Source of the DNA: Oscillibacter sp.
GTDB lineage: Bacteria; Bacillota; Clostridia; Oscillospirales; Oscillospiraceae
NCBI GenBank assembly: GCA_017446225.1
Contig: JAFSRH010000074.1
Coordinates: 1-54,222, forward strand
Reading direction: 5' to 3'
Length of the DNA: 54,222 nt
Notes under the pieces: generated by a model
Told to the model about the DNA's origin: nothing
Databases searched by the model: none
What the model saw: only the letters and a program-made list of their open reading frames with translations
In this document: piece by piece, positions 1-54,222 of the stretch
Layout: the number at the start of each line of letters is the position of its first letter
How positions within the stretch are numbered: the stretch's first letter is position 1
Position numbers and translations under genes: made by a program

Positions 1-73
1 CCGCAACTTTTACGGCGTCCGGAAGTTTTTGGTAGGTCTTTATCAACCGATTTCTTTCCTCATTGCTCAACAT
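1..73 (-). CDS. 5' end of an unrecognised gene (runs off the window)
   Basis: The reverse strand opens an ATG frame at 73 that is still open at the window edge after 24 codons (begins MLSNEERNRL). An AGAGGTG ribosome site lies six bases before the ATG, so this is probably a real gene start. The visible residues are hydrophilic and charged, with no signal peptide. I do not recognise the family. It is transcribed away from the recombinase locus and may be cargo of the same mobile segment. Confidence 0.5.
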   Translation of the reverse strand, partial: MLSNEERNRLIKTYQKLPDAVKVA

Positions 74-298
74 CACGCTCACCTCTTGCTTATTATATCA
101 CCATCTTACACTATTAGCAAGCATTTTATGGATTGCTATAACTGATTAACAATTCTGCAAAGGACTGTGGTTGGAGCCTTTCTTGAACCGTTGAGCGGTA
201 GGAGTCTGATACCAATCCACAGCATCCTTTACAGTGTAGCACAGACCTTGGAGAGGGTCTATAAAAACTACTACTCTATAATACAAGGAGTCAAATAT

Positions 299-472
299 AT
301 GAGCGAGCAAAAGGGCAACGGCGGACAGTCGCGCGGCACGAATACGGAAAAAAAAGTCCGGCGGCGGTTCTCTCCGGGACGTTCACACCACGAAAACGAA
401 GGACATCAGCAAGGACACCAGAAACAAGGCGTAACAGAAATGCCATGCCAGCACACAGGGGAGCGGTCATGA
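299..472 (+). CDS. small basic protein of unknown function, 57 aa
   Basis: The ATG at 299 follows an AAGGAG ribosome site, which is better than the ATG at 167 in the same frame. The product is highly charged and low-complexity: an N-terminal KGNGGQSRG stretch, a basic patch KKVRRRF near residues 19-25 and a run rich in His, Gln and Gly near 32-43. It has no membrane segment. Its stop codon falls in the loop of a strong terminator hairpin (455-497), so it looks like a one-gene transcript ahead of the recombinase. Function unknown; a small nucleic-acid-binding accessory protein of the mobile element is only a guess. Confidence 0.45.
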   Translation: MSEQKGNGGQSRGTNTEKKVRRRFSPGRSHHENEGHQQGHQKQGVTEMPCQHTGERS

Positions 473-497
473 TAGGCGCTCCCCTGTTCGATTTTTT
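455..497 (+). terminator. rho-independent terminator overlapping the end of the small gene
   Basis: An 11-bp perfect stem (455-465 with 477-487, containing GGGGAGCG/CGCTCCCC) is followed by a six-T run at 492-497. The TGA of the upstream 57-residue gene is in the loop. A longer frame that crosses this hairpin (from 445 or 469) is therefore unlikely to be a real gene over that part. Confidence 0.8.
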
Positions 498-711
498 CGC
501 AATCTATGCAATTCCGACTAACGCAGTTCTGGGATACTTCTCATCTTATCGAAAAAATGAGGACGATTCTGAAAAAAGTTACATACCTTACACTGAGAGT
601 GCGTATATTCCGGAGGCCAATGAAATATGCTGTGATTTCACGCATATTATCATAACAGACGGAATCGACTTGGATTCCAATGCCGCGGGGCTATATAATA
701 AGGAGGCTTCT

Positions 712-867
712 ATGGCGCAACTGCAAACCGAGTATACCGATGTCAAGGACGTGAAACATCAGGTGGAACACGTCATTGTCCCGGAAAACGACAAAAAGAC
801 CCGTGAACAGCTCATGGAGGAACTGTTTACCGCGCTGGCGGGAAATCAGAAATGGGTTTCCGCGTAG
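712..867 (+). CDS. small protein upstream of the recombinase, 51 aa
   Basis: The ATG at 712 has an ideal AAGGAGG site six bases upstream, whereas the longer frame from 445 crosses a terminator. The product begins MAQLQTEYTDVKDVKHQVEH, is acidic overall and has a predicted helical C-terminal half (REQLMEELFTALAG). It ends 41 bases before the serine recombinase, and the two are probably co-transcribed. Small genes in this position are common beside large serine recombinases and may encode accessory or directionality factors. That role is inferred from position only. Confidence 0.55.
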   Translation: MAQLQTEYTDVKDVKHQVEHVIVPENDKKTREQLMEELFTALAGNQKWVSA

Positions 868-908
868 CATATCCGCGAATTTCTCCATAAGAAAGGGGGG
901 AGTGTCCA

Positions 909-2438
909 ATGGCGATTGCGCTATATGCGCGGAAGTCCATTGAACGGGAAAACAGTATCAGTTGCGAGACACAGCTTGAATACTGCCGCTCCGTTCTCCG
1001 GCCCAATGAGCGGGACGAACAAATTATGACCTTCGTTGACAACGGCTTCTCTGGCGGCAACGTCAACCGCGATGGTTTCCAGAAGTTCATGCGGCTGGTA
1101 CGGCAAGGAAAAATACGGAAGGTTATCGTATACAAACTTGATCGTATCAGCCGTTCCCTTGCCGATTTCGTGAACATTTTACAGGAATTCAAGGAATACA
1201 AAGTCGAGTTCGTATCCTCTCAGGAATCGTTTGACACATCCTCCCCCTATGGGGAGATGATTGTCAAACTCCTGATGGTATTCGCCGAGTTTGAGCGAAC
1301 GTCAACAATTACCCGCGTTACGCAGGCTTACGCGCACCGCAGCGAGATGGGGTTCTATATGGGAGGCCGTCAGCCCTATGGATTCGAGCTAATCCCGACC
1401 GTGATTCACAATGTCAAGACCAAGAAACTCAATCCGATTCCATCCGAGGCGGCGCAGGTGCGCTATATATTCGAGGTTTACGCGCAGGAAAACGTGTCCT
1501 TACGGCGTCTACTGGATATTCTGATAGCGGAGGACAAGAACCCGTTGAACGGAAGCCACTGGACAACGGCGAAACTCTCCACGCTCTTGAAAAATCCAAT
1601 CTACGTCAAGGCCGATTCGGAGGTATACGACTACTACGAACGGCGTGGCGTACAGATAGCAACGGACGTTTCTATGTTCACCGGGGAATACGGGGCGCAA
1701 CTCTACGGGCGCACAAAGCATAAGCCGGACAACCCGGATTGGTCGGACATGAAGCTGGTACTCCTGACGCATTCCGGCCTTGTGGATTCCGACATCTGGC
1801 TGAAATGTCAGCGCAAATTGGAAAAGAACCGACAAATCACGAACAGCTACAGCAATCCCACAAGCTGGCTTGCCGGAAAGGTTATCTGTGAGAAATGCGG
1901 CCATACGATGACTACTATCAAGGGGAAAATCAACAAAAGCGGCGAAATACGGCGTTACTTCAACTGCACGGGAAAATCACACAAGAAAATCTGCACGGGG
2001 CCGAAAGTCTCCATCTATGCCGAAGATTTGGAGAACATGGTATACGACTGCATTTCCGCGAAGCTGTCCGAATTAAAGAGCGCAACGGGCGCAACGCGAA
2101 AGAGCGATTCCGCGGAAGTCAACGAACTGAAACTGAAGATAAAGGTTATCGAAAAACAGGAGAGTCAACTATTGGATACCATGCTGGCGGGTGGGTTCAA
2201 TGATGATTTGCTTGCCCTTGCGAATCAAAAGGCCGCGCAGTTCAAAAAGGATAAGCTGGCCTTGTATGAGCGCATGGAGGATTTGAAAAGTCGTGGGGAT
2301 GAAACAAGCATCGTTGTGAATCTGGCGAAGTCTTGGAAGACTGCCGATTACCAGCGAAAGAAAGCCGTCGCCATGATTATGATACATAGAATCATAATCT
2401 CGGAGGACGGCTCCGCTAAGATAGAGTGGAATATATAA
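909..2438 (+). CDS. large serine recombinase / site-specific integrase
   Basis: A 509-residue serine recombinase. Residues 1-150 form the resolvase catalytic domain; Ser10 in ALYARKS is the predicted nucleophile, followed by the usual Arg-rich motif KLDRISRS. Next come the recombinase DNA-binding region (about 160-300) and a zinc ribbon with CEKCGH near 327 and a second Cys pair near 350-360. The C-terminal part is a coiled-coil-like, Lys/Glu-rich stretch. Enzymes of this size (TndX/TnpX or phage-integrase type) catalyse insertion and excision of mobile elements through a Ser-DNA intermediate. The start is preceded by a GGGGGGAG purine run. It is followed by a terminator and a convergent ATPase gene. 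The element boundaries are not resolved in the window. Confidence 0.93.
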   Translation: MAIALYARKSIERENSISCETQLEYCRSVLRPNERDEQIMTFVDNGFSGGNVNRDGFQKFMRLVRQGKIRKVIVYKLDRISRSLADFVNILQEFKEYKVEFVSSQESFDTSSPYGEMIVKLLMVFAEFERTSTITRVTQAYAHRSEMGFYMGGRQPYGFELIPTVIHNVKTKKLNPIPSEAAQVRYIFEVYAQENVSLRRLLDILIAEDKNPLNGSHWTTAKLSTLLKNPIYVKADSEVYDYYERRGVQIATDVSMFTGEYGAQLYGRTKHKPDNPDWSDMKLVLLTHSGLVDSDIWLKCQRKLEKNRQITNSYSNPTSWLAGKVICEKCGHTMTTIKGKINKSGEIRRYFNCTGKSHKKICTGPKVSIYAEDLENMVYDCISAKLSELKSATGATRKSDSAEVNELKLKIKVIEKQESQLLDTMLAGGFNDDLLALANQKAAQFKKDKLALYERMEDLKSRGDETSIVVNLAKSWKTADYQRKKAVAMIMIHRIIISEDGSAKIEWNI

Positions 2439-2449
2439 GGATACCAAAA

Positions 2450-2480
2450 AGCGTTGGGGCGTTTGCCCTGACGCTCTTTC
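2450..2480. terminator. terminator between the convergent recombinase and ATPase genes
   Basis: The stem AGCGT(tg)GGGC / GCCC(tg)ACGCT, with a four-base loop and one internal mismatch, runs into a pyrimidine tract (ctttctttc). It lies just after the recombinase stop and before the stop of the opposing ATPase gene. Confidence 0.6.
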
Positions 2481-2500
2481 TTTCATCCGTTCCGTTTGCG

Positions 2501-3715
2501 TCAAGTCCAGTCCGTCTGCGTCAAAAAGTCCCGGATGTTCCGGTGTTTGATTCCGTTCCGGCTGAAGTCCAGCTCGTCCATTGTCACAACGTACTTTGGG
2601 AAGTTGTCCCGGATTCCATCGTAGGCACTGAACTCCCTGCGGATAGTCTCCTCAGACGCGAGCAGATAGGCGGCCTGTACGTAGAGTTTCTCCCCGCGCT
2701 TTTCGCAGACAAAATCAACTTCCCGTTCGCCGATTTTCCCTACCGTCACTTTATATCCCCTGCGCAACATCTCCATGTAGAGAATGTTTTCCAGTACGAG
2801 GTTAATATCTCTTCTATTGCTTCCAAAGACAGCTTCCCGTAGGCCGTGGTCAGAAATATAGTATTTCTCGTTCGTGGATAAAATCTGTTTTCCCTGCAAA
2901 TCCTCCCGGCTGGCCTGATATACCAGATAGGCGTCCTTACAGTATTTGACATAGTTCAATACCGTATCTGTGGATACCGTCCGGCGTTCGTTTTTCAGGA
3001 ATTTTGCGATAGAGGTTGCCGAAAAGACCGTCCCGGCGTTCGCCATCACATAGGCAATGATTCGTTCCAGCAAATCCACGTCTCGGACATGGTTCCGCTT
3101 CACAACGTCTTTCAGTACCACGGAATTATACAAATCCTCCAAGTATCTCATGCACGGTTCCGTTTCATATCGTAAGTTACCCAAATATGGCATACCCCCG
3201 ACTGTGAGATAGGTTTGAAACATCCGCGACTGTGAAGCGTCAGGAAAGATTTGCTGGTACAGTTCCGAAAACTCCGAAAAGGAAAACGGATAAATGACGA
3301 ACTCCACATAGCGTCCCCCAAGATAGGTAGCAAGTTCGCCGGACAGCAGTTTTGCGTTGGAGCCTGTCAGATAGATGTCGCAGTCTAAGGTAGCCCGTAA
3401 GGAATTGACGCATTTCTCCCAATTCGCAACCTCTTGAATTTCATCAAAGAACAGATACGCTTTGCCATTGATTACGGAAGCGCGTTTCAGAATTTCGCTG
3501 TGCAATGCTTCTGCGGTACAAAGTCCGACGTTTTCCATCTTCTCAAAATTGAGGATGATAAACTGTTCGGAATGGATACCAGAAGCAAGCAACTCCTGTT
3601 GAATGAGTTCCAGCATGACGGACTTGCCGCTACGACGAATGCCAGTCAGAACTTTGACAAGTTCCCCATTGATGAAAGGTCGGATTTGTTTCATATAGGA
3701 TTCCCGTTGAATCAT
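2501..3715 (-). CDS. AAA family ATPase with DUF4143 domain, 404 aa
   Basis: Walker A is GIRRSGKS at residues 25-32 and Walker B is YLFFDE ending at about 92. These form the N-terminal AAA_14 domain (about 15-150). The remainder (about 190-370) matches the DUF4143 pattern, including a C-terminal piece (GEREVDFVCEKRGEKLYVQAAY) that resembles a PD-(D/E)xK-like fold. Such proteins are widespread in gut Firmicutes and archaea, often in mobile or variable regions, and their cellular role is not established. The start has AAAGGAGCG upstream. It is convergent with the serine recombinase and probably part of the same acquired segment. Confidence 0.88.
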   Translation of the reverse strand: MIQRESYMKQIRPFINGELVKVLTGIRRSGKSVMLELIQQELLASGIHSEQFIILNFEKMENVGLCTAEALHSEILKRASVINGKAYLFFDEIQEVANWEKCVNSLRATLDCDIYLTGSNAKLLSGELATYLGGRYVEFVIYPFSFSEFSELYQQIFPDASQSRMFQTYLTVGGMPYLGNLRYETEPCMRYLEDLYNSVVLKDVVKRNHVRDVDLLERIIAYVMANAGTVFSATSIAKFLKNERRTVSTDTVLNYVKYCKDAYLVYQASREDLQGKQILSTNEKYYISDHGLREAVFGSNRRDINLVLENILYMEMLRRGYKVTVGKIGEREVDFVCEKRGEKLYVQAAYLLASEETIRREFSAYDGIRDNFPKYVVTMDELDFSRNGIKHRNIRDFLTQTDWT

Positions 3716-3785
3716 ACCGCGTCACGCTCCTTTGAGGAACAGTATATCACGTTTATAAAAGATAAACAAGCGTAAATTCAAAAAT

Positions 3786-4319
3786 TTATCGACTATAATA
3801 GACAAAAAACGCATCAGGACAGCTTGTCCCAATGCTTGTTCTGTGGTAGAATCTACTTAACTTGTTATGGTTCGTCTCGCCGAAGCGCTGAAAGTGTACG
3901 ATTTCGCGGGCGCGCAAGAAGCGGATGACATCATTGACATCCGGGTCATCGGACAGGCGGAGAATGTTGTCATAGGTCACGCGCGCCTTCTGTTCCGCGG
4001 CGAGATCTTCCGTGAGGTCGGCGATAAGGTCCCCTTTGACCTGCATGGAAGCGGCGTTCCACGGGAAACCGGAAGCGGCGGTTGGATACACGCCGGCGGT
4101 ATGGTCTACAAAGTAGGCGTCAAATCCGGCCTGTTTTATTTGATCTTCCGTCAGGTTCCGGGTTAATTGGTGCACAATGGTTCCTACCATTTCGAGATGT
4201 CCCAATTCTTCGGTACCAATATCCGTCAGCAGTCCCTTGAGTTCCGGATACGGCATGGAAAAGCGCTGGCTGAGATAACGGAGAGAAGCGCCTAATTCGC
4301 CGTCCGGGCCGCCGTACAG
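3786..4319 (-). pseudogene. cotJC: cotJC-type manganese catalase, truncated at both ends
   Basis: The reverse strand reads continuous CotJC/manganese catalase sequence from YGGPDGELG (near 4316) through SMPYPELKG, TDIGTEELGHLEMV, FVDHTAGVYPT and AAEQKARVTYDNI to HFQRFGE (near 3868). The roughly 30 residues that should precede YGGPDGEL are absent; at that point the sequence joins the end of the nuclease gene at 4342. After HFQRFGE the frame continues into 26 unrelated residues and stops at 3786. The metal-ligand motifs EELGHLE and REIVHF are intact, but both termini are lost. An open frame from the internal ATG at 4256 could still give a 156-residue product. I read this as a relic of an original spore-coat gene broken by insertions on both sides. 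Confidence 0.8.
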
Positions 4320-4341
4320 CCACAGACTATGGTAATCGCCG

Positions 4342-4923
4342 TCACGAAAAATCCGCGATCAGACGGCCGCTCAAATCGGACAGGGATTTCAGGGCGCCGA
4401 GGGAACTGTACCCGAAATCCTGCGTCAGACTGTCCCACTGCATGAAGCCAAGGCAATGTTCCCGGGGCGTCCCGCCGACAAGCGTCCGGATTCGGGAAAG
4501 GTGCTCTTCCATGGCGAGAATGTCGGACAGGCGGGAGCTTGCGCCGTGGTCAACGTTCACCAGCAGGCCGTACTTCGCGCCGGACACGAGGCAGTATCCG
4601 ACCAGTTGCGACCACTCTTTCAAGCCCGCGCTGTCCATGCGTTTGACTTCCAGAATCAGGAGTTCAAACTTCCGGCTGTCGGTGACCAGCGCGAAAATAT
4701 CAAGATTGAGCGGCGGGACCGTCCGGGCAAAGGTACGCGCGCAGGCGCACGCCTCCGGATGTTCCCGCGAAATCCGTTCCAGATTCGTTTTTAATTCCCC
4801 AATGCCCCAGAACACGTACAACGTACGCCGTTTCGCGGCGCGGAAATTGCTTTTCAACTGCGCCTCAATAAAACGCCGGATTTCCGGGTAATAGGAAACT
4901 TCATTCCGTTTACTGTTCAACAA
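4342..4923 (-). CDS. small PD-(D/E)xK nuclease, probable restriction subunit
   Basis: About 193 residues from a TTG start at 4923. The start sits 6 bases after AAGAGG and overlaps the end of the upstream gene by 14 bases, so translational coupling is likely; an ATG at 4980 in the same frame would overlap by 71 bases. The nuclease signature is LDIFAL with Asp75, followed by LLILEVKR with Glu92 and Lys94 (numbered from the TTG), the spacing expected of a PD-(D/E)xK core. The N-terminal part is helical and basic. It is the last gene of the methylase operon, so a role in cleaving unmethylated or foreign DNA is the simplest reading. I do not recognise a specific restriction enzyme family. Confidence 0.7.
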   Translation of the reverse strand: MLNSKRNEVSYYPEIRRFIEAQLKSNFRAAKRRTLYVFWGIGELKTNLERISREHPEACACARTFARTVPPLNLDIFALVTDSRKFELLILEVKRMDSAGLKEWSQLVGYCLVSGAKYGLLVNVDHGASSRLSDILAMEEHLSRIRTLVGGTPREHCLGFMQWDSLTQDFGYSSLGALKSLSDLSGRLIADFS

Positions 4924-6295
4924 GCAAATCCTCTTCCGTGATTTCGCGGACCCGCATTTTATACGGATTCTCCGCGTCAAAGGCGATCAGTTTCCGGTAC
5001 GCCTCCGGATTTTCCGGGCCAATCAGCGCGCCGCGCCCGTTGGCGGCAATCACCAGCGGCGTCAACAGGTCCGGACGCCGCATTTCCACGCACAGGGCGG
5101 GATCGGCTTTCGTGTGGCGTTCGAGGATTTCGACATAGCCTCTGGGACGCTTGCCCGTCAGTTCGGAGTTCTCGTCCGCGATGACATAGGCGGCGGCCTG
5201 ACAGAGTTGCCCAACCGGGTAACCGGCATTCCGGGAAGGGCCGTACAGGAGCCGTTGACTGTCGCTCCGGTACACGGACAGCAGGAAGTTTACGTTCACG
5301 CGTTCCGCGCGATACGTCCGCGCGGCCATCAGGGGGACGGAACGTACGAGCGTTTCCACGCGGGAGAGCGTGTCCTTGCACAGAATCGGGAACGGATTGA
5401 TCAGGCGTCCCGCTTCCCGGAAACAGGCCCGGAGCCGGTCATACGGCGCGTGTTCGCACCCGAGCACGGCGCAGAAATGCCGCGCGTGGAGATAGTGTCC
5501 GCCCCTGATTTCGGGCGGCAGACGGGGGTCGTTTTCGGCGGGATGTACCGTGGAGGGCGTAACGCGCAGGTCGCACTGTTCGCAGGGTTTGGCGCTATGG
5601 GTCCGCTGTTGGAGCTTACGGTTTTCCGTCTGGGCGGCCGCCTTGGCGCGAAACGCGAACGCGCCGAACTGGGCGTACTGGTCCAGCAGTACGCGCAGTT
5701 TAAAGCCCTTGTTCCAGTGCGGATAATAGGGGTCGCCGGTACAATGGATGTTCGGATGGTTCCAGTTGATTTGATCCGGAATACAGCCAACGGAACAGAG
5801 CAAATGACACAAGTCATAGACGAACCGGAAATGAAAGCCCGTAATTTCAAAGGAAATCGTCTGGCGTTCGTCCGAAAATCTGCGGTGTGACTTCGCCAGA
5901 CTTCCGATCGTGTCGGCCAGTCCGGCAATAAAGCGGCGTTTCATATTGTCGTCCACCAGTTCGGGAAGCAGTCGGCCGATGTCGGCGTTCTGGCGTACGT
6001 TGCCCTCGCAGGGGAGGCCGTAACGAATCAGGTCCGCCCTGAGCGGGGCAAGGTCGCCTTCACAAAAGACGTCCCACTTGCCGCTTGACGGAAACTGATA
6101 GCACACCGAAAACCCGTAAACGGCGCGGAACATGGGTCCGACTTTACGCTGAATGTCTTGGGAGACCTGTCCGGCGCGTTCGGCGCTTTGGCCCCATTTA
6201 TTGTAAGGAAGCCGGATTTTAAAACGGTCCGCCGCGCTCCCGAACTGTCCGCCTCCAATGATAAGGCCCAGCAGATAAGCCTTGTCCGTATTCAT
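4910..6295 (-). CDS. protein with two degenerate LAGLIDADG-like motifs, 461 aa
   Basis: Two segments fit the LAGLIDADG helix pattern: LLGLIIGGG (residues 8-16) and IAGLADTIG (123-131). In homing endonucleases the eighth position of this nonapeptide is the metal-binding acid; here it is Gly15 and Ile130, so cleavage by this fold looks lost. A DNA-binding role would then resemble other catalytically dead LAGLIDADG proteins such as WhiA. The middle has Cys/His pairs (CEQC near 240, then HARHFC and LGCEH near 277-291) that might bind zinc. The C-terminal third is unrecognised. The ATG overlaps the methylase stop (ATGA) and follows AAAGGAG. Its place between methylase and nuclease suggests a recognition or specificity subunit; that is inference. 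Confidence 0.65.
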   Translation of the reverse strand: MNTDKAYLLGLIIGGGQFGSAADRFKIRLPYNKWGQSAERAGQVSQDIQRKVGPMFRAVYGFSVCYQFPSSGKWDVFCEGDLAPLRADLIRYGLPCEGNVRQNADIGRLLPELVDDNMKRRFIAGLADTIGSLAKSHRRFSDERQTISFEITGFHFRFVYDLCHLLCSVGCIPDQINWNHPNIHCTGDPYYPHWNKGFKLRVLLDQYAQFGAFAFRAKAAAQTENRKLQQRTHSAKPCEQCDLRVTPSTVHPAENDPRLPPEIRGGHYLHARHFCAVLGCEHAPYDRLRACFREAGRLINPFPILCKDTLSRVETLVRSVPLMAARTYRAERVNVNFLLSVYRSDSQRLLYGPSRNAGYPVGQLCQAAAYVIADENSELTGKRPRGYVEILERHTKADPALCVEMRRPDLLTPLVIAANGRGALIGPENPEAYRKLIAFDAENPYKMRVREITEEDLLVEQ

Positions 6296-7362
6296 GACTC
6301 CCGGCTCCTTTCACAAAACACCTGACGGTAAATGGACTCGGCGATACCCCGGGCCAGTTCCACGGGGACCGCGTTTCCGATGACTTTGTACATGGCGGTG
6401 ATATTCCGGGGGGTATCCGTCAGGAAGCGGAAGGCGTCCGGAAACGTCTGAATCCGCGCGACTTCCCGCACGGTATAACGCCGGTTTTCCGTGGGGTGGA
6501 CGATGCCGCAGTTCTCCGGCTGCGCGGACGCCGTGATGGTCCCGCAGATTTCATGGCGCGAAAAACGGCGGTAGAAGTTCGGGGAGTGGTACTTTCGCAT
6601 ATCGTCCCGGATTTTCCGGAAGCGCGGCGAGAGGAATTCGTACGGGACATCCTTCCACGAACCGCCCTCCGGGATATGGGAAATCATGGCCATCTGCTGA
6701 GGGGAAAGGGGCCAGTCCACATGATTCTGGGCCGTCTCCGGCACGTTCAAAATATGCGCAATGGTCAGGTTTTTACGGGGCTGTTTCGGCGGGAACTCGT
6801 AACGGATTTTCAAATCTTCCCGGACGCCGACAAAAAAGACCCTCTGCCGGTTCTGCGGCACGCCGTAATCGGCCGCGTTGACCAGCCGGTAACAGACATC
6901 GTACCCGATATTCCGGACTTTGGACAGGTCGTCCCGGATCACGTCCGGCAAAACGCGCCCGTCCTCGTACTTCGTGGACAGCAGGCCTTTGACGTTTTCA
7001 AAGACCACTACCTTTGGCATTTTGCTTTCAATCACGCGCAGACACTCCTTGTAGAGCATTCCGCGGGAATCGTAAATGCCCTTCCGGTTTCCGGCGTTGG
7101 AGAACGGCTGACACGGAAAGCCCGCCGTGATGACGTCGCCGTCCGGGATTTCGTCCTCCGGGACGTCCAGAATATTCCGCCCGTCAATGTTGCCAAGGCC
7201 GTTGAGCGTATAGACCGCGCGGGCGTCCGGGTCAAAGTCATTGGCCCAGACGATACGGAATCCGGCCTTCCGGAAACCGAGGTCCAGTCCGCCGCACCCC
7301 GAAAACAGGGAAATCAGGCGCGGAGCCGGATTCGTATTCGATTCGTCCGTTTTTATACCCAT
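6292..7362 (-). CDS. dcm: DNA (cytosine-5-)-methyltransferase
   Basis: A 356-residue C5 methyltransferase with motifs in canonical order: I LFSGCGGLDLGF (residues 19-30, AdoMet site), IV GFPCQPFSNAG with catalytic Cys84, VI ENVKG (about 122-126), VIII QNRQRVFFVG (about 170-179), IX REVARIQTFPDAF and X GNAVPVELA. The segment before motif IX that sets the target sequence is short, as in single-specificity type II enzymes. I place the start at 7362 because the promoter at 7403-7431 predicts transcription from about 7396; the longer frame from 7449 would begin upstream of it. First gene of a tight three-gene operon. The recognised sequence cannot be read from the protein. Confidence 0.95.
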   Translation of the reverse strand: MGIKTDESNTNPAPRLISLFSGCGGLDLGFRKAGFRIVWANDFDPDARAVYTLNGLGNIDGRNILDVPEDEIPDGDVITAGFPCQPFSNAGNRKGIYDSRGMLYKECLRVIESKMPKVVVFENVKGLLSTKYEDGRVLPDVIRDDLSKVRNIGYDVCYRLVNAADYGVPQNRQRVFFVGVREDLKIRYEFPPKQPRKNLTIAHILNVPETAQNHVDWPLSPQQMAMISHIPEGGSWKDVPYEFLSPRFRKIRDDMRKYHSPNFYRRFSRHEICGTITASAQPENCGIVHPTENRRYTVREVARIQTFPDAFRFLTDTPRNITAMYKVIGNAVPVELARGIAESIYRQVFCERSRES

Positions 7363-7402
7363 ACAGTCCGTCACCTGTCCCTCTGCCGCTGAATTGTCAA
7401 AA

Positions 7403-7431
7403 ATTTTAGCATACGCGGCGGGAGATGTCAA
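7403..7431 (-). promoter_or_regulatory. sigma-A-type promoter of the methylase operon
   Basis: On the reverse strand a perfect TTGACA (7426-7431) is separated by 17 bases from TAAAAT (7403-7408). It predicts a leader of about 35 bases before the ATG at 7362. Confidence 0.8.
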
Positions 7432-7564
7432 GGACATTTCAAGCCTCAAAAATCAGAGAAATGGGACTGTTTGCGGACATTTCCGGAAGTTTTACGGGAA
7501 TATGTAAGGGATTTCGGCGTAACGGTTCCCATAGAGCGGTTCCGTGCCGGACGGGCGGGGCGGC

Positions 7565-7593
7565 TTGCAATTTCTTCCGCGCCTGTGTATAAT
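7565..7593 (+). promoter_or_regulatory. sigma-A-type promoter of the NACHT gene
   Basis: TTGCAA (7565-7570), a 17-base spacer and a perfect TATAAT (7588-7593). The predicted start site near 7600 excludes the frame's first ATG at 7599 and supports the ATG at 7635. It is back-to-back with the methylase promoter, about 135 bases away. Confidence 0.8.
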
Positions 7594-7634
7594 AAGCAAT
7601 GACGCCACGCTTGAAAGGCCGGGGAGGGAATTAT

Positions 7635-10391
7635 ATGTGGGACGTGGTATCGTTCATTTTGGGGCCGATTTACGAGGCGGTTCTTGAGCCTGTAGTCTCC
7701 CGTTTCAAAGGGAACCGGGAGACGTTCGACAAGCGGCTGGAAACGCTCATCGACCCGGAGCGGGATTTCAACGCGATCTATAATGAAACCATCCTCACGC
7801 ACTTTGTCAAGCGCCGCTTCCGGGTCTACAGTCCCACGGACCGGCAGAGGAACACGACCATTCGCGGCATACGCTCAAAAATCGAGGAGACCGCACGCTA
7901 CAACCTGTTCCTGACCGGGGAAGCGGGCATGGGAAAATCGATCGCGTTGAAATGGCTGTATCTTCACGCGCGGCTGAAAAGTCCGCCGGAGTTTCTGTAT
8001 GCCATCGACTTTCAGGACTGCGCGGACATGGACGCCTTTTTTGAAGCGTTTTCGGCCCGGCTGGACAAGATGGAGAAAGGGACCGCCGTCTTTCTGGACG
8101 GACTGGACGAGTTAAAATGTCTCCACGGCACGCCGGAAGAGTTCGATCGGATGGCCGAGTACCTCAACGGACGGAACAGCGACAAGGGCGGGGCACACCG
8201 GTTTATCATTTCTTCCCGTCCGGAACATTTTCAGTTTCAGAACCTGTCAAAACGCGCCGGCAAGCTCAACGCGTCCTACCGCTTCTATGAAATTCTTCCC
8301 CTGAACCGCCGGGAGACCATCGGCGTCTGCAAAGCGGTCAAGTTCCTTGAAAAAAACGAGGCGGACGCGCTTCCATCCACCCGGCACTTCGCGAACAAGT
8401 ACCCCGAGACCGTGCGGAAGGAACGCAAATATCTTTGGTCGCTTCGGCGGTATCTCAGCACGGTGAGCCGGGAAAACTCCCTGCTGTCCATGCCGCTTCT
8501 GTGCCGCTACGGCTACCCGGTGATACGGGAATGGCTCGCCGATCCAGATGGCGCTTCCGGTTCCACGCAGGCGGCCCGTATCGGGAAAGTGCTGGAATAC
8601 TGCATAAAATGGGAATACCACGACCACGAGAGGGAGCACACGGACGTCAGTCCGGGCAGGGAGAAGCTCAATGAGTACGTCACGCGCGTAAAGGGGTTTC
8701 TGTCGGCGCTGGCGGGGCGCGCAACGTCAGACGGGGACATTTCCCGCAAAGACTGGGAGGAACTGCGGCAACAGGAACAGGCGCGGGAAGAATGGGAATT
8801 GAACGCCGCTTACTGCGTCCTCCGGGAGAGCAAACACGACAACGCGCTTTGTTTCACTCATGAAGTTTTCCGTGAGTTCTTTCTGGCGCGCTTTTACGCG
8901 TCCGGACAGGGAGACCGGGAATCGGAAAAACTGGCGGGGCTGTTGCGGGATAACCACGAATTCGCCGCTATGTACGCCGGACTGCTGATAACGGACGCGG
9001 ACGGCTTGTCCCGTACCGTATGCGCCTCTCTGCTGAACGCGGTCAAGGGGTCTCTGTCGGAAAAGGACAGGTACGCGCGTTTGGCGAATTACGCGCGGGG
9101 GGCGTTGTACACGGATTTTGAGAGAAACGCGGACGATTTGCCGTTTACGGTACAGGACTTTTTGCGCGTTTTCCCGCGCGGCTCTGTGTTGTACATGGGG
9201 AGGGAGTGGAACCGGGAGAACTTCGGGGAAACGCTCTCCGATGGTATCTTGAAAATTTTGGACGCGAAAGACGCGTTGGAACTGGACAAGTATCGCGCCG
9301 ACAAGATAGCCGGGGAAGGGGCCATACGCGGCGTCAGACTCGCCCAGAACACATTTTACAATTTGAGCACGGTCTTTACTTGTGTGGATCGGGGAACAGA
9401 GTATGAAATTTTCCTCACTTCTAAAGGCGGTGAAGTTCTCTCCGATGAAGAGCGGCGTCACCTGAACGACTTTAAAGTACGGGAGACAATCCAAAATCGT
9501 AAAAAAGAGAAAAGAAAGTGGGACGAACTCCTTCTGAGAACTCGAAGAGACTATATGATTCGCTTTCTGGGTGACCAGAAACGCTTCTGGTGTCTGTACT
9601 GGGAAGGCGAACTTTATGTATATGAGGATTCCACAGCCATGGCGGACCTCTTGAACGAAGTGCGGAAAAAGGAATTCTCCCTTTTTCTTAACATCTTTGG
9701 GAACTGTCAGGCTTTAAACATTCGCTCTATCCGAAATTTTCGCTGGATCAGAACGGAAGATGTTTGCATTTTACTGGACGGAATTTTTAAAGGTCTGGAG
9801 CTGTTCGAAAAAAATCTCGAAATTCTGTCGGCAGTTCAATGGGATGTCAGCCTCTTAAAGAACCCGGATTTTCAACGCTTTTCATGTGGTACCTTTAAGG
9901 AGTGTTACTTTAACACACACGCCCAAAATTACGTTTTTTTGGAAACTTTGCCTACTCAATCCAAAGAGACAGCAGTTTATGATAATATCCTGAAAAGTGG
10001 AAAATTGGATTCCCGCTTGCCCGTATCACTTGAGTATTTCTACTATGCGCGTTATATCCTGTCTCCCGAAACACCCGCAGAATCGCCGAATAATATATAT
10101 AAACTATGTACCGAAGCTCTGGACGAAGAGGAGCGGGACTTGTTGCATCTGCATATCGGGGACGAATATCTGATTATGCGCTACTTTCTCGGCGACCGGT
10201 TTCCCCCTTTTGGCGAGTGGGACAATCCGCGCCGGTTCGCGGAGGATACGCTTCCGCTGTGCGAGCGGTACGGACACACGTCCGGGGCCGAACTGCGGCG
10301 GCGTCTGCTGGACGACAACGAAGCGTTGACACGTTCCATGGAGCGTTTCCACTGGATTCGGGACTATGTGCGGGATTACATCTGGATTTGA
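7635..10391 (+). CDS. NACHT-type STAND NTPase, probable antiphage protein
   Basis: 918 residues from the ATG at 7635 (GGGGAGGG eight bases upstream). Walker A is GEAGMGKS at residues 95-102; Walker B is AVFLDGLDEL at 151-160, with the doubled acidic pattern typical of NACHT proteins. A sensor-like FIISSRPEHF follows near 192-201. The first 90 residues carry a hydrophobic opening (VVSFILGPIYEAVLEPVV) and no recognised nuclease. The C-terminal 500 residues, presumably the sensing part, match no repeat family I can name. Codon use turns AT-richer between roughly 9360 and 10110 and then GC-rich again. STAND/NACHT proteins of this design often act in phage defence. The neighbouring methylase-nuclease operon supports that, but no activity is shown. 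Confidence 0.85.
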   Translation: MWDVVSFILGPIYEAVLEPVVSRFKGNRETFDKRLETLIDPERDFNAIYNETILTHFVKRRFRVYSPTDRQRNTTIRGIRSKIEETARYNLFLTGEAGMGKSIALKWLYLHARLKSPPEFLYAIDFQDCADMDAFFEAFSARLDKMEKGTAVFLDGLDELKCLHGTPEEFDRMAEYLNGRNSDKGGAHRFIISSRPEHFQFQNLSKRAGKLNASYRFYEILPLNRRETIGVCKAVKFLEKNEADALPSTRHFANKYPETVRKERKYLWSLRRYLSTVSRENSLLSMPLLCRYGYPVIREWLADPDGASGSTQAARIGKVLEYCIKWEYHDHEREHTDVSPGREKLNEYVTRVKGFLSALAGRATSDGDISRKDWEELRQQEQAREEWELNAAYCVLRESKHDNALCFTHEVFREFFLARFYASGQGDRESEKLAGLLRDNHEFAAMYAGLLITDADGLSRTVCASLLNAVKGSLSEKDRYARLANYARGALYTDFERNADDLPFTVQDFLRVFPRGSVLYMGREWNRENFGETLSDGILKILDAKDALELDKYRADKIAGEGAIRGVRLAQNTFYNLSTVFTCVDRGTEYEIFLTSKGGEVLSDEERRHLNDFKVRETIQNRKKEKRKWDELLLRTRRDYMIRFLGDQKRFWCLYWEGELYVYEDSTAMADLLNEVRKKEFSLFLNIFGNCQALNIRSIRNFRWIRTEDVCILLDGIFKGLELFEKNLEILSAVQWDVSLLKNPDFQRFSCGTFKECYFNTHAQNYVFLETLPTQSKETAVYDNILKSGKLDSRLPVSLEYFYYARYILSPETPAESPNNIYKLCTEALDEEERDLLHLHIGDEYLIMRYFLGDRFPPFGEWDNPRRFAEDTLPLCERYGHTSGAELRRRLLDDNEALTRSMERFHWIRDYVRDYIWI

Positions 10392-10427
10392 CGCGCACGC
10401 AAAATGATAACCGGGAGGTTTTTTCAC

Positions 10428-11519
10428 ATGAAAGCAGGCATTGTCGGACTGCCCAATGTGGGCAAGTCCACGCTCTATAACGCTATCACCAACGCCGGCG
10501 CGGACAGCGCCAATTATCCGTTCTGTACCATTGAGCCGAACACGGGGGTTGTCGCGGTCCCCGATGAACGCCTTGACGCGCTGGCCGAACTCTACCAGCC
10601 GTTGAAAAAGACGCCCGCGGTGGTGGAATTTGTCGACATTGCGGGACTGGTCCGGGGCGCGAGCAAGGGCGAAGGCCTCGGTAACAAATTCCTTGCCAAC
10701 ATCCGCGAAACGGACGCCATTGTTCATGTCGTACGCTGTTTTGACGATGAAAACGTCATTCACGTGGAGAACGGCCCGGACCCCGCGCGCGATATTGAGA
10801 TTATCAACCTTGAACTGGGCATGGCCGACCTTGAAATGGTCCAGCGGCGGATTGAAAAGGCATCGCGGGCCATGAAGGGCGACAAGAAGTACGCCCACGA
10901 AGTCGAACTGTTTACTGCGCTTGCGAAACATCTGGACGCCGGAAACGCCGCCCGTACCTTTGCCTGTGACCCGGACGATGCCGCCCTGTTGCGTACGTCC
11001 GACCTGTTGACCCTCAAACCCGTGATTTACGCCGCCAATACGGACGAGTACGGCTTTACGCGCCTGTCGGAAAACGCGTACTACCGGACGGTGGCGGAAA
11101 TCGCGAAAGCGGAAGGGAATCAGGTCCTTCCGATTTGCGCGAAACTGGAAGAGGATATCGCCGGACTGGAAGAGGAGGAACGCGCGCTCTTTCTGGAAGA
11201 ACTGGGCCTGAAACAATCGGGGCTGGACCGTCTGATACAGTGCGCCTACGAACTGCTGGGGCTGATTTCGTTCCTGACCTACGGGAAGGACGAGTGCCGC
11301 GCGTGGACCGTACGCCGCGGGACCAAGGCCCCGGAAGCCGCGGGGAAAATCCATACGGACATCCAGCGGGGCTTTATCCGCGCGGAGGTGCTGGCGTGGG
11401 AGGACATGAAACGCTGTGGAAGCGTGGCGGCGGCCAAGGAAAAGGGCCTCTTACGCAGTGAGGGAAAGGACTATGTCGTACAGGACGGCGACATGATTTA
11501 TTTCCGCTTCAACGTATAA
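10428..11519 (+). CDS. ychF: YchF/OLA1-type redox-regulated ATPase
   Basis: 363 residues. The N-terminal Obg-family G domain has the P-loop GLPNVGKS (residues 7-14), switch [12 protein letters not shown] and the fourth motif as N-T-D-E, the NxxE form that makes YchF prefer ATP over GTP. A coiled-coil insertion and a C-terminal TGS domain ([18 protein letters not shown]...) follow, giving the usual family length. The start at 10428 has GGGAGG upstream. YchF associates with ribosomes and influences translation and stress responses. This conserved gene sits 36 bases after the NACHT gene and marks the right border of the defence island. Confidence 0.97.
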
Positions 11520-11522
11520 CAA

Positions 11523-11548
11523 GGCGCGGCCTTTCGGCCGCGTCTTTC
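11523..11548. terminator. terminator shared by ychF and the convergent ade gene
   Basis: A seven-base-pair GC stem CGCGGCC/GGCCGCG with a TTTC loop is followed by gtctttcc. It occupies the short gap between two converging stop codons. Confidence 0.65.
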
Positions 11549-11551
11549 CGG

Positions 11552-13282
11552 TTACACGTACTTTTGCCGGTTGACGTCAAAGACGCCCCGGGTGGTCAGG
11601 CGAAGGGAGGGAATGACCGGCAGAGCCATAAAGGACAGCGTCATGAACGGGTCAATGTCCCGGGGAACGCCCAGTAAGAAGGCCTGTTCCTTGGCCGCTT
11701 CCAAATCCCGGTTGACGTCCGTCAGCGGCCGTCCGCTCATAATGCCCGCGATTTCCAGCGGCACTTCTCCGCGGGTCTGTCCCTGCGAGCGTACCACGAT
11801 TCCGCCGCCCATCTCCGCCACGCGGTTGGCGGCGGCGGCCATTTCCGTTTCGTCCGTCCCGACCACGATAATATTATGACTGTCGTGCGCAATAGAGGTT
11901 GCGACCGCCCCGGAGCGGAGGCCGTAGCCCCGGATATACCCCACGCCGATGTGACGGGTGTTCCGGTGGCGTTCCACCACGGCAATTTTGAGGATATCCG
12001 CCGCGATGTCGATCGCGTCCGAGTATCCGGCGTCCGTGGTGACGATCTCCCCGGGCACAATGCCCAGCGTTCCCCGCGGACGGGTTTCCCGGAAGTCCTC
12101 GGGCGTCAGGCGGGAGATGCGGAAGGTATTCCGGGCGGCTTCTTCCAGACGGGGATCCACTTCCGGCGCCGGGAAGTCCGCCACGGACTGCCCGTCAAAC
12201 ATCCGGACGCCCTTCTTGTAGACTTCCAGAATACGGAAGCTGTCGAAGTTGTCAATAATCACGAAATCGGCCAGAAAGCCCGGGGCCACGGCTCCGCGAT
12301 TGTTCAGGAGGAAGTACCGGGCGGCATGGTGGGAGGCGCACTTGACCGCTATTATGGGGTCCACGCCCGCACGGATGGCCCGCCGGACAATATAATCAAT
12401 ATGGCCCTTTTCCAGTAAGTCGTTGGGATGTTTGTCGTCCGTGCAGAACATACAGTAGGTGTAATACTGCGGCGTGAGCAAGGGGAGAAGGGCGTCCAGA
12501 TTGCGGGCGGCGGTTCCCTCCCGGATCATGATATACTGTCCCCGTTCGAGTTTGGCCAGCGCGTCCGCCAGATTGGTGCATTCGTGGTCCGAGTACACCC
12601 CGGCGGCGATGTAGGCGTTGAGGGCGTTTCCGCCCAAATCCGGGGCATGACCGTCAATCTTTTTATGGTGGGCCTGCGCGGCCACAATCTTTTCCAGCGT
12701 CTGGGTATCCGCGCCCACAACGCCGGGGTAATTCATCATCTCCGCGAGGCCTTCCACGCGGTTGTGGGCGTAAAAGGAGTCAATGGCCCGATAGTCCAGA
12801 GACGCGCCCGACTCGTCCAGCGGCGTGGCCGGGACGCAACTGGGGAGCATAATTCGTACGTCTATCGGCAAACCTTCCGTAGCTTGAAGCATATATTCAA
12901 TGCCGTCCGTACCCATGACGTTTGCGATTTCGTGGGGGTCCGTCACGATGGTGGTCGTGCCATGCGGAAGGGCGGCGCGCGCGAACTCCCGGGGCAATAC
13001 CAAGGAGCTTTCCAAATGGATGTGGGCGTCCACAAAGCCGGGCAGTACCAGCTTCCCGGACATGTCAATTTCCGTTTCCCCGGAATAGTTTCCCATTCCG
13101 GCGATCAGTCCCCCCGCGACCGCGATGTCTCCGCGGCTCAGGCAGTTGCAGAACACGTTGACATAGGTGGCGTTTTTCAGCGCCAGATCCGCCTTCCGCC
13201 TGCCGGAAGCGACCTCCACCACATACTGTTTCGTAGCCAGTTTCCGGTTAATTTTCCCTGTGTAGCTCTCCCTGTACGGCAT
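11552..13282 (-). CDS. ade: adenine deaminase
   Basis: A 576-residue amidohydrolase converting adenine to hypoxanthine in purine salvage. Metal-site motifs are visible: DAHIHLESS, TDPHEIANV, KKIDGHAPDL and YSDHECTNL. Adenine-deaminase hallmarks include TVTTDAGYSDAID-like sequence in the C-terminal domain (here GEIVTTDAGYSDAID) and AHDSHNIIVVG. Length fits the family. The start is the ATG at 13282, with GGGAGGTG upstream, rather than the ATG nine codons earlier. It has its own promoter, divergent from the next gene. Confidence 0.96.
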   Translation of the reverse strand: MPYRESYTGKINRKLATKQYVVEVASGRRKADLALKNATYVNVFCNCLSRGDIAVAGGLIAGMGNYSGETEIDMSGKLVLPGFVDAHIHLESSLVLPREFARAALPHGTTTIVTDPHEIANVMGTDGIEYMLQATEGLPIDVRIMLPSCVPATPLDESGASLDYRAIDSFYAHNRVEGLAEMMNYPGVVGADTQTLEKIVAAQAHHKKIDGHAPDLGGNALNAYIAAGVYSDHECTNLADALAKLERGQYIMIREGTAARNLDALLPLLTPQYYTYCMFCTDDKHPNDLLEKGHIDYIVRRAIRAGVDPIIAVKCASHHAARYFLLNNRGAVAPGFLADFVIIDNFDSFRILEVYKKGVRMFDGQSVADFPAPEVDPRLEEAARNTFRISRLTPEDFRETRPRGTLGIVPGEIVTTDAGYSDAIDIAADILKIAVVERHRNTRHIGVGYIRGYGLRSGAVATSIAHDSHNIIVVGTDETEMAAAANRVAEMGGGIVVRSQGQTRGEVPLEIAGIMSGRPLTDVNRDLEAAKEQAFLLGVPRDIDPFMTLSFMALPVIPSLRLTTRGVFDVNRQKYV

Positions 13283-13322
13283 AACGACACCTCCCTGACG
13301 TTTTTCCACGTGGTCACTTGAA

Positions 13323-13352
13323 ATTATACCCCGCCGTCAGGGCACGTGTCAA
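13323..13352 (-). promoter_or_regulatory. promoter of ade
   Basis: Reverse-strand TTGACA (13347-13352), an 18-base spacer and perfect TATAAT (13323-13328), about 40 bases before the ade start. Confidence 0.8.
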
Positions 13353-13420
13353 GGGGAAATACGGCGCGGACGCGTTGGCGTATTCCGCACACTTTTCCAG
13401 TTTCCTTGAACACATACTCC

Positions 13421-13450
13421 TTGACGGCGCGAGATAAACTGTGGTATGAT
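13421..13450 (+). promoter_or_regulatory. promoter of the cytidylate-kinase-like gene
   Basis: TTGACG (13421-13426), an 18-base spacer and TATGAT (13445-13450), about 50 bases upstream of the ATG at 13501. Confidence 0.65.
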
Positions 13451-13500
13451 GAGCAAAAGAGGACGAAGCATACGGTTTTCGGTCAAAGGAGGCGGTTGTC

Positions 13501-14160
13501 ATGAAAACCATCATCACCATTGGGCGGCAGTTTGGCAGCAGCGGAAAGGAAGTCGGAATTCGCGTTGCGCGGGAGCTGGGGATACCCTTCTATGACAAGG
13601 AGCTGATGAAAGAGGCCGCCAAACAAAGCGGCCTGTCCGAGAAGATTCTGGAAAGTTTTGACGAGCGTCCGAAAAGCCTGCTCTATTCCATCGCCATGGA
13701 TTCCTATATCTTTTCTCTGCCCGGGACCGGGGCCGGGGATTCTCTGGAACAGCAAGTCTATCTGGCCACCTTTGACACCATCCGCCATCTGGCCGACAAG
13801 GGGCCGTGCGTGATTATCGGGCGGTGCGCCGATTACGCCTTGTCCGAAAATCCGAACCTTCTGCGCCTGTTCATCTACGCGCCCATTCAGGACCGCGTGA
13901 AACGGGTCGCGGAACGTCAGGACCTGTCCCCGGAGAAGGCCAAGACCCTGATCCGCAAAACGGACCGGCGGCGGGCGTCCTATTATGAATACTATACCTC
14001 CCGCGGCTGGGGAGAGGTGGAGAGTTACGACTTCTGCCTCAATTCCAGCAGTCTGGGCCTCGGCGGCACCGTGGAACTGATCCGCGCCATGGTCGAACAC
14101 AAGGAAAATCCCGTGCCCAGCCCGACCGAACAGGACCCTACCCGTGAACGCGCGGGATAA
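13501..14160 (+). CDS. cytidylate kinase-like protein
   Basis: 219 residues of the cytidylate-kinase-like P-loop family that is common in Clostridia and distinct from Cmk. The opening ITIGRQFGSSGKEVG (residues 4-18) is the variant P-loop; FYDKELM follows, and a lid-like Arg-rich segment KTDRRRASYYEYYT lies near 160-172. The substrate is not established for this family. The start has AAAGGAGG upstream. pfkA follows 24 bases later in the same direction, so the two may share transcripts. Confidence 0.85.
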   Translation: MKTIITIGRQFGSSGKEVGIRVARELGIPFYDKELMKEAAKQSGLSEKILESFDERPKSLLYSIAMDSYIFSLPGTGAGDSLEQQVYLATFDTIRHLADKGPCVIIGRCADYALSENPNLLRLFIYAPIQDRVKRVAERQDLSPEKAKTLIRKTDRRRASYYEYYTSRGWGEVESYDFCLNSSSLGLGGTVELIRAMVEHKENPVPSPTEQDPTRERAG

Positions 14161-14184
14161 CATTTCATGTAAGGAGCGAGGACC

Positions 14185-15210
14185 ATGAGCGAAAACACGA
14201 AACGTGTGCGGAGAATTGGCGTACTTACCAGCGGCGGAGACGCCCCCGGCATGAACGCCGCCGTGCGGGCGGTCGTACGGGAAGCGCTGACCAACAATGT
14301 CGAGTGCGTTGGAATCCGGCGCGGCTACAACGGCCTGATTCACGGCGACTACTACCTCATGAGCGGACAGGAAGTCAGCCATATTCTTTCCCGCGGCGGC
14401 ACGGTTCTGTACACGGCCCGCAGCGATGAGTTTATGACCGAAGAGGGCCGGAAACGCGCCGTTGACATCTGCCATTTTCTGGGCCTTGACGGGCTGATTG
14501 CCATCGGCGGGGACGGTACGTTCCGGGGCGCGCTGGAACTCTCCCGGCTGGGCCTTCCGGTCATCGGCATTCCCGCCACCATTGACAATGACGTTGGCTG
14601 CTCCAATTACACCATCGGGTTCGATACCGCCTGTAACACGGCCATTGACTGCGTGGACCGCCTGCGGGACACCATGTCCTCCCACGAACGCTGCTCACTG
14701 GTGGAAGTCATGGGACGCCGCGCCGGATATCTGGCCCTGTACGTGGGAATCTCCGTGGGCGCGACCGCCGTTCTGCTCCCCGAGCGCGACCTTGAATTTG
14801 AGCGGGACGTACTCGAACCCATCCGGGAAGCGCGTTTTGCCGGCAATACCCACTTTATGTTAGTGGTGGCCGAGGGCGTGTGCATGGACGAAAAATTTGA
14901 AGGAATTCATACCGTGTTCGACTTGGGCAACAAAATCAAGGAGTCCATCGGCATGAAGCCCACGGTCACCGTATTGGGCCACCTCCAGCGCGGCGGAAAG
15001 CCGACCGCCCGCGACCGCGAGACCGCCAGCCGTATGGGCTACCGCGCGGTCAAGGCGCTGGTGGAAGGCCGTTCCAACCTCATCATCGGCACCCAGCACG
15101 GAAAAATCGAGGAAATTGCCATTGAGGAAGCCTTGGCTATGAAGAAGTCCATTCAGATGGAACGCTATGATATGCTGCGGGACCTGCAAAACCGCGTCCC
15201 CAGACACTGA
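14185..15210 (+). CDS. pfkA: ATP-dependent 6-phosphofructokinase
   Basis: A 341-residue PfkA catalysing fructose 6-phosphate to fructose 1,6-bisphosphate in glycolysis. Visible motifs are TSGGDAPGMNA (ATP site), IGGDGTFRGA (Gly rather than Asp after GGD, the ATP-dependent rather than PPi-dependent form), PATIDNDV with the catalytic Asp, MGRRAGYLAL and HLQRGGKPTARDR. Length is slightly above the 320 usual for bacterial PfkA. Ribosome site AAGGAG lies before the ATG. No clear terminator follows; an unusual 450-base intergenic region begins here. Confidence 0.97.
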   Translation: MSENTKRVRRIGVLTSGGDAPGMNAAVRAVVREALTNNVECVGIRRGYNGLIHGDYYLMSGQEVSHILSRGGTVLYTARSDEFMTEEGRKRAVDICHFLGLDGLIAIGGDGTFRGALELSRLGLPVIGIPATIDNDVGCSNYTIGFDTACNTAIDCVDRLRDTMSSHERCSLVEVMGRRAGYLALYVGISVGATAVLLPERDLEFERDVLEPIREARFAGNTHFMLVVAEGVCMDEKFEGIHTVFDLGNKIKESIGMKPTVTVLGHLQRGGKPTARDRETASRMGYRAVKALVEGRSNLIIGTQHGKIEEIAIEEALAMKKSIQMERYDMLRDLQNRVPRH

Positions 15211-15360
15211 ATGAAGTCCATGTTTCCGGAAATACTACGCCCGTACACGAAAGGGGCTTCTAACAGTTAAAAGAAACTTGTAAGAAGTTTCTAAAAGTGA
15301 TTCATTTTAAGAAGGGAGGCAAGCCGTTAGGGGAATTTACCTGTTATAAACTTTTTGCTC

Positions 15361-15390
15361 TTGACAACGGACATCAAGGTGTGGTACACT
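15361..15390 (+). promoter_or_regulatory. strong promoter in the pfkA-MATE intergenic region
   Basis: Perfect TTGACA (15361-15366), an 18-base spacer and TACACT (15385-15390). No recognised gene lies within 270 bases downstream, so it drives either a small RNA, the 45-codon frame or the 59-residue gene at 15668. Confidence 0.6.
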
Positions 15391-15443
15391 ATCGAAGAAG
15401 CAAAAGCACCTTGAAAACTTGATATAGGCGGTTGCGGGAAGAA

Positions 15444-15581
15444 ATGAAAGACGATAACCAAGTCAAGCCTTTCCCGTGTAAAATATCAAAGGTATCAGGC
15501 AGTAAAACGCTTTGCTTTGATATGTACCGGTTCGTTAGCCGGGAATTTACGCCTGTGAAGAGTACAAGAACCTGTGAGTAG
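15444..15581 (+). CDS. possible 45-aa peptide or transposase-tail remnant
   Basis: An open frame from ATG 15444 to TAG 15581, with GGGAAG just upstream and the strong promoter 54 bases before. The frame is open back to 15423. The product is basic and has three cysteines. Its last third reads RFVSREFTPVKS, which resembles the C-terminal tail of TnpB proteins. It could be a real small peptide, or coding sequence left from a deleted element. I cannot decide between these. Confidence 0.25.
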   Translation: MKDDNQVKPFPCKISKVSGSKTLCFDMYRFVSREFTPVKSTRTCE

Positions 15582-15667
15582 CCGTCCGGCGAAAGCATAC
15601 TCGTTTGAAGCAGGAATGAAACAAAAGAGTTTATAACTTTTTGTAAGTTTTCAGTAACGGCGGGCGT

Positions 15668-15847
15668 ATGAACGCACGTACCGGCTTTATGGCCGGAATC
15701 GGGGCCGGTCTGATGGCGGGCGCCTTCGCAGGAGCCGTAATGCCTATGGGCCGCGATTCCATGAAAACACAGGTCGGTCGGAGTATCCGGAAACTTGGGC
15801 ACGCCGTAGACAAAGCCGTTGACAACGTCATTTCCGAAATGCGCTGA
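15668..15847 (+). CDS. small glycine-rich hydrophobic protein, 59 aa
   Basis: ATG 15668 to TGA 15847. Residues 7-27 (FMAGIGAGLMAGAFAGAVMPM) form a Gly/Ala-rich hydrophobic segment with GxxxG spacing, followed by a basic, amphipathic tail (KTQVGRSIRKLGHAVDKAVDN). This is the layout of YtxH-like or other small envelope-associated proteins. The upstream ribosome site is weak (CGGCGGG). A strong terminator directly follows, which supports it being expressed. The family is not identified. Confidence 0.5.
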   Translation: MNARTGFMAGIGAGLMAGAFAGAVMPMGRDSMKTQVGRSIRKLGHAVDKAVDNVISEMR

Positions 15848-15850
15848 AAA

Positions 15851-15885
15851 GACCGGGGGGAACGTCCGTTCTCCCCGGCCTTTTT
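15851..15885. terminator. bidirectional terminator between the 59-aa gene and the MATE gene
   Basis: The stem GACCGGGGGGAA / TTCTCCCCGGCC is followed by five Ts on the plus strand. On the minus strand the same stem is followed by TCTTTTC, so it can serve both converging genes. Confidence 0.75.
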
Positions 15886-15914
15886 ATGCTTTCCGATGGA
15901 CGCGCCCCGCCTTT

Positions 15915-17279
15915 TCAGTCGCGGATGGCCTTGTTCATCCAGACGCCGCTCCGGTAGCGGCGGAAGTAAATCAGGCTCCGCGCGGACCAGTCTAAAATCG
16001 CGTGGGCAAACCATACGCCTTCCACGCCGTAGCCCATGTACTTTCCCAGAACGTAGGCGAACAGGACGCGGCAGAGCCACATGGAACCCATACTAACCAG
16101 CATAGTATAGCGGGCGTCCCCCGCCGCGCGCAGAAAGGACGGTATCAGAAAGGACGGCGTCCACAGCAACATGGTCGATACCCCGTGCAGAACCGTCACG
16201 CTGACCGCGAGCCGTTCCGCCTCCGGCGACACGTTGTAAACGCGCATGATCAGCGGCAGAAACGCCAGAATCAGCAGGTTGACCGCAATCAACAGCGCGT
16301 AACAGGCCTTGCTCAGCTTGCGCATATAGCCCCGGGCCTCGTCATACTCTCCCGCGCCGGCGCACTGGCTGATGACCGTTGTCAGGCCCAGACTGACGGC
16401 CTGTCCGGCGAACACGTGGAAGTTGCCCAGCGTGTTTCCGATCGCGTTGGCCACGATGGAGGCCGTGGAGAACGTGGAAATCAGGCTGAAGAGAACCAGC
16501 CGCCCCAGTTGAAACGTACCGTTTTCAATCCCGCTCGGAATGCCAATATACAGGATGTTCCGCATCAGGCGCGGACGGAACGAGAACGCGCGCATATTGG
16601 ACAGGTGCAGGGGCAGGTTCGGGTTGCACAGGAGCGCCAGAATGACCGCCGCGGCCAGTGTGCGTGAAATCAACGTAGGGATGGCCGCGCCGGAGATGTC
16701 CATACCCAGCCCGAAGATCAGAACCGCGTTGCCGACAATGTTCACGGCGTTCATCAGGAGCGACACGGACAGCGAAAGGTCCGACCGCTCCATGGTGCGG
16801 AGTATCGCCGCGCCGCCGTTGTAAAGCGCGATCCCCGGAACGGACGCCATGACAATCAGGTAATAGGTATTCGTGGCGGCCATGACGTCCGGCGCAACGT
16901 GCCCGAAGAGCGTGCGCAGGACCGCGGGGCGGAACAGGTACAGCAACAGCGTAATCAGGACGGAGACCGTACCTAACAACAGAATCAGGTGTTGTCCGGC
17001 ATTATTGGCGTTGTCGCGCTCTTTGCGTCCGATGTACTGCCCGGCGACCACGGCCCCGCCCGCGGCCATTGCGCCGAAAGCGTATATCATCAGATTGCTG
17101 ATGGAATCGACCAGCGAGACCGCCGAAATCGCCGCGTCTCCCACGTGCGACGCCATCAGGGAGTCGGCCAGCCCCACGCCGATTGCAAGAAACTGCTCAA
17201 GAAGCAGAGGGCCGATTAGATCCACGAGTTGCCGGTTGGAGAAACGGGAAAGCGTGACAGGGTTGTGTTTTGCGTTCAT
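15915..17279 (-). CDS. MATE family efflux transporter
   Basis: A 454-residue polytopic membrane protein with about 12 hydrophobic segments and two homologous halves, typical of MATE Na+/H+-coupled drug exporters. Recognisable family features are the opening LIGPLLLEQFLAIGVGLADSLMASHVG, AAGGAVVAGQYIGRKE in the first half and AGQAVSLGLTTVISQCAGAGE in the second. Substrate cannot be predicted. The start at 17279 follows GAAAGGA. That ribosome site lies inside an inverted repeat (17287-17340). The SLH-like gene lies 67 bases upstream in the same direction. Confidence 0.93.
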   Translation of the reverse strand: MNAKHNPVTLSRFSNRQLVDLIGPLLLEQFLAIGVGLADSLMASHVGDAAISAVSLVDSISNLMIYAFGAMAAGGAVVAGQYIGRKERDNANNAGQHLILLLGTVSVLITLLLYLFRPAVLRTLFGHVAPDVMAATNTYYLIVMASVPGIALYNGGAAILRTMERSDLSLSVSLLMNAVNIVGNAVLIFGLGMDISGAAIPTLISRTLAAAVILALLCNPNLPLHLSNMRAFSFRPRLMRNILYIGIPSGIENGTFQLGRLVLFSLISTFSTASIVANAIGNTLGNFHVFAGQAVSLGLTTVISQCAGAGEYDEARGYMRKLSKACYALLIAVNLLILAFLPLIMRVYNVSPEAERLAVSVTVLHGVSTMLLWTPSFLIPSFLRAAGDARYTMLVSMGSMWLCRVLFAYVLGKYMGYGVEGVWFAHAILDWSARSLIYFRRYRSGVWMNKAIRD

Positions 17280-17286
17280 AAAAGGT

Positions 17287-17340
17287 TCCTTTCGGCGTTT
17301 TCGTGAGAATATCGCAGGTTTTCAACGTCCGCCGAAAGGA
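17287..17340 (-). promoter_or_regulatory. inverted repeat that would hide the MATE ribosome site
   Basis: An 11-bp perfect inverted repeat (TCCTTTCGGCG at 17287-17297, CGCCGAAAGGA at 17330-17340) with a 32-base loop. In the leftward transcript the downstream arm contains the AAGGA ribosome site of the MATE gene, eight bases before its ATG. It could control translation. Alternatively it may act as a weak terminator of the SLH gene, since CCTTTT follows. Confidence 0.5.
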
Positions 17341-17346
17341 CCCGGC

Positions 17347-18081
17347 TTACGCTTTGGCCCGATACAGGAACGTCACAATGTCGGCGCGCGTACAGGGCGC
17401 GGACGCGCCGCCGGCGAATCCGCTCATCAGGCGTTTGACGTTGGCCCATTTGACCGCCTCCTCTTCGGTGGCGTCCGGCTTGCCCTCCGCGCGGAGCAAA
17501 TAGGTCAGCACTTCCCCGCGGGTACAGGGCGCGGTGGGTTCAAACGTTGTGGCGCTCGTGCCCTTCATGATACCGCTTTCCACGGCCCAGAGAATCGCCG
17601 TATAGAACGGCCCTTCCGAAACGTCCGTAAAGGGGTTTTTGGCGCTCTTGGGCGCCGGGGACCCCTTGGAACGCCACAGGAACGTGGCCGCGTGTCCGCG
17701 GTGACAGGGATTGTTCGGCGTGAACATGGTTTCCGTGGTTCCGCTCGTAATCCCTTTCTTTACAGCCCATTCGACCGCCTCGGCGTAGTACGCGCTGGAC
17801 GGAACATCCGTAAACGTACTGCTTTTGGCGGTGGGCTTGACGCTGGCCGTGGCCGTGGGCTTGACGCTGGCCGCGTTCGTGGGCTTGACGCTGGTCGTGG
17901 CCGTGGGTTTTGCGCCGGTTGTCGTGGTGGGCTTGGCGTTGGTTGTGGCCGTGGGCTTGCTTCCGAATCCGAACAGGCCCCGCTTCGCGCCGTCCGTATT
18001 GGCAGCATTGGCCGTCTGCGCGGCCTGTTCCTTGATTTTGTTGCTCAGCGCGTTGAATTTGTCCTTTTTTTCGTCAGCCAT
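17347..18081 (-). CDS. SLH-like repeat protein without signal peptide, 244 aa
   Basis: Residues 1-35 are hydrophilic (MADEKKDKFNALSNKIKEQ...), with no signal peptide or membrane segment. A linker of six 8-residue repeats (KPTATTxx, about 42-86) follows. Three S-layer-homology-like modules come next: FTDVPSSAYYAEAVEWAVKKGI, FTDVSEGPFYTAILWAVESGI and a shorter third, each ending in a PC(H/T)RG or PCTRAD turn and TFLWR/TYLLR/TFLYR. SLH modules normally anchor exported proteins to the cell wall, so a cytosolic version is odd. The ATG at 18081 follows AAAGGAAG, and the promoter at 18137-18165 supports it. A function is not evident; this could be an intracellular scaffold. Confidence 0.8.
   Translation of the reverse strand: MADEKKDKFNALSNKIKEQAAQTANAANTDGAKRGLFGFGSKPTATTNAKPTTTTGAKPTATTSVKPTNAASVKPTATASVKPTAKSSTFTDVPSSAYYAEAVEWAVKKGITSGTTETMFTPNNPCHRGHAATFLWRSKGSPAPKSAKNPFTDVSEGPFYTAILWAVESGIMKGTSATTFEPTAPCTRGEVLTYLLRAEGKPDATEEEAVKWANVKRLMSGFAGGASAPCTRADIVTFLYRAKA
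17831..17962 (-). repeat. 24-bp tandem repeat coding the KPT linker
   Basis: Five full 24-base units and a partial sixth begin with GTGGGCTT (plus strand) at 17831, 17855, 17879, 17903, 17927 and 17951. On the coding strand each encodes KPT plus five small residues. The copies are diverged, consistent with expansion by slippage followed by drift. Confidence 0.85.
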
Positions 18082-18136
18082 ATCTTTGCGCTTCCTTTCC
18101 GTTACAATAACGGGTCCGTTGCGCGGACCCTGTCCC

Positions 18137-18165
18137 ATTGTAGTACCGCCGCCGGAAAATAGCAA
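18137..18165 (-). promoter_or_regulatory. promoter of the SLH-like gene
   Basis: Reverse-strand TTGCTA (18160-18165), a 17-base spacer and TACAAT (18137-18142), about 55 bases before the ATG at 18081. Confidence 0.65.
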
Positions 18166-18222
18166 GTGTTTTTTACGTGGCGCGTAAAAAGCAGCCGCTC
18201 CGCGTTCTGGCGGGGCGGCCAC

Positions 18223-18309
18223 TGGTGCCGGTGGTGGGACTCGAACCCACACGGTGTCGCCACCAACGGATTTTGAGTCCGTCACGTCTACCAATTCCAT
18301 CACACCGGC
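18223..18309 (-). tRNA. tRNA-Leu (anticodon CAA)
   Basis: The reverse strand reads a complete class II tRNA. The acceptor arm GCCGGTG pairs with the 3' side CACCGGC, the anticodon loop ctCAAaa gives anticodon CAA, a long variable arm (TGGTGGCGACACCG) marks it as Leu, and the T arm carries GGTTCGAGTCC. The 3' CCA is encoded (18223-18225). It has its own promoter at 18322-18350. Confidence 0.95.
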
Positions 18310-18321
18310 GGCAACAGACAT

Positions 18322-18350
18322 ATTATACACCCTTGAAAGGCGGATTGCAA
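18322..18350 (-). promoter_or_regulatory. promoter of tRNA-Leu
   Basis: Reverse-strand TTGCAA (18345-18350), a 17-base spacer and perfect TATAAT (18322-18327), ending 13 bases before the tRNA. Confidence 0.8.
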
Positions 18351-18395
18351 GAGAAATTTTTAAAAATTTCACGCAAATGTCCGGGCGTCCAAGGC

Positions 18396-18424
18396 TTGAT
18401 TTTTACAGGGGTACTGATTATCAT
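18396..18424 (+). promoter_or_regulatory. possible promoter of the Spo0A-C-like gene
   Basis: TTGATT (18396-18401), a 17-base spacer and TATCAT (18419-18424), about 70 bases before the ATG at 18493. Each box departs from consensus. Confidence 0.45.
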
Positions 18425-18492
18425 GGAAGGTACAATCGGCCCCTTCCCCGTGCTGAGCATGACAGAAACACATATTCAGGAGGTACAGAACG

Positions 18493-18861
18493 ATGCGGCA
18501 TTGGAACGCGGCCTCACTTCTTACGGAAATCCATGATTTGCTGTACCGCTTGGGCGTAAAAGCCACGATTCAGGGATTTTTTGAGACATCCTGCGCGGTG
18601 TTTCTGGTCATGCGACAGCGGGACCGTCCATGGTTTTCCATCATGGAAATTTACCGGGAGATTTCCGCGTTGTACCACATCGACCTTGAAGTCATTGACC
18701 CGCGCATTCGCCGCGTGATCCGAAAAATCTGGAAGAGCAATCCGGAACTGTTGAACCGTATCGCCGGGGAGGAACTGCGTACCATGCCCACACCAAGGCA
18801 TTTTATCAACATTCTGTGTCGCTACCTCACCTTGAAGCAAGCGCGCGGAAAGAACCGGTAG
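18493..18861 (+). CDS. stand-alone Spo0A C-terminal-domain-like protein, 122 aa
   Basis: The whole product aligns by eye with the DNA-binding effector domain of the sporulation regulator Spo0A. It shows an opening helix ending LLYRLGVKATIQGFF (Spo0A: IIHEIGVPAHIKGYLYL), the central IYREISALYHIDLEVIDPRIRRVIRKIW ([28 protein letters not shown]) and the end TPRHFINILCRYL (KPTNSEFIAMVADKL). It lacks the receiver domain and so cannot be controlled by phosphorelay in the same way. The start has AGGAGG upstream. It may be a dedicated transcription factor or a competitor for 0A boxes; neither is shown. Confidence 0.75.
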   Translation: MRHWNAASLLTEIHDLLYRLGVKATIQGFFETSCAVFLVMRQRDRPWFSIMEIYREISALYHIDLEVIDPRIRRVIRKIWKSNPELLNRIAGEELRTMPTPRHFINILCRYLTLKQARGKNR

Positions 18862-18918
18862 CCGGTCCTGCGCGAACGTTCCGGAATTTTGAATTAGTTT
18901 CAACTAACTATAAGACGT

Positions 18919-18954
18919 AAAAATATGGCGGGGCGGATGGCATTCCGTCCCGCC
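18919..18954 (-). terminator. terminator of the ABC-apbE operon
   Basis: On the reverse strand, a stem of 11 positions with one G-T pair (TCCGTCCCGCC arm at 18944-18954, GGCGGGGCGGA arm at 18927-18937) is followed by ATATTTTTAC. It lies just after the apbE stop at 18959. Confidence 0.75.
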
Positions 18955-18958
18955 GTGG

Positions 18959-19963
18959 TTACGTCTCCAGCGTCCGGACCGTGTACGGCGCGCTTTCCAG
19001 CGGCGTATATGTCAGGCCGGGCGTTACCAGCGTTTCGTCACGGTCCGTAATCAGGATCATGTCAAAGCCGCCGGAATCGCGCCAGAAACGTTCCGCCTTC
19101 TCCGGACCCATCACAAACAACGCCGTGGACAGCGCGTCGCATAACGCCCCATCGTCCGCAATCACGGTGGCGGACAGAACGCCGCTCCGCGCCGGCCGTC
19201 CCGTGGCCGGGTCCATGATGTGCCAGTATGTTTCCCCGTCCTCGCCGGTAAACCAGCGTTCGTACCCGCCGGACGTCACCGCGGCTTTGTCGCGGACTTC
19301 CACAATCCCCGCGTAATCGGTCTCCCGCCGGGGGTCGCGTATCGCCACGCGCCACGCCGAACCGTCCGGCTTGCTCCCTATGGTCTGCACGTTCCCGCCC
19401 AAGTTCAACAGGCCGGAAGTCACGCCGCGTTCCCGGAGATACGCCGCCGCCTCACGTCCGGCGTAGCCTTTCGCCACGCCGCCCAAGTCGATTTCCATGC
19501 CCTCCGGAAGCGTTACGTCCGTGCCGCTGAGGCGTATTCGGGCATAGTCCACGTACTCCAACAGCGCGGCGGTCTCATCGAAGGACGGTACGCGGTAGTC
19601 TCCCGTGGTGAAGCCCCACGCCCGGACCACCGGATAAATCGAGATATCGAACGCGCCCCGCGTCAGACGGCACAACGACAGCGCGGTATCAAGCAGCGCG
19701 GCGGTCTCCGGGGAGACGCTTCCGCCGCCGTCACGGTTCAACGCGTACAGTTCACTGCTCTGACTGGTCGTGGATACGCGGCGCTCAATGTCCATGACAA
19801 GGTCCCGCGCTTCTTCCAAGCGGCTTTTGTCCGTGTACGCGGAAAACTCCATCAAGGTATCCATGGCGAGAAAGTCGACTTTCGGAGGCCCGGAGGGCCT
19901 CTGTCCGCACGCGCACAGCAGACACAGGCAAAGGGACAGTAACAGAATCCGCCGTTTTTTCAT
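18959..19963 (-). CDS. apbE: FAD:protein FMN transferase, lipoprotein
   Basis: A 334-residue ApbE that covalently attaches FMN to threonine of target flavoproteins outside the membrane. It opens with a lipoprotein signal, MKKRRILLLSLCLCLLCACG, with the lipobox Cys at about residue 19. Family motifs follow: AMDTLMEFSAY, TRGAFDISIYPVVRAWGF, EIDLGGVAKGYAG (FAD site), SGLLNLGGNVQTIG and DALSTALFVMG (metal-binding Asp, Thr region). The start has GAAAGGGAAC. It lies 14 bases after the ABC exporter pair and is probably co-transcribed, which is not a standard apbE setting (Rnf or Nqr clusters). The target flavoprotein is not in the window. Confidence 0.95.
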   Translation of the reverse strand: MKKRRILLLSLCLCLLCACGQRPSGPPKVDFLAMDTLMEFSAYTDKSRLEEARDLVMDIERRVSTTSQSSELYALNRDGGGSVSPETAALLDTALSLCRLTRGAFDISIYPVVRAWGFTTGDYRVPSFDETAALLEYVDYARIRLSGTDVTLPEGMEIDLGGVAKGYAGREAAAYLRERGVTSGLLNLGGNVQTIGSKPDGSAWRVAIRDPRRETDYAGIVEVRDKAAVTSGGYERWFTGEDGETYWHIMDPATGRPARSGVLSATVIADDGALCDALSTALFVMGPEKAERFWRDSGGFDMILITDRDETLVTPGLTYTPLESAPYTVRTLET

Positions 19964-19977
19964 GTTTGTTCCCTTTC

Positions 19978-21807
19978 TCAGTCAAGTTCGGCCTGTCCGG
20001 TATAGAGCCGGTAATAGCGTCCCCGCAAGGCCAGAAGCTCCTCGTGACTGCCGCGCTCGATAATCCGTCCGTGTTCCAAGACAAGAATCGCCTGCGCGCT
20101 CCGTACCGTGGAAAGGCGGTGCGCGATAACAAAGACGGTCCGGCCGGTCATGAGCGCGTCCATACCCTGTTCGATCAGTTTTTCGGTCCGGGTATCGATC
20201 GAACTGGTCGCCTCGTCCAGAATCAGGACCGGCGGGTCCGCGCACGCCGCGCGGGCAATGTTGAGTAACTGCCGTTCGCCCTGACTGAGACTCCCGCCAT
20301 CGCTGGACAGTTCCGTGTCGTAGCCCTGAGGCAGACGCCGGATGAACGCGTCTGCGCCCGCCAGTCTTGCCGCCGCGTACACTTCCCCGTCCGAAGCCGC
20401 GGGGCGTCCGTAACGGATGTTCTCCATGACCGTGCCGGTAAACAGGTGCGTGTCCTGTAAGACCACGCCCAGCGAACGCCGCAAGGATTCTTTCGCAATG
20501 TCCCGCACGTTGATACCGTCATAGGTGATGGAACCGTCCTGAATATCGTAAAAGCGGTTAATGAGGCTGGTTATGGTGGTTTTACCCGCGCCGGTGGAGC
20601 CGACAAAGGCGATTTTCTGCCCGGGGTTGGCGTACAGGGACACTTCATGCAAAACGATTTTTTCCGGCACGTACCCAAACGTTACGTTTTCAAAGCGTAC
20701 GTCCCCCCGTAAGGGAACCAAACTTCCGTCCGGCTGCTTCCACGCCCAGACGCCGTTGTCATCCGGGCGGCCCCGTTCATCAACGCGCGTCAGCGTAACG
20801 GTACCGTTATCGGGTTCCGGCTCCGTCTCCATCATCTCAAAGACGCGTTCGGCCCCGGCGACCGCCGACAGAATCGTGTTGACCTGTTGCGATACCTGCG
20901 TAATGGGCTGGCTGACCTGCCGGGAGTACAGCAGAAACGCGCCCAAGCCGCCCAAGTCCCCGCTCCGGATTGCCAGCAACGCCCCCACGCAACAGGTCAG
21001 GGCGTAATTGATATAACTAAGGTTGCCCATGGCCGGCATCATGATTCCGGCGAAAATCTGCGCTCTGGTGGCGGCGGCGCGGTAGGCGTTATTTTTCTCA
21101 TAAAAGCCCGCTTTGGCGGCGTCCTCGTGATGGAACACTTTGATCACTTTTTGTCCGCCGGTCATCTCCTCAATGTAGCCGTTTAACGCGCCTAACGCCT
21201 TCTGCTGTGCGGAGAAGTAGCGGCGGCTCCGGCTCCCAATGACACGGACCACGGTCAACATCACGACCAGCATTCCCACAGTGACCAGCGTCAGGGCGGG
21301 GTTGAGAAGGAACATGGCCGTGATGGTAAAGGTAAAGTTGAGCGTACTTGAAATGAGGCTTCCGAAACTGTTGTTGAGGGCTTCCGAGATGGTTTCGATG
21401 TCATTGGTGTAACGGCTCATCAGTTCGCCGTGGGTATGGGTGTCAAAGTATCTCAGGGGAAGAGCCTGCATTTTGGAGAACATATCACGCCGAATCTGCG
21501 CCACGGCGTTCTGGGCCACCTGTACCATAATCCGGGCGTAGCCGTAGGAACAGGCGGCCCCGAGCGCGTAAATGAAAGCCATGAGGCCCAGCATACGCGC
21601 CAGTCCGGCGAAGTCGCCGGGGATGATAAAGTTGTTAATCAGCGGCTTGAGGAGGTACGACCCGCCCACCGTGCAAAGCGAACTGCACACCAGCAGAACC
21701 GCCACCAGTACGAGTACCAGCTTATAGGGGGCCAGATAACGCATCAGTTTGAAGATGGTACTTTTCAGGTCTTTGGGCTTCTGAAAGCCGGGTCTCCGCT
21801 TAGCCAT
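19978..21807 (-). CDS. ABC exporter half, canonical nucleotide site
   Basis: A 609-residue fused membrane (about 25-330) and ATPase (about 370-605) half-transporter. It has Walker A GSTGAGKTT, signature LSQGERQ (variant of LSGGQ), Walker B LILDEATSSID with the catalytic Glu, and switch His in IAHRLSTV. Its start overlaps the stop of the other half by eight bases, a sign of tight coupling. The partner carries the degenerate site, so together they form a heterodimeric exporter of the BmrCD/LmrCD or TM287/288 type. Substrate is probably a drug or lipid-like compound, not determinable here. An insertion rich in polar residues precedes the ATPase domain (about 340-365). Confidence 0.93.
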   Translation of the reverse strand: MAKRRPGFQKPKDLKSTIFKLMRYLAPYKLVLVLVAVLLVCSSLCTVGGSYLLKPLINNFIIPGDFAGLARMLGLMAFIYALGAACSYGYARIMVQVAQNAVAQIRRDMFSKMQALPLRYFDTHTHGELMSRYTNDIETISEALNNSFGSLISSTLNFTFTITAMFLLNPALTLVTVGMLVVMLTVVRVIGSRSRRYFSAQQKALGALNGYIEEMTGGQKVIKVFHHEDAAKAGFYEKNNAYRAAATRAQIFAGIMMPAMGNLSYINYALTCCVGALLAIRSGDLGGLGAFLLYSRQVSQPITQVSQQVNTILSAVAGAERVFEMMETEPEPDNGTVTLTRVDERGRPDDNGVWAWKQPDGSLVPLRGDVRFENVTFGYVPEKIVLHEVSLYANPGQKIAFVGSTGAGKTTITSLINRFYDIQDGSITYDGINVRDIAKESLRRSLGVVLQDTHLFTGTVMENIRYGRPAASDGEVYAAARLAGADAFIRRLPQGYDTELSSDGGSLSQGERQLLNIARAACADPPVLILDEATSSIDTRTEKLIEQGMDALMTGRTVFVIAHRLSTVRSAQAILVLEHGRIIERGSHEELLALRGRYYRLYTGQAELD

Positions 21808-23533
21808 GCGCCATCACTCCTTCCTGTTGCGACTGGTACACGTCCCGGTAAATCTCACAGCGTTCCAACAGTTCCGCATGGGTCCCGGCGTCCACGATTG
21901 CGCCGTTGTCCATGACGAAAATCCGGTCCGCGTCCATCACGGACGCCACGCGCTGGGCAATGATGAACTTTGTCGTGCCCGAAAAGCCCGTCCGGAACGC
22001 CTCCCGGATTTTGGCGTCCGTGGCCATGTCCACGGCGCTGGTAGAGTCGTCTAAAATCAGGATTTTCGGCCGGGTCAGGAGCGCCCGCGCGATACAAAGA
22101 CGCTGTTTCTGTCCGCCGGAGACGTTCACGCCGCCTTGTCCAAGGTCGGTGTCCAGTCCGTCCGGCATATTCTTCAGGAATTCGTCCGCGCACGCGGTCC
22201 GGCAGACGTCCCATAATTCCTCGTCCGTGGCGTCCGGTTTTCCCCAGCGGAGGTTGTCCCGGATGGTGCCGGAAAAGAGCGTGTTTTTCTGCAAAACCAT
22301 GCTGACCGCGCCCCGGAGATGTTCCATGGTATAGTCCTGTACGGGACGTCCGCCTACGCGTACCGTTCCTTCCTGACACTCATACAGGCGCGGTATCAGC
22401 GACACGAGCGATGTTTTCCCGGAACCCGTGCCGCCCAAAATCCCCACCGTGGCCCCGGACGGAACGTGTATGGTAATATCCCGTAAGACCCATTCCGGGT
22501 TGTCGGCGTGGTAGCGGAAAAAGACGTTCTCAAAGTCAACGGAGCCGTCCGGGACGCACGCGGACGTGTCCGCCGTGGTATCGGTCATGGCCGGAGGCTC
22601 GTTAAGCACTTCCGCCACGCGCCGCCCGCACGCCACCGCCCGCGTCATCATCATGAACATCATGGAGAACATCATCAGGGAGATCATAATCTGCGTAATA
22701 TAGGTGAAATACACCATCAGGTCCCCTTTGCCGAGTTCCCCCGCGTAGACCATGTGTCCGCCGAACCACATCACCGCAATGAGCGTGGAATAGACGATCA
22801 ACATCATCACGGGCATATTGACAACGACCGTGCCGAAGGCCCGCAGGGACGTGTTTTTCAATGCCTGATTGCGCTGTTGAAATTTTTCCGTCTCGCTCTC
22901 TTCCCGTACGAACGACTTCACCACACGGATTCCCGTCAAGTTCTCCTGTACGACCAGATTCAGGGCGTCCGTCTGCTCCTGTAGCGCCCGAAACATGGGG
23001 CTTGCCCGGACCATAATCAGCGCCACGACCGCCGCCAGTAACGGCAGCGACACCAGAAAGACCGAACTTAACCGCGCGCTGATTTTTACCGAAAACGCGA
23101 TGGCCGCCACCAGCATGACCGGCGAACGTACCGCGATACGCATACTCATCATGAGCGTGATTTGCAGGGCGTTCACGTCGCTGGTCAGACGGGTGACCAG
23201 TGAGGCCGTGGAGAACTTTTCAATATTGGAAAAGGCATAGTCCTGTATCCGCTCGTACTCCGCCTTACGGAGGTTCGCGCCGAACCCCATGCCCACGATG
23301 GACGACACGGACGCCCCCGCCATGCCGAAACACAGAGACATGACCGCCATGCCCACCATTTTCAGGCCTTCCCGCATAATATAAGCGGCGTTGGCGGCGG
23401 GAATGCCGATGTCGACAATGTCGCTCATGACCATGGGGATGAGCAGTTCAAAGATAGCTTCGGCCGCGGAACAGGCCACGCCCAAGACAATCAGCGGGAC
23501 ATAGGGCCGCATACTGGACCAGATGTTTTTCAC
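21800..23533 (-). CDS. ABC exporter half, degenerate nucleotide site
   Basis: 577 residues from the GTG at 23533 (AAAGGAAG upstream; an in-frame GTG six codons earlier is less well placed). Six membrane segments precede the ATPase domain. Walker A is GGTGSGKTS, the signature VSGGQKQR is intact, Walker B is LILDDSTSAVD with Asp replacing the catalytic Glu, and the switch position is Gln in FIIAQRVASV instead of His. Both changes are the known marks of the non-hydrolysing site in heterodimeric exporters. It is the first gene of the operon with the second half and apbE. Confidence 0.93.
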   Translation of the reverse strand: MKNIWSSMRPYVPLIVLGVACSAAEAIFELLIPMVMSDIVDIGIPAANAAYIMREGLKMVGMAVMSLCFGMAGASVSSIVGMGFGANLRKAEYERIQDYAFSNIEKFSTASLVTRLTSDVNALQITLMMSMRIAVRSPVMLVAAIAFSVKISARLSSVFLVSLPLLAAVVALIMVRASPMFRALQEQTDALNLVVQENLTGIRVVKSFVREESETEKFQQRNQALKNTSLRAFGTVVVNMPVMMLIVYSTLIAVMWFGGHMVYAGELGKGDLMVYFTYITQIMISLMMFSMMFMMMTRAVACGRRVAEVLNEPPAMTDTTADTSACVPDGSVDFENVFFRYHADNPEWVLRDITIHVPSGATVGILGGTGSGKTSLVSLIPRLYECQEGTVRVGGRPVQDYTMEHLRGAVSMVLQKNTLFSGTIRDNLRWGKPDATDEELWDVCRTACADEFLKNMPDGLDTDLGQGGVNVSGGQKQRLCIARALLTRPKILILDDSTSAVDMATDAKIREAFRTGFSGTTKFIIAQRVASVMDADRIFVMDNGAIVDAGTHAELLERCEIYRDVYQSQQEGVMAHG

Positions 23534-23569
23534 ACGCTCACTTCCTTTCACGTTTGCTATATATAGAGG

Positions 23570-23599
23570 ATACTAACACGGCTTCCCCGCCGCTGTCAA
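23570..23599 (-). promoter_or_regulatory. promoter of the ABC-apbE operon
   Basis: Reverse-strand TTGACA (23594-23599), an 18-base spacer and TAGTAT (23570-23575), some 35 bases before the GTG start. Confidence 0.7.
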
Positions 23600-23621
23600 G
23601 CAAAAAAAGTCCGAAACCCCC

Positions 23622-23650
23622 TTGCATTCTTCCGAATCATCTGATACAAT
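23622..23650 (+). promoter_or_regulatory. promoter of rpsT
   Basis: TTGCAT (23622-23627), a 17-base spacer and TACAAT (23645-23650), divergent from the ABC operon promoter and about 40 bases before the rpsT start. Confidence 0.75.
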
Positions 23651-23691
23651 GTCTTTCCATGCAATACGAAGTTCGGAGGGAGGGAAAAACA

Positions 23692-23955
23692 TTGCCGAAT
23701 ATTAAATCCGCCAAAAAGCGTGACCTTATCGGGAAGGCCCGGAACGCGCGTAACCGCGCCCGGAAGTCCGATATGAAAACCGCCGTGAAAAAGTTCGAGG
23801 CCGCCGCGGCTGAGGGCGACCGCTCCGTAGCCGAGACCGCTTACCGTGTCGCGGTGAAGAAGGTCGACCAAGCGGTTGCGCGGGGCGTGCTCCATAAAAA
23901 CGCCGCCGCACACAAAAAAAGCGCTATGACCTTGAAACTCAATCAGGTTGGCTGA
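23692..23955 (+). CDS. rpsT: 30S ribosomal protein S20
   Basis: An 87-residue S20 that binds 16S rRNA. The sequence PNIKSAKKRDLIGKARNARNRARKS is the family's opening, followed by the basic helices KTAVKKFEAA and HKNAAAHKKSAMTLKLNQ. It begins with a TTG at 23692 preceded by GGAGGGAGGG; the ATG-started longer frame crosses the promoter and is rejected. S20 genes with rare start codons are known to be translationally self-regulated in other bacteria, which may apply here. Confidence 0.96.
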   Translation: MPNIKSAKKRDLIGKARNARNRARKSDMKTAVKKFEAAAAEGDRSVAETAYRVAVKKVDQAVARGVLHKNAAAHKKSAMTLKLNQVG

Positions 23956-23961
23956 CCATGG

Positions 23962-24009
23962 CCCCCCGAATCCGCGCTGTTACGCTGTGTTTCGGGGGGA
24001 TGTTTTTAT
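23962..24009 (+). terminator. rpsT terminator
   Basis: A nine-base-pair perfect stem CCCCCCGAA/TTCGGGGGG (23962-23970 with 23991-23999), a 20-base loop and atgttttt after it. Confidence 0.75.
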
Positions 24010-24025
24010 CGGGAAGGGAGGCTTT

Positions 24026-24793
24026 ATGCCGCTGTTCGATACCCACGCGCATTACGATTCCAAACGTTTTGACGCCGACCGGGACGCCGTCCTCTCCGCG
24101 CTCCCCGCCGCCGGGGTGGAACTGCTCGTAAATCCCGGCTGTGACATTCCCTCTTCCCGCGCGGCGGTGGACCTTGCCAGACGTTTCCCGCACGTCCGCG
24201 CCGCCGTGGGCCTGCACCCCGAGGACTGCGCCGGGGCCGGCGAAGCCGAGTTTGAGGAACTGCGCCGCTTATGCGCCGATCCGCGCGTGGTGGCGATCGG
24301 GGAAATCGGGCTGGATTACTACTGGAAGGAAAACCCGCCCAAAGAATTTCAGCGTTCCGTGTTCCGGCGTCAGTTGGAATTGTCCGTTTCCCTCCGACTG
24401 CCCGTGATTGTGCACGACCGCGAGGCGCACGGCGACTGTATGGAGATTGTACGCGAGTACCCGGAGGCGCGGGGCGTGTTCCACTGCTTTTCGGGGAGCG
24501 CGGAAATGGCCGAAGAACTGTTGCGGCGCGGCTGGTATCTGGGCTTTGACGGCCCCGTGACGTACCCCAACGCCCGCCGGGCCGCCGAAGTCATTGCCGT
24601 GACGCCGCTGGACAGAATCGTGGTCGAAACCGATTCCCCGTACCTGCCGCCGGCGCCGCGCAGGGGCACGCGCAATGACAGCCGGAATCTGCCGTTCATC
24701 ATCCGGAAACTGGCGGAATGGAAGTCCGTTGGCTACGAGGAGTTATGTCTTGCCACGTGGGAGAACGGGAAACGCCTTTACGGGATTCCCTGA
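24026..24793 (+). CDS. tatD: TatD family metal-dependent hydrolase (DNase)
   Basis: A 255-residue TatD-type TIM barrel. The metal ligands are visible: FDTHAHYD (residues 4-11), GEIGLDYY with Glu near 93, PVIVHDRE with His near 130, FHCFSG with His near 155 and VVETDSPYLPP with Asp near 205. Members act as 3'-5' DNases in repair or nucleic acid turnover. The ATG at 24026 follows GGGAGG; the longer frame overlaps the rpsT terminator. Confidence 0.95.
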   Translation: MPLFDTHAHYDSKRFDADRDAVLSALPAAGVELLVNPGCDIPSSRAAVDLARRFPHVRAAVGLHPEDCAGAGEAEFEELRRLCADPRVVAIGEIGLDYYWKENPPKEFQRSVFRRQLELSVSLRLPVIVHDREAHGDCMEIVREYPEARGVFHCFSGSAEMAEELLRRGWYLGFDGPVTYPNARRAAEVIAVTPLDRIVVETDSPYLPPAPRRGTRNDSRNLPFIIRKLAEWKSVGYEELCLATWENGKRLYGIP

Positions 24794-24962
24794 ATCCGAA
24801 ATTTTTGTTGAAAATTTCAGAAAGGAAGCCTTTTTCCCTGTGGCGTTCGCGCGCGAACTGTGTTATAATAAGCCGGATGATGTCAAATCACAGTTTCCGG
24901 CGCGGTCCGGGAAATCAACGGAGGCGCTACCGGCTTCCGATATCATGAGAGGAGCATTTGCC

Positions 24963-25637
24963 ATGAGCAACAGCGTAACGGTAAAAATCTGCGGCGAGGA
25001 ATTCAAACTGATTACGGACGATTCCATAGAGTACACACAGGCTGTGGGGACCCATGTCAACGCGGAAATGCAGAAAATGCTTGCCAAGCGGGTCGGACGG
25101 ATGGACGCCGCGATTATGGCCGCGCTGAATATTGCCGATGATCTGTTTAAAGTCCGTCTGACGGACGAACAGCTCCGCGCGCAAATCAAAAGCGCGCTGG
25201 ACGCCGAAGCGAATGCCAAGGCGGAGGCCAACGCGTTCAAACGGGAGAATCTCAGCCTGCAAAAGAAGCTGGAAAAAGCGGAAAAGGCCCTGAGCAAAGC
25301 GGAAAAGACGCTCCAGAAGGCCCAGAAAGTGCCGGGAAAGTCGGCCGAGGAGCCGGACGGGGACGCCGTACCGCTGGATGAGGCCGCTATGGCGGAAATC
25401 GTGGAGAAGTCGAAACGTCCGCGGAAAACGCGGAAAACCAAAGCGGAGGCCGTGAAAGTGGAGACCGTGGAAGAGGTGGAGGAAGTCCCCGCCGCCGACA
25501 CGGCGGAAGTCGAACAGGCCCCTGACGCCGATGGAGCCGCTTCCGCCGAACAGGCCCCTGACGCCGATGGAGCCGCTTCCGCCGAACAGACGCCCAATGC
25601 CGACGAAGTCGCCGCCGATGCGGAAACATCCGCGTGA
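24963..25637 (+). CDS. zapA: cell division protein ZapA with long acidic tail
   Basis: 224 residues. The first 95 fit ZapA (MSNSVTVKICGEEFKLITDD, then the dimerising coiled coil), which cross-links FtsZ filaments at mid-cell. A further coiled coil (LEKAEKALSKAEKTLQKAQ, about 100-120) follows, then an unusual acidic low-complexity tail containing a 12-residue direct repeat (EQAPDADGAASA). Typical ZapA is about 90 residues, so the tail doubles its length. The ATG at 24963 has AGAGGAG upstream; an extended -10 (TGT TATAAT near 24863-24868) may be its promoter. Its TGA overlaps the GTG of the next gene. Confidence 0.88.
   Translation: MSNSVTVKICGEEFKLITDDSIEYTQAVGTHVNAEMQKMLAKRVGRMDAAIMAALNIADDLFKVRLTDEQLRAQIKSALDAEANAKAEANAFKRENLSLQKKLEKAEKALSKAEKTLQKAQKVPGKSAEEPDGDAVPLDEAAMAEIVEKSKRPRKTRKTKAEAVKVETVEEVEEVPAADTAEVEQAPDADGAASAEQAPDADGAASAEQTPNADEVAADAETSA
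25512..25589 (+). repeat. 36-bp perfect direct repeat in the zapA tail
   Basis: Two identical 36-base units (25512-25547 and 25548-25583) are followed by the first six bases of a third. They encode EQAPDADGAASA twice. Perfect identity suggests recent expansion or a slippage-prone locus. Confidence 0.9.
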
Positions 25638-27715
25638 AGGCGCCGGAACTGCTCGCCCCCGCCGGGTCTATGGACGCCCTGCGCGCCGCCGTACAGAACG
25701 GCGCGGACGCCGTCTATCTGGGGTACGGACAGTTTCACGCGCGCGTCCGGGCTTCCGGCTTCTCGGAAGAGGAATTCCGTGACGCTCTGCGCTACTGTCA
25801 CCTCTACGGCGTACGGGTCTACATGACCCTCAACACGCTTCTGACCGACCGCGAACTCCCCGCCGCGCTCGAACAGGCCCGCGCCGCTTCCCGGATGGGC
25901 GTTGACGCCGTTCTTGTGCAGGACTGGGGCCTGTTGGCCCTTCTGCGCGCCTGTCTGCCCGATTTGCCCGTGCACGCCAGCACACAAATGAGCGTGTTTA
26001 CTTCCGGCGGCGTCCGGGTACTGCGTGAGGCGGGCTGTACGCGGGTGGTCGCGGCGCGGGAGTGCTCGCGGGACGATATCGCCGCGCTTTGCGACAACGG
26101 CGGCTTGGAAATCGAAACCTTTGTCCATGGCGCGCTTTGTATGTGCTACTCCGGCCAGTGTGAGATGAGCGCCGTTATCGGCGGACGTTCCGGAAATCGC
26201 GGCCGTTGCGCCCAGCCTTGCAGACTGCCCTGCGCCGTGGGAAAATTCCGTCCGGACGCGTACGCGCTCAGCCTCAAGGACCTGAACATGAGCGCGCACT
26301 TGGAAGAACTGCGTAACATGGGCGTGGCGTGTCTGAAAATTGAGGGGCGTTTAAAACGTCCCGAATACGTGGCGGTCGTCACGTCCGTTTACGCCCGCCT
26401 GTTGCGCGAACGCCGCGCGCCGTCCCCCAAAGAGGCCGCTTTACTGGAACAGGCCTTTTCCCGTTCCGGCTTTACGGACGCCTACTGGACCGCCGCCCCC
26501 GGTCCGCGTATGTTCGGCGCCCGTTCCGAAAACGCGCCCGACCCGGAGACGCTGTACCGTGAGGCGCGGGCCACGTACGAAAACGACCGGACACGGAAAA
26601 TTTCCGTGGACGCGCTCTGTACGATTCGCCCCGGCGCGGGCGCGCGACTGACGCTCTCCGACAGGGACGGGCGCCGCGTCAGCGTCACGGGACCGCTTCC
26701 CGAACCGGCGCGTAACCGTCCCCTGACGCCCGAACGCATCGCGGAACGCCTCCGCAAGACCGGCGGCACGGCGTACGTCTGCGACACCGTGCGCGCGGAC
26801 GTCTCGGAAGGGTTGTCTCTGTCCGTTGGCGCGCTGAACGCCCTGCGCCGTGACGCGCTGGACGCGCTCTCCGCGTGCCGGACCGCGGTCCCCGTACGGC
26901 GGGAGCGTCCCGCGCCGCCCTTGCCGGATACCGGCCGCCCGGTTGCCGTCCCGCGCTGTACGCTCTCGGTATGCCGTCCGGAACAACTCGTTCCGGACCT
27001 GCTGGAACTGCGCCCCGCGCGCGTCTATGTCCCGCTGGAATGGTTCGCGGACACCCGCGTTTTCCCGGACTGGCTCAACTCGGCCAACGCGGAACTCTGC
27101 GCCGTCCTGCCGCGCGTGTGGCGTGACCGGGACGAGTCCGCGTTACGGGACCTGCTCCGCCGCGCGGCATCCCGGCGCGTTACCGGCGTACTGGCCGGGA
27201 ATATCGGACATTTGCCGCTCATATACGAAAGTACCGTTGCGCGTCCTCCGCACGTCTACGGCGATTTCGGCTTGAACGTCACCAACACGCGCTCCGCCGC
27301 GTGGCTCGCCGAGCGGGGCCTGCAATCCGTCTGTGTGTCCTTTGAACTGCGTACGGGACAAATACGCGATATGCAAAAGCCGCTTCCCTTCGAGTCCATT
27401 GTCTACGGACGCCTTCCGCTGATGATTACCGAAAACCGCCCGGGCGGGACGCGTACAGGCTCCGTACTGACAGACCGCTCCGGCGCGGCCTTCCCTCTGC
27501 TGGACGCCTTCGGGGGCCGGACGGAAATCGAAAACAGTCGTCCGCTCTGGCTGGCGGACCGGGACGAATGGCGGAAAACCGGATTGTCATTCGCGCGTCT
27601 GCGGTTCACCACGGAGTCGCCGGAAGAATGCGCCAACGTGGTCCGGGGCTATCGGGACCATCTCCCGGCAAGCGGACCGTTTACGCGCGGACTGTACGAA
27701 CGCGGCGTGGAATAG
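25634..27715 (+). CDS. U32 family peptidase with DUF3656-type C-terminal region
   Basis: 693 residues from a GTG that overlaps the zapA stop (GTGA). The N-terminal barrel has the U32 signature: ELLAPAGSMDALRAAVQNGADAVYLG, IETFVHGALCMCYSGQCEMSAVIGGRSGNRGRCAQPCR (conserved Cys cluster near 173-196) and SLKDLNM. The C-terminal half corresponds to the DUF3656 region seen in long U32 proteins such as RlhA, which takes part in 23S rRNA C2501 hydroxylation. Shorter relatives act in tRNA hydroxylation. The rRNA role is by family analogy only. Confidence 0.92.
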   Translation: MKAPELLAPAGSMDALRAAVQNGADAVYLGYGQFHARVRASGFSEEEFRDALRYCHLYGVRVYMTLNTLLTDRELPAALEQARAASRMGVDAVLVQDWGLLALLRACLPDLPVHASTQMSVFTSGGVRVLREAGCTRVVAARECSRDDIAALCDNGGLEIETFVHGALCMCYSGQCEMSAVIGGRSGNRGRCAQPCRLPCAVGKFRPDAYALSLKDLNMSAHLEELRNMGVACLKIEGRLKRPEYVAVVTSVYARLLRERRAPSPKEAALLEQAFSRSGFTDAYWTAAPGPRMFGARSENAPDPETLYREARATYENDRTRKISVDALCTIRPGAGARLTLSDRDGRRVSVTGPLPEPARNRPLTPERIAERLRKTGGTAYVCDTVRADVSEGLSLSVGALNALRRDALDALSACRTAVPVRRERPAPPLPDTGRPVAVPRCTLSVCRPEQLVPDLLELRPARVYVPLEWFADTRVFPDWLNSANAELCAVLPRVWRDRDESALRDLLRRAASRRVTGVLAGNIGHLPLIYESTVARPPHVYGDFGLNVTNTRSAAWLAERGLQSVCVSFELRTGQIRDMQKPLPFESIVYGRLPLMITENRPGGTRTGSVLTDRSGAAFPLLDAFGGRTEIENSRPLWLADRDEWRKTGLSFARLRFTTESPEECANVVRGYRDHLPASGPFTRGLYERGVE

Positions 27716-27726
27716 GGAGAGTACAA

Positions 27727-28158
27727 ATGGAAACGCTTTATGTTCGTTATCTGGCGGAGGGCCTGCCGGAACTCGGTTACGTGGCCGGGAAATCCGACTG
27801 GGTGGACCTCTACGCCGCCGAAACGGTCACGCTGTCCGCCGGAGACTTCCGCCTGATTCCGCTTGGGGTGGCGATTGCTCTTCCGGACGGGTACGAGGCC
27901 CAGATTGTCCCGCGGAGTTCCACCTTCCGGAATTACGGCCTTCTACAGACCAATTCCATGGGCGTTATTGACAACTCCTATCGCGGGGACGGGGACCAGT
28001 GGATGTTTCCGGCCTATGCCACGCGGGACGCCACGATTGAAAAGGGAGCAAGAATCTGTCAGTTCCGGATTACGCGGAATCAGCCCGCGCTTCGTTTTGA
28101 GGCCGTGGAACGTCTTACCGCGCCGGACCGCGGCGGATTCGGTTCCACCGGACGTTAA
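27727..28158 (+). CDS. dUTPase-family protein
   Basis: A 143-residue trimeric-dUTPase fold. All five motifs can be seen, somewhat diverged: 1 WVDLYAAE, 2 PRSST, 3 GVIDNSYRGD (with the catalytic Asp), 4 KGARICQFRI and 5 RGGFGSTGR. It should hydrolyse dUTP to dUMP, limiting uracil in DNA and feeding dTMP synthesis; dCTP-deaminase-type activity is less likely. The spacer between motifs 3 and 4 is longer than usual (DQWMFPAYATRDATIE). The start is at 27727 after GGGAGAG, 11 bases after the U32 gene. Confidence 0.85.
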   Translation: METLYVRYLAEGLPELGYVAGKSDWVDLYAAETVTLSAGDFRLIPLGVAIALPDGYEAQIVPRSSTFRNYGLLQTNSMGVIDNSYRGDGDQWMFPAYATRDATIEKGARICQFRITRNQPALRFEAVERLTAPDRGGFGSTGR

Positions 28159-28167
28159 GGAAAGGGC

Positions 28168-28746
28168 GTGTCGGATATCTCTACACTGGTACTGGCTTCG
28201 GGGTCCCCGCGCCGGCGGGACCTGCTCCGCCAAATCGGCCTGACAGATTTCATTATCCGGGTGCCGGACACGGAAGAACGTCCCCCGGACGGACTGTCCC
28301 CGCGTGAGACCGTGGAGGCCATTTCCCGCCAAAAGGCGCAGGCCGTCCGCGCCGCCCCGGATGAAATCATCATTGCCGCCGACACCATGGTCTTTCTGGA
28401 TGATCTGCGGCTCGGCAAGCCCCGGGATGAGGCGGACGCTTTGCGTATGCTTACCGCTCTGCAAGGGCGGCGGCATACGGTACGCACCGGCGTGACCGTC
28501 CGCAAGGGGACGCGTTTCCTGACGCGTTCGGAAGCAACGGCCGTCACCTTCCGTCCGGTCTCGCGGGAGGCCCTTTTACGCTACATCGCCACCGGCGAAC
28601 CCATGGACAAGGCCGGCTCTTACGGCCTACAGGAACGCGGCGTGTTACTGGTCGAACGCGTGGACGGCGATTTTTCCAACGTCATCGGACTTCCGCTCCC
28701 GCTTCTGGACCGGATGTTATCCGAATTTGGCATGGCTCTGCTCTAA
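28168..28746 (+). CDS. maf: Maf family nucleotide pyrophosphatase
   Basis: A 192-residue Maf protein hydrolysing dTTP, UTP or modified nucleotides. The family opening LVLASGSPRRRDLLRQIGL (residues 7-25), AADTMVFLDD, GKPRDEADALRML and YIATGEPMDKAGSYGLQERG are all present. It starts at a GTG (28168) with AAGGAAAGGG upstream, nine bases after the dUTPase-like gene. Maf commonly precedes mreC in Firmicutes, as here. Confidence 0.95.
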   Translation: MSDISTLVLASGSPRRRDLLRQIGLTDFIIRVPDTEERPPDGLSPRETVEAISRQKAQAVRAAPDEIIIAADTMVFLDDLRLGKPRDEADALRMLTALQGRRHTVRTGVTVRKGTRFLTRSEATAVTFRPVSREALLRYIATGEPMDKAGSYGLQERGVLLVERVDGDFSNVIGLPLPLLDRMLSEFGMALL

Positions 28747-28776
28747 CATTCCGCGCGGAAGTGGGGGAACGGACTT

Positions 28777-29619
28777 ATGAATGATTTTTTCAGAAACAAC
28801 GGGCTTTGGCTTTTACTGGTCGCCGCGATTCTCTCCGCATTGCTGGCGGTGGCTTCGCTGACGGGCGCCTCTTCCTCTATCCCGGAAAACGCCGTCAATG
28901 TACTGGCCACGCCTTTTCGTGCGGCAACGAGTAAGTTTGCCGTCTGGTTCAATGACCGGCAGATCTACCGCCGGGACGTGACCCAGTTGGAGGAGGAAAA
29001 CGCCGCCTTAAAAAAGCGGATTGCCGATATGGAAGCGGCGATAAGACAGGCCGAAAATGACAGTGAGGAAAACCGGCGCTTACGCGAATGGCTCGGCCTG
29101 CGTCAGCAGCGGCGCGACCTCTCCGACTTGGAAACCGCCCTCATTACGGAGTACACCGTCTCCAACTGGACCGCCGCCGTCACGCTCGACAAGGGCACCG
29201 CCCACGGCGTGAAAACCGGGGACTGTGTGATTGACCCTACCGGCGCGCTGGTCGGCGTCATTGAGCGGGCCGGGACCAACTGGTCCACCATGCGCGCCCT
29301 CGTTGACACGGATACCGCCATCGGCGCACAGGTGTTCCGTACCAAAGAACTGGGCGTTCTGAAAGGCGAATTCTCCCTGATGGAGAAAGGACAGGTCCGC
29401 TTGGACTATCTCCCGGCGGACAGCCGTCTTTTGGCCGGGGACCTCGTGGTGACTTCCGGCGTGGGCGGCTACTATCCCTCCGGACTGGTCATCGGCACCA
29501 TTGACGAAGTACGCCTCAATGACGCCGGCTCCGCGCCTTACGCTGTCCTGACGCCGCAGTCGGACGTCAGCGGCTTGACACAGGTCGCTATTATCAAGTC
29601 GTTCGACATTGTCACGTGA
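28777..29619 (+). CDS. mreC: rod shape-determining protein MreC
   Basis: 280 residues: a short cytoplasmic start, one membrane helix (LWLLLVAAILSALLAVASLTG, about 10-30), a coiled coil (VTQLEEENAALKKRIADME, about 68-90) and the beta-rich extracellular domain with GAxVGVIERAGTNWS- and YPSGLVIGTI-like segments. MreC organises the elongation machinery with MreD, RodA and PBP2. mreB is not adjacent in this window. Confidence 0.96.
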   Translation: MNDFFRNNGLWLLLVAAILSALLAVASLTGASSSIPENAVNVLATPFRAATSKFAVWFNDRQIYRRDVTQLEEENAALKKRIADMEAAIRQAENDSEENRRLREWLGLRQQRRDLSDLETALITEYTVSNWTAAVTLDKGTAHGVKTGDCVIDPTGALVGVIERAGTNWSTMRALVDTDTAIGAQVFRTKELGVLKGEFSLMEKGQVRLDYLPADSRLLAGDLVVTSGVGGYYPSGLVIGTIDEVRLNDAGSAPYAVLTPQSDVSGLTQVAIIKSFDIVT

Positions 29620-29634
29620 GAAAGGAGCCGCCCC

Positions 29635-30165
29635 ATGTTCCGAAACGCCGTCATCTTCAAGTGGACGCTCTACCTTCTCGCGGCTCTGCTCTGTTTCATC
29701 GTACAGAGTTTCGCGCAGCGTCTGCATTTACTGGGCGTCATTCCCTTCCTCTATCCCCTTCTGGCCGTCATTCCCGCGACTATGGACTCCCCCGGGTTCG
29801 GCGGGATTTTCTCCATCCTCATGGGCGTGATATGTGACCTCCTCCTCCCCGAAAGTCTGCCCTGCTTCTATACGCTCTCCTTTCCCGTCTCCGCTATGAT
29901 TGCCTCGTTCCTCTCCCGCGAACTGCTCCCCGTGGGCCTGCTGTGTTCGTACGCGGTCTCGGCCATTGCCTTTGCCGTCAACGGCTTTTTTCACTGCTTC
30001 CTGTTCTGGACTTGGGGCGACCCTTCCCCATGGATGACCGGACTTTCTCTGACGCTCCGCGAATTTTTCGTAACGGTCCCGCTGATGTCCCCCCTGATGA
30101 CGCTTCTTTTCCGGCTGGTCGCCGACAGAACCCGTTATGAGGAAATGCACAAGGGCATGGCCTGA
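29635..30165 (+). CDS. mreD: rod shape-determining protein MreD
   Basis: A 176-residue integral membrane protein with about five hydrophobic segments, starting MFRNAVIFKWTLYLLAALLC and including the characteristic GFGGIFSILMGVICDLLLPE. It starts 16 bases after mreC with AAAGGAG upstream. It partners MreC and PBP2 in lateral wall synthesis. Confidence 0.93.
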   Translation: MFRNAVIFKWTLYLLAALLCFIVQSFAQRLHLLGVIPFLYPLLAVIPATMDSPGFGGIFSILMGVICDLLLPESLPCFYTLSFPVSAMIASFLSRELLPVGLLCSYAVSAIAFAVNGFFHCFLFWTWGDPSPWMTGLSLTLREFFVTVPLMSPLMTLLFRLVADRTRYEEMHKGMA

Positions 30166-30184
30166 AAATTTCAGGATTTCCCGC

Positions 30185-30213
30185 TTGTCTTATCCTTCAG
30201 AAAATGCTACACT
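30185..30213 (+). promoter_or_regulatory. internal promoter before the PBP2 gene
   Basis: TTGTCT (30185-30190), a 17-base spacer and TACACT (30208-30213). It overlaps the first ATG of the PBP2 frame (30204), which supports the TTG at 30243 as the real start. Confidence 0.55.
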
Positions 30214-30242
30214 TATCTTGTAATGGAAAGGGGGAATGCGCG

Positions 30243-32510
30243 TTGAGCTATCACCGGCACGAAAATGAGGCCCCGGTACGGCTGGGACGGCTGTTTATCC
30301 TTGCGGGCGGTATTTCGGTGGTTATGTTTCTGTTTTTCGGCGTCCTTTACAATACGCAGATTATCCACCATGAAGAGTACCTCAGCCAGTCCACACGCTC
30401 CATCGTACGTACGGAGACGATCAAGGCCTCCCGCGGAATCGTCACGGACCGCAACGGCGTCACTTTAATTTCCAATGCCTCCGCCTACGACCTCACCTTT
30501 GACCCCGCCCTTCTCAAGAAGGATGAGGACCAGAACACGGCCATTCTCAAACTCCTGCAACTGTTTGAAAGTCAGGGGCGGTCGTGGACCGACACTTTGC
30601 CCATCTCCAAAGAAGAGCCGTTTTCCTTTACCGTGGACGCCATCTCCAAAGAACAGAAACGGAGGCTTCTCCGTTACCTGACGAATTTAAAAGTAAGCCG
30701 TGAATTTATCGGCGAATACCTCCTGAACCACCGTTCCCTTGTCGATACCACCGACTTGGAAGAGGCCGCCGCCGAAGCCGCCGAACGGGCCGCGCAGGAA
30801 CCGGAAGATTTTAAGGGGAAAATTAAGAAACTTTTGAAGGGCAATCCTAATACGTCCGGCGTATACGTGCCCGATAAAAAGACCCTGATGGAACGCCTTT
30901 CCCCTGATTTGCTGACGTCCGAACTGCTCGCGGACGCCGCCGTTACCCCGGAACTGGTCCTTGACTGGATGCGCGCGGATATGGAAATCCCGGAAGAGTT
31001 CTCCCCCGCGGACGCCCGAAAAGTCCTTGGCATCCGTTACGAACTCAAACAGCGTCAGACCCTCGGCGATAACAGCTCCTTTATTTTAACTGAAAATATT
31101 GACACGCCTTTCATCTCCATGCTTTCGGACGGTAATTTTGTCGGCGTAAAAGTGGTGAACTCGTCCGTTCGCAAGTACGAGACCGACCGCGCCGCGCATA
31201 TCCTTGGCAACGTCAGCAGGCTTTTTCAGGAGGACTTGGAAAACCCGCTTTACAAGGATTATCCCTTGGATTCCATTATCGGGCGCAGTGGCGTGGAATC
31301 CGCCTTTGAGCAGTATTTGCAGGGCAAAAACGGCCGCCGGGTCCTCTCCGTCAACGAAGAGGGCAAAGTCACGGGCGAGTATTATTCCCGTACCCCGCAG
31401 CCCGGGGCCACCGTGGAACTGACCATTGACCTTGACTTTCAGGCCAAAGTCGAGGACGCGTTAGAAGCGGGCGTAGAGGGCATGAACGCGCAGGACGGAA
31501 GCGACACGCGCGGCGCGGGAGTCGCGGTCGTGAAAGTGGGTACGGGCGAAATTCTGGCCATGGCCTCTTATCCCACGTTCAAGGCTACCGACTACTACGA
31601 TACAAAAAAGTACAATTCCCTCAGCGACAACCCCGCCAAACCTTTGATTAACCGCGCCACCATGAGCGCGTACCCGCCCGGTTCCACCCTCAAACCCGCC
31701 ACCGCGATTGCCGCCTTGCAGTCCGGCAAAATCTCCCTGACCGAACGTTACTATGACGGCGGAAGATGGACCTACCCCGGCGCGAACGCCTACGCCAACT
31801 GCTGGCACGAGGCCGGTCACGGACGCCAGACGATCAGTCAGGCTATCACCAATTCCTGTAACGTCTTTTTCGCGGAGATGGGCTACCGTATGGGCCTTAA
31901 CACCCTGAACTTCTGGCTGGAACAGTTCGGCCTCGGCGAACATACCGGCATTGAAACCGGCGATACCGCCGGACAGCGCGCCACAAATCCGGTCGGACAG
32001 GATCAGGCTCCGTGGGCCGCGTTTGGGCAGTCCAATCAGATCTACACCCCCTTACAGCTTTCCAATTACGTTGCAACGCTGGTTTCCAACGGCAAGCACT
32101 GCAAGGCCCATCTTCTGAAAGCGGTCAAATCGTACGACAACAGCGAAGTTCTTGCCGTGGGCGATACCAACCCCGTGAACGTGATCGAGATTGCCCCCGC
32201 GAACTTGAAAGCCGTCAAAACCGGTATGCGGAATCTGGTCCTCAGTTCCCTTGACCGCTATTTCCAGAATTGCATTGTGGACGCCGGCGCGAAAACCGGT
32301 ACGGCGCAGTTAGGCCGGGGCATTACCAACAACGGCGTCTTTATCTGTTTCGCGCCGTACGAGGAACCCGAAATTGCCATTGGCATGGTCATTGAACGGG
32401 GCGGTTCCGGCGCGGCGTTGGCCTCCACCGCCGTAAACATCATCAACGCCTACTTTGAAAAAGAACCCACTTACGCCGTCATTACCGGTGAAAATCAGTT
32501 GCTTCCATAA
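30243..32510 (+). CDS. mrdA: penicillin-binding protein 2 (elongation transpeptidase)
   Basis: 755 residues from a TTG at 30243 (AAAGGGGGAA upstream). It has a membrane anchor (LFILAGGISVVMFLFFGVLYN, about 17-37), a pedestal domain with a long insertion of charged helices (about 180-280), and a transpeptidase domain with active-site Ser in GSTLK, a second motif SCN and KTGTAQ near the end. Class B PBPs of this type cross-link peptidoglycan during elongation, together with RodA and MreC/D. The gene follows mreCD and ends before a strong terminator. Confidence 0.94.
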   Translation: MSYHRHENEAPVRLGRLFILAGGISVVMFLFFGVLYNTQIIHHEEYLSQSTRSIVRTETIKASRGIVTDRNGVTLISNASAYDLTFDPALLKKDEDQNTAILKLLQLFESQGRSWTDTLPISKEEPFSFTVDAISKEQKRRLLRYLTNLKVSREFIGEYLLNHRSLVDTTDLEEAAAEAAERAAQEPEDFKGKIKKLLKGNPNTSGVYVPDKKTLMERLSPDLLTSELLADAAVTPELVLDWMRADMEIPEEFSPADARKVLGIRYELKQRQTLGDNSSFILTENIDTPFISMLSDGNFVGVKVVNSSVRKYETDRAAHILGNVSRLFQEDLENPLYKDYPLDSIIGRSGVESAFEQYLQGKNGRRVLSVNEEGKVTGEYYSRTPQPGATVELTIDLDFQAKVEDALEAGVEGMNAQDGSDTRGAGVAVVKVGTGEILAMASYPTFKATDYYDTKKYNSLSDNPAKPLINRATMSAYPPGSTLKPATAIAALQSGKISLTERYYDGGRWTYPGANAYANCWHEAGHGRQTISQAITNSCNVFFAEMGYRMGLNTLNFWLEQFGLGEHTGIETGDTAGQRATNPVGQDQAPWAAFGQSNQIYTPLQLSNYVATLVSNGKHCKAHLLKAVKSYDNSEVLAVGDTNPVNVIEIAPANLKAVKTGMRNLVLSSLDRYFQNCIVDAGAKTGTAQLGRGITNNGVFICFAPYEEPEIAIGMVIERGGSGAALASTAVNIINAYFEKEPTYAVITGENQLLP

Positions 32511-32554
32511 GCGTGAAACGCCGGAAAATCGGTCCGCATACGTCCAGAAAGCCC

Positions 32555-32587
32555 AGAGGACCGGAGAATATCCGGTCCTCTGTCCTT
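32555..32587 (+). terminator. terminator of the mre-mrdA unit
   Basis: An 11-bp perfect stem AGAGGACCGGA/TCCGGTCCTCT (32555-32565 with 32571-32581), a five-base loop and gtcctttt after it. Confidence 0.75.
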
Positions 32588-32614
32588 TTACGGTCCCAAG
32601 GAAGGAGAATTCCC

Positions 32615-34483
32615 ATGAGCGAACCCTTTGTTTTTGATTCCCGGAGCATTCACTGTAAAGACCCGTTCGGCGCGGTGGAGTGCGGACAGAATATCATTTT
32701 ACGCTGTCGGCCTCTCCAAAGGGAAGGCTTTACCCATTGCGCCGTCATGATGAAAAACGACTACACCGGGGAGCGGTTCAAAACAGAACTATACCCGCAG
32801 GCCATAGACGGCGAACGGGTTCGCTTTTACGCGAGTTTCCCCGCGCCGGACGAGCCGCAGTTAGTTTGGTACTACTTTAAGTTTTGGCGTGATGACGGCT
32901 CCGGATGTGACCTTGACCGTACCGGTTACCGCAGTGACGGCAGACAGGAACCGTGGCAGATGACCGTCTACCAGAAGAGCCATACGCCTTTCTGGTTCGG
33001 GGCTGGCGTGACGTATCAGATTTTTCCGGACCGTTTCTGCCGTTTGGAAACCCCCAATCCAACGGGCATGATTGGCAATCGCTGGGTGCACGAAAACTGG
33101 GAGGACCAGCCTGTATGGAATCCTCCGGACGGCGTCTGGAACAGGGATTTTTTTGGCGGCTCTTTTAAGGGTATCACGTCCAAAATGGACTATCTGGCCG
33201 ATTTGGGCGTGTCAACGATTTACTTCAATCCTGTTTTTGAATCCGCCTCCAATCACCGTTACAACACGGCGGATTATATGCACATTGACCCCATGCTGGG
33301 CACTGAGGAAGATTTCCGGGAAATGTGCATAGAAGCGAACCGGCGCGGTATGCGTGTCATTTTGGACGGCGTTTTCAGTCATACCGGCTCACAGAGCCGT
33401 TACTTTAACGCGGACGGCTGGTATCCGGAACCCGGCGCCGCGCAAAGTCAAGACAGTCCGTATTATGAGTGGTACAAGTTCCAGAAGTGGCCGGACCAGT
33501 ACACCGCGTGGTGGGGCATTGATACCTTGCCGGATACCATAGAAGAAAATGAAAGCTACCAGAATTATATCATCTGGAATCAGGATTCCGTGGTCCGGCA
33601 CTGGCTCCGGGCGGGCGCGTCCGGCTGGCGTCTGGACGTGGCGGACGAACTGCCAGACAGCTTCATTGCGAATATCCGGAAAGCCATGCACGAAACGGCT
33701 TCTTATGCGATTCTGATTGGGGAAGTGTGGGAGGACGCGAGTAATAAAATCGCCTATTCTCAGAGGAGACGCTATTTTCTGGGGAGTGAGCTTCACGGCG
33801 TCATGAATTACCCGTTCCGTAGCGCGGTTCTGGAGTATCTGCGCGGCGGCGATGCGGACCGCTTCCGGGAAACGCTGGAGACTTTGCGTGAAAACTATCC
33901 CCCGGCGGCGTTCAACTCCGCGATGAACTTTCTGGGCACGCATGACACCGCCCGTATTTTGACGGAGCTTGGCGCGAATCACCGTCCCGAAACACAGGTC
34001 GGACGCGCAAACTTCCACCTTTCACCCGCCGAACGGCGGCGGGGACTGACATTGGTTCGTCTGGCGGCCATGATACTGTTTGCTTTTCCGGGTTCCCCCA
34101 CGGTCTATTACGGGGATGAATGCGGCATGGAAGGCTGGGAGGACCCGTTCAATCGTGGGACGTACCCATGGGGACACGAAGAAAACGACCTGCAACATCA
34201 TTTTTCCGCGCTGGGGCATATCCGTCATGAACGGGTTTCTTTGCAGCGGGGAGAACTGCACTGGCTGTACACCTCCGGCCCGATTCTGGCCTTTGGACGC
34301 AAAAAACACGCGGAATATACGGCATTGGTCGTCAACGCCGGAGAGTACGAACGGGAAATTACGATTGAGTGGCCGGGCAGTTCAGAAGCCCGTGACCTTT
34401 TAACCGGGCAAAAATTCTATGTCGTACAGGACCAGCGTCTTTTACTGAAAGTCCCCCCGTTGACAGGGTATCTTCTTGGGTAA
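32615..34483 (+). CDS. GH13 alpha-amylase family enzyme (neopullulanase/cyclomaltodextrinase-like)
   Basis: A 622-residue cytoplasmic glycosidase with no signal peptide. An N-terminal beta domain (about 1-120, CBM34-like) precedes the barrel. Catalytic residues are visible: nucleophile Asp in GWRLDVADE, acid/base Glu in LIGEVWEDA and the third Asp in LGTHDTARI. Region I is DGVFSHTG and the substrate-site signature is TYQIFPDRF. The architecture suits cleavage of imported maltodextrins or cyclodextrins, but exact specificity is open. The ATG at 32615 follows GGAAGGAG. Transcription ends at a terminator that also contains a parS-like palindrome. Confidence 0.93.
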   Translation: MSEPFVFDSRSIHCKDPFGAVECGQNIILRCRPLQREGFTHCAVMMKNDYTGERFKTELYPQAIDGERVRFYASFPAPDEPQLVWYYFKFWRDDGSGCDLDRTGYRSDGRQEPWQMTVYQKSHTPFWFGAGVTYQIFPDRFCRLETPNPTGMIGNRWVHENWEDQPVWNPPDGVWNRDFFGGSFKGITSKMDYLADLGVSTIYFNPVFESASNHRYNTADYMHIDPMLGTEEDFREMCIEANRRGMRVILDGVFSHTGSQSRYFNADGWYPEPGAAQSQDSPYYEWYKFQKWPDQYTAWWGIDTLPDTIEENESYQNYIIWNQDSVVRHWLRAGASGWRLDVADELPDSFIANIRKAMHETASYAILIGEVWEDASNKIAYSQRRRYFLGSELHGVMNYPFRSAVLEYLRGGDADRFRETLETLRENYPPAAFNSAMNFLGTHDTARILTELGANHRPETQVGRANFHLSPAERRRGLTLVRLAAMILFAFPGSPTVYYGDECGMEGWEDPFNRGTYPWGHEENDLQHHFSALGHIRHERVSLQRGELHWLYTSGPILAFGRKKHAEYTALVVNAGEYEREITIEWPGSSEARDLLTGQKFYVVQDQRLLLKVPPLTGYLLG

Positions 34484-34491
34484 CGGCTCAC

Positions 34492-34538
34492 CGGGCTTTG
34501 TAATGTTTCATGTGAAACGTTATAAAGCCCGTTTTTTT
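34492..34538 (+). terminator. terminator of the amylase gene enclosing a parS-like site
   Basis: The stem CGGGCTTT/AAAGCCCG (34492-34499 with 34524-34531) is followed by seven Ts. The interior of the hairpin is itself a palindrome (34505-34518). Confidence 0.85.
34505..34518. promoter_or_regulatory. parS: parS-like ParB-binding site 1
   Basis: GTTTCATGTGAAAC matches the chromosomal parS core GTTTCACGTGAAAC except at the central base pair (TG instead of CG). It lies upstream of parA. An identical 14-mer lies downstream of the par genes at 36863. Confidence 0.65.
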
Positions 34539-34550
34539 CTGAATCCGCCC

Positions 34551-34579
34551 TTGCAAGAACGCTGTCGCGTTGTTATAAT
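34551..34579 (+). promoter_or_regulatory. promoter of the parAB operon
   Basis: TTGCAA (34551-34556), a 17-base spacer and perfect TATAAT (34574-34579), about 30 bases before the parA start. Confidence 0.75.
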
Positions 34580-34609
34580 AAAAAGGCTAACAGGAAAGCG
34601 GGTGATTTT

Positions 34610-35380
34610 TTGGGTAAGACAATCGCGGTTGTCAACCAGAAAGGCGGAGTCGGGAAAACTACGACCTGTGTCAACCTGACCGCCGCGCTGGCTGAAACCG
34701 GAAAACGTGTGTTGCTGTGTGACTTTGACCCGCAGGCCAATTCTACTTCGGGCATGGGAGTCGACAAAGACGCTTCTATGGGCGTTTACCATGCCCTGAC
34801 GGAGAGTTCTTCCGTAACGGAAGTGATTTCTCATACCGCTTACGGCGATGTGTTGCCGTCTAACAATGCGCTGGCAGGGGCGGGGATTGAGTTAATCGGC
34901 ATGGAACACCGGGAATTTCTTCTGAAAACGGCCTTGTCACAGGTGAAAGAAGCGTACGATTTTATTTTGATTGACTGTCCGCCTTCTCTTGAACTGCTTA
35001 CGCTGAATGCTTTGTGCGCCGCTGACAGTATTCTGGTCCCCGTACAGGCTGAGTATTTCGCGCTGGAAGGCCTTTCGGATTTAATGAATACTGTCCGGCT
35101 GGTGCGGCGTTCCCTGAATCCCCGGCTGGAATTGGAAGGCGTCCTAATGACCATGTATGACGCGCGCACGAATTTGGCCATGCAGGTGGCACAGGAAGTC
35201 AAGCGTTACTTTCCCGGCAAGGTGTACGCGACCGTCATTTCCCGGAATGTGCGTCTGTCCGAGGCGCCCAGTCACGGGAAACCCATCACTGTTTATGACC
35301 CTTTTTGTCGCGGAAGTATCGCCTACCGCGCGTTGGCGGAGGAGTTTTTACGGAAACAGGAAAGGAGCGAGGTTTTATGA
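34610..35380 (+). CDS. parA: chromosome partitioning ATPase ParA (Soj)
   Basis: A 256-residue Soj-type ParA. The deviant Walker A is KGGVGKTT (about residues 11-18), switch I DFDPQANST and Walker B FILIDCPPSLELLT. There is no N-terminal HTH, so this is the chromosomal rather than P1-plasmid type. It starts at a TTG (34610) with a modest GGTGAT upstream. Its stop overlaps the parB start by four bases. It works with ParB-parS in origin segregation and, in spore formers, in replication and sporulation control. Confidence 0.97.
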   Translation: MGKTIAVVNQKGGVGKTTTCVNLTAALAETGKRVLLCDFDPQANSTSGMGVDKDASMGVYHALTESSSVTEVISHTAYGDVLPSNNALAGAGIELIGMEHREFLLKTALSQVKEAYDFILIDCPPSLELLTLNALCAADSILVPVQAEYFALEGLSDLMNTVRLVRRSLNPRLELEGVLMTMYDARTNLAMQVAQEVKRYFPGKVYATVISRNVRLSEAPSHGKPITVYDPFCRGSIAYRALAEEFLRKQERSEVL

Positions 35381-36291
35381 TAAAAAAGCCCTCTGGTCTG
35401 GGGCGGGGATTGGGCGCGCTGTTGGGGGAAAACGCGTTTCTTGAGGAGAACGAACCGGAACATGGCATGACAATGCTTTCGATTACGGATGTGGAAAACT
35501 ATTCCGGACAGCCGCGAAAGAATTTTGACCCCGAAGCGCTGGCACAGTTGGCCGATTCCATCCGTCAGCACGGCATTTTACAGCCCTTGACCGTACGAAA
35601 ACTCGATTCCGGCTATTATCAGATTATCGCCGGGGAACGCCGCTGGCGCGCCGCGCGTATGGCCGGACTGGATATGGTCCCCGCAATCATTGTGGAAGCC
35701 GATGACAAGACCGCCACCGAACTGGCCATGATTGAAAATCTTCAGCGGGAGGACCTGAACCCGATGGAAGAAGCGGCCGGATACCGGACTTTAATAGACC
35801 TGTATCACATGACACAGGAAGAAGTATCGAAACGGGTAGGAAAGTCCCGAAGCGCGGTTGCGAATGCGTTACGGCTTCTGGACCTGTCGGAGCCGGTACG
35901 GGTGTTCGTGGAAGAGGGGCGTCTGACCGCCGGACACGCACGGGCTTTAATTCCTTTGCCGGAAGATTTACAAATACAAGCGGCAAAAGAAGTAATGGAG
36001 GGCGGCTTGTCCGTCCGTCAGACGGAACGTCTCGCGAAACAGTGGATGACGGAACGGAAAAAGCCGGAAATCATTGTCCGGAAGGAACAACTCAATGATC
36101 CGAAAGACATTGACTATACCATAGAAGCGCAAAAGGAACTGTCAGCAAAATTGGGGCGGGGCGTCCGGATTATCAACGGGCGGAAGAAGGGTCGTATTGA
36201 ACTGGATTTTTACGGCCTTGATGATTTAAACGACCTGTTGGACGCGCTGTCACTTTTGAAAATTCAGGGCCGGGAGGGGTACACGGAATGA
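35377..36291 (+). CDS. parB: chromosome partitioning protein ParB (Spo0J)
   Basis: 304 residues. The N-terminal ParA-interaction tail is GLGRGLGALLG; the CTP-binding ParB/Srx domain contains AGERRWRAARMAG and the ENLQREDLNPMEEA box; the central HTH is MTQEEVSKRVGKSRSAVANALRLL, which binds parS; a C-terminal dimerisation domain follows. It overlaps parA (ATGA) and the next gene (ATGA), giving a tightly coupled unit. Confidence 0.97.
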   Translation: MIKKPSGLGRGLGALLGENAFLEENEPEHGMTMLSITDVENYSGQPRKNFDPEALAQLADSIRQHGILQPLTVRKLDSGYYQIIAGERRWRAARMAGLDMVPAIIVEADDKTATELAMIENLQREDLNPMEEAAGYRTLIDLYHMTQEEVSKRVGKSRSAVANALRLLDLSEPVRVFVEEGRLTAGHARALIPLPEDLQIQAAKEVMEGGLSVRQTERLAKQWMTERKKPEIIVRKEQLNDPKDIDYTIEAQKELSAKLGRGVRIINGRKKGRIELDFYGLDDLNDLLDALSLLKIQGREGYTE

Positions 36292-36848
36292 ACAATGAGG
36301 AAAAGCCGGGAGAAGCTACGGAGCAGAAAGCGGCGCTTGCACAGAAAAGCAATATGAGCGTTTTTCTTTATATTCTGTTGCTTTTCAGTGCGGCGTTGCT
36401 TTTGATGGGCTTATCTTCGCTGATTCACCAGCGTAACAATACGGAAGCGTTGGGAAAATTACAAAGTTCCGTATCCGTCATGCAGGAAGTCCAGAATTTG
36501 CAGGACAAGATCATTGTTTTACAGGAATCCCGGCAGACGCTGGAAGAACAGTTAAAACAGGCCCGTAATGACCAGCAGGAAGCCTTGGAACGGACGGAAC
36601 GGGAACACAGACAGGCCGAAGCTATGCGGCAGTTATATGTCATACAGGCACAGTATCAGGCGGGACGTTATCAAGCCTGTCAGGCAAGTGTGGAAGCGTT
36701 TGAAAGCGCGGGACTGTCCGACAGTCTGCCCTCTGAGTCGGCAGACAGCAACGTGATTTCTCCGTTGGACTGCTACCGTCAACTTCAGGAAGCTGTACCC
36801 GCCCGTATCGCGGAGGCCTCGCGTACGCCGCCCGATGAAAACAGTTAA
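36288..36848 (+). CDS. single-pass membrane protein with coiled coil, 186 aa
   Basis: An N-terminal cytoplasmic segment, one membrane helix (VFLYILLLFSAALLLMGLSSLI, about 25-46), then a long Gln/Glu-rich coiled coil (about 55-110) and a short acidic tail containing ESADSNVISPLDCYRQLQEAV. Its ATG overlaps the parB stop by four bases, so it is co-translated with the partition proteins. The family is not recognised; it is not the DUF4446 protein often found after parB. A membrane link for the partition or division apparatus is a positional guess. Confidence 0.8.
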   Translation: MNNEEKPGEATEQKAALAQKSNMSVFLYILLLFSAALLLMGLSSLIHQRNNTEALGKLQSSVSVMQEVQNLQDKIIVLQESRQTLEEQLKQARNDQQEALERTEREHRQAEAMRQLYVIQAQYQAGRYQACQASVEAFESAGLSDSLPSESADSNVISPLDCYRQLQEAVPARIAEASRTPPDENS

Positions 36849-36856
36849 GCCGGGAA

Positions 36857-36882
36857 CGGATTGTTTCATGTGAAACAATCCG
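36857..36882. promoter_or_regulatory. parS: parS-like ParB-binding site 2 inside a long palindrome
   Basis: A 12-bp perfect inverted repeat with a two-base centre, CGGATTGTTTCA-TG-TGAAACAATCCG. Its core GTTTCATGTGAAAC (36863-36876) is identical to site 1 near 34505. It sits between the par operon and serS, immediately before the serS ribosome site. Confidence 0.65.
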
Positions 36883-36906
36883 GCATGACAGAAAGGAAGA
36901 CAGAAT

Positions 36907-38229
36907 ATGCTCGACATTCGCTTTATACGGGAAAATCCCGAAGCCGTACGTGAGAACATCCGGAAGAAGTTTCAGGAGCAAAAACTTCCGCTTGTGGATG
37001 ACGTCCTTAATCTGGACGCCGAACGGCGGTCTGTTATCGCGGAGGCGGATAAACTCCGCTCTGACCGGAACCGTCTGAGTAAAGAAATCGGGAAACTTAT
37101 GGGACAGGCCAAAAAAGACCCGTCTAAACTGCAAGAGGCCGAAGCGGTCAAAAAACAGGTCACGGCTAATTCCGAACGCCTGAAAGCCCTTGAGCAGAGA
37201 AAACCCGAATTAGAACGGGAACTTCATCAAAAAATGCTCCTCATTCCACAGATGATTGACCCATCCGTTCCGCTCGGGCCGGATGACAGTCACAATGTGG
37301 AAGTGGAACGTTTTGGAGAAGCAGTCGTGCCGGATTTTCCTATCCCGTATCATACGGAGATTATGGACTCGTTCAACGGAATCGACCTTGACGCCGCCGG
37401 ACGCGTTTCCGGAAACGGCTTCTATTATCTGTTGGGCGACATTGCCCGTCTGCATGAGGCGGTGCTGGCCCTCGGACGTGATTTCATGATTGGCAAGGGC
37501 TTCACTTACTGTATTCCGCCTTTTATGATTCACGGCGCTGTGGTAGAGGGCGTCATGAGCCAAACGGACATGGATGGCATGATGTACAAAATAGAGGGGG
37601 AGGACCTCTATCTCATTGGCACCTCGGAACATTCCATGATCGGCCGCTTCATTGACCAGATTCTCCCCGCGGATACCCTTCCCCAAACGCTGACATCATA
37701 TTCCCCGTGCTTCCGGAAAGAAAAAGGCGCGCACGGTATCGAAGAGCGCGGAATTTATCGTATCCACCAGTTTGAGAAACAGGAAATGATCGTTGTCTGT
37801 AAGCCGGAGGATTCGGCGGCGTGGTATGACAAACTGTGGCGGTATTCGGTGGAACTGTTCCGCGCCATGGAAATACCGGTCCGGCAGTTGGAATGCTGTT
37901 CCGGGGACCTCGCGGACTTGAAAGTGAAATCCTGTGATATTGAGGCATGGTCTCCGCGTCAGGGAAAGTATTTTGAAGTCTGTTCGTGTTCCAATCTCGG
38001 GGACGCGCAGGCAAGGCGGCTTCGTATCCGCTACCGGGACGAAAACGGGAAAATGCAACTCTGCCACACGCTTAATAACACTTGTGTCGCCCCGCCGCGT
38101 ATGCTGATCGCATTTCTGGAAAACCATCTTCAGGCGGACGGCTCCGTGACAATTCCCGAAATTCTGCGGCCTTATATGGGCGGTACGGAAGTTCTGATTC
38201 CGAAAAAGCGTAAGGGAAGCGGGGTATGA
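36907..38229 (+). CDS. serS: serine--tRNA ligase
   Basis: A 440-residue class II synthetase. The long N-terminal coiled-coil arm that grips the tRNA variable arm covers about 28-105. Catalytic motifs 2 (SPCFRKEKGAHGIEERGIYRIHQFEKQEM) and 3 (NNTCVAPPRMLIAFLENHL) are visible, as is LIGTSEHSMIG. It starts at 36907 after AAAGGAAG. It shares four bases with rsmG at its end. Confidence 0.97.
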   Translation: MLDIRFIRENPEAVRENIRKKFQEQKLPLVDDVLNLDAERRSVIAEADKLRSDRNRLSKEIGKLMGQAKKDPSKLQEAEAVKKQVTANSERLKALEQRKPELERELHQKMLLIPQMIDPSVPLGPDDSHNVEVERFGEAVVPDFPIPYHTEIMDSFNGIDLDAAGRVSGNGFYYLLGDIARLHEAVLALGRDFMIGKGFTYCIPPFMIHGAVVEGVMSQTDMDGMMYKIEGEDLYLIGTSEHSMIGRFIDQILPADTLPQTLTSYSPCFRKEKGAHGIEERGIYRIHQFEKQEMIVVCKPEDSAAWYDKLWRYSVELFRAMEIPVRQLECCSGDLADLKVKSCDIEAWSPRQGKYFEVCSCSNLGDAQARRLRIRYRDENGKMQLCHTLNNTCVAPPRMLIAFLENHLQADGSVTIPEILRPYMGGTEVLIPKKRKGSGV

Positions 38230-38927
38230 GTTTGGAAAGCCTCTTACGGGAAGGGCTGACGGCGCTGGGGCTGTCGCCGGACGCGGCCGAACTTATGTGC
38301 CGCTACGCGCGTATGCTCTTGGAACGGAACCGCGTGATGAATCTAACGGCGATTACGTCAGAACCGGACGTGGCGCGACTTCATTTTCTGGACAGTTGCG
38401 CGTTGACGGCGTTGGCGGACTTCCACAAAAAGACCGTCATTGACGTTGGAACAGGCGCGGGGTTTCCCGGTCTGCCTCTGCGGCTTGTCGAACCGTCCTT
38501 GAGGCTGACGTTGCTGGACGCGCAACGGAAACGGGTGGATTTTCTGCGGAGCGTGTGCGACACGCTGGAGTTGCCGGACGTGGACTGCACACAGGAACGC
38601 GCGGAAGCGTACGCCGCCGCGCACAGGGAACAGTTTGACGTTACGGTATCGCGGGCGGTGGCGGCGTTGCCGGTACTCACGGAATTATGTTTGCCGCTGG
38701 TCCGCGTGGGCGGGACGTTCCTTGCCATGAAGTCCGTAAACTGTGACGGGGAACTGTCAGCGGCCGCGCACAGTATTGAGACGCTGGGCGGCCGCGTCAG
38801 ACAGGTTGCGGACTATGTCATACCCTGTACGGAGATTCCGCGCCGTTTGATTGTCATTGAAAAAGTCCGTCCCACGCCGGACGCGTATCCGAGGGCATTC
38901 GGGAAAATCAAAAAAAATCCGCTTTGA
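38226..38927 (+). CDS. rsmG: 16S rRNA (guanine-527-N7)-methyltransferase RsmG
   Basis: A 233-residue RsmG/GidB. The AdoMet motif is VIDVGTGAGFPGLPL (about 71-85), followed by LTLLDAQRKRVDFL and SRAVAALPVLTELCLPLV. It modifies G527 of 16S rRNA; loss gives low-level streptomycin resistance in other species. Its position near parAB agrees with the common origin-proximal arrangement. Its ATG overlaps the serS stop. Confidence 0.96.
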   Translation: MSLESLLREGLTALGLSPDAAELMCRYARMLLERNRVMNLTAITSEPDVARLHFLDSCALTALADFHKKTVIDVGTGAGFPGLPLRLVEPSLRLTLLDAQRKRVDFLRSVCDTLELPDVDCTQERAEAYAAAHREQFDVTVSRAVAALPVLTELCLPLVRVGGTFLAMKSVNCDGELSAAAHSIETLGGRVRQVADYVIPCTEIPRRLIVIEKVRPTPDAYPRAFGKIKKNPL

Positions 38928-38937
38928 GCGCAAAGAG

Positions 38938-38966
38938 ACCGCGTACAGTCGAACACTGTACGCGGT
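38938..38966. terminator. hairpin between converging rsmG and carboxypeptidase genes
   Basis: A 12-bp perfect stem ACCGCGTACAGT/ACTGTACGCGGT with a five-base loop. The T-run is weak on both sides (TTCGTT; TCTCTTT on the reverse strand). It is probably a shared terminator. Confidence 0.6.
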
Positions 38967-38970
38967 TCGT

Positions 38971-40392
38971 TCATCCGTTGAGGCAGTAGGCACGGTACAG
39001 GAGGGTATGGTCAGCAATCACGCCCCATTGTCCGGCCCCCTTGCCGGTCACACAGATAAAATTTTTGCCGTCCTTACGGGAGGCGTAACTGACGGCGCAG
39101 TTGCCGGACTGCCGGACATATCCGGTTTTGGCTCCCATGACGTCAAGGCTGGTACTCGTGAAACGGTCTTCAATACGGCGAAGGAAGAGGTTTGAAAGAG
39201 AAATTCCGTTGGGGTGTTCGGCGGTGGACATGGTACGGAAGCGGCGCGCGTTGAGGATGACGCGGCAAATCGAATGGTCCATGGCGGCTTTCATGATGAC
39301 GGCCATGTCACGCATAGTACAATAGTGGTCTTTGTTGTAGAGTCCGATACAGTTGGTAAAGTGGGCGGTTTTGGAAATGCCCAGTTGCTCCAACTTCTGA
39401 TTCATCAGTTCCACAAAGGCTTCCTGCGAGCCGGAAATATGCCGCGCGAGAGCAAGACAGGCGTCCGCGCCGGAAGGCAGAATACAGCCATAGAGCAAGT
39501 CCCGTACGGTGACGGTCTCCCACGTGGCAAAGCCCGCGATACTACAGTTATTTGTGTAACAGTAATTGGTGACGGGCCTTGTAATGGTTACTTTGGTGTC
39601 CATGCCCTTGACGCCTTCCGGCGTGACCTTAATCAGCTTTTCCACAGCGACCAGAAGCGTCAGGACCTTGGTCATGGAAGCGGGCGGGACTTTCACATCA
39701 GAATTGCGTTCAGCGTAGATGTACCCGGTGTCAGCGTCAAGGAGTACGGCGTACTGACTGCCGATTTCGGCCGACTGGCCTAAAGTAATGGTTTTAGGTC
39801 CGCGCGCGGGGGCGAACTTCTGCGTTGCTTTGACATTGGAAGCGCTGGCCGCGGCGTTGGGGGAGAGGTACGCGGCGCTTTCCCCGGGCAGATAATTTTC
39901 AGGGTTTTCCGTGAGGTAGTCCACCGCATTGGAAGGAGCACCGACATAGGACTCCGTCAAGGGCTGAAGTTCTCCCGGAAGAAGGTTTTCAGGATTTTCA
40001 AGGGCATATGTGTCTGTTTCCAAAGAGACGGAAGCCATGTCTTCCAGAGTGGAGACTTCCGGGGACTTGGGCGACTGGTCCCCGACCAGTATGTTTTCGG
40101 GTGTTTCGCCGCTGTCAGGGGCCGGGTCCACAGGCTGGGCAAGCGATACCGTAAGCGTTTCGATTTCCGGGGCACGGACGGCGCGGAAGCGCGCGGAAAT
40201 CGCCGAGGAGACGGGAAGCGCCAGCAGTCCGCAAAAGAGCAGGAGCAGAAGCGTAAACTGTTTTTTTTGCCGCCGCTTGCGGCGCTGACGGGCGGCGCGC
40301 CAACGCCGTTCCCGTGCGCGTGTGCGTTCGCGGGCCTTGGATTCCGACTCCATTTTGTCCAGTTCGTCCAGAATTAATTGAAAATCGTCCAT
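38971..40392 (-). CDS. membrane-anchored D-alanyl-D-alanine carboxypeptidase
   Basis: 473 residues from the ATG at 40392 (CGGAGGATTT upstream). The N-terminus is cytoplasmic and very basic (RERRWRAARQRRKRRQKK, about 26-43). It is followed by a membrane helix (FTLLLLLFCGLLALPVSSAI), a spacer with three imperfect ENLLPGE-type repeats, and the peptidase S11 domain. That domain has active-site Ser in ASMTK, second motif SGA and third motif AKTGYVRQSGNC. Class C PBPs of this sort trim pentapeptides in peptidoglycan. The uncleaved-looking anchor and charged cytoplasmic tail differ from secreted DacA/DacF proteins. Confidence 0.93.
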   Translation of the reverse strand: MDDFQLILDELDKMESESKARERTRARERRWRAARQRRKRRQKKQFTLLLLLFCGLLALPVSSAISARFRAVRAPEIETLTVSLAQPVDPAPDSGETPENILVGDQSPKSPEVSTLEDMASVSLETDTYALENPENLLPGELQPLTESYVGAPSNAVDYLTENPENYLPGESAAYLSPNAAASASNVKATQKFAPARGPKTITLGQSAEIGSQYAVLLDADTGYIYAERNSDVKVPPASMTKVLTLLVAVEKLIKVTPEGVKGMDTKVTITRPVTNYCYTNNCSIAGFATWETVTVRDLLYGCILPSGADACLALARHISGSQEAFVELMNQKLEQLGISKTAHFTNCIGLYNKDHYCTMRDMAVIMKAAMDHSICRVILNARRFRTMSTAEHPNGISLSNLFLRRIEDRFTSTSLDVMGAKTGYVRQSGNCAVSYASRKDGKNFICVTGKGAGQWGVIADHTLLYRAYCLNG

Positions 40393-40403
40393 AAATCCTC
40401 CGT

Positions 40404-40712
40404 TCAAGTGAGTGCGTGATTCGTTCCGGAATAGGGGACGCGATAAGGCGGCGCGCCCCGTTCCTGTAGCTTTGTTTCCAGCCATGCCCGAAGCTCTTGT
40501 ACGCCTTCCGGTGTCCACGCAAAATTTTTCGTTTCTATGTTCCGCGCCTGTTCAAAGCAGATGTTTTCATAAACCCATGCTTGAATGTGCGCGTCCTCCT
40601 TCCCCGGCCACGAAAACCGCTGAAAGCGGTAGCGGAACGAACCGATACTTCCGGGATAGATTTCCGCTTTCGTAAAGAAGGAAACCGAGAGAAAGTCAAA
40701 ATCAGGTTTCAC
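40404..40712 (-). CDS. hypothetical protein, 102 aa
   Basis: Read from a GTG at 40712 with GGGGGT six bases upstream, better than the ATG at 40793. The product begins with VKPDFDFLSVSFFTKAEIYPG and has an aromatic-rich middle (SFRYRFQRFSWPGK, WVYENICFEQ). No signal peptide, membrane helix or known motif is seen. It lies 11 bases before the carboxypeptidase gene and is probably in its operon. Function unknown. Confidence 0.6.
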   Translation of the reverse strand: MKPDFDFLSVSFFTKAEIYPGSIGSFRYRFQRFSWPGKEDAHIQAWVYENICFEQARNIETKNFAWTPEGVQELRAWLETKLQERGAPPYRVPYSGTNHALT

Positions 40713-40926
40713 ACAAACACCCCCTTGTATACGCGGAAAATCGGACTGTGTTTGGTTTCTCCGGCGTTGTTTTCCAAAAAGCCTGTCTATCATACCAGAT
40801 TTCGGGGCCTATGTCAAATCCCAGAAGCAAATATTCCGGAAAAACATATCTCTCCCGTTGGGCGCTGTACAAATGCCGCGTTTCGTGCTATGATGGACAC
40901 ATCAAACGGAAAGAAAGGGAACGCGT

Positions 40927-42219
40927 GTGAAAGAACAGAACTTGAAAGAGATGTACGGAAAACTCGGCGTTGCCCCGGAAACGTACGACTACGGGGCGCG
41001 CGTACTGGACGGACTGCGGGAGCGGTTCGCGGAGATAGACCGGGTGGCGGAATACAATCAGGGGAAAGTGTTGGAGGCCATGCGGCGGAACCGGGTCAGC
41101 GCGGCGCACTTCGCCGCTACGACCGGCTACGGCTACAATGACGAGGGCCGCGACACCTTGGAACGGGTGTACGCGGACGTGTTCCACACGGAAGCGGCGC
41201 TTGTACGCCCGCAAATCACGTGCGGCACCCACGCGCTGACGGTGGCGTTGTCGGCGAACCTTCTGCCGGGCGATGAACTGCTCTCCCCGGCGGGCGCGCC
41301 GTACGACACCCTGAAAGAAGTGATCGGCATTCGGGAAAGCCGCTGTTCTCTCAAAGAGTACGGGGTGAGTTACCGGCAGGCGGATTTAAACCCGGACGGA
41401 ACGTTTGACTACCCGGCGATTCGGGAGGCCATCGGCCCGCGTACGAAACTGGTGACCATACAGCGTTCCAAAGGATACGACACGCGCCCATCCTTTTCGG
41501 TGGCGCAAATCGGGGAACTGATTTCCTTTTGCCGTTCGGTGAAAGCGGACGTCAAAATTATGGTGGATAACTGTTACGGGGAATTCGTGGAGCCGCTGGA
41601 GCCGTCCGACATGGGCGCGGACATGGTGGTCGGAAGCCTGATCAAGAATCCGGGCGGCGGACTGGCCCCCATAGGCGGCTACATCTGCGGAAGCGCGGAA
41701 TGTGTGGAGCGTTGCGCGTACCGCTTATCGGCCCCGGGACTCGGACAGGAAGTCGGGGCCAATCTGGGCCTCATGCCCGCGTTTTATCAGGGCCTGTTTT
41801 TAGCGCCGACCGTCACGGCGGGCGCGTTAAAGGGAGCCATATTCGCCGCCGCGCTCTATGAGCCGTTAGGCTTTGCCTGCGTCCCGGGAGCCGCCGAACC
41901 CCGGCACGACATCATACAGGCCGTGACGCTGGGCGGACCGGAAGCCATGTCGGCGTTCTGTCTTGGGATTCAGTCCGCCGCGCCGGTGGACAGTTACGTG
42001 ACCCCCGTCCCCGGCGATATGCCCGGTTATGACGCGCCTGTCATTATGGCCGCCGGGGCGTTCGTACAGGGCAGTTCCATTGAACTGTCGGCGGACGGCC
42101 CCATCCGTCCCCCGTACGCCGTGTACTTTCAGGGCGGCCTGACGTGGTACCACGCCAAAACCGGAATTTTGCTCAGCCTGCAAAAACTCCTTGACGCCGG
42201 TCTGACACGCCTGCCATAA
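40927..42219 (+). CDS. ynbB: YnbB-type PLP-dependent enzyme (methionine gamma-lyase family, aluminium resistance)
   Basis: 430 residues of the Cys/Met metabolism PLP family. The Lys in VVGSLIKNPGGGLAPIGGYI binds the cofactor, and KIMVDNCYGEF carries the Asp that contacts the pyridine nitrogen. The arrangement RPQITCGTHALTVALSANL is typical of the YnbB/aluminium-resistance branch, whose real substrate is not established. It starts at a GTG (40927) after AAAGGGAA and ends before a strong terminator. Confidence 0.9.
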   Translation: MKEQNLKEMYGKLGVAPETYDYGARVLDGLRERFAEIDRVAEYNQGKVLEAMRRNRVSAAHFAATTGYGYNDEGRDTLERVYADVFHTEAALVRPQITCGTHALTVALSANLLPGDELLSPAGAPYDTLKEVIGIRESRCSLKEYGVSYRQADLNPDGTFDYPAIREAIGPRTKLVTIQRSKGYDTRPSFSVAQIGELISFCRSVKADVKIMVDNCYGEFVEPLEPSDMGADMVVGSLIKNPGGGLAPIGGYICGSAECVERCAYRLSAPGLGQEVGANLGLMPAFYQGLFLAPTVTAGALKGAIFAAALYEPLGFACVPGAAEPRHDIIQAVTLGGPEAMSAFCLGIQSAAPVDSYVTPVPGDMPGYDAPVIMAAGAFVQGSSIELSADGPIRPPYAVYFQGGLTWYHAKTGILLSLQKLLDAGLTRLP

Positions 42220-42222
42220 GAC

Positions 42223-42258
42223 ACGGACAGGCCGTTTTCGAAACAGCCTGTCCGTTTT
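42223..42258. terminator. terminator after ynbB
   Basis: A 10-bp perfect stem ACGGACAGGC/GCCTGTCCGT with a 13-base loop, followed by TTTG. It lies between converging genes. Confidence 0.7.
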
Positions 42259-42259
42259 G

Positions 42260-42778
42260 TCATGATTCGCTGTCCTGTAACCAGAGAAATTCCTGCGCTT
42301 CCTGTTCCTCCTGCGCCTCCTGTTCCGGGGCGGCGTCCGCCCACGGGATTTCCTCGGCCTCTTCCGTGTCCTGCGGTTCGTCTCCTTCGCGGACAATCAT
42401 TTCGTTTTCCAGTTTGCTCTTGACGGCCAAGGCTAACAGGCGGTTTTGCGTACACTCCTTCAAGACACTGTTAATCGCCTGTTGCATGGCGTACTGTGCG
42501 GCGGCGCGGTCCTCTTCAATCGCCGTCCGCAAGCGTTCGTTCTTGCCCGTGACAATGTTCCAGAGCCGCCGAAACAAACTTTGTTCCGAAAGTCCGTTGG
42601 CCTTCGCCTTCGCGCTGGTCAGGGCGGAGGAACATTCCAGCGCGAGTTCCTCAATTTGCGCGTAATTGTCGCGGCTCTGGCGCAACATCTCTTCGATCAC
42701 CTTGTCAATTTCCCCGGCACAGGCGGCCGTAAGATGTTCGGACGGCGGCGCGTCCGGTACGGTAATCAGTTCGTTCAT
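42260..42778 (-). CDS. hypothetical acidic helical protein, 172 aa
   Basis: Almost entirely predicted helix and charged. The N-terminal half contains coiled-coil-like IDKVIEEMLRQSRDNYAQIEELALE, and a middle helix is AAAQYAMQQAINSVLKECTQNRLLALAVKSKLE. The last 40 residues are very acidic, with a short EQEAQEEQEAQEF repeat. No signal peptide or membrane segment. It follows the patatin gene by 12 bases and is probably its operon partner. I do not recognise the family. Confidence 0.75.
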   Translation of the reverse strand: MNELITVPDAPPSEHLTAACAGEIDKVIEEMLRQSRDNYAQIEELALECSSALTSAKAKANGLSEQSLFRRLWNIVTGKNERLRTAIEEDRAAAQYAMQQAINSVLKECTQNRLLALAVKSKLENEMIVREGDEPQDTEEAEEIPWADAAPEQEAQEEQEAQEFLWLQDSES

Positions 42779-42790
42779 ACGCTCACTTCC

Positions 42791-43882
42791 TTATAAAACG
42801 TCATCTTCAACGGGGAGGCCCTGCCACGCGTCCGCGTCCATGCCGGACGCTTCCGCCTCCGCGCCGGAAATCGAAAATTCTTCCATGATTTCATCGTAGC
42901 TGTCGCGGGCGTCCGGAGAGAGCGCGCCCTTCTTCTGCGCCCGCAACATGCTGACCCGGTCCTGATAGCGCCGCTCCGACTCCTCAAAGGCCTGAAAGAT
43001 GAGTTCGTTCTGACGGTGAATTATGGCCGCGTCCACGAACCCGCCCAAGGCGCGTTTCGTGTCGGCGTAACCCTGTTCGATACGCCGCGCCGCGCCGCCG
43101 GATGTGAAGTCAAGGGTACCGTCCATCAGGCCGCCGAGGTCCGACTGCGGCGTAATTTCAATGAGTTTCGAGTCAGGGTAACGCCCGTGGCGGATGAGCA
43201 CGTCTTGCGTCAGGTGGACCACGATAATGTACTTGACGCCCAACTCCGCTACGGGCGCAATGGGGATGTTATCGCCCAAGAACGGAACGCCGCCGTCACA
43301 GTAAGTTTCGTCCCGGAAGGGCACGCTGTCAAAGACCACGGGAATGGCGGAGGACGCTAAGAGAATGCTTTGCGCCTCTTCGGGCGTGTACTCCCGGAGG
43401 TCGAAACGGCGGACCTTGAACTTCGGGACCCGCAGACAGGTGGCGAAACAGGGAATGGACGCGTTCCGGATCGCGTCAAAGTCCACGCCCTCGCGCATGA
43501 GGTGCAACAGCCCTTCCCGGGAGAACGGCGCGGACTGCCGGATCCGCTTCGTAATGACCGGGGCCAGCGCGGAGACCGGCGGGACGGGCCGTACGGATTC
43601 CATGCGCTCAATACCGGATTCCATCAGCCACTTTATAACGTCCTCCTCGTCATAGGAACCGGGAGAAAGAATCAGTTCCGGTTTCATATTGCGCCAGATT
43701 TTTTCCGCGCGCGCCAAGTCTCCGGTCGCGAACAGGGCGGCGTTGAGCGCGCCGACCGAAGTGCCGGAAACCGCGCACACATTCCGGTCCAGTCCGGCTT
43801 CGCGGAGATACTTCCAGACGCCGATTTGATAGGCCCCCTTGCCGCCGCCCCCGGCTAATACTAATCCGATTCCGTTCAACAA
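42791..43882 (-). CDS. patatin-like phospholipase
   Basis: 363 residues, read from TTG 43882 (GGAGGGGG seven bases upstream; the next codon is also TTG). The catalytic dyad is visible: oxyanion loop LAGGGGKGAYQ (about 7-17), nucleophile Ser in GTSVGALNA (about 43-51) and Asp in YCDGGVPFLGDNIP. Bacterial patatins hydrolyse acyl chains from membrane lipids. There is no signal peptide, so it acts inside the cell. The C-terminal third is helical and charged. It is co-directional with the acidic helical protein. Confidence 0.93.
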   Translation of the reverse strand: MLNGIGLVLAGGGGKGAYQIGVWKYLREAGLDRNVCAVSGTSVGALNAALFATGDLARAEKIWRNMKPELILSPGSYDEEDVIKWLMESGIERMESVRPVPPVSALAPVITKRIRQSAPFSREGLLHLMREGVDFDAIRNASIPCFATCLRVPKFKVRRFDLREYTPEEAQSILLASSAIPVVFDSVPFRDETYCDGGVPFLGDNIPIAPVAELGVKYIIVVHLTQDVLIRHGRYPDSKLIEITPQSDLGGLMDGTLDFTSGGAARRIEQGYADTKRALGGFVDAAIIHRQNELIFQAFEESERRYQDRVSMLRAQKKGALSPDARDSYDEIMEEFSISGAEAEASGMDADAWQGLPVEDDVL

Positions 43883-43982
43883 AATTCCCCCTCCAAGCGG
43901 TTTCACGCCATTGTACACCAAGGCGCGGAAAACCGCAACAGGAAATTTGGAAAATAGTTCCATTCCGCGTGATAAATGAGAA

Positions 43983-44011
43983 TTGACAACCCCCGCCGCG
44001 CTATGTTACAT
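43983..44011 (+). promoter_or_regulatory. promoter of the thiamine pyrophosphokinase gene
   Basis: Perfect TTGACA (43983-43988), a 17-base spacer and TTACAT (44006-44011). No TPP-riboswitch (Thi-box) sequence is seen in the 67-base leader. Confidence 0.7.
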
Positions 44012-44078
44012 TGAAAACGGTACCGTTTCCCCGTACGGACTTTGACACGGATTTTTTAAAGAAAAGGAGCGTTGTTTT

Positions 44079-44726
44079 ATGCGCCGCTGTTTCGTATTCT
44101 CCGCCGCCGAATTTGACGGCCTGCGGGAACGTCCCCGTTCCGGGGATTACCTCATAGCCGCCGATGCCGGGTATCTGCTTTGCCGTAAAATCGGACTGGC
44201 CCCGGATTTGCTGATCGGCGACTTCGATTCCATGGAGGAACCGTCCAACGTCTCCGGCGTCCCGCACATTGAACGGGTCCCCGTCATGAAAGACGACACG
44301 GACACCATGCTTGCCCTGAAAGCGGGATTGTCCCGGAACTGTACGGAGTTCCACATCTACGGCGGCACGGGCGGCCAACGCATGGATCACACCTTTGCAA
44401 ATATACAGGCGTTACTCTACCTGCGCCGCCGGAAGGCAAGGGGCTTCCTCTACGGGCGCGACTTCGTCTGGACCGTTATCGAAAACGAGATGCTGGAAGT
44501 GCCGCGTACGGCGCCCGATGGCCTGCTCTCCGTGTTCGCGCCGGCCGGACACGCGCGGGGCGTCACGCTCCGGGGCGTACTCTACCCGCTCAACGGGGCC
44601 GAACTCTCCTCTGACTTCCCGCTGGGCGTGAGCAACCATATCACGGACGAAAGCGCGTTCATTTCCGTGGAAGACGGCGCGTTACTGCTCGGCTGGGCGC
44701 TCCCGCCGCTGGACGATAAAAAGTGA
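44079..44726 (+). CDS. thiN: thiamine pyrophosphokinase
   Basis: 215 residues converting thiamine to thiamine pyrophosphate with ATP. Motifs are ADAGYLLCRKIGLAPDLLIGDFDSM (metal- and ATP-binding acids), KDDTDTMLAL and GGTGGQRMDHTFANIQAL, followed by the C-terminal thiamine-binding beta domain ending VSNHITDESAFISVEDGALLL. AAAGGAG precedes the ATG. It stands alone under its own promoter. Confidence 0.95.
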   Translation: MRRCFVFSAAEFDGLRERPRSGDYLIAADAGYLLCRKIGLAPDLLIGDFDSMEEPSNVSGVPHIERVPVMKDDTDTMLALKAGLSRNCTEFHIYGGTGGQRMDHTFANIQALLYLRRRKARGFLYGRDFVWTVIENEMLEVPRTAPDGLLSVFAPAGHARGVTLRGVLYPLNGAELSSDFPLGVSNHITDESAFISVEDGALLLGWALPPLDDKK

Positions 44727-44770
44727 CGATTTTTCCATCCCGCGCTTCCGGGATTCTGTGTACTTTTGCC

Positions 44771-44799
44771 TTGCAAAGCGTGGACAAGCCTGTTATAAT
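44771..44799 (+). promoter_or_regulatory. promoter of the aquaporin gene
   Basis: TTGCAA (44771-44776), a 17-base spacer and perfect TATAAT (44794-44799), about 30 bases before the ATG at 44831. Confidence 0.8.
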
Positions 44800-44830
44800 A
44801 TTGTTACATTAGAAAGGAGGTCCTCGGGGA

Positions 44831-45517
44831 ATGAAAAAGTACATTGCAGAAGGTATCGGGACCATGGTTCTGGTCGTTCTGGGCTGTGGCACGGCCATGC
44901 TTGTGGGCTGTGACGCGGCGCAGGGCGGCGGCTATATCCTCACCGCGCTGGCCTTCGGCCTGTCCATTGTGGCGATGGCGTACTCTATCGGCAACATCTC
45001 CGGCTGTCACATCAACCCGGCGGTCTCGCTCGGCGTGTTCATGAGCGGCGGTCTGGACGTGATGGACTTCGTGGGGTACGTGATTTCGCAGTGTGTGGGC
45101 GCGCTGGTCGGCTCCGGCATTCTCTCCCTTATTTTCGGCATGGGCGGCGTAGAGGACAAAACCGGCGGTCTGGGTACGAACGGCCTCGCGGGCGTGGGCG
45201 GTAACGCCGTGGCCGGATTGCTTGTCGAAATCCTCCTGACCTGCATTTTCCTGCTCTGCATTCTCGGCGTCACGTCCAAGCGCGCCAAACACGGCTCGTT
45301 CGGCGGTCTGGTCATTGGCCTGACGCTGACGGGCGTCCATATCCTCGGCATTGGCCTTACGGGCACTTCCGTCAACCCGGCCCGGAGCCTCGGCCCCGCG
45401 ATTGTGGCGGCGATGACCGGTAACGCGGCCCCCATGGCCAGCCTGTGGGTATTCATTGTCGGGCCGCTGGTGGGCGCGGCGCTCGCGGCTACCATTTACA
45501 AAGCGCTCGAAACCTGA
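44831..45517 (+). CDS. aquaporin / MIP family channel
   Basis: A 228-residue six-helix channel. The two NPA boxes are SGCHINPAVS (about 56-65) and GTSVNPARS (about 176-184). The shorter loops, the Arg after the second NPA and the absence of the Asp typical of glycerol facilitators point to an AqpZ-like water channel. The helix I opening EGIGTMVLVVLGCGTA fits. AAAGGAGG precedes the start; a terminator follows. Confidence 0.95.
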   Translation: MKKYIAEGIGTMVLVVLGCGTAMLVGCDAAQGGGYILTALAFGLSIVAMAYSIGNISGCHINPAVSLGVFMSGGLDVMDFVGYVISQCVGALVGSGILSLIFGMGGVEDKTGGLGTNGLAGVGGNAVAGLLVEILLTCIFLLCILGVTSKRAKHGSFGGLVIGLTLTGVHILGIGLTGTSVNPARSLGPAIVAAMTGNAAPMASLWVFIVGPLVGAALAATIYKALET

Positions 45518-45542
45518 TCAACAGTCGTTTTCCAAGCTGACA

Positions 45543-45572
45543 AAACGGGACATTCTCCGGAATGTCCCGTTT
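45543..45572 (+). terminator. terminator after the aquaporin gene
   Basis: An 11-bp perfect stem ACGGGACATTC/GAATGTCCCGT with a TCCG tetraloop, followed by a short T stretch. Confidence 0.7.
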
Positions 45573-45590
45573 CCCGTAAGGAGTGATGCC

Positions 45591-45866
45591 ATGAAAGTCC
45601 GCAGACACTTTTACTTTTCCGGACGCGTACAGGGAGTCGGATTCCGCTACCGGGCCACGTACGCCGCCCGCGCCGCGCATTTGACCGGCTGGGTCAAGAA
45701 TCTGTGGGACGGGCGCGTTGAAATGGAAATACAGGGGGAGGACGCGCAAATTACGCGTCTGCTCTATGATTTGCGCAAAGACCGCTTTATTCGTATCACG
45801 GGCGTGGAAAGTGAGGAACTCCCGCTCGTGGAGAACGAACGGGAGTTTCACCCGACCGGATACTGA
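45591..45866 (+). CDS. acyP: acylphosphatase
   Basis: A 91-residue acylphosphatase hydrolysing acyl phosphates such as acetyl or carbamoyl phosphate. The signature GRVQGVGFRYRATYAA (about 11-26) contains the phosphate-binding Arg, and GWVKNLWDGRVEMEIQGE (about 33-50) contains the catalytic Asn. The start is at 45591 with AAGGAG. Its stop abuts the stop of the converging comM-like gene with no gap. Confidence 0.95.
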   Translation: MKVRRHFYFSGRVQGVGFRYRATYAARAAHLTGWVKNLWDGRVEMEIQGEDAQITRLLYDLRKDRFIRITGVESEELPLVENEREFHPTGY

Positions 45867-47384
45867 TTATCTTTGTAACAACAGGTCCGTGTTACGGTAC
45901 TGCACCGCTTCGGCCAGATGGGTAGCCTGAATCTCGTCCGCGCCGTCCAAATCGGCGATGGTCCGCGCCACGCGGAGAATCCGGTCATGGGAGCGCGCGG
46001 TCAGGCCCATGGTACGGAAGGCGTTTTTCATCAGGGTTTCGGCCGGTTGATTGAGCGCGCAGTAGTCCGCCAGTTTGGACGGCGGGATTTGCGCGTTGGA
46101 CATAATCCCGGTCCCTTCAAAACGCTTCCGCTGAATTTCGCGGGCGGCGTCCACGCGCTTCTTGACGGTCGCGGAGTCCTCCGACAGTTCCCGCCGCCGC
46201 ATGGCCTCATATTCGACCGATGGGACGCGGACGTGCAGGTCAATCCGGTCCAGCAGGGGGCCGGATATTTTTTCCACGTAGCGTTCCACGGTCCGCGGCG
46301 AACAGCGGCAGCGCCCGGACGGGTGCCCGCGCCAGCCGCACGGACACGGGTTCATGGCGCAAAGCAACTGGAAATTCGCCGGAAGGCGTACCGTACCGCT
46401 GGCCCGGGCAATGGTGATTTCCCCATCCTCCAAGGGTTGGCGCATGGCTTCCAAGGCGTCCCGGTGAAATTCCGGCAGTTCGTCCAGAAACAGTACGCCG
46501 CGGTGCGCGAGGGAGATTTCACCGGGCCGGATGACGTTCTTTCCGCCGCCGGCAAAGGCGGCTGTGGAAACTGTGTGGTGCGGACTCCGGAACGGACGGC
46601 GCGTCAACATGGGGTGTTCGGCGTCCGTCAGGCCCGCCACGGACCAGATAGCGGTCGACTCCAGCGCTTCCGCCCGCGTCAGGTCCGGAAGGATGGACGG
46701 CATACACTTCGCGAGCATGGACTTTCCCGCGCCCGGACTGCCGATGAACAGAAGATTATGCGCCCCCGCGGCCGCGATTTCCAGCGCGCGGCGGACCTGT
46801 TCCTGTCCCATGACGTCCCGCAGGTCGGCGGGGAACGTTTCCGTGTCATTGGGCGTCCACGGGGGAGTGGGCGTCAGCGGGGCCGCGCCGCGCAAGTGTC
46901 CGGACAACTGCCGCACGTCCTTCACGCCGTACACCGTCAGGCCGCTGGCTAACGTGGCCTCCGCGGCGTTTTCGGCGGGTACGAACAGTTCCCGAATACC
47001 GTGTTCCCGCGCGGCCAGCGCCATGGGCAGTACGCCCGGAATCCGGCGTACCGCGCCCGTCAGGGACAGTTCCCCGATAAAGGCCGTACGTTCGGACGGA
47101 CGCGGGATTTCCTCCCCACAGGCGAGCAGTCCGACCAGAATCGGCAGGTCATAGACGGTCCCGGCTTTCCGTTCGCTGGCCGGGGCCAGATTGACGGTAA
47201 TCCGGTTCACGGGAAACTGCGCCCCGCAGTTCTTCACGGCGGCGCGGACGCGTTCGCGGGCTTCCCGAACGGCGGCGTCCGGCAGTCCCACGAGGTCAAA
47301 GGACGGCAGTCCGCCGGACAAATAACACTCTACCTGTACCTCATAGCCCGTAATCCCGTTCAGGCCCAGAGATTTCACCGTCAC
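45867..47384 (-). CDS. comM: YifB/ComM-type Mg-chelatase-like AAA+ ATPase
   Basis: 505 residues. The N-terminal ChlI-like domain starts LNGITGYEVQVECYLSGGLPSFDLVGLPD; Walker A is GSPGAGKSMLAKCMPSILP (about 216-223 for GSPGAGKS); Walker B is GVLFLDELPEF; a Cys motif, AMNPCPCGWRGHPSGRCRCS, may bind metal; and the C-terminal domain ends RSHDRILRVARTIADLDG. ComM is a branch-migration helicase in natural transformation. Family members are widespread in Firmicutes, where the role is less tested. Confidence 0.95.
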   Translation of the reverse strand: MTVKSLGLNGITGYEVQVECYLSGGLPSFDLVGLPDAAVREARERVRAAVKNCGAQFPVNRITVNLAPASERKAGTVYDLPILVGLLACGEEIPRPSERTAFIGELSLTGAVRRIPGVLPMALAAREHGIRELFVPAENAAEATLASGLTVYGVKDVRQLSGHLRGAAPLTPTPPWTPNDTETFPADLRDVMGQEQVRRALEIAAAGAHNLLFIGSPGAGKSMLAKCMPSILPDLTRAEALESTAIWSVAGLTDAEHPMLTRRPFRSPHHTVSTAAFAGGGKNVIRPGEISLAHRGVLFLDELPEFHRDALEAMRQPLEDGEITIARASGTVRLPANFQLLCAMNPCPCGWRGHPSGRCRCSPRTVERYVEKISGPLLDRIDLHVRVPSVEYEAMRRRELSEDSATVKKRVDAAREIQRKRFEGTGIMSNAQIPPSKLADYCALNQPAETLMKNAFRTMGLTARSHDRILRVARTIADLDGADEIQATHLAEAVQYRNTDLLLQR

Positions 47385-47428
47385 TACCCCACGCGGACCG
47401 CCGCCTTTCTTTCGTTCTCTTGCGTGGA

Positions 47429-47458
47429 ATTATACCCAATGCAAGCCGTATCTGTCAA
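47429..47458 (-). promoter_or_regulatory. promoter of the comM-like gene
   Basis: Reverse-strand TTGACA (47453-47458), an 18-base spacer and perfect TATAAT (47429-47434). Confidence 0.8.
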
Positions 47459-47513
47459 GGCGGCCGTTGTCCGGTCCCCGCGCACTTTTTTTTCTTTCTT
47501 GCGAAATTTCCTC

Positions 47514-47542
47514 TTGCATTCCCCCGGAAAGTGTGGTATAGT
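47514..47542 (+). promoter_or_regulatory. promoter of tRNA-Gly
   Basis: TTGCAT (47514-47519), a 17-base spacer and TATAGT (47537-47542), ending nine bases before the tRNA. Confidence 0.8.
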
Positions 47543-47551
47543 ATCCATAGT

Positions 47552-47625
47552 GCAGGGTTCGTATATCGGTATTACACCAGCTTCCCAAGCTGGTCAGGCG
47601 GGTTCGACTCCCGTACCCTGCTCCA
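47552..47625 (+). tRNA. tRNA-Gly (anticodon CCC)
   Basis: A complete cloverleaf: acceptor GCAGGGT with ACCCTGC on the 3' side, a D arm, the anticodon arm ACCAGCTTCCCAAGCTGGT with anticodon CCC, the T arm GGCGGGTTCGACTCCCG, and an encoded CCA end. A terminator follows directly. Confidence 0.95.
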
Positions 47626-47630
47626 TCAGG

Positions 47631-47677
47631 CGCAAAGCCGGACGGTTCCGTGTGGAACGGTCCGGCTTTGCGATTTT
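47631..47677. terminator. very strong hairpin after tRNA-Gly and the Mrr-like gene
   Basis: A 19-bp stem with a single mismatch (47631-47649 with 47654-47672) and a GTGT loop, followed by ATTTTG. It also lies immediately downstream of the leftward Mrr-like gene, so it probably ends both. Confidence 0.85.
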
Positions 47678-47685
47678 GTACCGCC

Positions 47686-48675
47686 TCATTGGACGGGTAC
47701 GTAAACCATCCGAAGCGGAATCAGCGCGCGGTAACGCTCATCCAGCCCGGAATAGTATTTCAAAGTCAGCGCGGCCAGTTCCGGGCCGTCCACCGCGCGC
47801 AGGCGGGGCGCGTCCCGCAGACTCTGCCCCACACGTCCGGAAAACTCGCTCAGCGTGATGACAAGGCCGTAACGGTCCGGCCCGAGCGCCTCTTGCAGAC
47901 GCGTCACGTCACTGTCGCGGACGTCTCCGGCGCGGACCTGTACCAGTACGGGGGGAAAGAGTTCGTCCCGGCTGGCGGTCATTTCGTACTCGTTCAGTCC
48001 GCCGTCAGGGGGAAGGGAAATCGTGTAGCCCATGGCGCGGAGCAGGGCGGCGGCGAACTGCCGGAAGCTCTCACGGGTCAGGGAGCGGCGGAGGGTTTCC
48101 AGCACAAATTGCGCGGCGTCAGTACCGGTAACGGTTTCGCGGCTCCGCGGGGCGGGGGCGGCTTCCGTACGGGACGGGACCGCGGCCGGACGCGCCGGAC
48201 GTTCCGGCTCCAGCCACGCCACGCCCAGCGGGGACAGAAACTCCCCGGCAAAGCGTTTGACGGCGAACAGCCGTACCGGCGAACAGGTAATTTCCCGCAT
48301 GGCGTCCCGGGAAAACTCGGACTGTGGAATGTGGCGCGCCCAGTTCACGGGGCGTTGGTGGGTCCCATCGCGGAAGGCGTAGGGACCGCCGATGGTTCCG
48401 AGACTGACCGTGTCACTGTGCAGACAGGCGACATAATCGCCGGATTCCATCTCATAGACCAGCCGGTAAAGCGCGCCCGCCACGGCGGCGCGGTTGGCGG
48501 CGTTGGCATCCGGATAAACGGCGTCAAACTTCCGCCGGAAGTCCTCGCGGTCAGGCCTCAGGGCGTTCAAATCGCCCATGGCGGGCCAGTCAAAGGAAAT
48601 GTTTCCCTGTTCGGCGGAGAAAGCGTCCCCGAGACTGTGAACCGCCCAAAGTTTTACGGTTTTGTTGGTGTCCAT
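47686..48675 (-). CDS. Mrr-like restriction protein with altered catalytic motif
   Basis: 329 residues. The N-terminal half (WAVHSLGDAFSAEQGNISFDW ... VCLHSDT-type segment ... PVNWARHIPQSEFSRDA) resembles the small reader domain found before Mrr nucleases. A Pro/Arg linker (about 170-190) leads to an Mrr-type domain, RQFAAALLRAMGYTISLPPDGGLNEYEM and LFPPVLVQVRAGDVRDSDVTRLQEAL. Active Mrr enzymes read DGGID...(Q/E)xK; here the first acid position is Asn or Glu and the QxK Lys is Arg (QVRAG). Type IV enzymes cut modified DNA, but this copy may be inactive or shifted in chemistry. The start has AAAGGGTGAG, and a near-consensus promoter lies upstream. Confidence 0.75.
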   Translation of the reverse strand: MDTNKTVKLWAVHSLGDAFSAEQGNISFDWPAMGDLNALRPDREDFRRKFDAVYPDANAANRAAVAGALYRLVYEMESGDYVACLHSDTVSLGTIGGPYAFRDGTHQRPVNWARHIPQSEFSRDAMREITCSPVRLFAVKRFAGEFLSPLGVAWLEPERPARPAAVPSRTEAAPAPRSRETVTGTDAAQFVLETLRRSLTRESFRQFAAALLRAMGYTISLPPDGGLNEYEMTASRDELFPPVLVQVRAGDVRDSDVTRLQEALGPDRYGLVITLSEFSGRVGQSLRDAPRLRAVDGPELAALTLKYYSGLDERYRALIPLRMVYVPVQ

Positions 48676-48737
48676 GATGTCAGCTCACCCTTTCCAAGTT
48701 GGCTTTTGATATGGCGCGCGGCCTTTTCGGTTGTGGT

Positions 48738-48766
48738 ATTGTAGGAGGGCGCGGAGGCTTTGTCAA
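48738..48766 (-). promoter_or_regulatory. promoter of the Mrr-like gene
   Basis: Reverse-strand perfect TTGACA (48761-48766), a 17-base spacer and TACAAT (48738-48743). A 14-base palindrome AAATTGTACAATTT (48804-48817) lies 37 bases upstream of the -35 box and could be an operator. Confidence 0.8.
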
Positions 48767-48840
48767 CCGTCAAAACGCACAGTTTCAAGCGGTTGTTTCA
48801 TTAAAATTGTACAATTTCGACCATGTCAGGGAACAACAAA

Positions 48841-48875
48841 GGCGCAAAATCCGGGGACAGCCCGGTTTTTGCGCC
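48841..48875 (-). terminator. hairpin downstream of the small P-loop gene
   Basis: The stem GGCGCAAAA(t)CCGGG / CCCGG(t)TTTTGCGCC with a five-base loop lies 30 bases after the leftward stop at 48905. The tract after it on the reverse strand is CTTTGTTGTT, a weak T-run. Confidence 0.55.
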
Positions 48876-48904
48876 CCATGGCCGCGGGAGGGACAAAGCG
48901 CCGC

Positions 48905-49315
48905 TCACAGGTAATGCCGCATACCGTCCGTAGCGGTAGAGCGGTCGGCGCTGACGGTGACGGTGAATTTAATCCCGTTGCGTTCGCCGAAGAGGTCCAG
49001 CCAGTCAAGGAAGGCCTCCATGTCATTGTCTACGTCTTGCCCCACGATTTTGCGCAGGTCATCTATAAAAATATGGGAAATGTCATAGTTGCCGGCGTAA
49101 AGGCCGATGATGAATCCCCGGAAGATGTCATAATTATGAAGGTCGTATTCCTGAGCGTCAATCAGGCGGATCTGGTAGTGGATGTTGAACGTCATGTTGC
49201 GCACGGCCTCAATGCAAACCACACTGCCTTCCTCATCCTTGGCGGCGTTGTTGAGCATATCAATCAGCTGCTTGGTTTTGCCCTCGCCTTTGCCGCCCAT
49301 AATCAGTCGAACCAT
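48905..49315 (-). CDS. small P-loop protein of unknown function, 136 aa
   Basis: A single ATP-binding core. Walker A is MGGKGEGKTKQL (about 6-17), and the Walker B-like strand is ISHIFIDDLRKI (about 78-89). No further domain or membrane segment. FTVTVSADRSTATDGM at the end resembles a sensor strand. It is about the size of a bare RecA- or kinase-like core, and I do not recognise a named family. It stands as a single gene with its own promoter, between the Mrr-like gene and the ligA operon. Confidence 0.75.
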   Translation of the reverse strand: MVRLIMGGKGEGKTKQLIDMLNNAAKDEEGSVVCIEAVRNMTFNIHYQIRLIDAQEYDLHNYDIFRGFIIGLYAGNYDISHIFIDDLRKIVGQDVDNDMEAFLDWLDLFGERNGIKFTVTVSADRSTATDGMRHYL

Positions 49316-49362
49316 GGTCCATCACTCCTGTCTGAGTATATTTTTCCCTTGGGAACAGTATA

Positions 49363-49391
49363 AGCATACCATATCCGGAAGAAAAAAACAA
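49363..49391 (-). promoter_or_regulatory. promoter of the small P-loop gene
   Basis: Reverse-strand TTGTTT (49386-49391), a 17-base spacer and TATGCT (49363-49368), about 48 bases before the ATG at 49315. Confidence 0.55.
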
Positions 49392-49438
49392 TACATAATT
49401 TTCAGGCGGAAAGCGGACAGGCCACGGCCCGGAGCATT

Positions 49439-52160
<2,722 letters not shown>

Positions 52161-52214
52161 TCAGACCGCCCCCCGCGGTTATCCTATGCGCGGACGGCCT
52201 GACCGTATCCGTAT

Positions 52215-53570
52215 TCAGGGCAGGGCGCGCACCAGTTCTTTAAAGACGTTGCCGCGCTCCATAAAGTTGGCGAAGCGGTCAAAGGACGTACTCGCCGGGG
52301 AGAGGATGACTACGTCACCGGCTTTCGCGGCGCGGTCGGCCTCCGCCACCGCGGACGGGTAATCGTTTACTTCTATAATGGGCAGTCCGCTGTAATTCGG
52401 GGCCGTCCGTACGGATTGGCGTATCACGCCGGCGGTCGCGCCGCAGAGGATCAGGTACTTGACGCGCTCATTGACCACGGGTCCCAAGTCCTGATAACTG
52501 ATTCCCTTATCCTTGCCGCCCGCGATGAGTATGACCGGGTCCGGAAAGGAACACAGTCCGGCGATCGTACGGCTGGGACTGGACGCGATGGAATCGTTGT
52601 ACCAGCGGACGCCGTTCCGCGTACGGATCAGTTCAATCCGGTGTTCCACGCCCGCGAAGTCCCGCGCGAAGGCCCGGATCACGGAATCGGGTACCATGGT
52701 TTCCACGGCCGCAATCGCCGCCATATAGTTTTCGATGTTGTGGACGCCCGGAAGGCGGATGTCCGATACCGGCATGACCACGCGTTCCTGTCCGTCCCGG
52801 CGGGAGATGATTTCCCCGCCCCGCAGAAAGACGCCGTCCGGCACCTCCCGCCGACGCGAAAAGAGGCGTACCCGTCCGGGGGCGCGTCCGGCCTCCTCCG
52901 CCGTTACGGCATTGTCGGCGTTGAACACCGCCAGATTCCCGGCCGACTGATGGGTAAAAATATTCTCTTTCGCCGCGATATATTCGGCGTAATCCTTGTG
53001 GACGTCCAGATGATTCGGGGAGATGTTGGTCACGACCGCGGTCTCCGGACTTTGGTCCATGGTCATGAGCTGAAAGGAACTCAGTTCCAGCACGGCGATA
53101 TCGTCCGGACGGATGTCCGGCGTCTCCGACAGGAGCGGGTGGCCGATATTGCCGCCCAAGTGTACGCGTTTTCCGGCGGCTTCCAGCAGTCGGGCGATGA
53201 TGGTTGTTGTGGTGGTTTTGCCATCGCTGCCCGTCACGGCGATTTTCGGACAGGGGCAGACGTTGAAAAACACTTCCATTTCGGACGTCAGCCGCGCCCC
53301 GCGAAACTCCGGAAGGTCCGGACGTACCCCCGGCGTACGGAAAATAACGTCCTGATTCAGCCCCCGCAGGTAATCGGGGCCGAGCTGTAACCGACAGCCT
53401 TTCCGGCGCAGTTCCTCCCCGTACGCGCCGAGGTCCGGCTTCCGGTCGCACGCCGTGACAAGTACGCCGTGGGAAAGCAGTAACTCTATCAGAGGGCGGT
53501 TCGATACGCCCACTCCAATGACCGCCGCGCGCTTTCCCCGTAACGCGGACAAATACGTTTCCAGTTCCAT
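52215..53570 (-). CDS. murD: UDP-N-acetylmuramoyl-L-alanine--D-glutamate ligase
   Basis: A 451-residue Mur ligase adding D-Glu to UDP-MurNAc-L-Ala. The N-terminal Rossmann-like domain opens RAAVIGVGVSNRPLIELL; the ATP loop is KIAVTGSDGKTTTTTIIARLLE (about 112-132); metal and substrate contacts lie in NISPNHLDVH and AGVEHRIELI; and the C-terminal domain has YNDSIASSPSRTIAGL and VVILSPASTSFDRFANFMERG. The ATG at 53570 follows GGGGAG, 21 codons inside the longest frame, and the promoter at 53605-53633 supports it. First gene of murD-yunB-ligA. Confidence 0.97.
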   Translation of the reverse strand: MELETYLSALRGKRAAVIGVGVSNRPLIELLLSHGVLVTACDRKPDLGAYGEELRRKGCRLQLGPDYLRGLNQDVIFRTPGVRPDLPEFRGARLTSEMEVFFNVCPCPKIAVTGSDGKTTTTTIIARLLEAAGKRVHLGGNIGHPLLSETPDIRPDDIAVLELSSFQLMTMDQSPETAVVTNISPNHLDVHKDYAEYIAAKENIFTHQSAGNLAVFNADNAVTAEEAGRAPGRVRLFSRRREVPDGVFLRGGEIISRRDGQERVVMPVSDIRLPGVHNIENYMAAIAAVETMVPDSVIRAFARDFAGVEHRIELIRTRNGVRWYNDSIASSPSRTIAGLCSFPDPVILIAGGKDKGISYQDLGPVVNERVKYLILCGATAGVIRQSVRTAPNYSGLPIIEVNDYPSAVAEADRAAKAGDVVILSPASTSFDRFANFMERGNVFKELVRALP

Positions 53571-53604
53571 AAAATCTCCCCTTCTTGCGCTTGATAGCGT
53601 GCCT

Positions 53605-53633
53605 ATCATACCACAGACGGCGGCAAAATACAA
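53605..53633 (-). promoter_or_regulatory. promoter of the murD-yunB-ligA operon
   Basis: Reverse-strand TTGTAT (53628-53633), a 17-base spacer and TATGAT (53605-53610), about 35 bases before the murD ATG. Confidence 0.65.
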
Positions 53634-53678
53634 CGCGCGTGGCCACGTTCATTGCATAAATATAGAAATAAATTCCAA

Positions 53679-53810
53679 GCTATAAATGAGCAAATCCGGG
53701 AATTTGAAGAAAATACGCACTTGACGCGGACAAAACTCTTGAGATTGTCCGCCATATAAGGACTTTCGCCCGACCTTTTGTGCAACTTTTCAAATTTGCT
53801 CATTTATAGC
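53679..53810. repeat. 132-bp unit bounded by 17-bp perfect inverted repeats
   Basis: GCTATAAATGAGCAAAT at 53679-53695 is exactly mirrored at 53794-53810. The 98 bases between hold no gene. The unit is AT-rich and lies next to transposase remnants, so it may be a miniature inverted-repeat element or the terminal repeats of an element that lost its interior. No target-site duplication is obvious (flanks ttccaa and gcattt). Confidence 0.6.
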
Positions 53811-53853
53811 GCATTTTATGATAAACTCCAGTTCAAACAGGAGGCGTCATAAA

Positions 53854-54104
53854 ATGCAGGAAAGATTTGCGGTCGAGGAAATTGGCTATTACATTTCCAG
53901 TTCCGATGTTTCGCTCAAAAACTGCTTGAAATTGCGCGAGAACATTGGAAAGTTGAAAGTATGCACTGGATGTTAGACGTGGTGTTTTCCGAGGATTTTT
54001 CCGCTTTTTCATCAGAAGAGACGCACATCACTCTCAACGCTTTCCGGAAATACGCGCTGGCTCATCGCACCTACTTGCTTCCGCCCCCATATGCACTAAC
54101 TTAA
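53854..54104 (+). pseudogene. ISAs1-type transposase C-terminal fragment, frameshifted
   Basis: From the ATG at 53854 the frame reads RFAVEEIGYYISSSDVS and runs to about 53920. The homologous sequence then continues in another frame as LLEIAREHWKVESMHWMLDVVFSEDFS and HITLNAFRKYALA, to a TAA at 54102-54104. HW(K/G)xE(S/N)xHWxLDVxFxED is the C-terminal hallmark of ISAs1-family (H-repeat) DDE transposases. The first two thirds of the protein are missing and a frameshift lies near 53915-53925, so it cannot be active. A GGAGGCG site precedes the ATG. Confidence 0.85.
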
Positions 54105-54161
54105 TTTGCAATAAGAACAAGGAAGGTATATAATAGGAAAAAAGCTGGGAGGCGCTCAGGG

Positions 54162-54222
54162 ATGGAAGGAATCATGGTAGGAGTAGGCGGGCTGATGAGA
54201 GAATTGCCGGAAGGCTATGAAC
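54162..54222 (+). CDS. 5' end of a probable transposase gene (runs off the window)
   Basis: The ATG at 54162 follows GGGAGG by nine bases, and the frame is open to the window end (20 codons, including GLMRELPEGYE). Similar openings occur in IS4-like transposases of Clostridia, to my recollection, but too little is visible to be sure. A second ATG four codons later is an alternative start. A TATAAT-like box lies near 54128-54134. Confidence 0.45.
   Translation, partial: MEGIMVGVGGLMRELPEGYE

Follow-up and report, generated by a model that had tools for sequence, protein, structure and literature searches.

A C5 methylase, a LAGLIDADG protein without catalytic acids and a small nuclease: a probable two-subunit restriction system in Oscillibacter

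What does an operon encode in which a cytosine DNA methyltransferase gene is followed by genes for a degenerate LAGLIDADG protein (LAGL) and a small nuclease (NUC)? The question is raised by a locus in the window, the 54,222-nucleotide stretch of Oscillibacter sp. DNA analysed here. The locus probably specifies restriction and modification of a Type II-like kind, with a two-protein restriction enzyme in which LAGL binds the target and NUC cuts.

The operon and its divergent neighbour

The C5 cytosine DNA methyltransferase (MTase, 356 aa from its ATG, 6292..7362), LAGL (461 aa, 4910..6295) and NUC (193 aa with a TTG start, 4342..4923) are all encoded on the minus strand, with overlaps of 4 bases between MTase and LAGL and 14 bases between LAGL and NUC. 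Longer TTG-started frames are also open on this strand for MTase (from 7449) and NUC (from 4980). A promoter-like site for the operon lies at 7403..7431 on the minus strand (TTGACA-17-TAAAAT, the second hexamer being preceded by TG, 11/12 matches), about 130 bases from a second, divergent site at 7565-7593 on the plus strand (TTGCAA-17-TATAAT, 10/12 matches); shuffled sequences gave 0.4 +/- 0.6 such sites against the two in the real one. No helicase or ATPase gene, and with it no ATP-dependent motor or translocase subunit, belongs to the three-gene unit. Reading frames, motifs and sites all agree with an earlier note on this DNA, which had described a leftward operon of these three genes, the same two overlaps and back-to-back near-consensus promoters.

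The plus-strand site precedes a NACHT/STAND-like NTPase gene (7599..10391), whose product is 930 aa long from the first ATG and 918 aa from the next. Its P-loop matches are weak and below cut-offs (Pfam NACHT E=0.009, AAA_22 E=0.007): the NACHT domain scores 16.3 bits against a curated cut-off of 26.7, and NCBIfam EruA 11.9 against 1000. Of the 918-residue NACHT NTPase reported earlier, the divergent reading frame from the second ATG stands, with a NACHT score under the cut-off. A homologue was found in none of the 14 close loci tested, as far as their available DNA extends, and in none of 147 other genomes of the class, and the protein was rejected as a part of the system. In view of these absences and of the gene's own divergent promoter-like site, the suggestion that it forms a second layer of the same system is not supported.

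Fold and motifs of the three proteins

MTase is readily assigned. It matches PF00145 (E=2e-77) and, above cut-off, TIGR00675, and its sequence shows the motifs PCQ, ENV, QNRQRV and GNAVP. The nearest solved structure is M.HaeIII, and the alignment spans the length of MTase, including the stretch expected to form a target-recognition domain of its own. A target site was considered from this likeness and dropped; none is claimed because that stretch aligns poorly with M.HaeIII.

With a threshold of 0.001, Pfam, NCBIfam, PADLOC and PHROGs contain no match to LAGL, and by sequence the Pfam Hom_end family matches 3/15 LAGL members weakly (best E=0.013). Sequence comparison of LAGL and NUC with solved structures gave nothing useful, so the evidence for their folds comes from AlphaFold and Foldseek. 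The LAGL model (mean pLDDT 79.7) contains two LAGLIDADG helices in an alpha-beta-beta-alpha-beta-beta-alpha fold; the best 50 of its 548 Foldseek matches (E<=10) are all LAGLIDADG proteins, with I-DmoI first (E=2.6e-5, prob 1.00). Its two motifs, LLGLIIGGG and IAGLADTIG, are both without an acid at position 8. The same holds for either motif in all 23 distinct LAGL sequences, where the position is occupied by G, N or R in motif 1 and by I, T or A in motif 2. A LAGLIDADG fold without its catalytic acids is thus confidently predicted for LAGL, and the earlier description of two degenerate motifs is borne out. The 461-aa form also carries a C-terminal domain (about 285-461) for which searches gave no convincing match; this domain could hold an unrecognised catalytic site.

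The fold and presumed origin would also suit a homing endonuclease gene that has invaded a restriction operon, or one whose product still cuts via other residues, and D128 and E150 are indeed invariant in 13 aligned sequences. This explanation is very improbable, given the loss of the position-8 acid from both motifs throughout, the presence of LAGL in every close cassette and not merely in some, the coupling of its frame to that of NUC, and the methylase genes that adjoin all LAGL relatives found.

By sequence, NUC has weak matches only (PDDEXK_3, E=0.025; GxxExxY, E=0.02). Its AlphaFold model is confident (pLDDT 89.6) and places D75 on a strand at 73-81 and E92 and K94 on the neighbouring strand at 86-94. 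These residues belong to a D..ExK..QL motif that is kept in 22/22 distinct NUC sequences; locus L057, which is outside the motif counts (23 LAGL, 22 NUC), has the same motifs. The best fold match, PaqCI, is weak (E=0.010, prob 0.97), as are EndoMS, Can2, MunI and EcoT38I, and none reaches E<=0.001. The position of the motif on the core strands agrees with the PD-(D/E)xK assignment made earlier, weak as the matches to sequences and folds are. NUC proteins are 158-198 aa long, and in the model the core fold takes up most of the protein, which appears to leave little room for a recognition domain.

A cassette conserved across distant hosts

MTase, LAGL and NUC occur in the same order in 15/15 uninterrupted close relatives (13 MAGs, one further genome and one viral contig). 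The linkage of methylase and nuclease, a criterion for Type II restriction-modification systems, is found in the window and in all 15. A sample of 398 genomes gave matches to MTase in two and to NUC in the same two, the close NUC profile matching only G000 and G210; LAGL matches in those two and in one distant relative, G116. Hosts distant from one another have conserved this unit of three genes. Of the four families expected to co-occur according to the earlier note, these three do so elsewhere and the NACHT gene does not. MTase identity is 66-84% between pairs of the 15 cassettes, and Vsr repair genes adjoin 4/16 close cassettes, as is expected of an active m5C system.

Three loci were not counted as complete: L017, where phage tail genes adjoin a LAGL that breaks off near residue 80; L030, with no NUC beside LAGL; and L031, where the methylase runs into a LAGL remnant. 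L019 was dropped from the counts, its LAGL and NUC being identical to those of L018, as were L052-L056, which lie on the same contigs as L022-L025.

The LAGL and NUC frames overlap by 4-20 bases in 23/23 pairs, the window included, and those of MTase and LAGL in 6/21 (L006 and L025 left out). Distances between LAGL and NUC also show the highest correlation (r=0.65, permutation p=0.001), compared with 0.38 for MTase and LAGL (p=0.03) and 0.40 for MTase and NUC (p=0.06). Such coupling bears on the possibility that LAGL regulates the operon and that NUC by itself makes up a small Type II enzyme of the ordinary sort, with a specificity of its own. WhiA (DUF199) shows that LAGLIDADG proteins can turn into regulators: it is a transcription factor with this fold and an HTH domain, 3hyj is among the Foldseek matches listed for LAGL, and methylase or nuclease partners form no part of WhiA's description in the source excerpt. 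A length of 158-198 aa is, moreover, not too small for a homodimeric restriction enzyme. However, a regulator need neither overlap nor co-vary with the nuclease, LAGL is kept where the type of methylase differs, and NUC seems to consist mostly of core fold, so that a regulatory role for LAGL is unlikely.

In a distant branch, an overlapping LAGL-NUC pair lies beside other methylases on plasmids, phages and viral contigs. Overall the pair adjoins three kinds of methylase (C5 alone, EcoRI-type plus C5, and N4/N6-type); it persists while the methylase differs. Between the close and distant branches, hhalign gives weak homology of NUC (probability 13.7, E=0.002). The distant NUC profile matches none of four genomes, the window's own included. 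The statement that both branches share the pair is therefore based on gene order, protein size and the motif. In G116, MTase and LAGL occur and no adjacent NUC was seen; since the distant profile is silent in all four genomes, its silence in G116 says little.

This arrangement in G116, together with the single open frame formed by MTase and LAGL at locus L006, would fit LAGL as a subunit that lends the methylase specificity or otherwise assists it, and perhaps does the same for the nuclease, comparable to HsdS in Type I systems. Such a role is quite improbable: the M.HaeIII alignment leaves MTase a stretch for its own target-recognition domain, so that it should need no help, and related LAGL proteins adjoin unrelated methylase families. 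The L006 frame could hint at a tie between MTase and LAGL instead of one between LAGL and NUC.

At the edge of the cassette in the window, 21 bp at 4297..4317 recur exactly in a further piece of a disrupted Mn-catalase gene, on contig C51, and possibly represent an integration junction bounding the cassette. Comparison at the DNA and protein levels, covering six of 12 same-genus genomes, found no empty insertion site. YchF is the sole stretch shared at the DNA level; the only other protein matches are to the ORF at 15915-17279 (44-49%, in two loci) and, weakly, to 17347-18372 and 19978-21807.

The proposed division of labour and known systems

The two-subunit reading is favoured because of the constant gene order, the LAGL-NUC overlaps and co-variation, the varied methylases, the loss of the LAGLIDADG acids as against the retained nuclease motif, the I-DmoI-like fold, the Vsr genes and the carriage on plasmids and phages, with LAGL and NUC present for instance on the L. 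plantarum plasmid NZ_CP060181. It remains the best reading of the data, as the earlier note had foreseen in proposing that recognition may have moved to a subunit derived from a homing endonuclease. Counted against it were the weak NUC homology between branches, the silence of the distant NUC profile in the window's own genome, the weak NUC fold matches, the LAGL of G116 without an adjacent NUC, the common frame of MTase and LAGL in L006 and the C-terminal domain of LAGL. We infer a complex of LAGL with NUC, the former supplying specificity and the latter cutting DNA, and a common site for methylase and LAGL. LAGL, presumably derived from a LAGLIDADG homing endonuclease minus both catalytic acids, would bind the target sequence; NUC, translated from the overlapping frame and held by LAGL, would cut at or near it; and the C5 methylase would mark the same site, leaving the host protected.

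Division of restriction activity between different subunits is known from BtsI, BsrDI and BspD6I/BstNBI (Type IIT) and from BslI (alpha2:beta2). As far as the cited portions describe them, BtsI, BsrDI and BspD6I pair a larger recognising subunit with a smaller one, of 186 aa in BstNBI/BspD6I (PMC4081073), and the large subunit cuts too, BtsIB carrying a PD-EXK motif (PMC2909958). LAGL differs in having lost the LAGLIDADG acids, although its C-terminal domain could still hold a catalytic site. The entry for BslI gives zinc in Cys4 motifs (PMC4081073, in part). On these partial descriptions (the PD-EXK large subunit of BtsI, the zinc motifs of BslI), BtsI, BsrDI and BslI were provisionally rejected as known members. 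PaqCI, the best if weak fold match of NUC, is a Type IIS enzyme, a single chain with both a recognition and a nuclease domain (PMC10201449, in the part cited), whereas NUC would rely on LAGL as a separate recognition subunit. The homing endonucleases I-DmoI and PI-SceI share the two-motif fold of LAGL; unlike them, LAGL is without the catalytic acids and, in the loci examined, has its own gene beside methylase genes.

One parallel is artificial. In engineered fusions that join PvuII to an I-SceI deprived of catalysis (Fonfara et al. 2012, as cited in PMC3857828), a dead LAGLIDADG protein likewise aims a separate restriction nuclease, at least as the citing text presents them; MTase-LAGL-NUC is natural, with two genes and a methylase beside them. 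In line with the earlier note, whose author knew of no described restriction system of this composition, a literature search, with REBASE outside its scope, found no precedent for a dead LAGLIDADG protein with a separate nuclease and a methylase. The word LAGLIDADG is absent from the three restriction reviews searched for it, including PMC4081073 in its main text.

On balance, though with slightly less assurance than for the single locus, the cassettes are likely to represent a natural family of split restriction endonucleases, with a dead meganuclease for sequence recognition, a PD-(D/E)xK protein as a second subunit for cleavage, and methylases that can be exchanged; plasmids, phages and integrative elements would have spread it. 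If so, the family would illustrate the recruitment of a selfish endonuclease into immunity and would be the natural counterpart of the engineered inactive-meganuclease fusions. LAGLIDADG proteins read long DNA sites, and because the methylase reports the site, homologues beside different methylases could teach how the LAGLIDADG fold reads DNA.

The three-gene cassette and its close relatives

The leftward unit consists of three genes on the minus strand, placed as the earlier note had placed them. The first (7362-6292) has a PF00145 match (E=2e-77) that, on sequence, makes its identity as a C5 methylase unmistakable. It is followed by LAGL, the 461-aa LAGLIDADG-fold protein (6295-4910), in a 4-base overlap with the methylase, and then by NUC, the 193-aa PD-(D/E)xK-like nuclease (4923-4342), in a 14-base overlap with LAGL. 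A P-loop (NACHT-like) protein of 930/918 aa is encoded on the plus strand (7599-10391), and a promoter-like site precedes each of the two divergent units. Pfam, NCBIfam, PADLOC and PHROGs give no match at 0.001 for the LAGL or NUC of the window; Pfam Hom_end appears in 3 of 15 close LAGL proteins, with a best E-value of 0.013.

A LAGL search of GTDB contigs found 13 loci at 47-64% identity, and a 398-genome sample of the window's phylum adds one more, G210. The methylase lies directly before and NUC directly after LAGL at all 14 of these loci, and a viral contig (L057) carries a fifteenth close cassette in the same arrangement. The earlier note asked whether all four genes occur together in other genomes; for the methylase, LAGL and NUC this is borne out in 15 close relatives. 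All 13 GTDB records are titled MAG, and individual host names may be wrong; they include Lachnospiraceae, Clostridia, Oscillospiraceae, Christensenellaceae, Coriobacteriia, Prevotellaceae, Phocaeicola, Lentisphaerae, Gastranaerophilales and the archaeon Methanimicrococcus. When each gene was searched separately in the 398 genomes, the methylase (E<=1e-80) and NUC were found only in the window's genome and G210; LAGL matched these two and, distantly, G116.

The tie between LAGL and NUC appears the closer one. In the window and in 22/22 other pairs measured, 4-20 bases belong to both frames. For the close set a script picked start codons close to the aligned one, and an in-frame start lies within 60 bases past the LAGL stop in 10/22, so some of these frames may not truly overlap. 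Methylase and LAGL frames overlap in the window and in 5 of 20 others. Among 15 cassettes, pairwise distances correlate at 0.65 for LAGL vs NUC (permutation p=0.001), at 0.38 for methylase vs LAGL (p=0.03) and at 0.40 for methylase vs NUC (p=0.06). Counting against a special LAGL-NUC tie, a single open frame of 838 codons spans methylase and LAGL at locus L006 (6885-9401).

Neighbouring genes and mobility

The earlier note suggested that the NACHT NTPase may act as a second layer of the system, a proposal that is not supported. The domain call for this protein lies under cut-offs, and no homologue was found at the 14 close loci from GTDB and the phylum sample (3.9 to 17.5 kb of each examined) or among 147 further genomes from the class. 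The gene is a neighbour of the cassette, perhaps an independent defence gene. Beyond it lies a YchF gene, and six genomes of the same genus share little else on this side.

On the other side, next to NUC, is the middle part of a broken Mn-catalase gene (window 4319-3876; profile 28-189 of 284). The first part (profile 1-35) is on another contig of the same genome (L064, G000:C51; 4219-4323), beside a gene (4341-5807) that by inspection is recombinase-like. An exact 21-bp stretch is common to both parts. They are likely to mark the two ends of an insertion in the catalase gene, the cassette lying at one of them, although the last third of that gene is missing as well. Further along, an AAA_14/DUF4143 protein (2501-3715) belongs to the PADLOC candidate defence family PDC-S01 (E=2.1e-157) and adjoins a large serine recombinase (909-2438). 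Near other close cassettes are a phage integrase and an Abi_2 abortive-infection gene (L057, 3-1701; the cassette is complete) and, in the archaeal MAG (L013, 10417-15198), a second C5 methylase, an 885-aa protein with two HATPase domains and a 306-aa protein with no Pfam match, possibly another defence system.

Folds and catalytic residues

The AlphaFold model of LAGL, built on 15 aligned sequences, has a mean pLDDT of 79.7. Foldseek matches it to 548 PDB chains at E<=10, of which 30 reach E<=0.001; the best 50 of the 548 are all LAGLIDADG proteins, headed by I-DmoI (E=2.6e-5, probability 1.00), and the matches listed include PI-SceI, inteins and the WhiA domain 3hyj. The earlier note had called the motifs correctly from raw sequence. 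Catalysis by LAGLIDADG enzymes uses an acid at position 8 of each motif. There, 15/15 close sequences have G in the first motif and I in the second, distant ones have N or R in the first and T or A in the second, and none of 23 distinct sequences has an acid in either. An invariant aspartate occupies position 6 of motif 2. The C-terminal domain carries an insertion of about 56 residues at L013 (8001-9563).

The NUC model is confident (pLDDT 89.6) and places D75 and ExK (E92, K94) on adjacent strands, ahead of a helix that carries Q106. Its top fold matches, none at E<=0.001, include PaqCI (E=0.010, probability 0.97), many chains of RPB5, which has the restriction-enzyme fold, EndoMS, Can2, MunI and EcoT38I. 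D..ExK..QL is retained in 22/22 distinct NUC sequences. Thus the catalytic residues known for each fold are uniformly lost in one partner and uniformly kept in the other.

Distant relatives and a putative restriction enzyme

Weak matches lead to a distant branch on Lactiplantibacillus plantarum plasmids (two records, whose LAGL and NUC are identical), in two gut phages and on four viral contigs; LAGL and NUC of the plasmids and phages are annotated as hypothetical. The LAGL proteins of this branch have 290-299 aa and no C-terminal domain. Profile comparison joins them to the close family (probability 99.5, E=1.7e-22), and the window's LAGL is also recovered, at 4.6e-20, with a profile built from four of the distant sequences. 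Directly after each distant LAGL, in an overlapping frame, comes a 158-168-aa protein with D..ExK..QL, weakly homologous to close NUC (probability 13.7, E=0.002); the distant NUC profile has no match in the window's genome. Distant LAGL and NUC match nothing at 0.001 in those of Pfam, PHROGs and PADLOC with which each was compared, save one PADLOC row; the call of an L022 protein as PtuA (PADLOC, 7e-4, 16.7 bits) was taken as chance.

The methylases differ. Plasmids and phages have EcoRI-type and C5 methylases fused in one protein (PF13651 and PF00145 run on plasmid L018 only; phages by inspection), viral contigs L024 and L025 have the two as separate genes (by inspection), and L022 and L023 have an N4/N6 methylase (PF01555 run on L022 only). 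A NOV_C-domain protein (L025, 2868-3944) lies between the methylases and the LAGL-NUC pair. Two genomes show apparent decay: in G116, methylase and LAGL stand without a neighbouring NUC and nothing matches the close NUC profile, and in G362 the methylase runs into a LAGL remnant. On viral contig L017 (109-1508) LAGL diverges past about residue 80 into what by inspection are phage tail genes, possibly a transposable phage inserted into the gene.

The simplest explanation would be a two-subunit restriction enzyme, in which LAGL would locate the site, NUC would cut and the methylase would protect the host. Recognition by LAGL is suggested by its fold and the loss of catalytic acids, cutting by NUC by its motif, and a LAGL-NUC complex by the overlap of the two genes, their co-variation and the persistence of the pair alongside varying methylases. 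Vsr repairs deaminated 5-methylcytosine, and Vsr genes adjoin 4/16 close cassettes (L009, L011 and L015 by Pfam, L004 by tblastn); none was found in the window. Two methylases in some distant members would suit an asymmetric site, each modifying one strand, as PMC4081073 describes for Type IIT enzymes. Functionally the unit would come closest to heteromeric Type II enzymes, of which the BtsI kind has a large subunit that itself cuts (PMC2909958), and to engineered inactive I-SceI-PvuII fusions (cited in PMC3857828). Three reviews (PMC4081073, PMC12707154, PMC12114051) do not use the term LAGLIDADG anywhere in their main text. Among the openly licensed papers listed, no description of a LAGLIDADG restriction system was found, and within that range the cassette would represent Type II restriction-modification with a predicted recognition subunit of a fold new to such systems.
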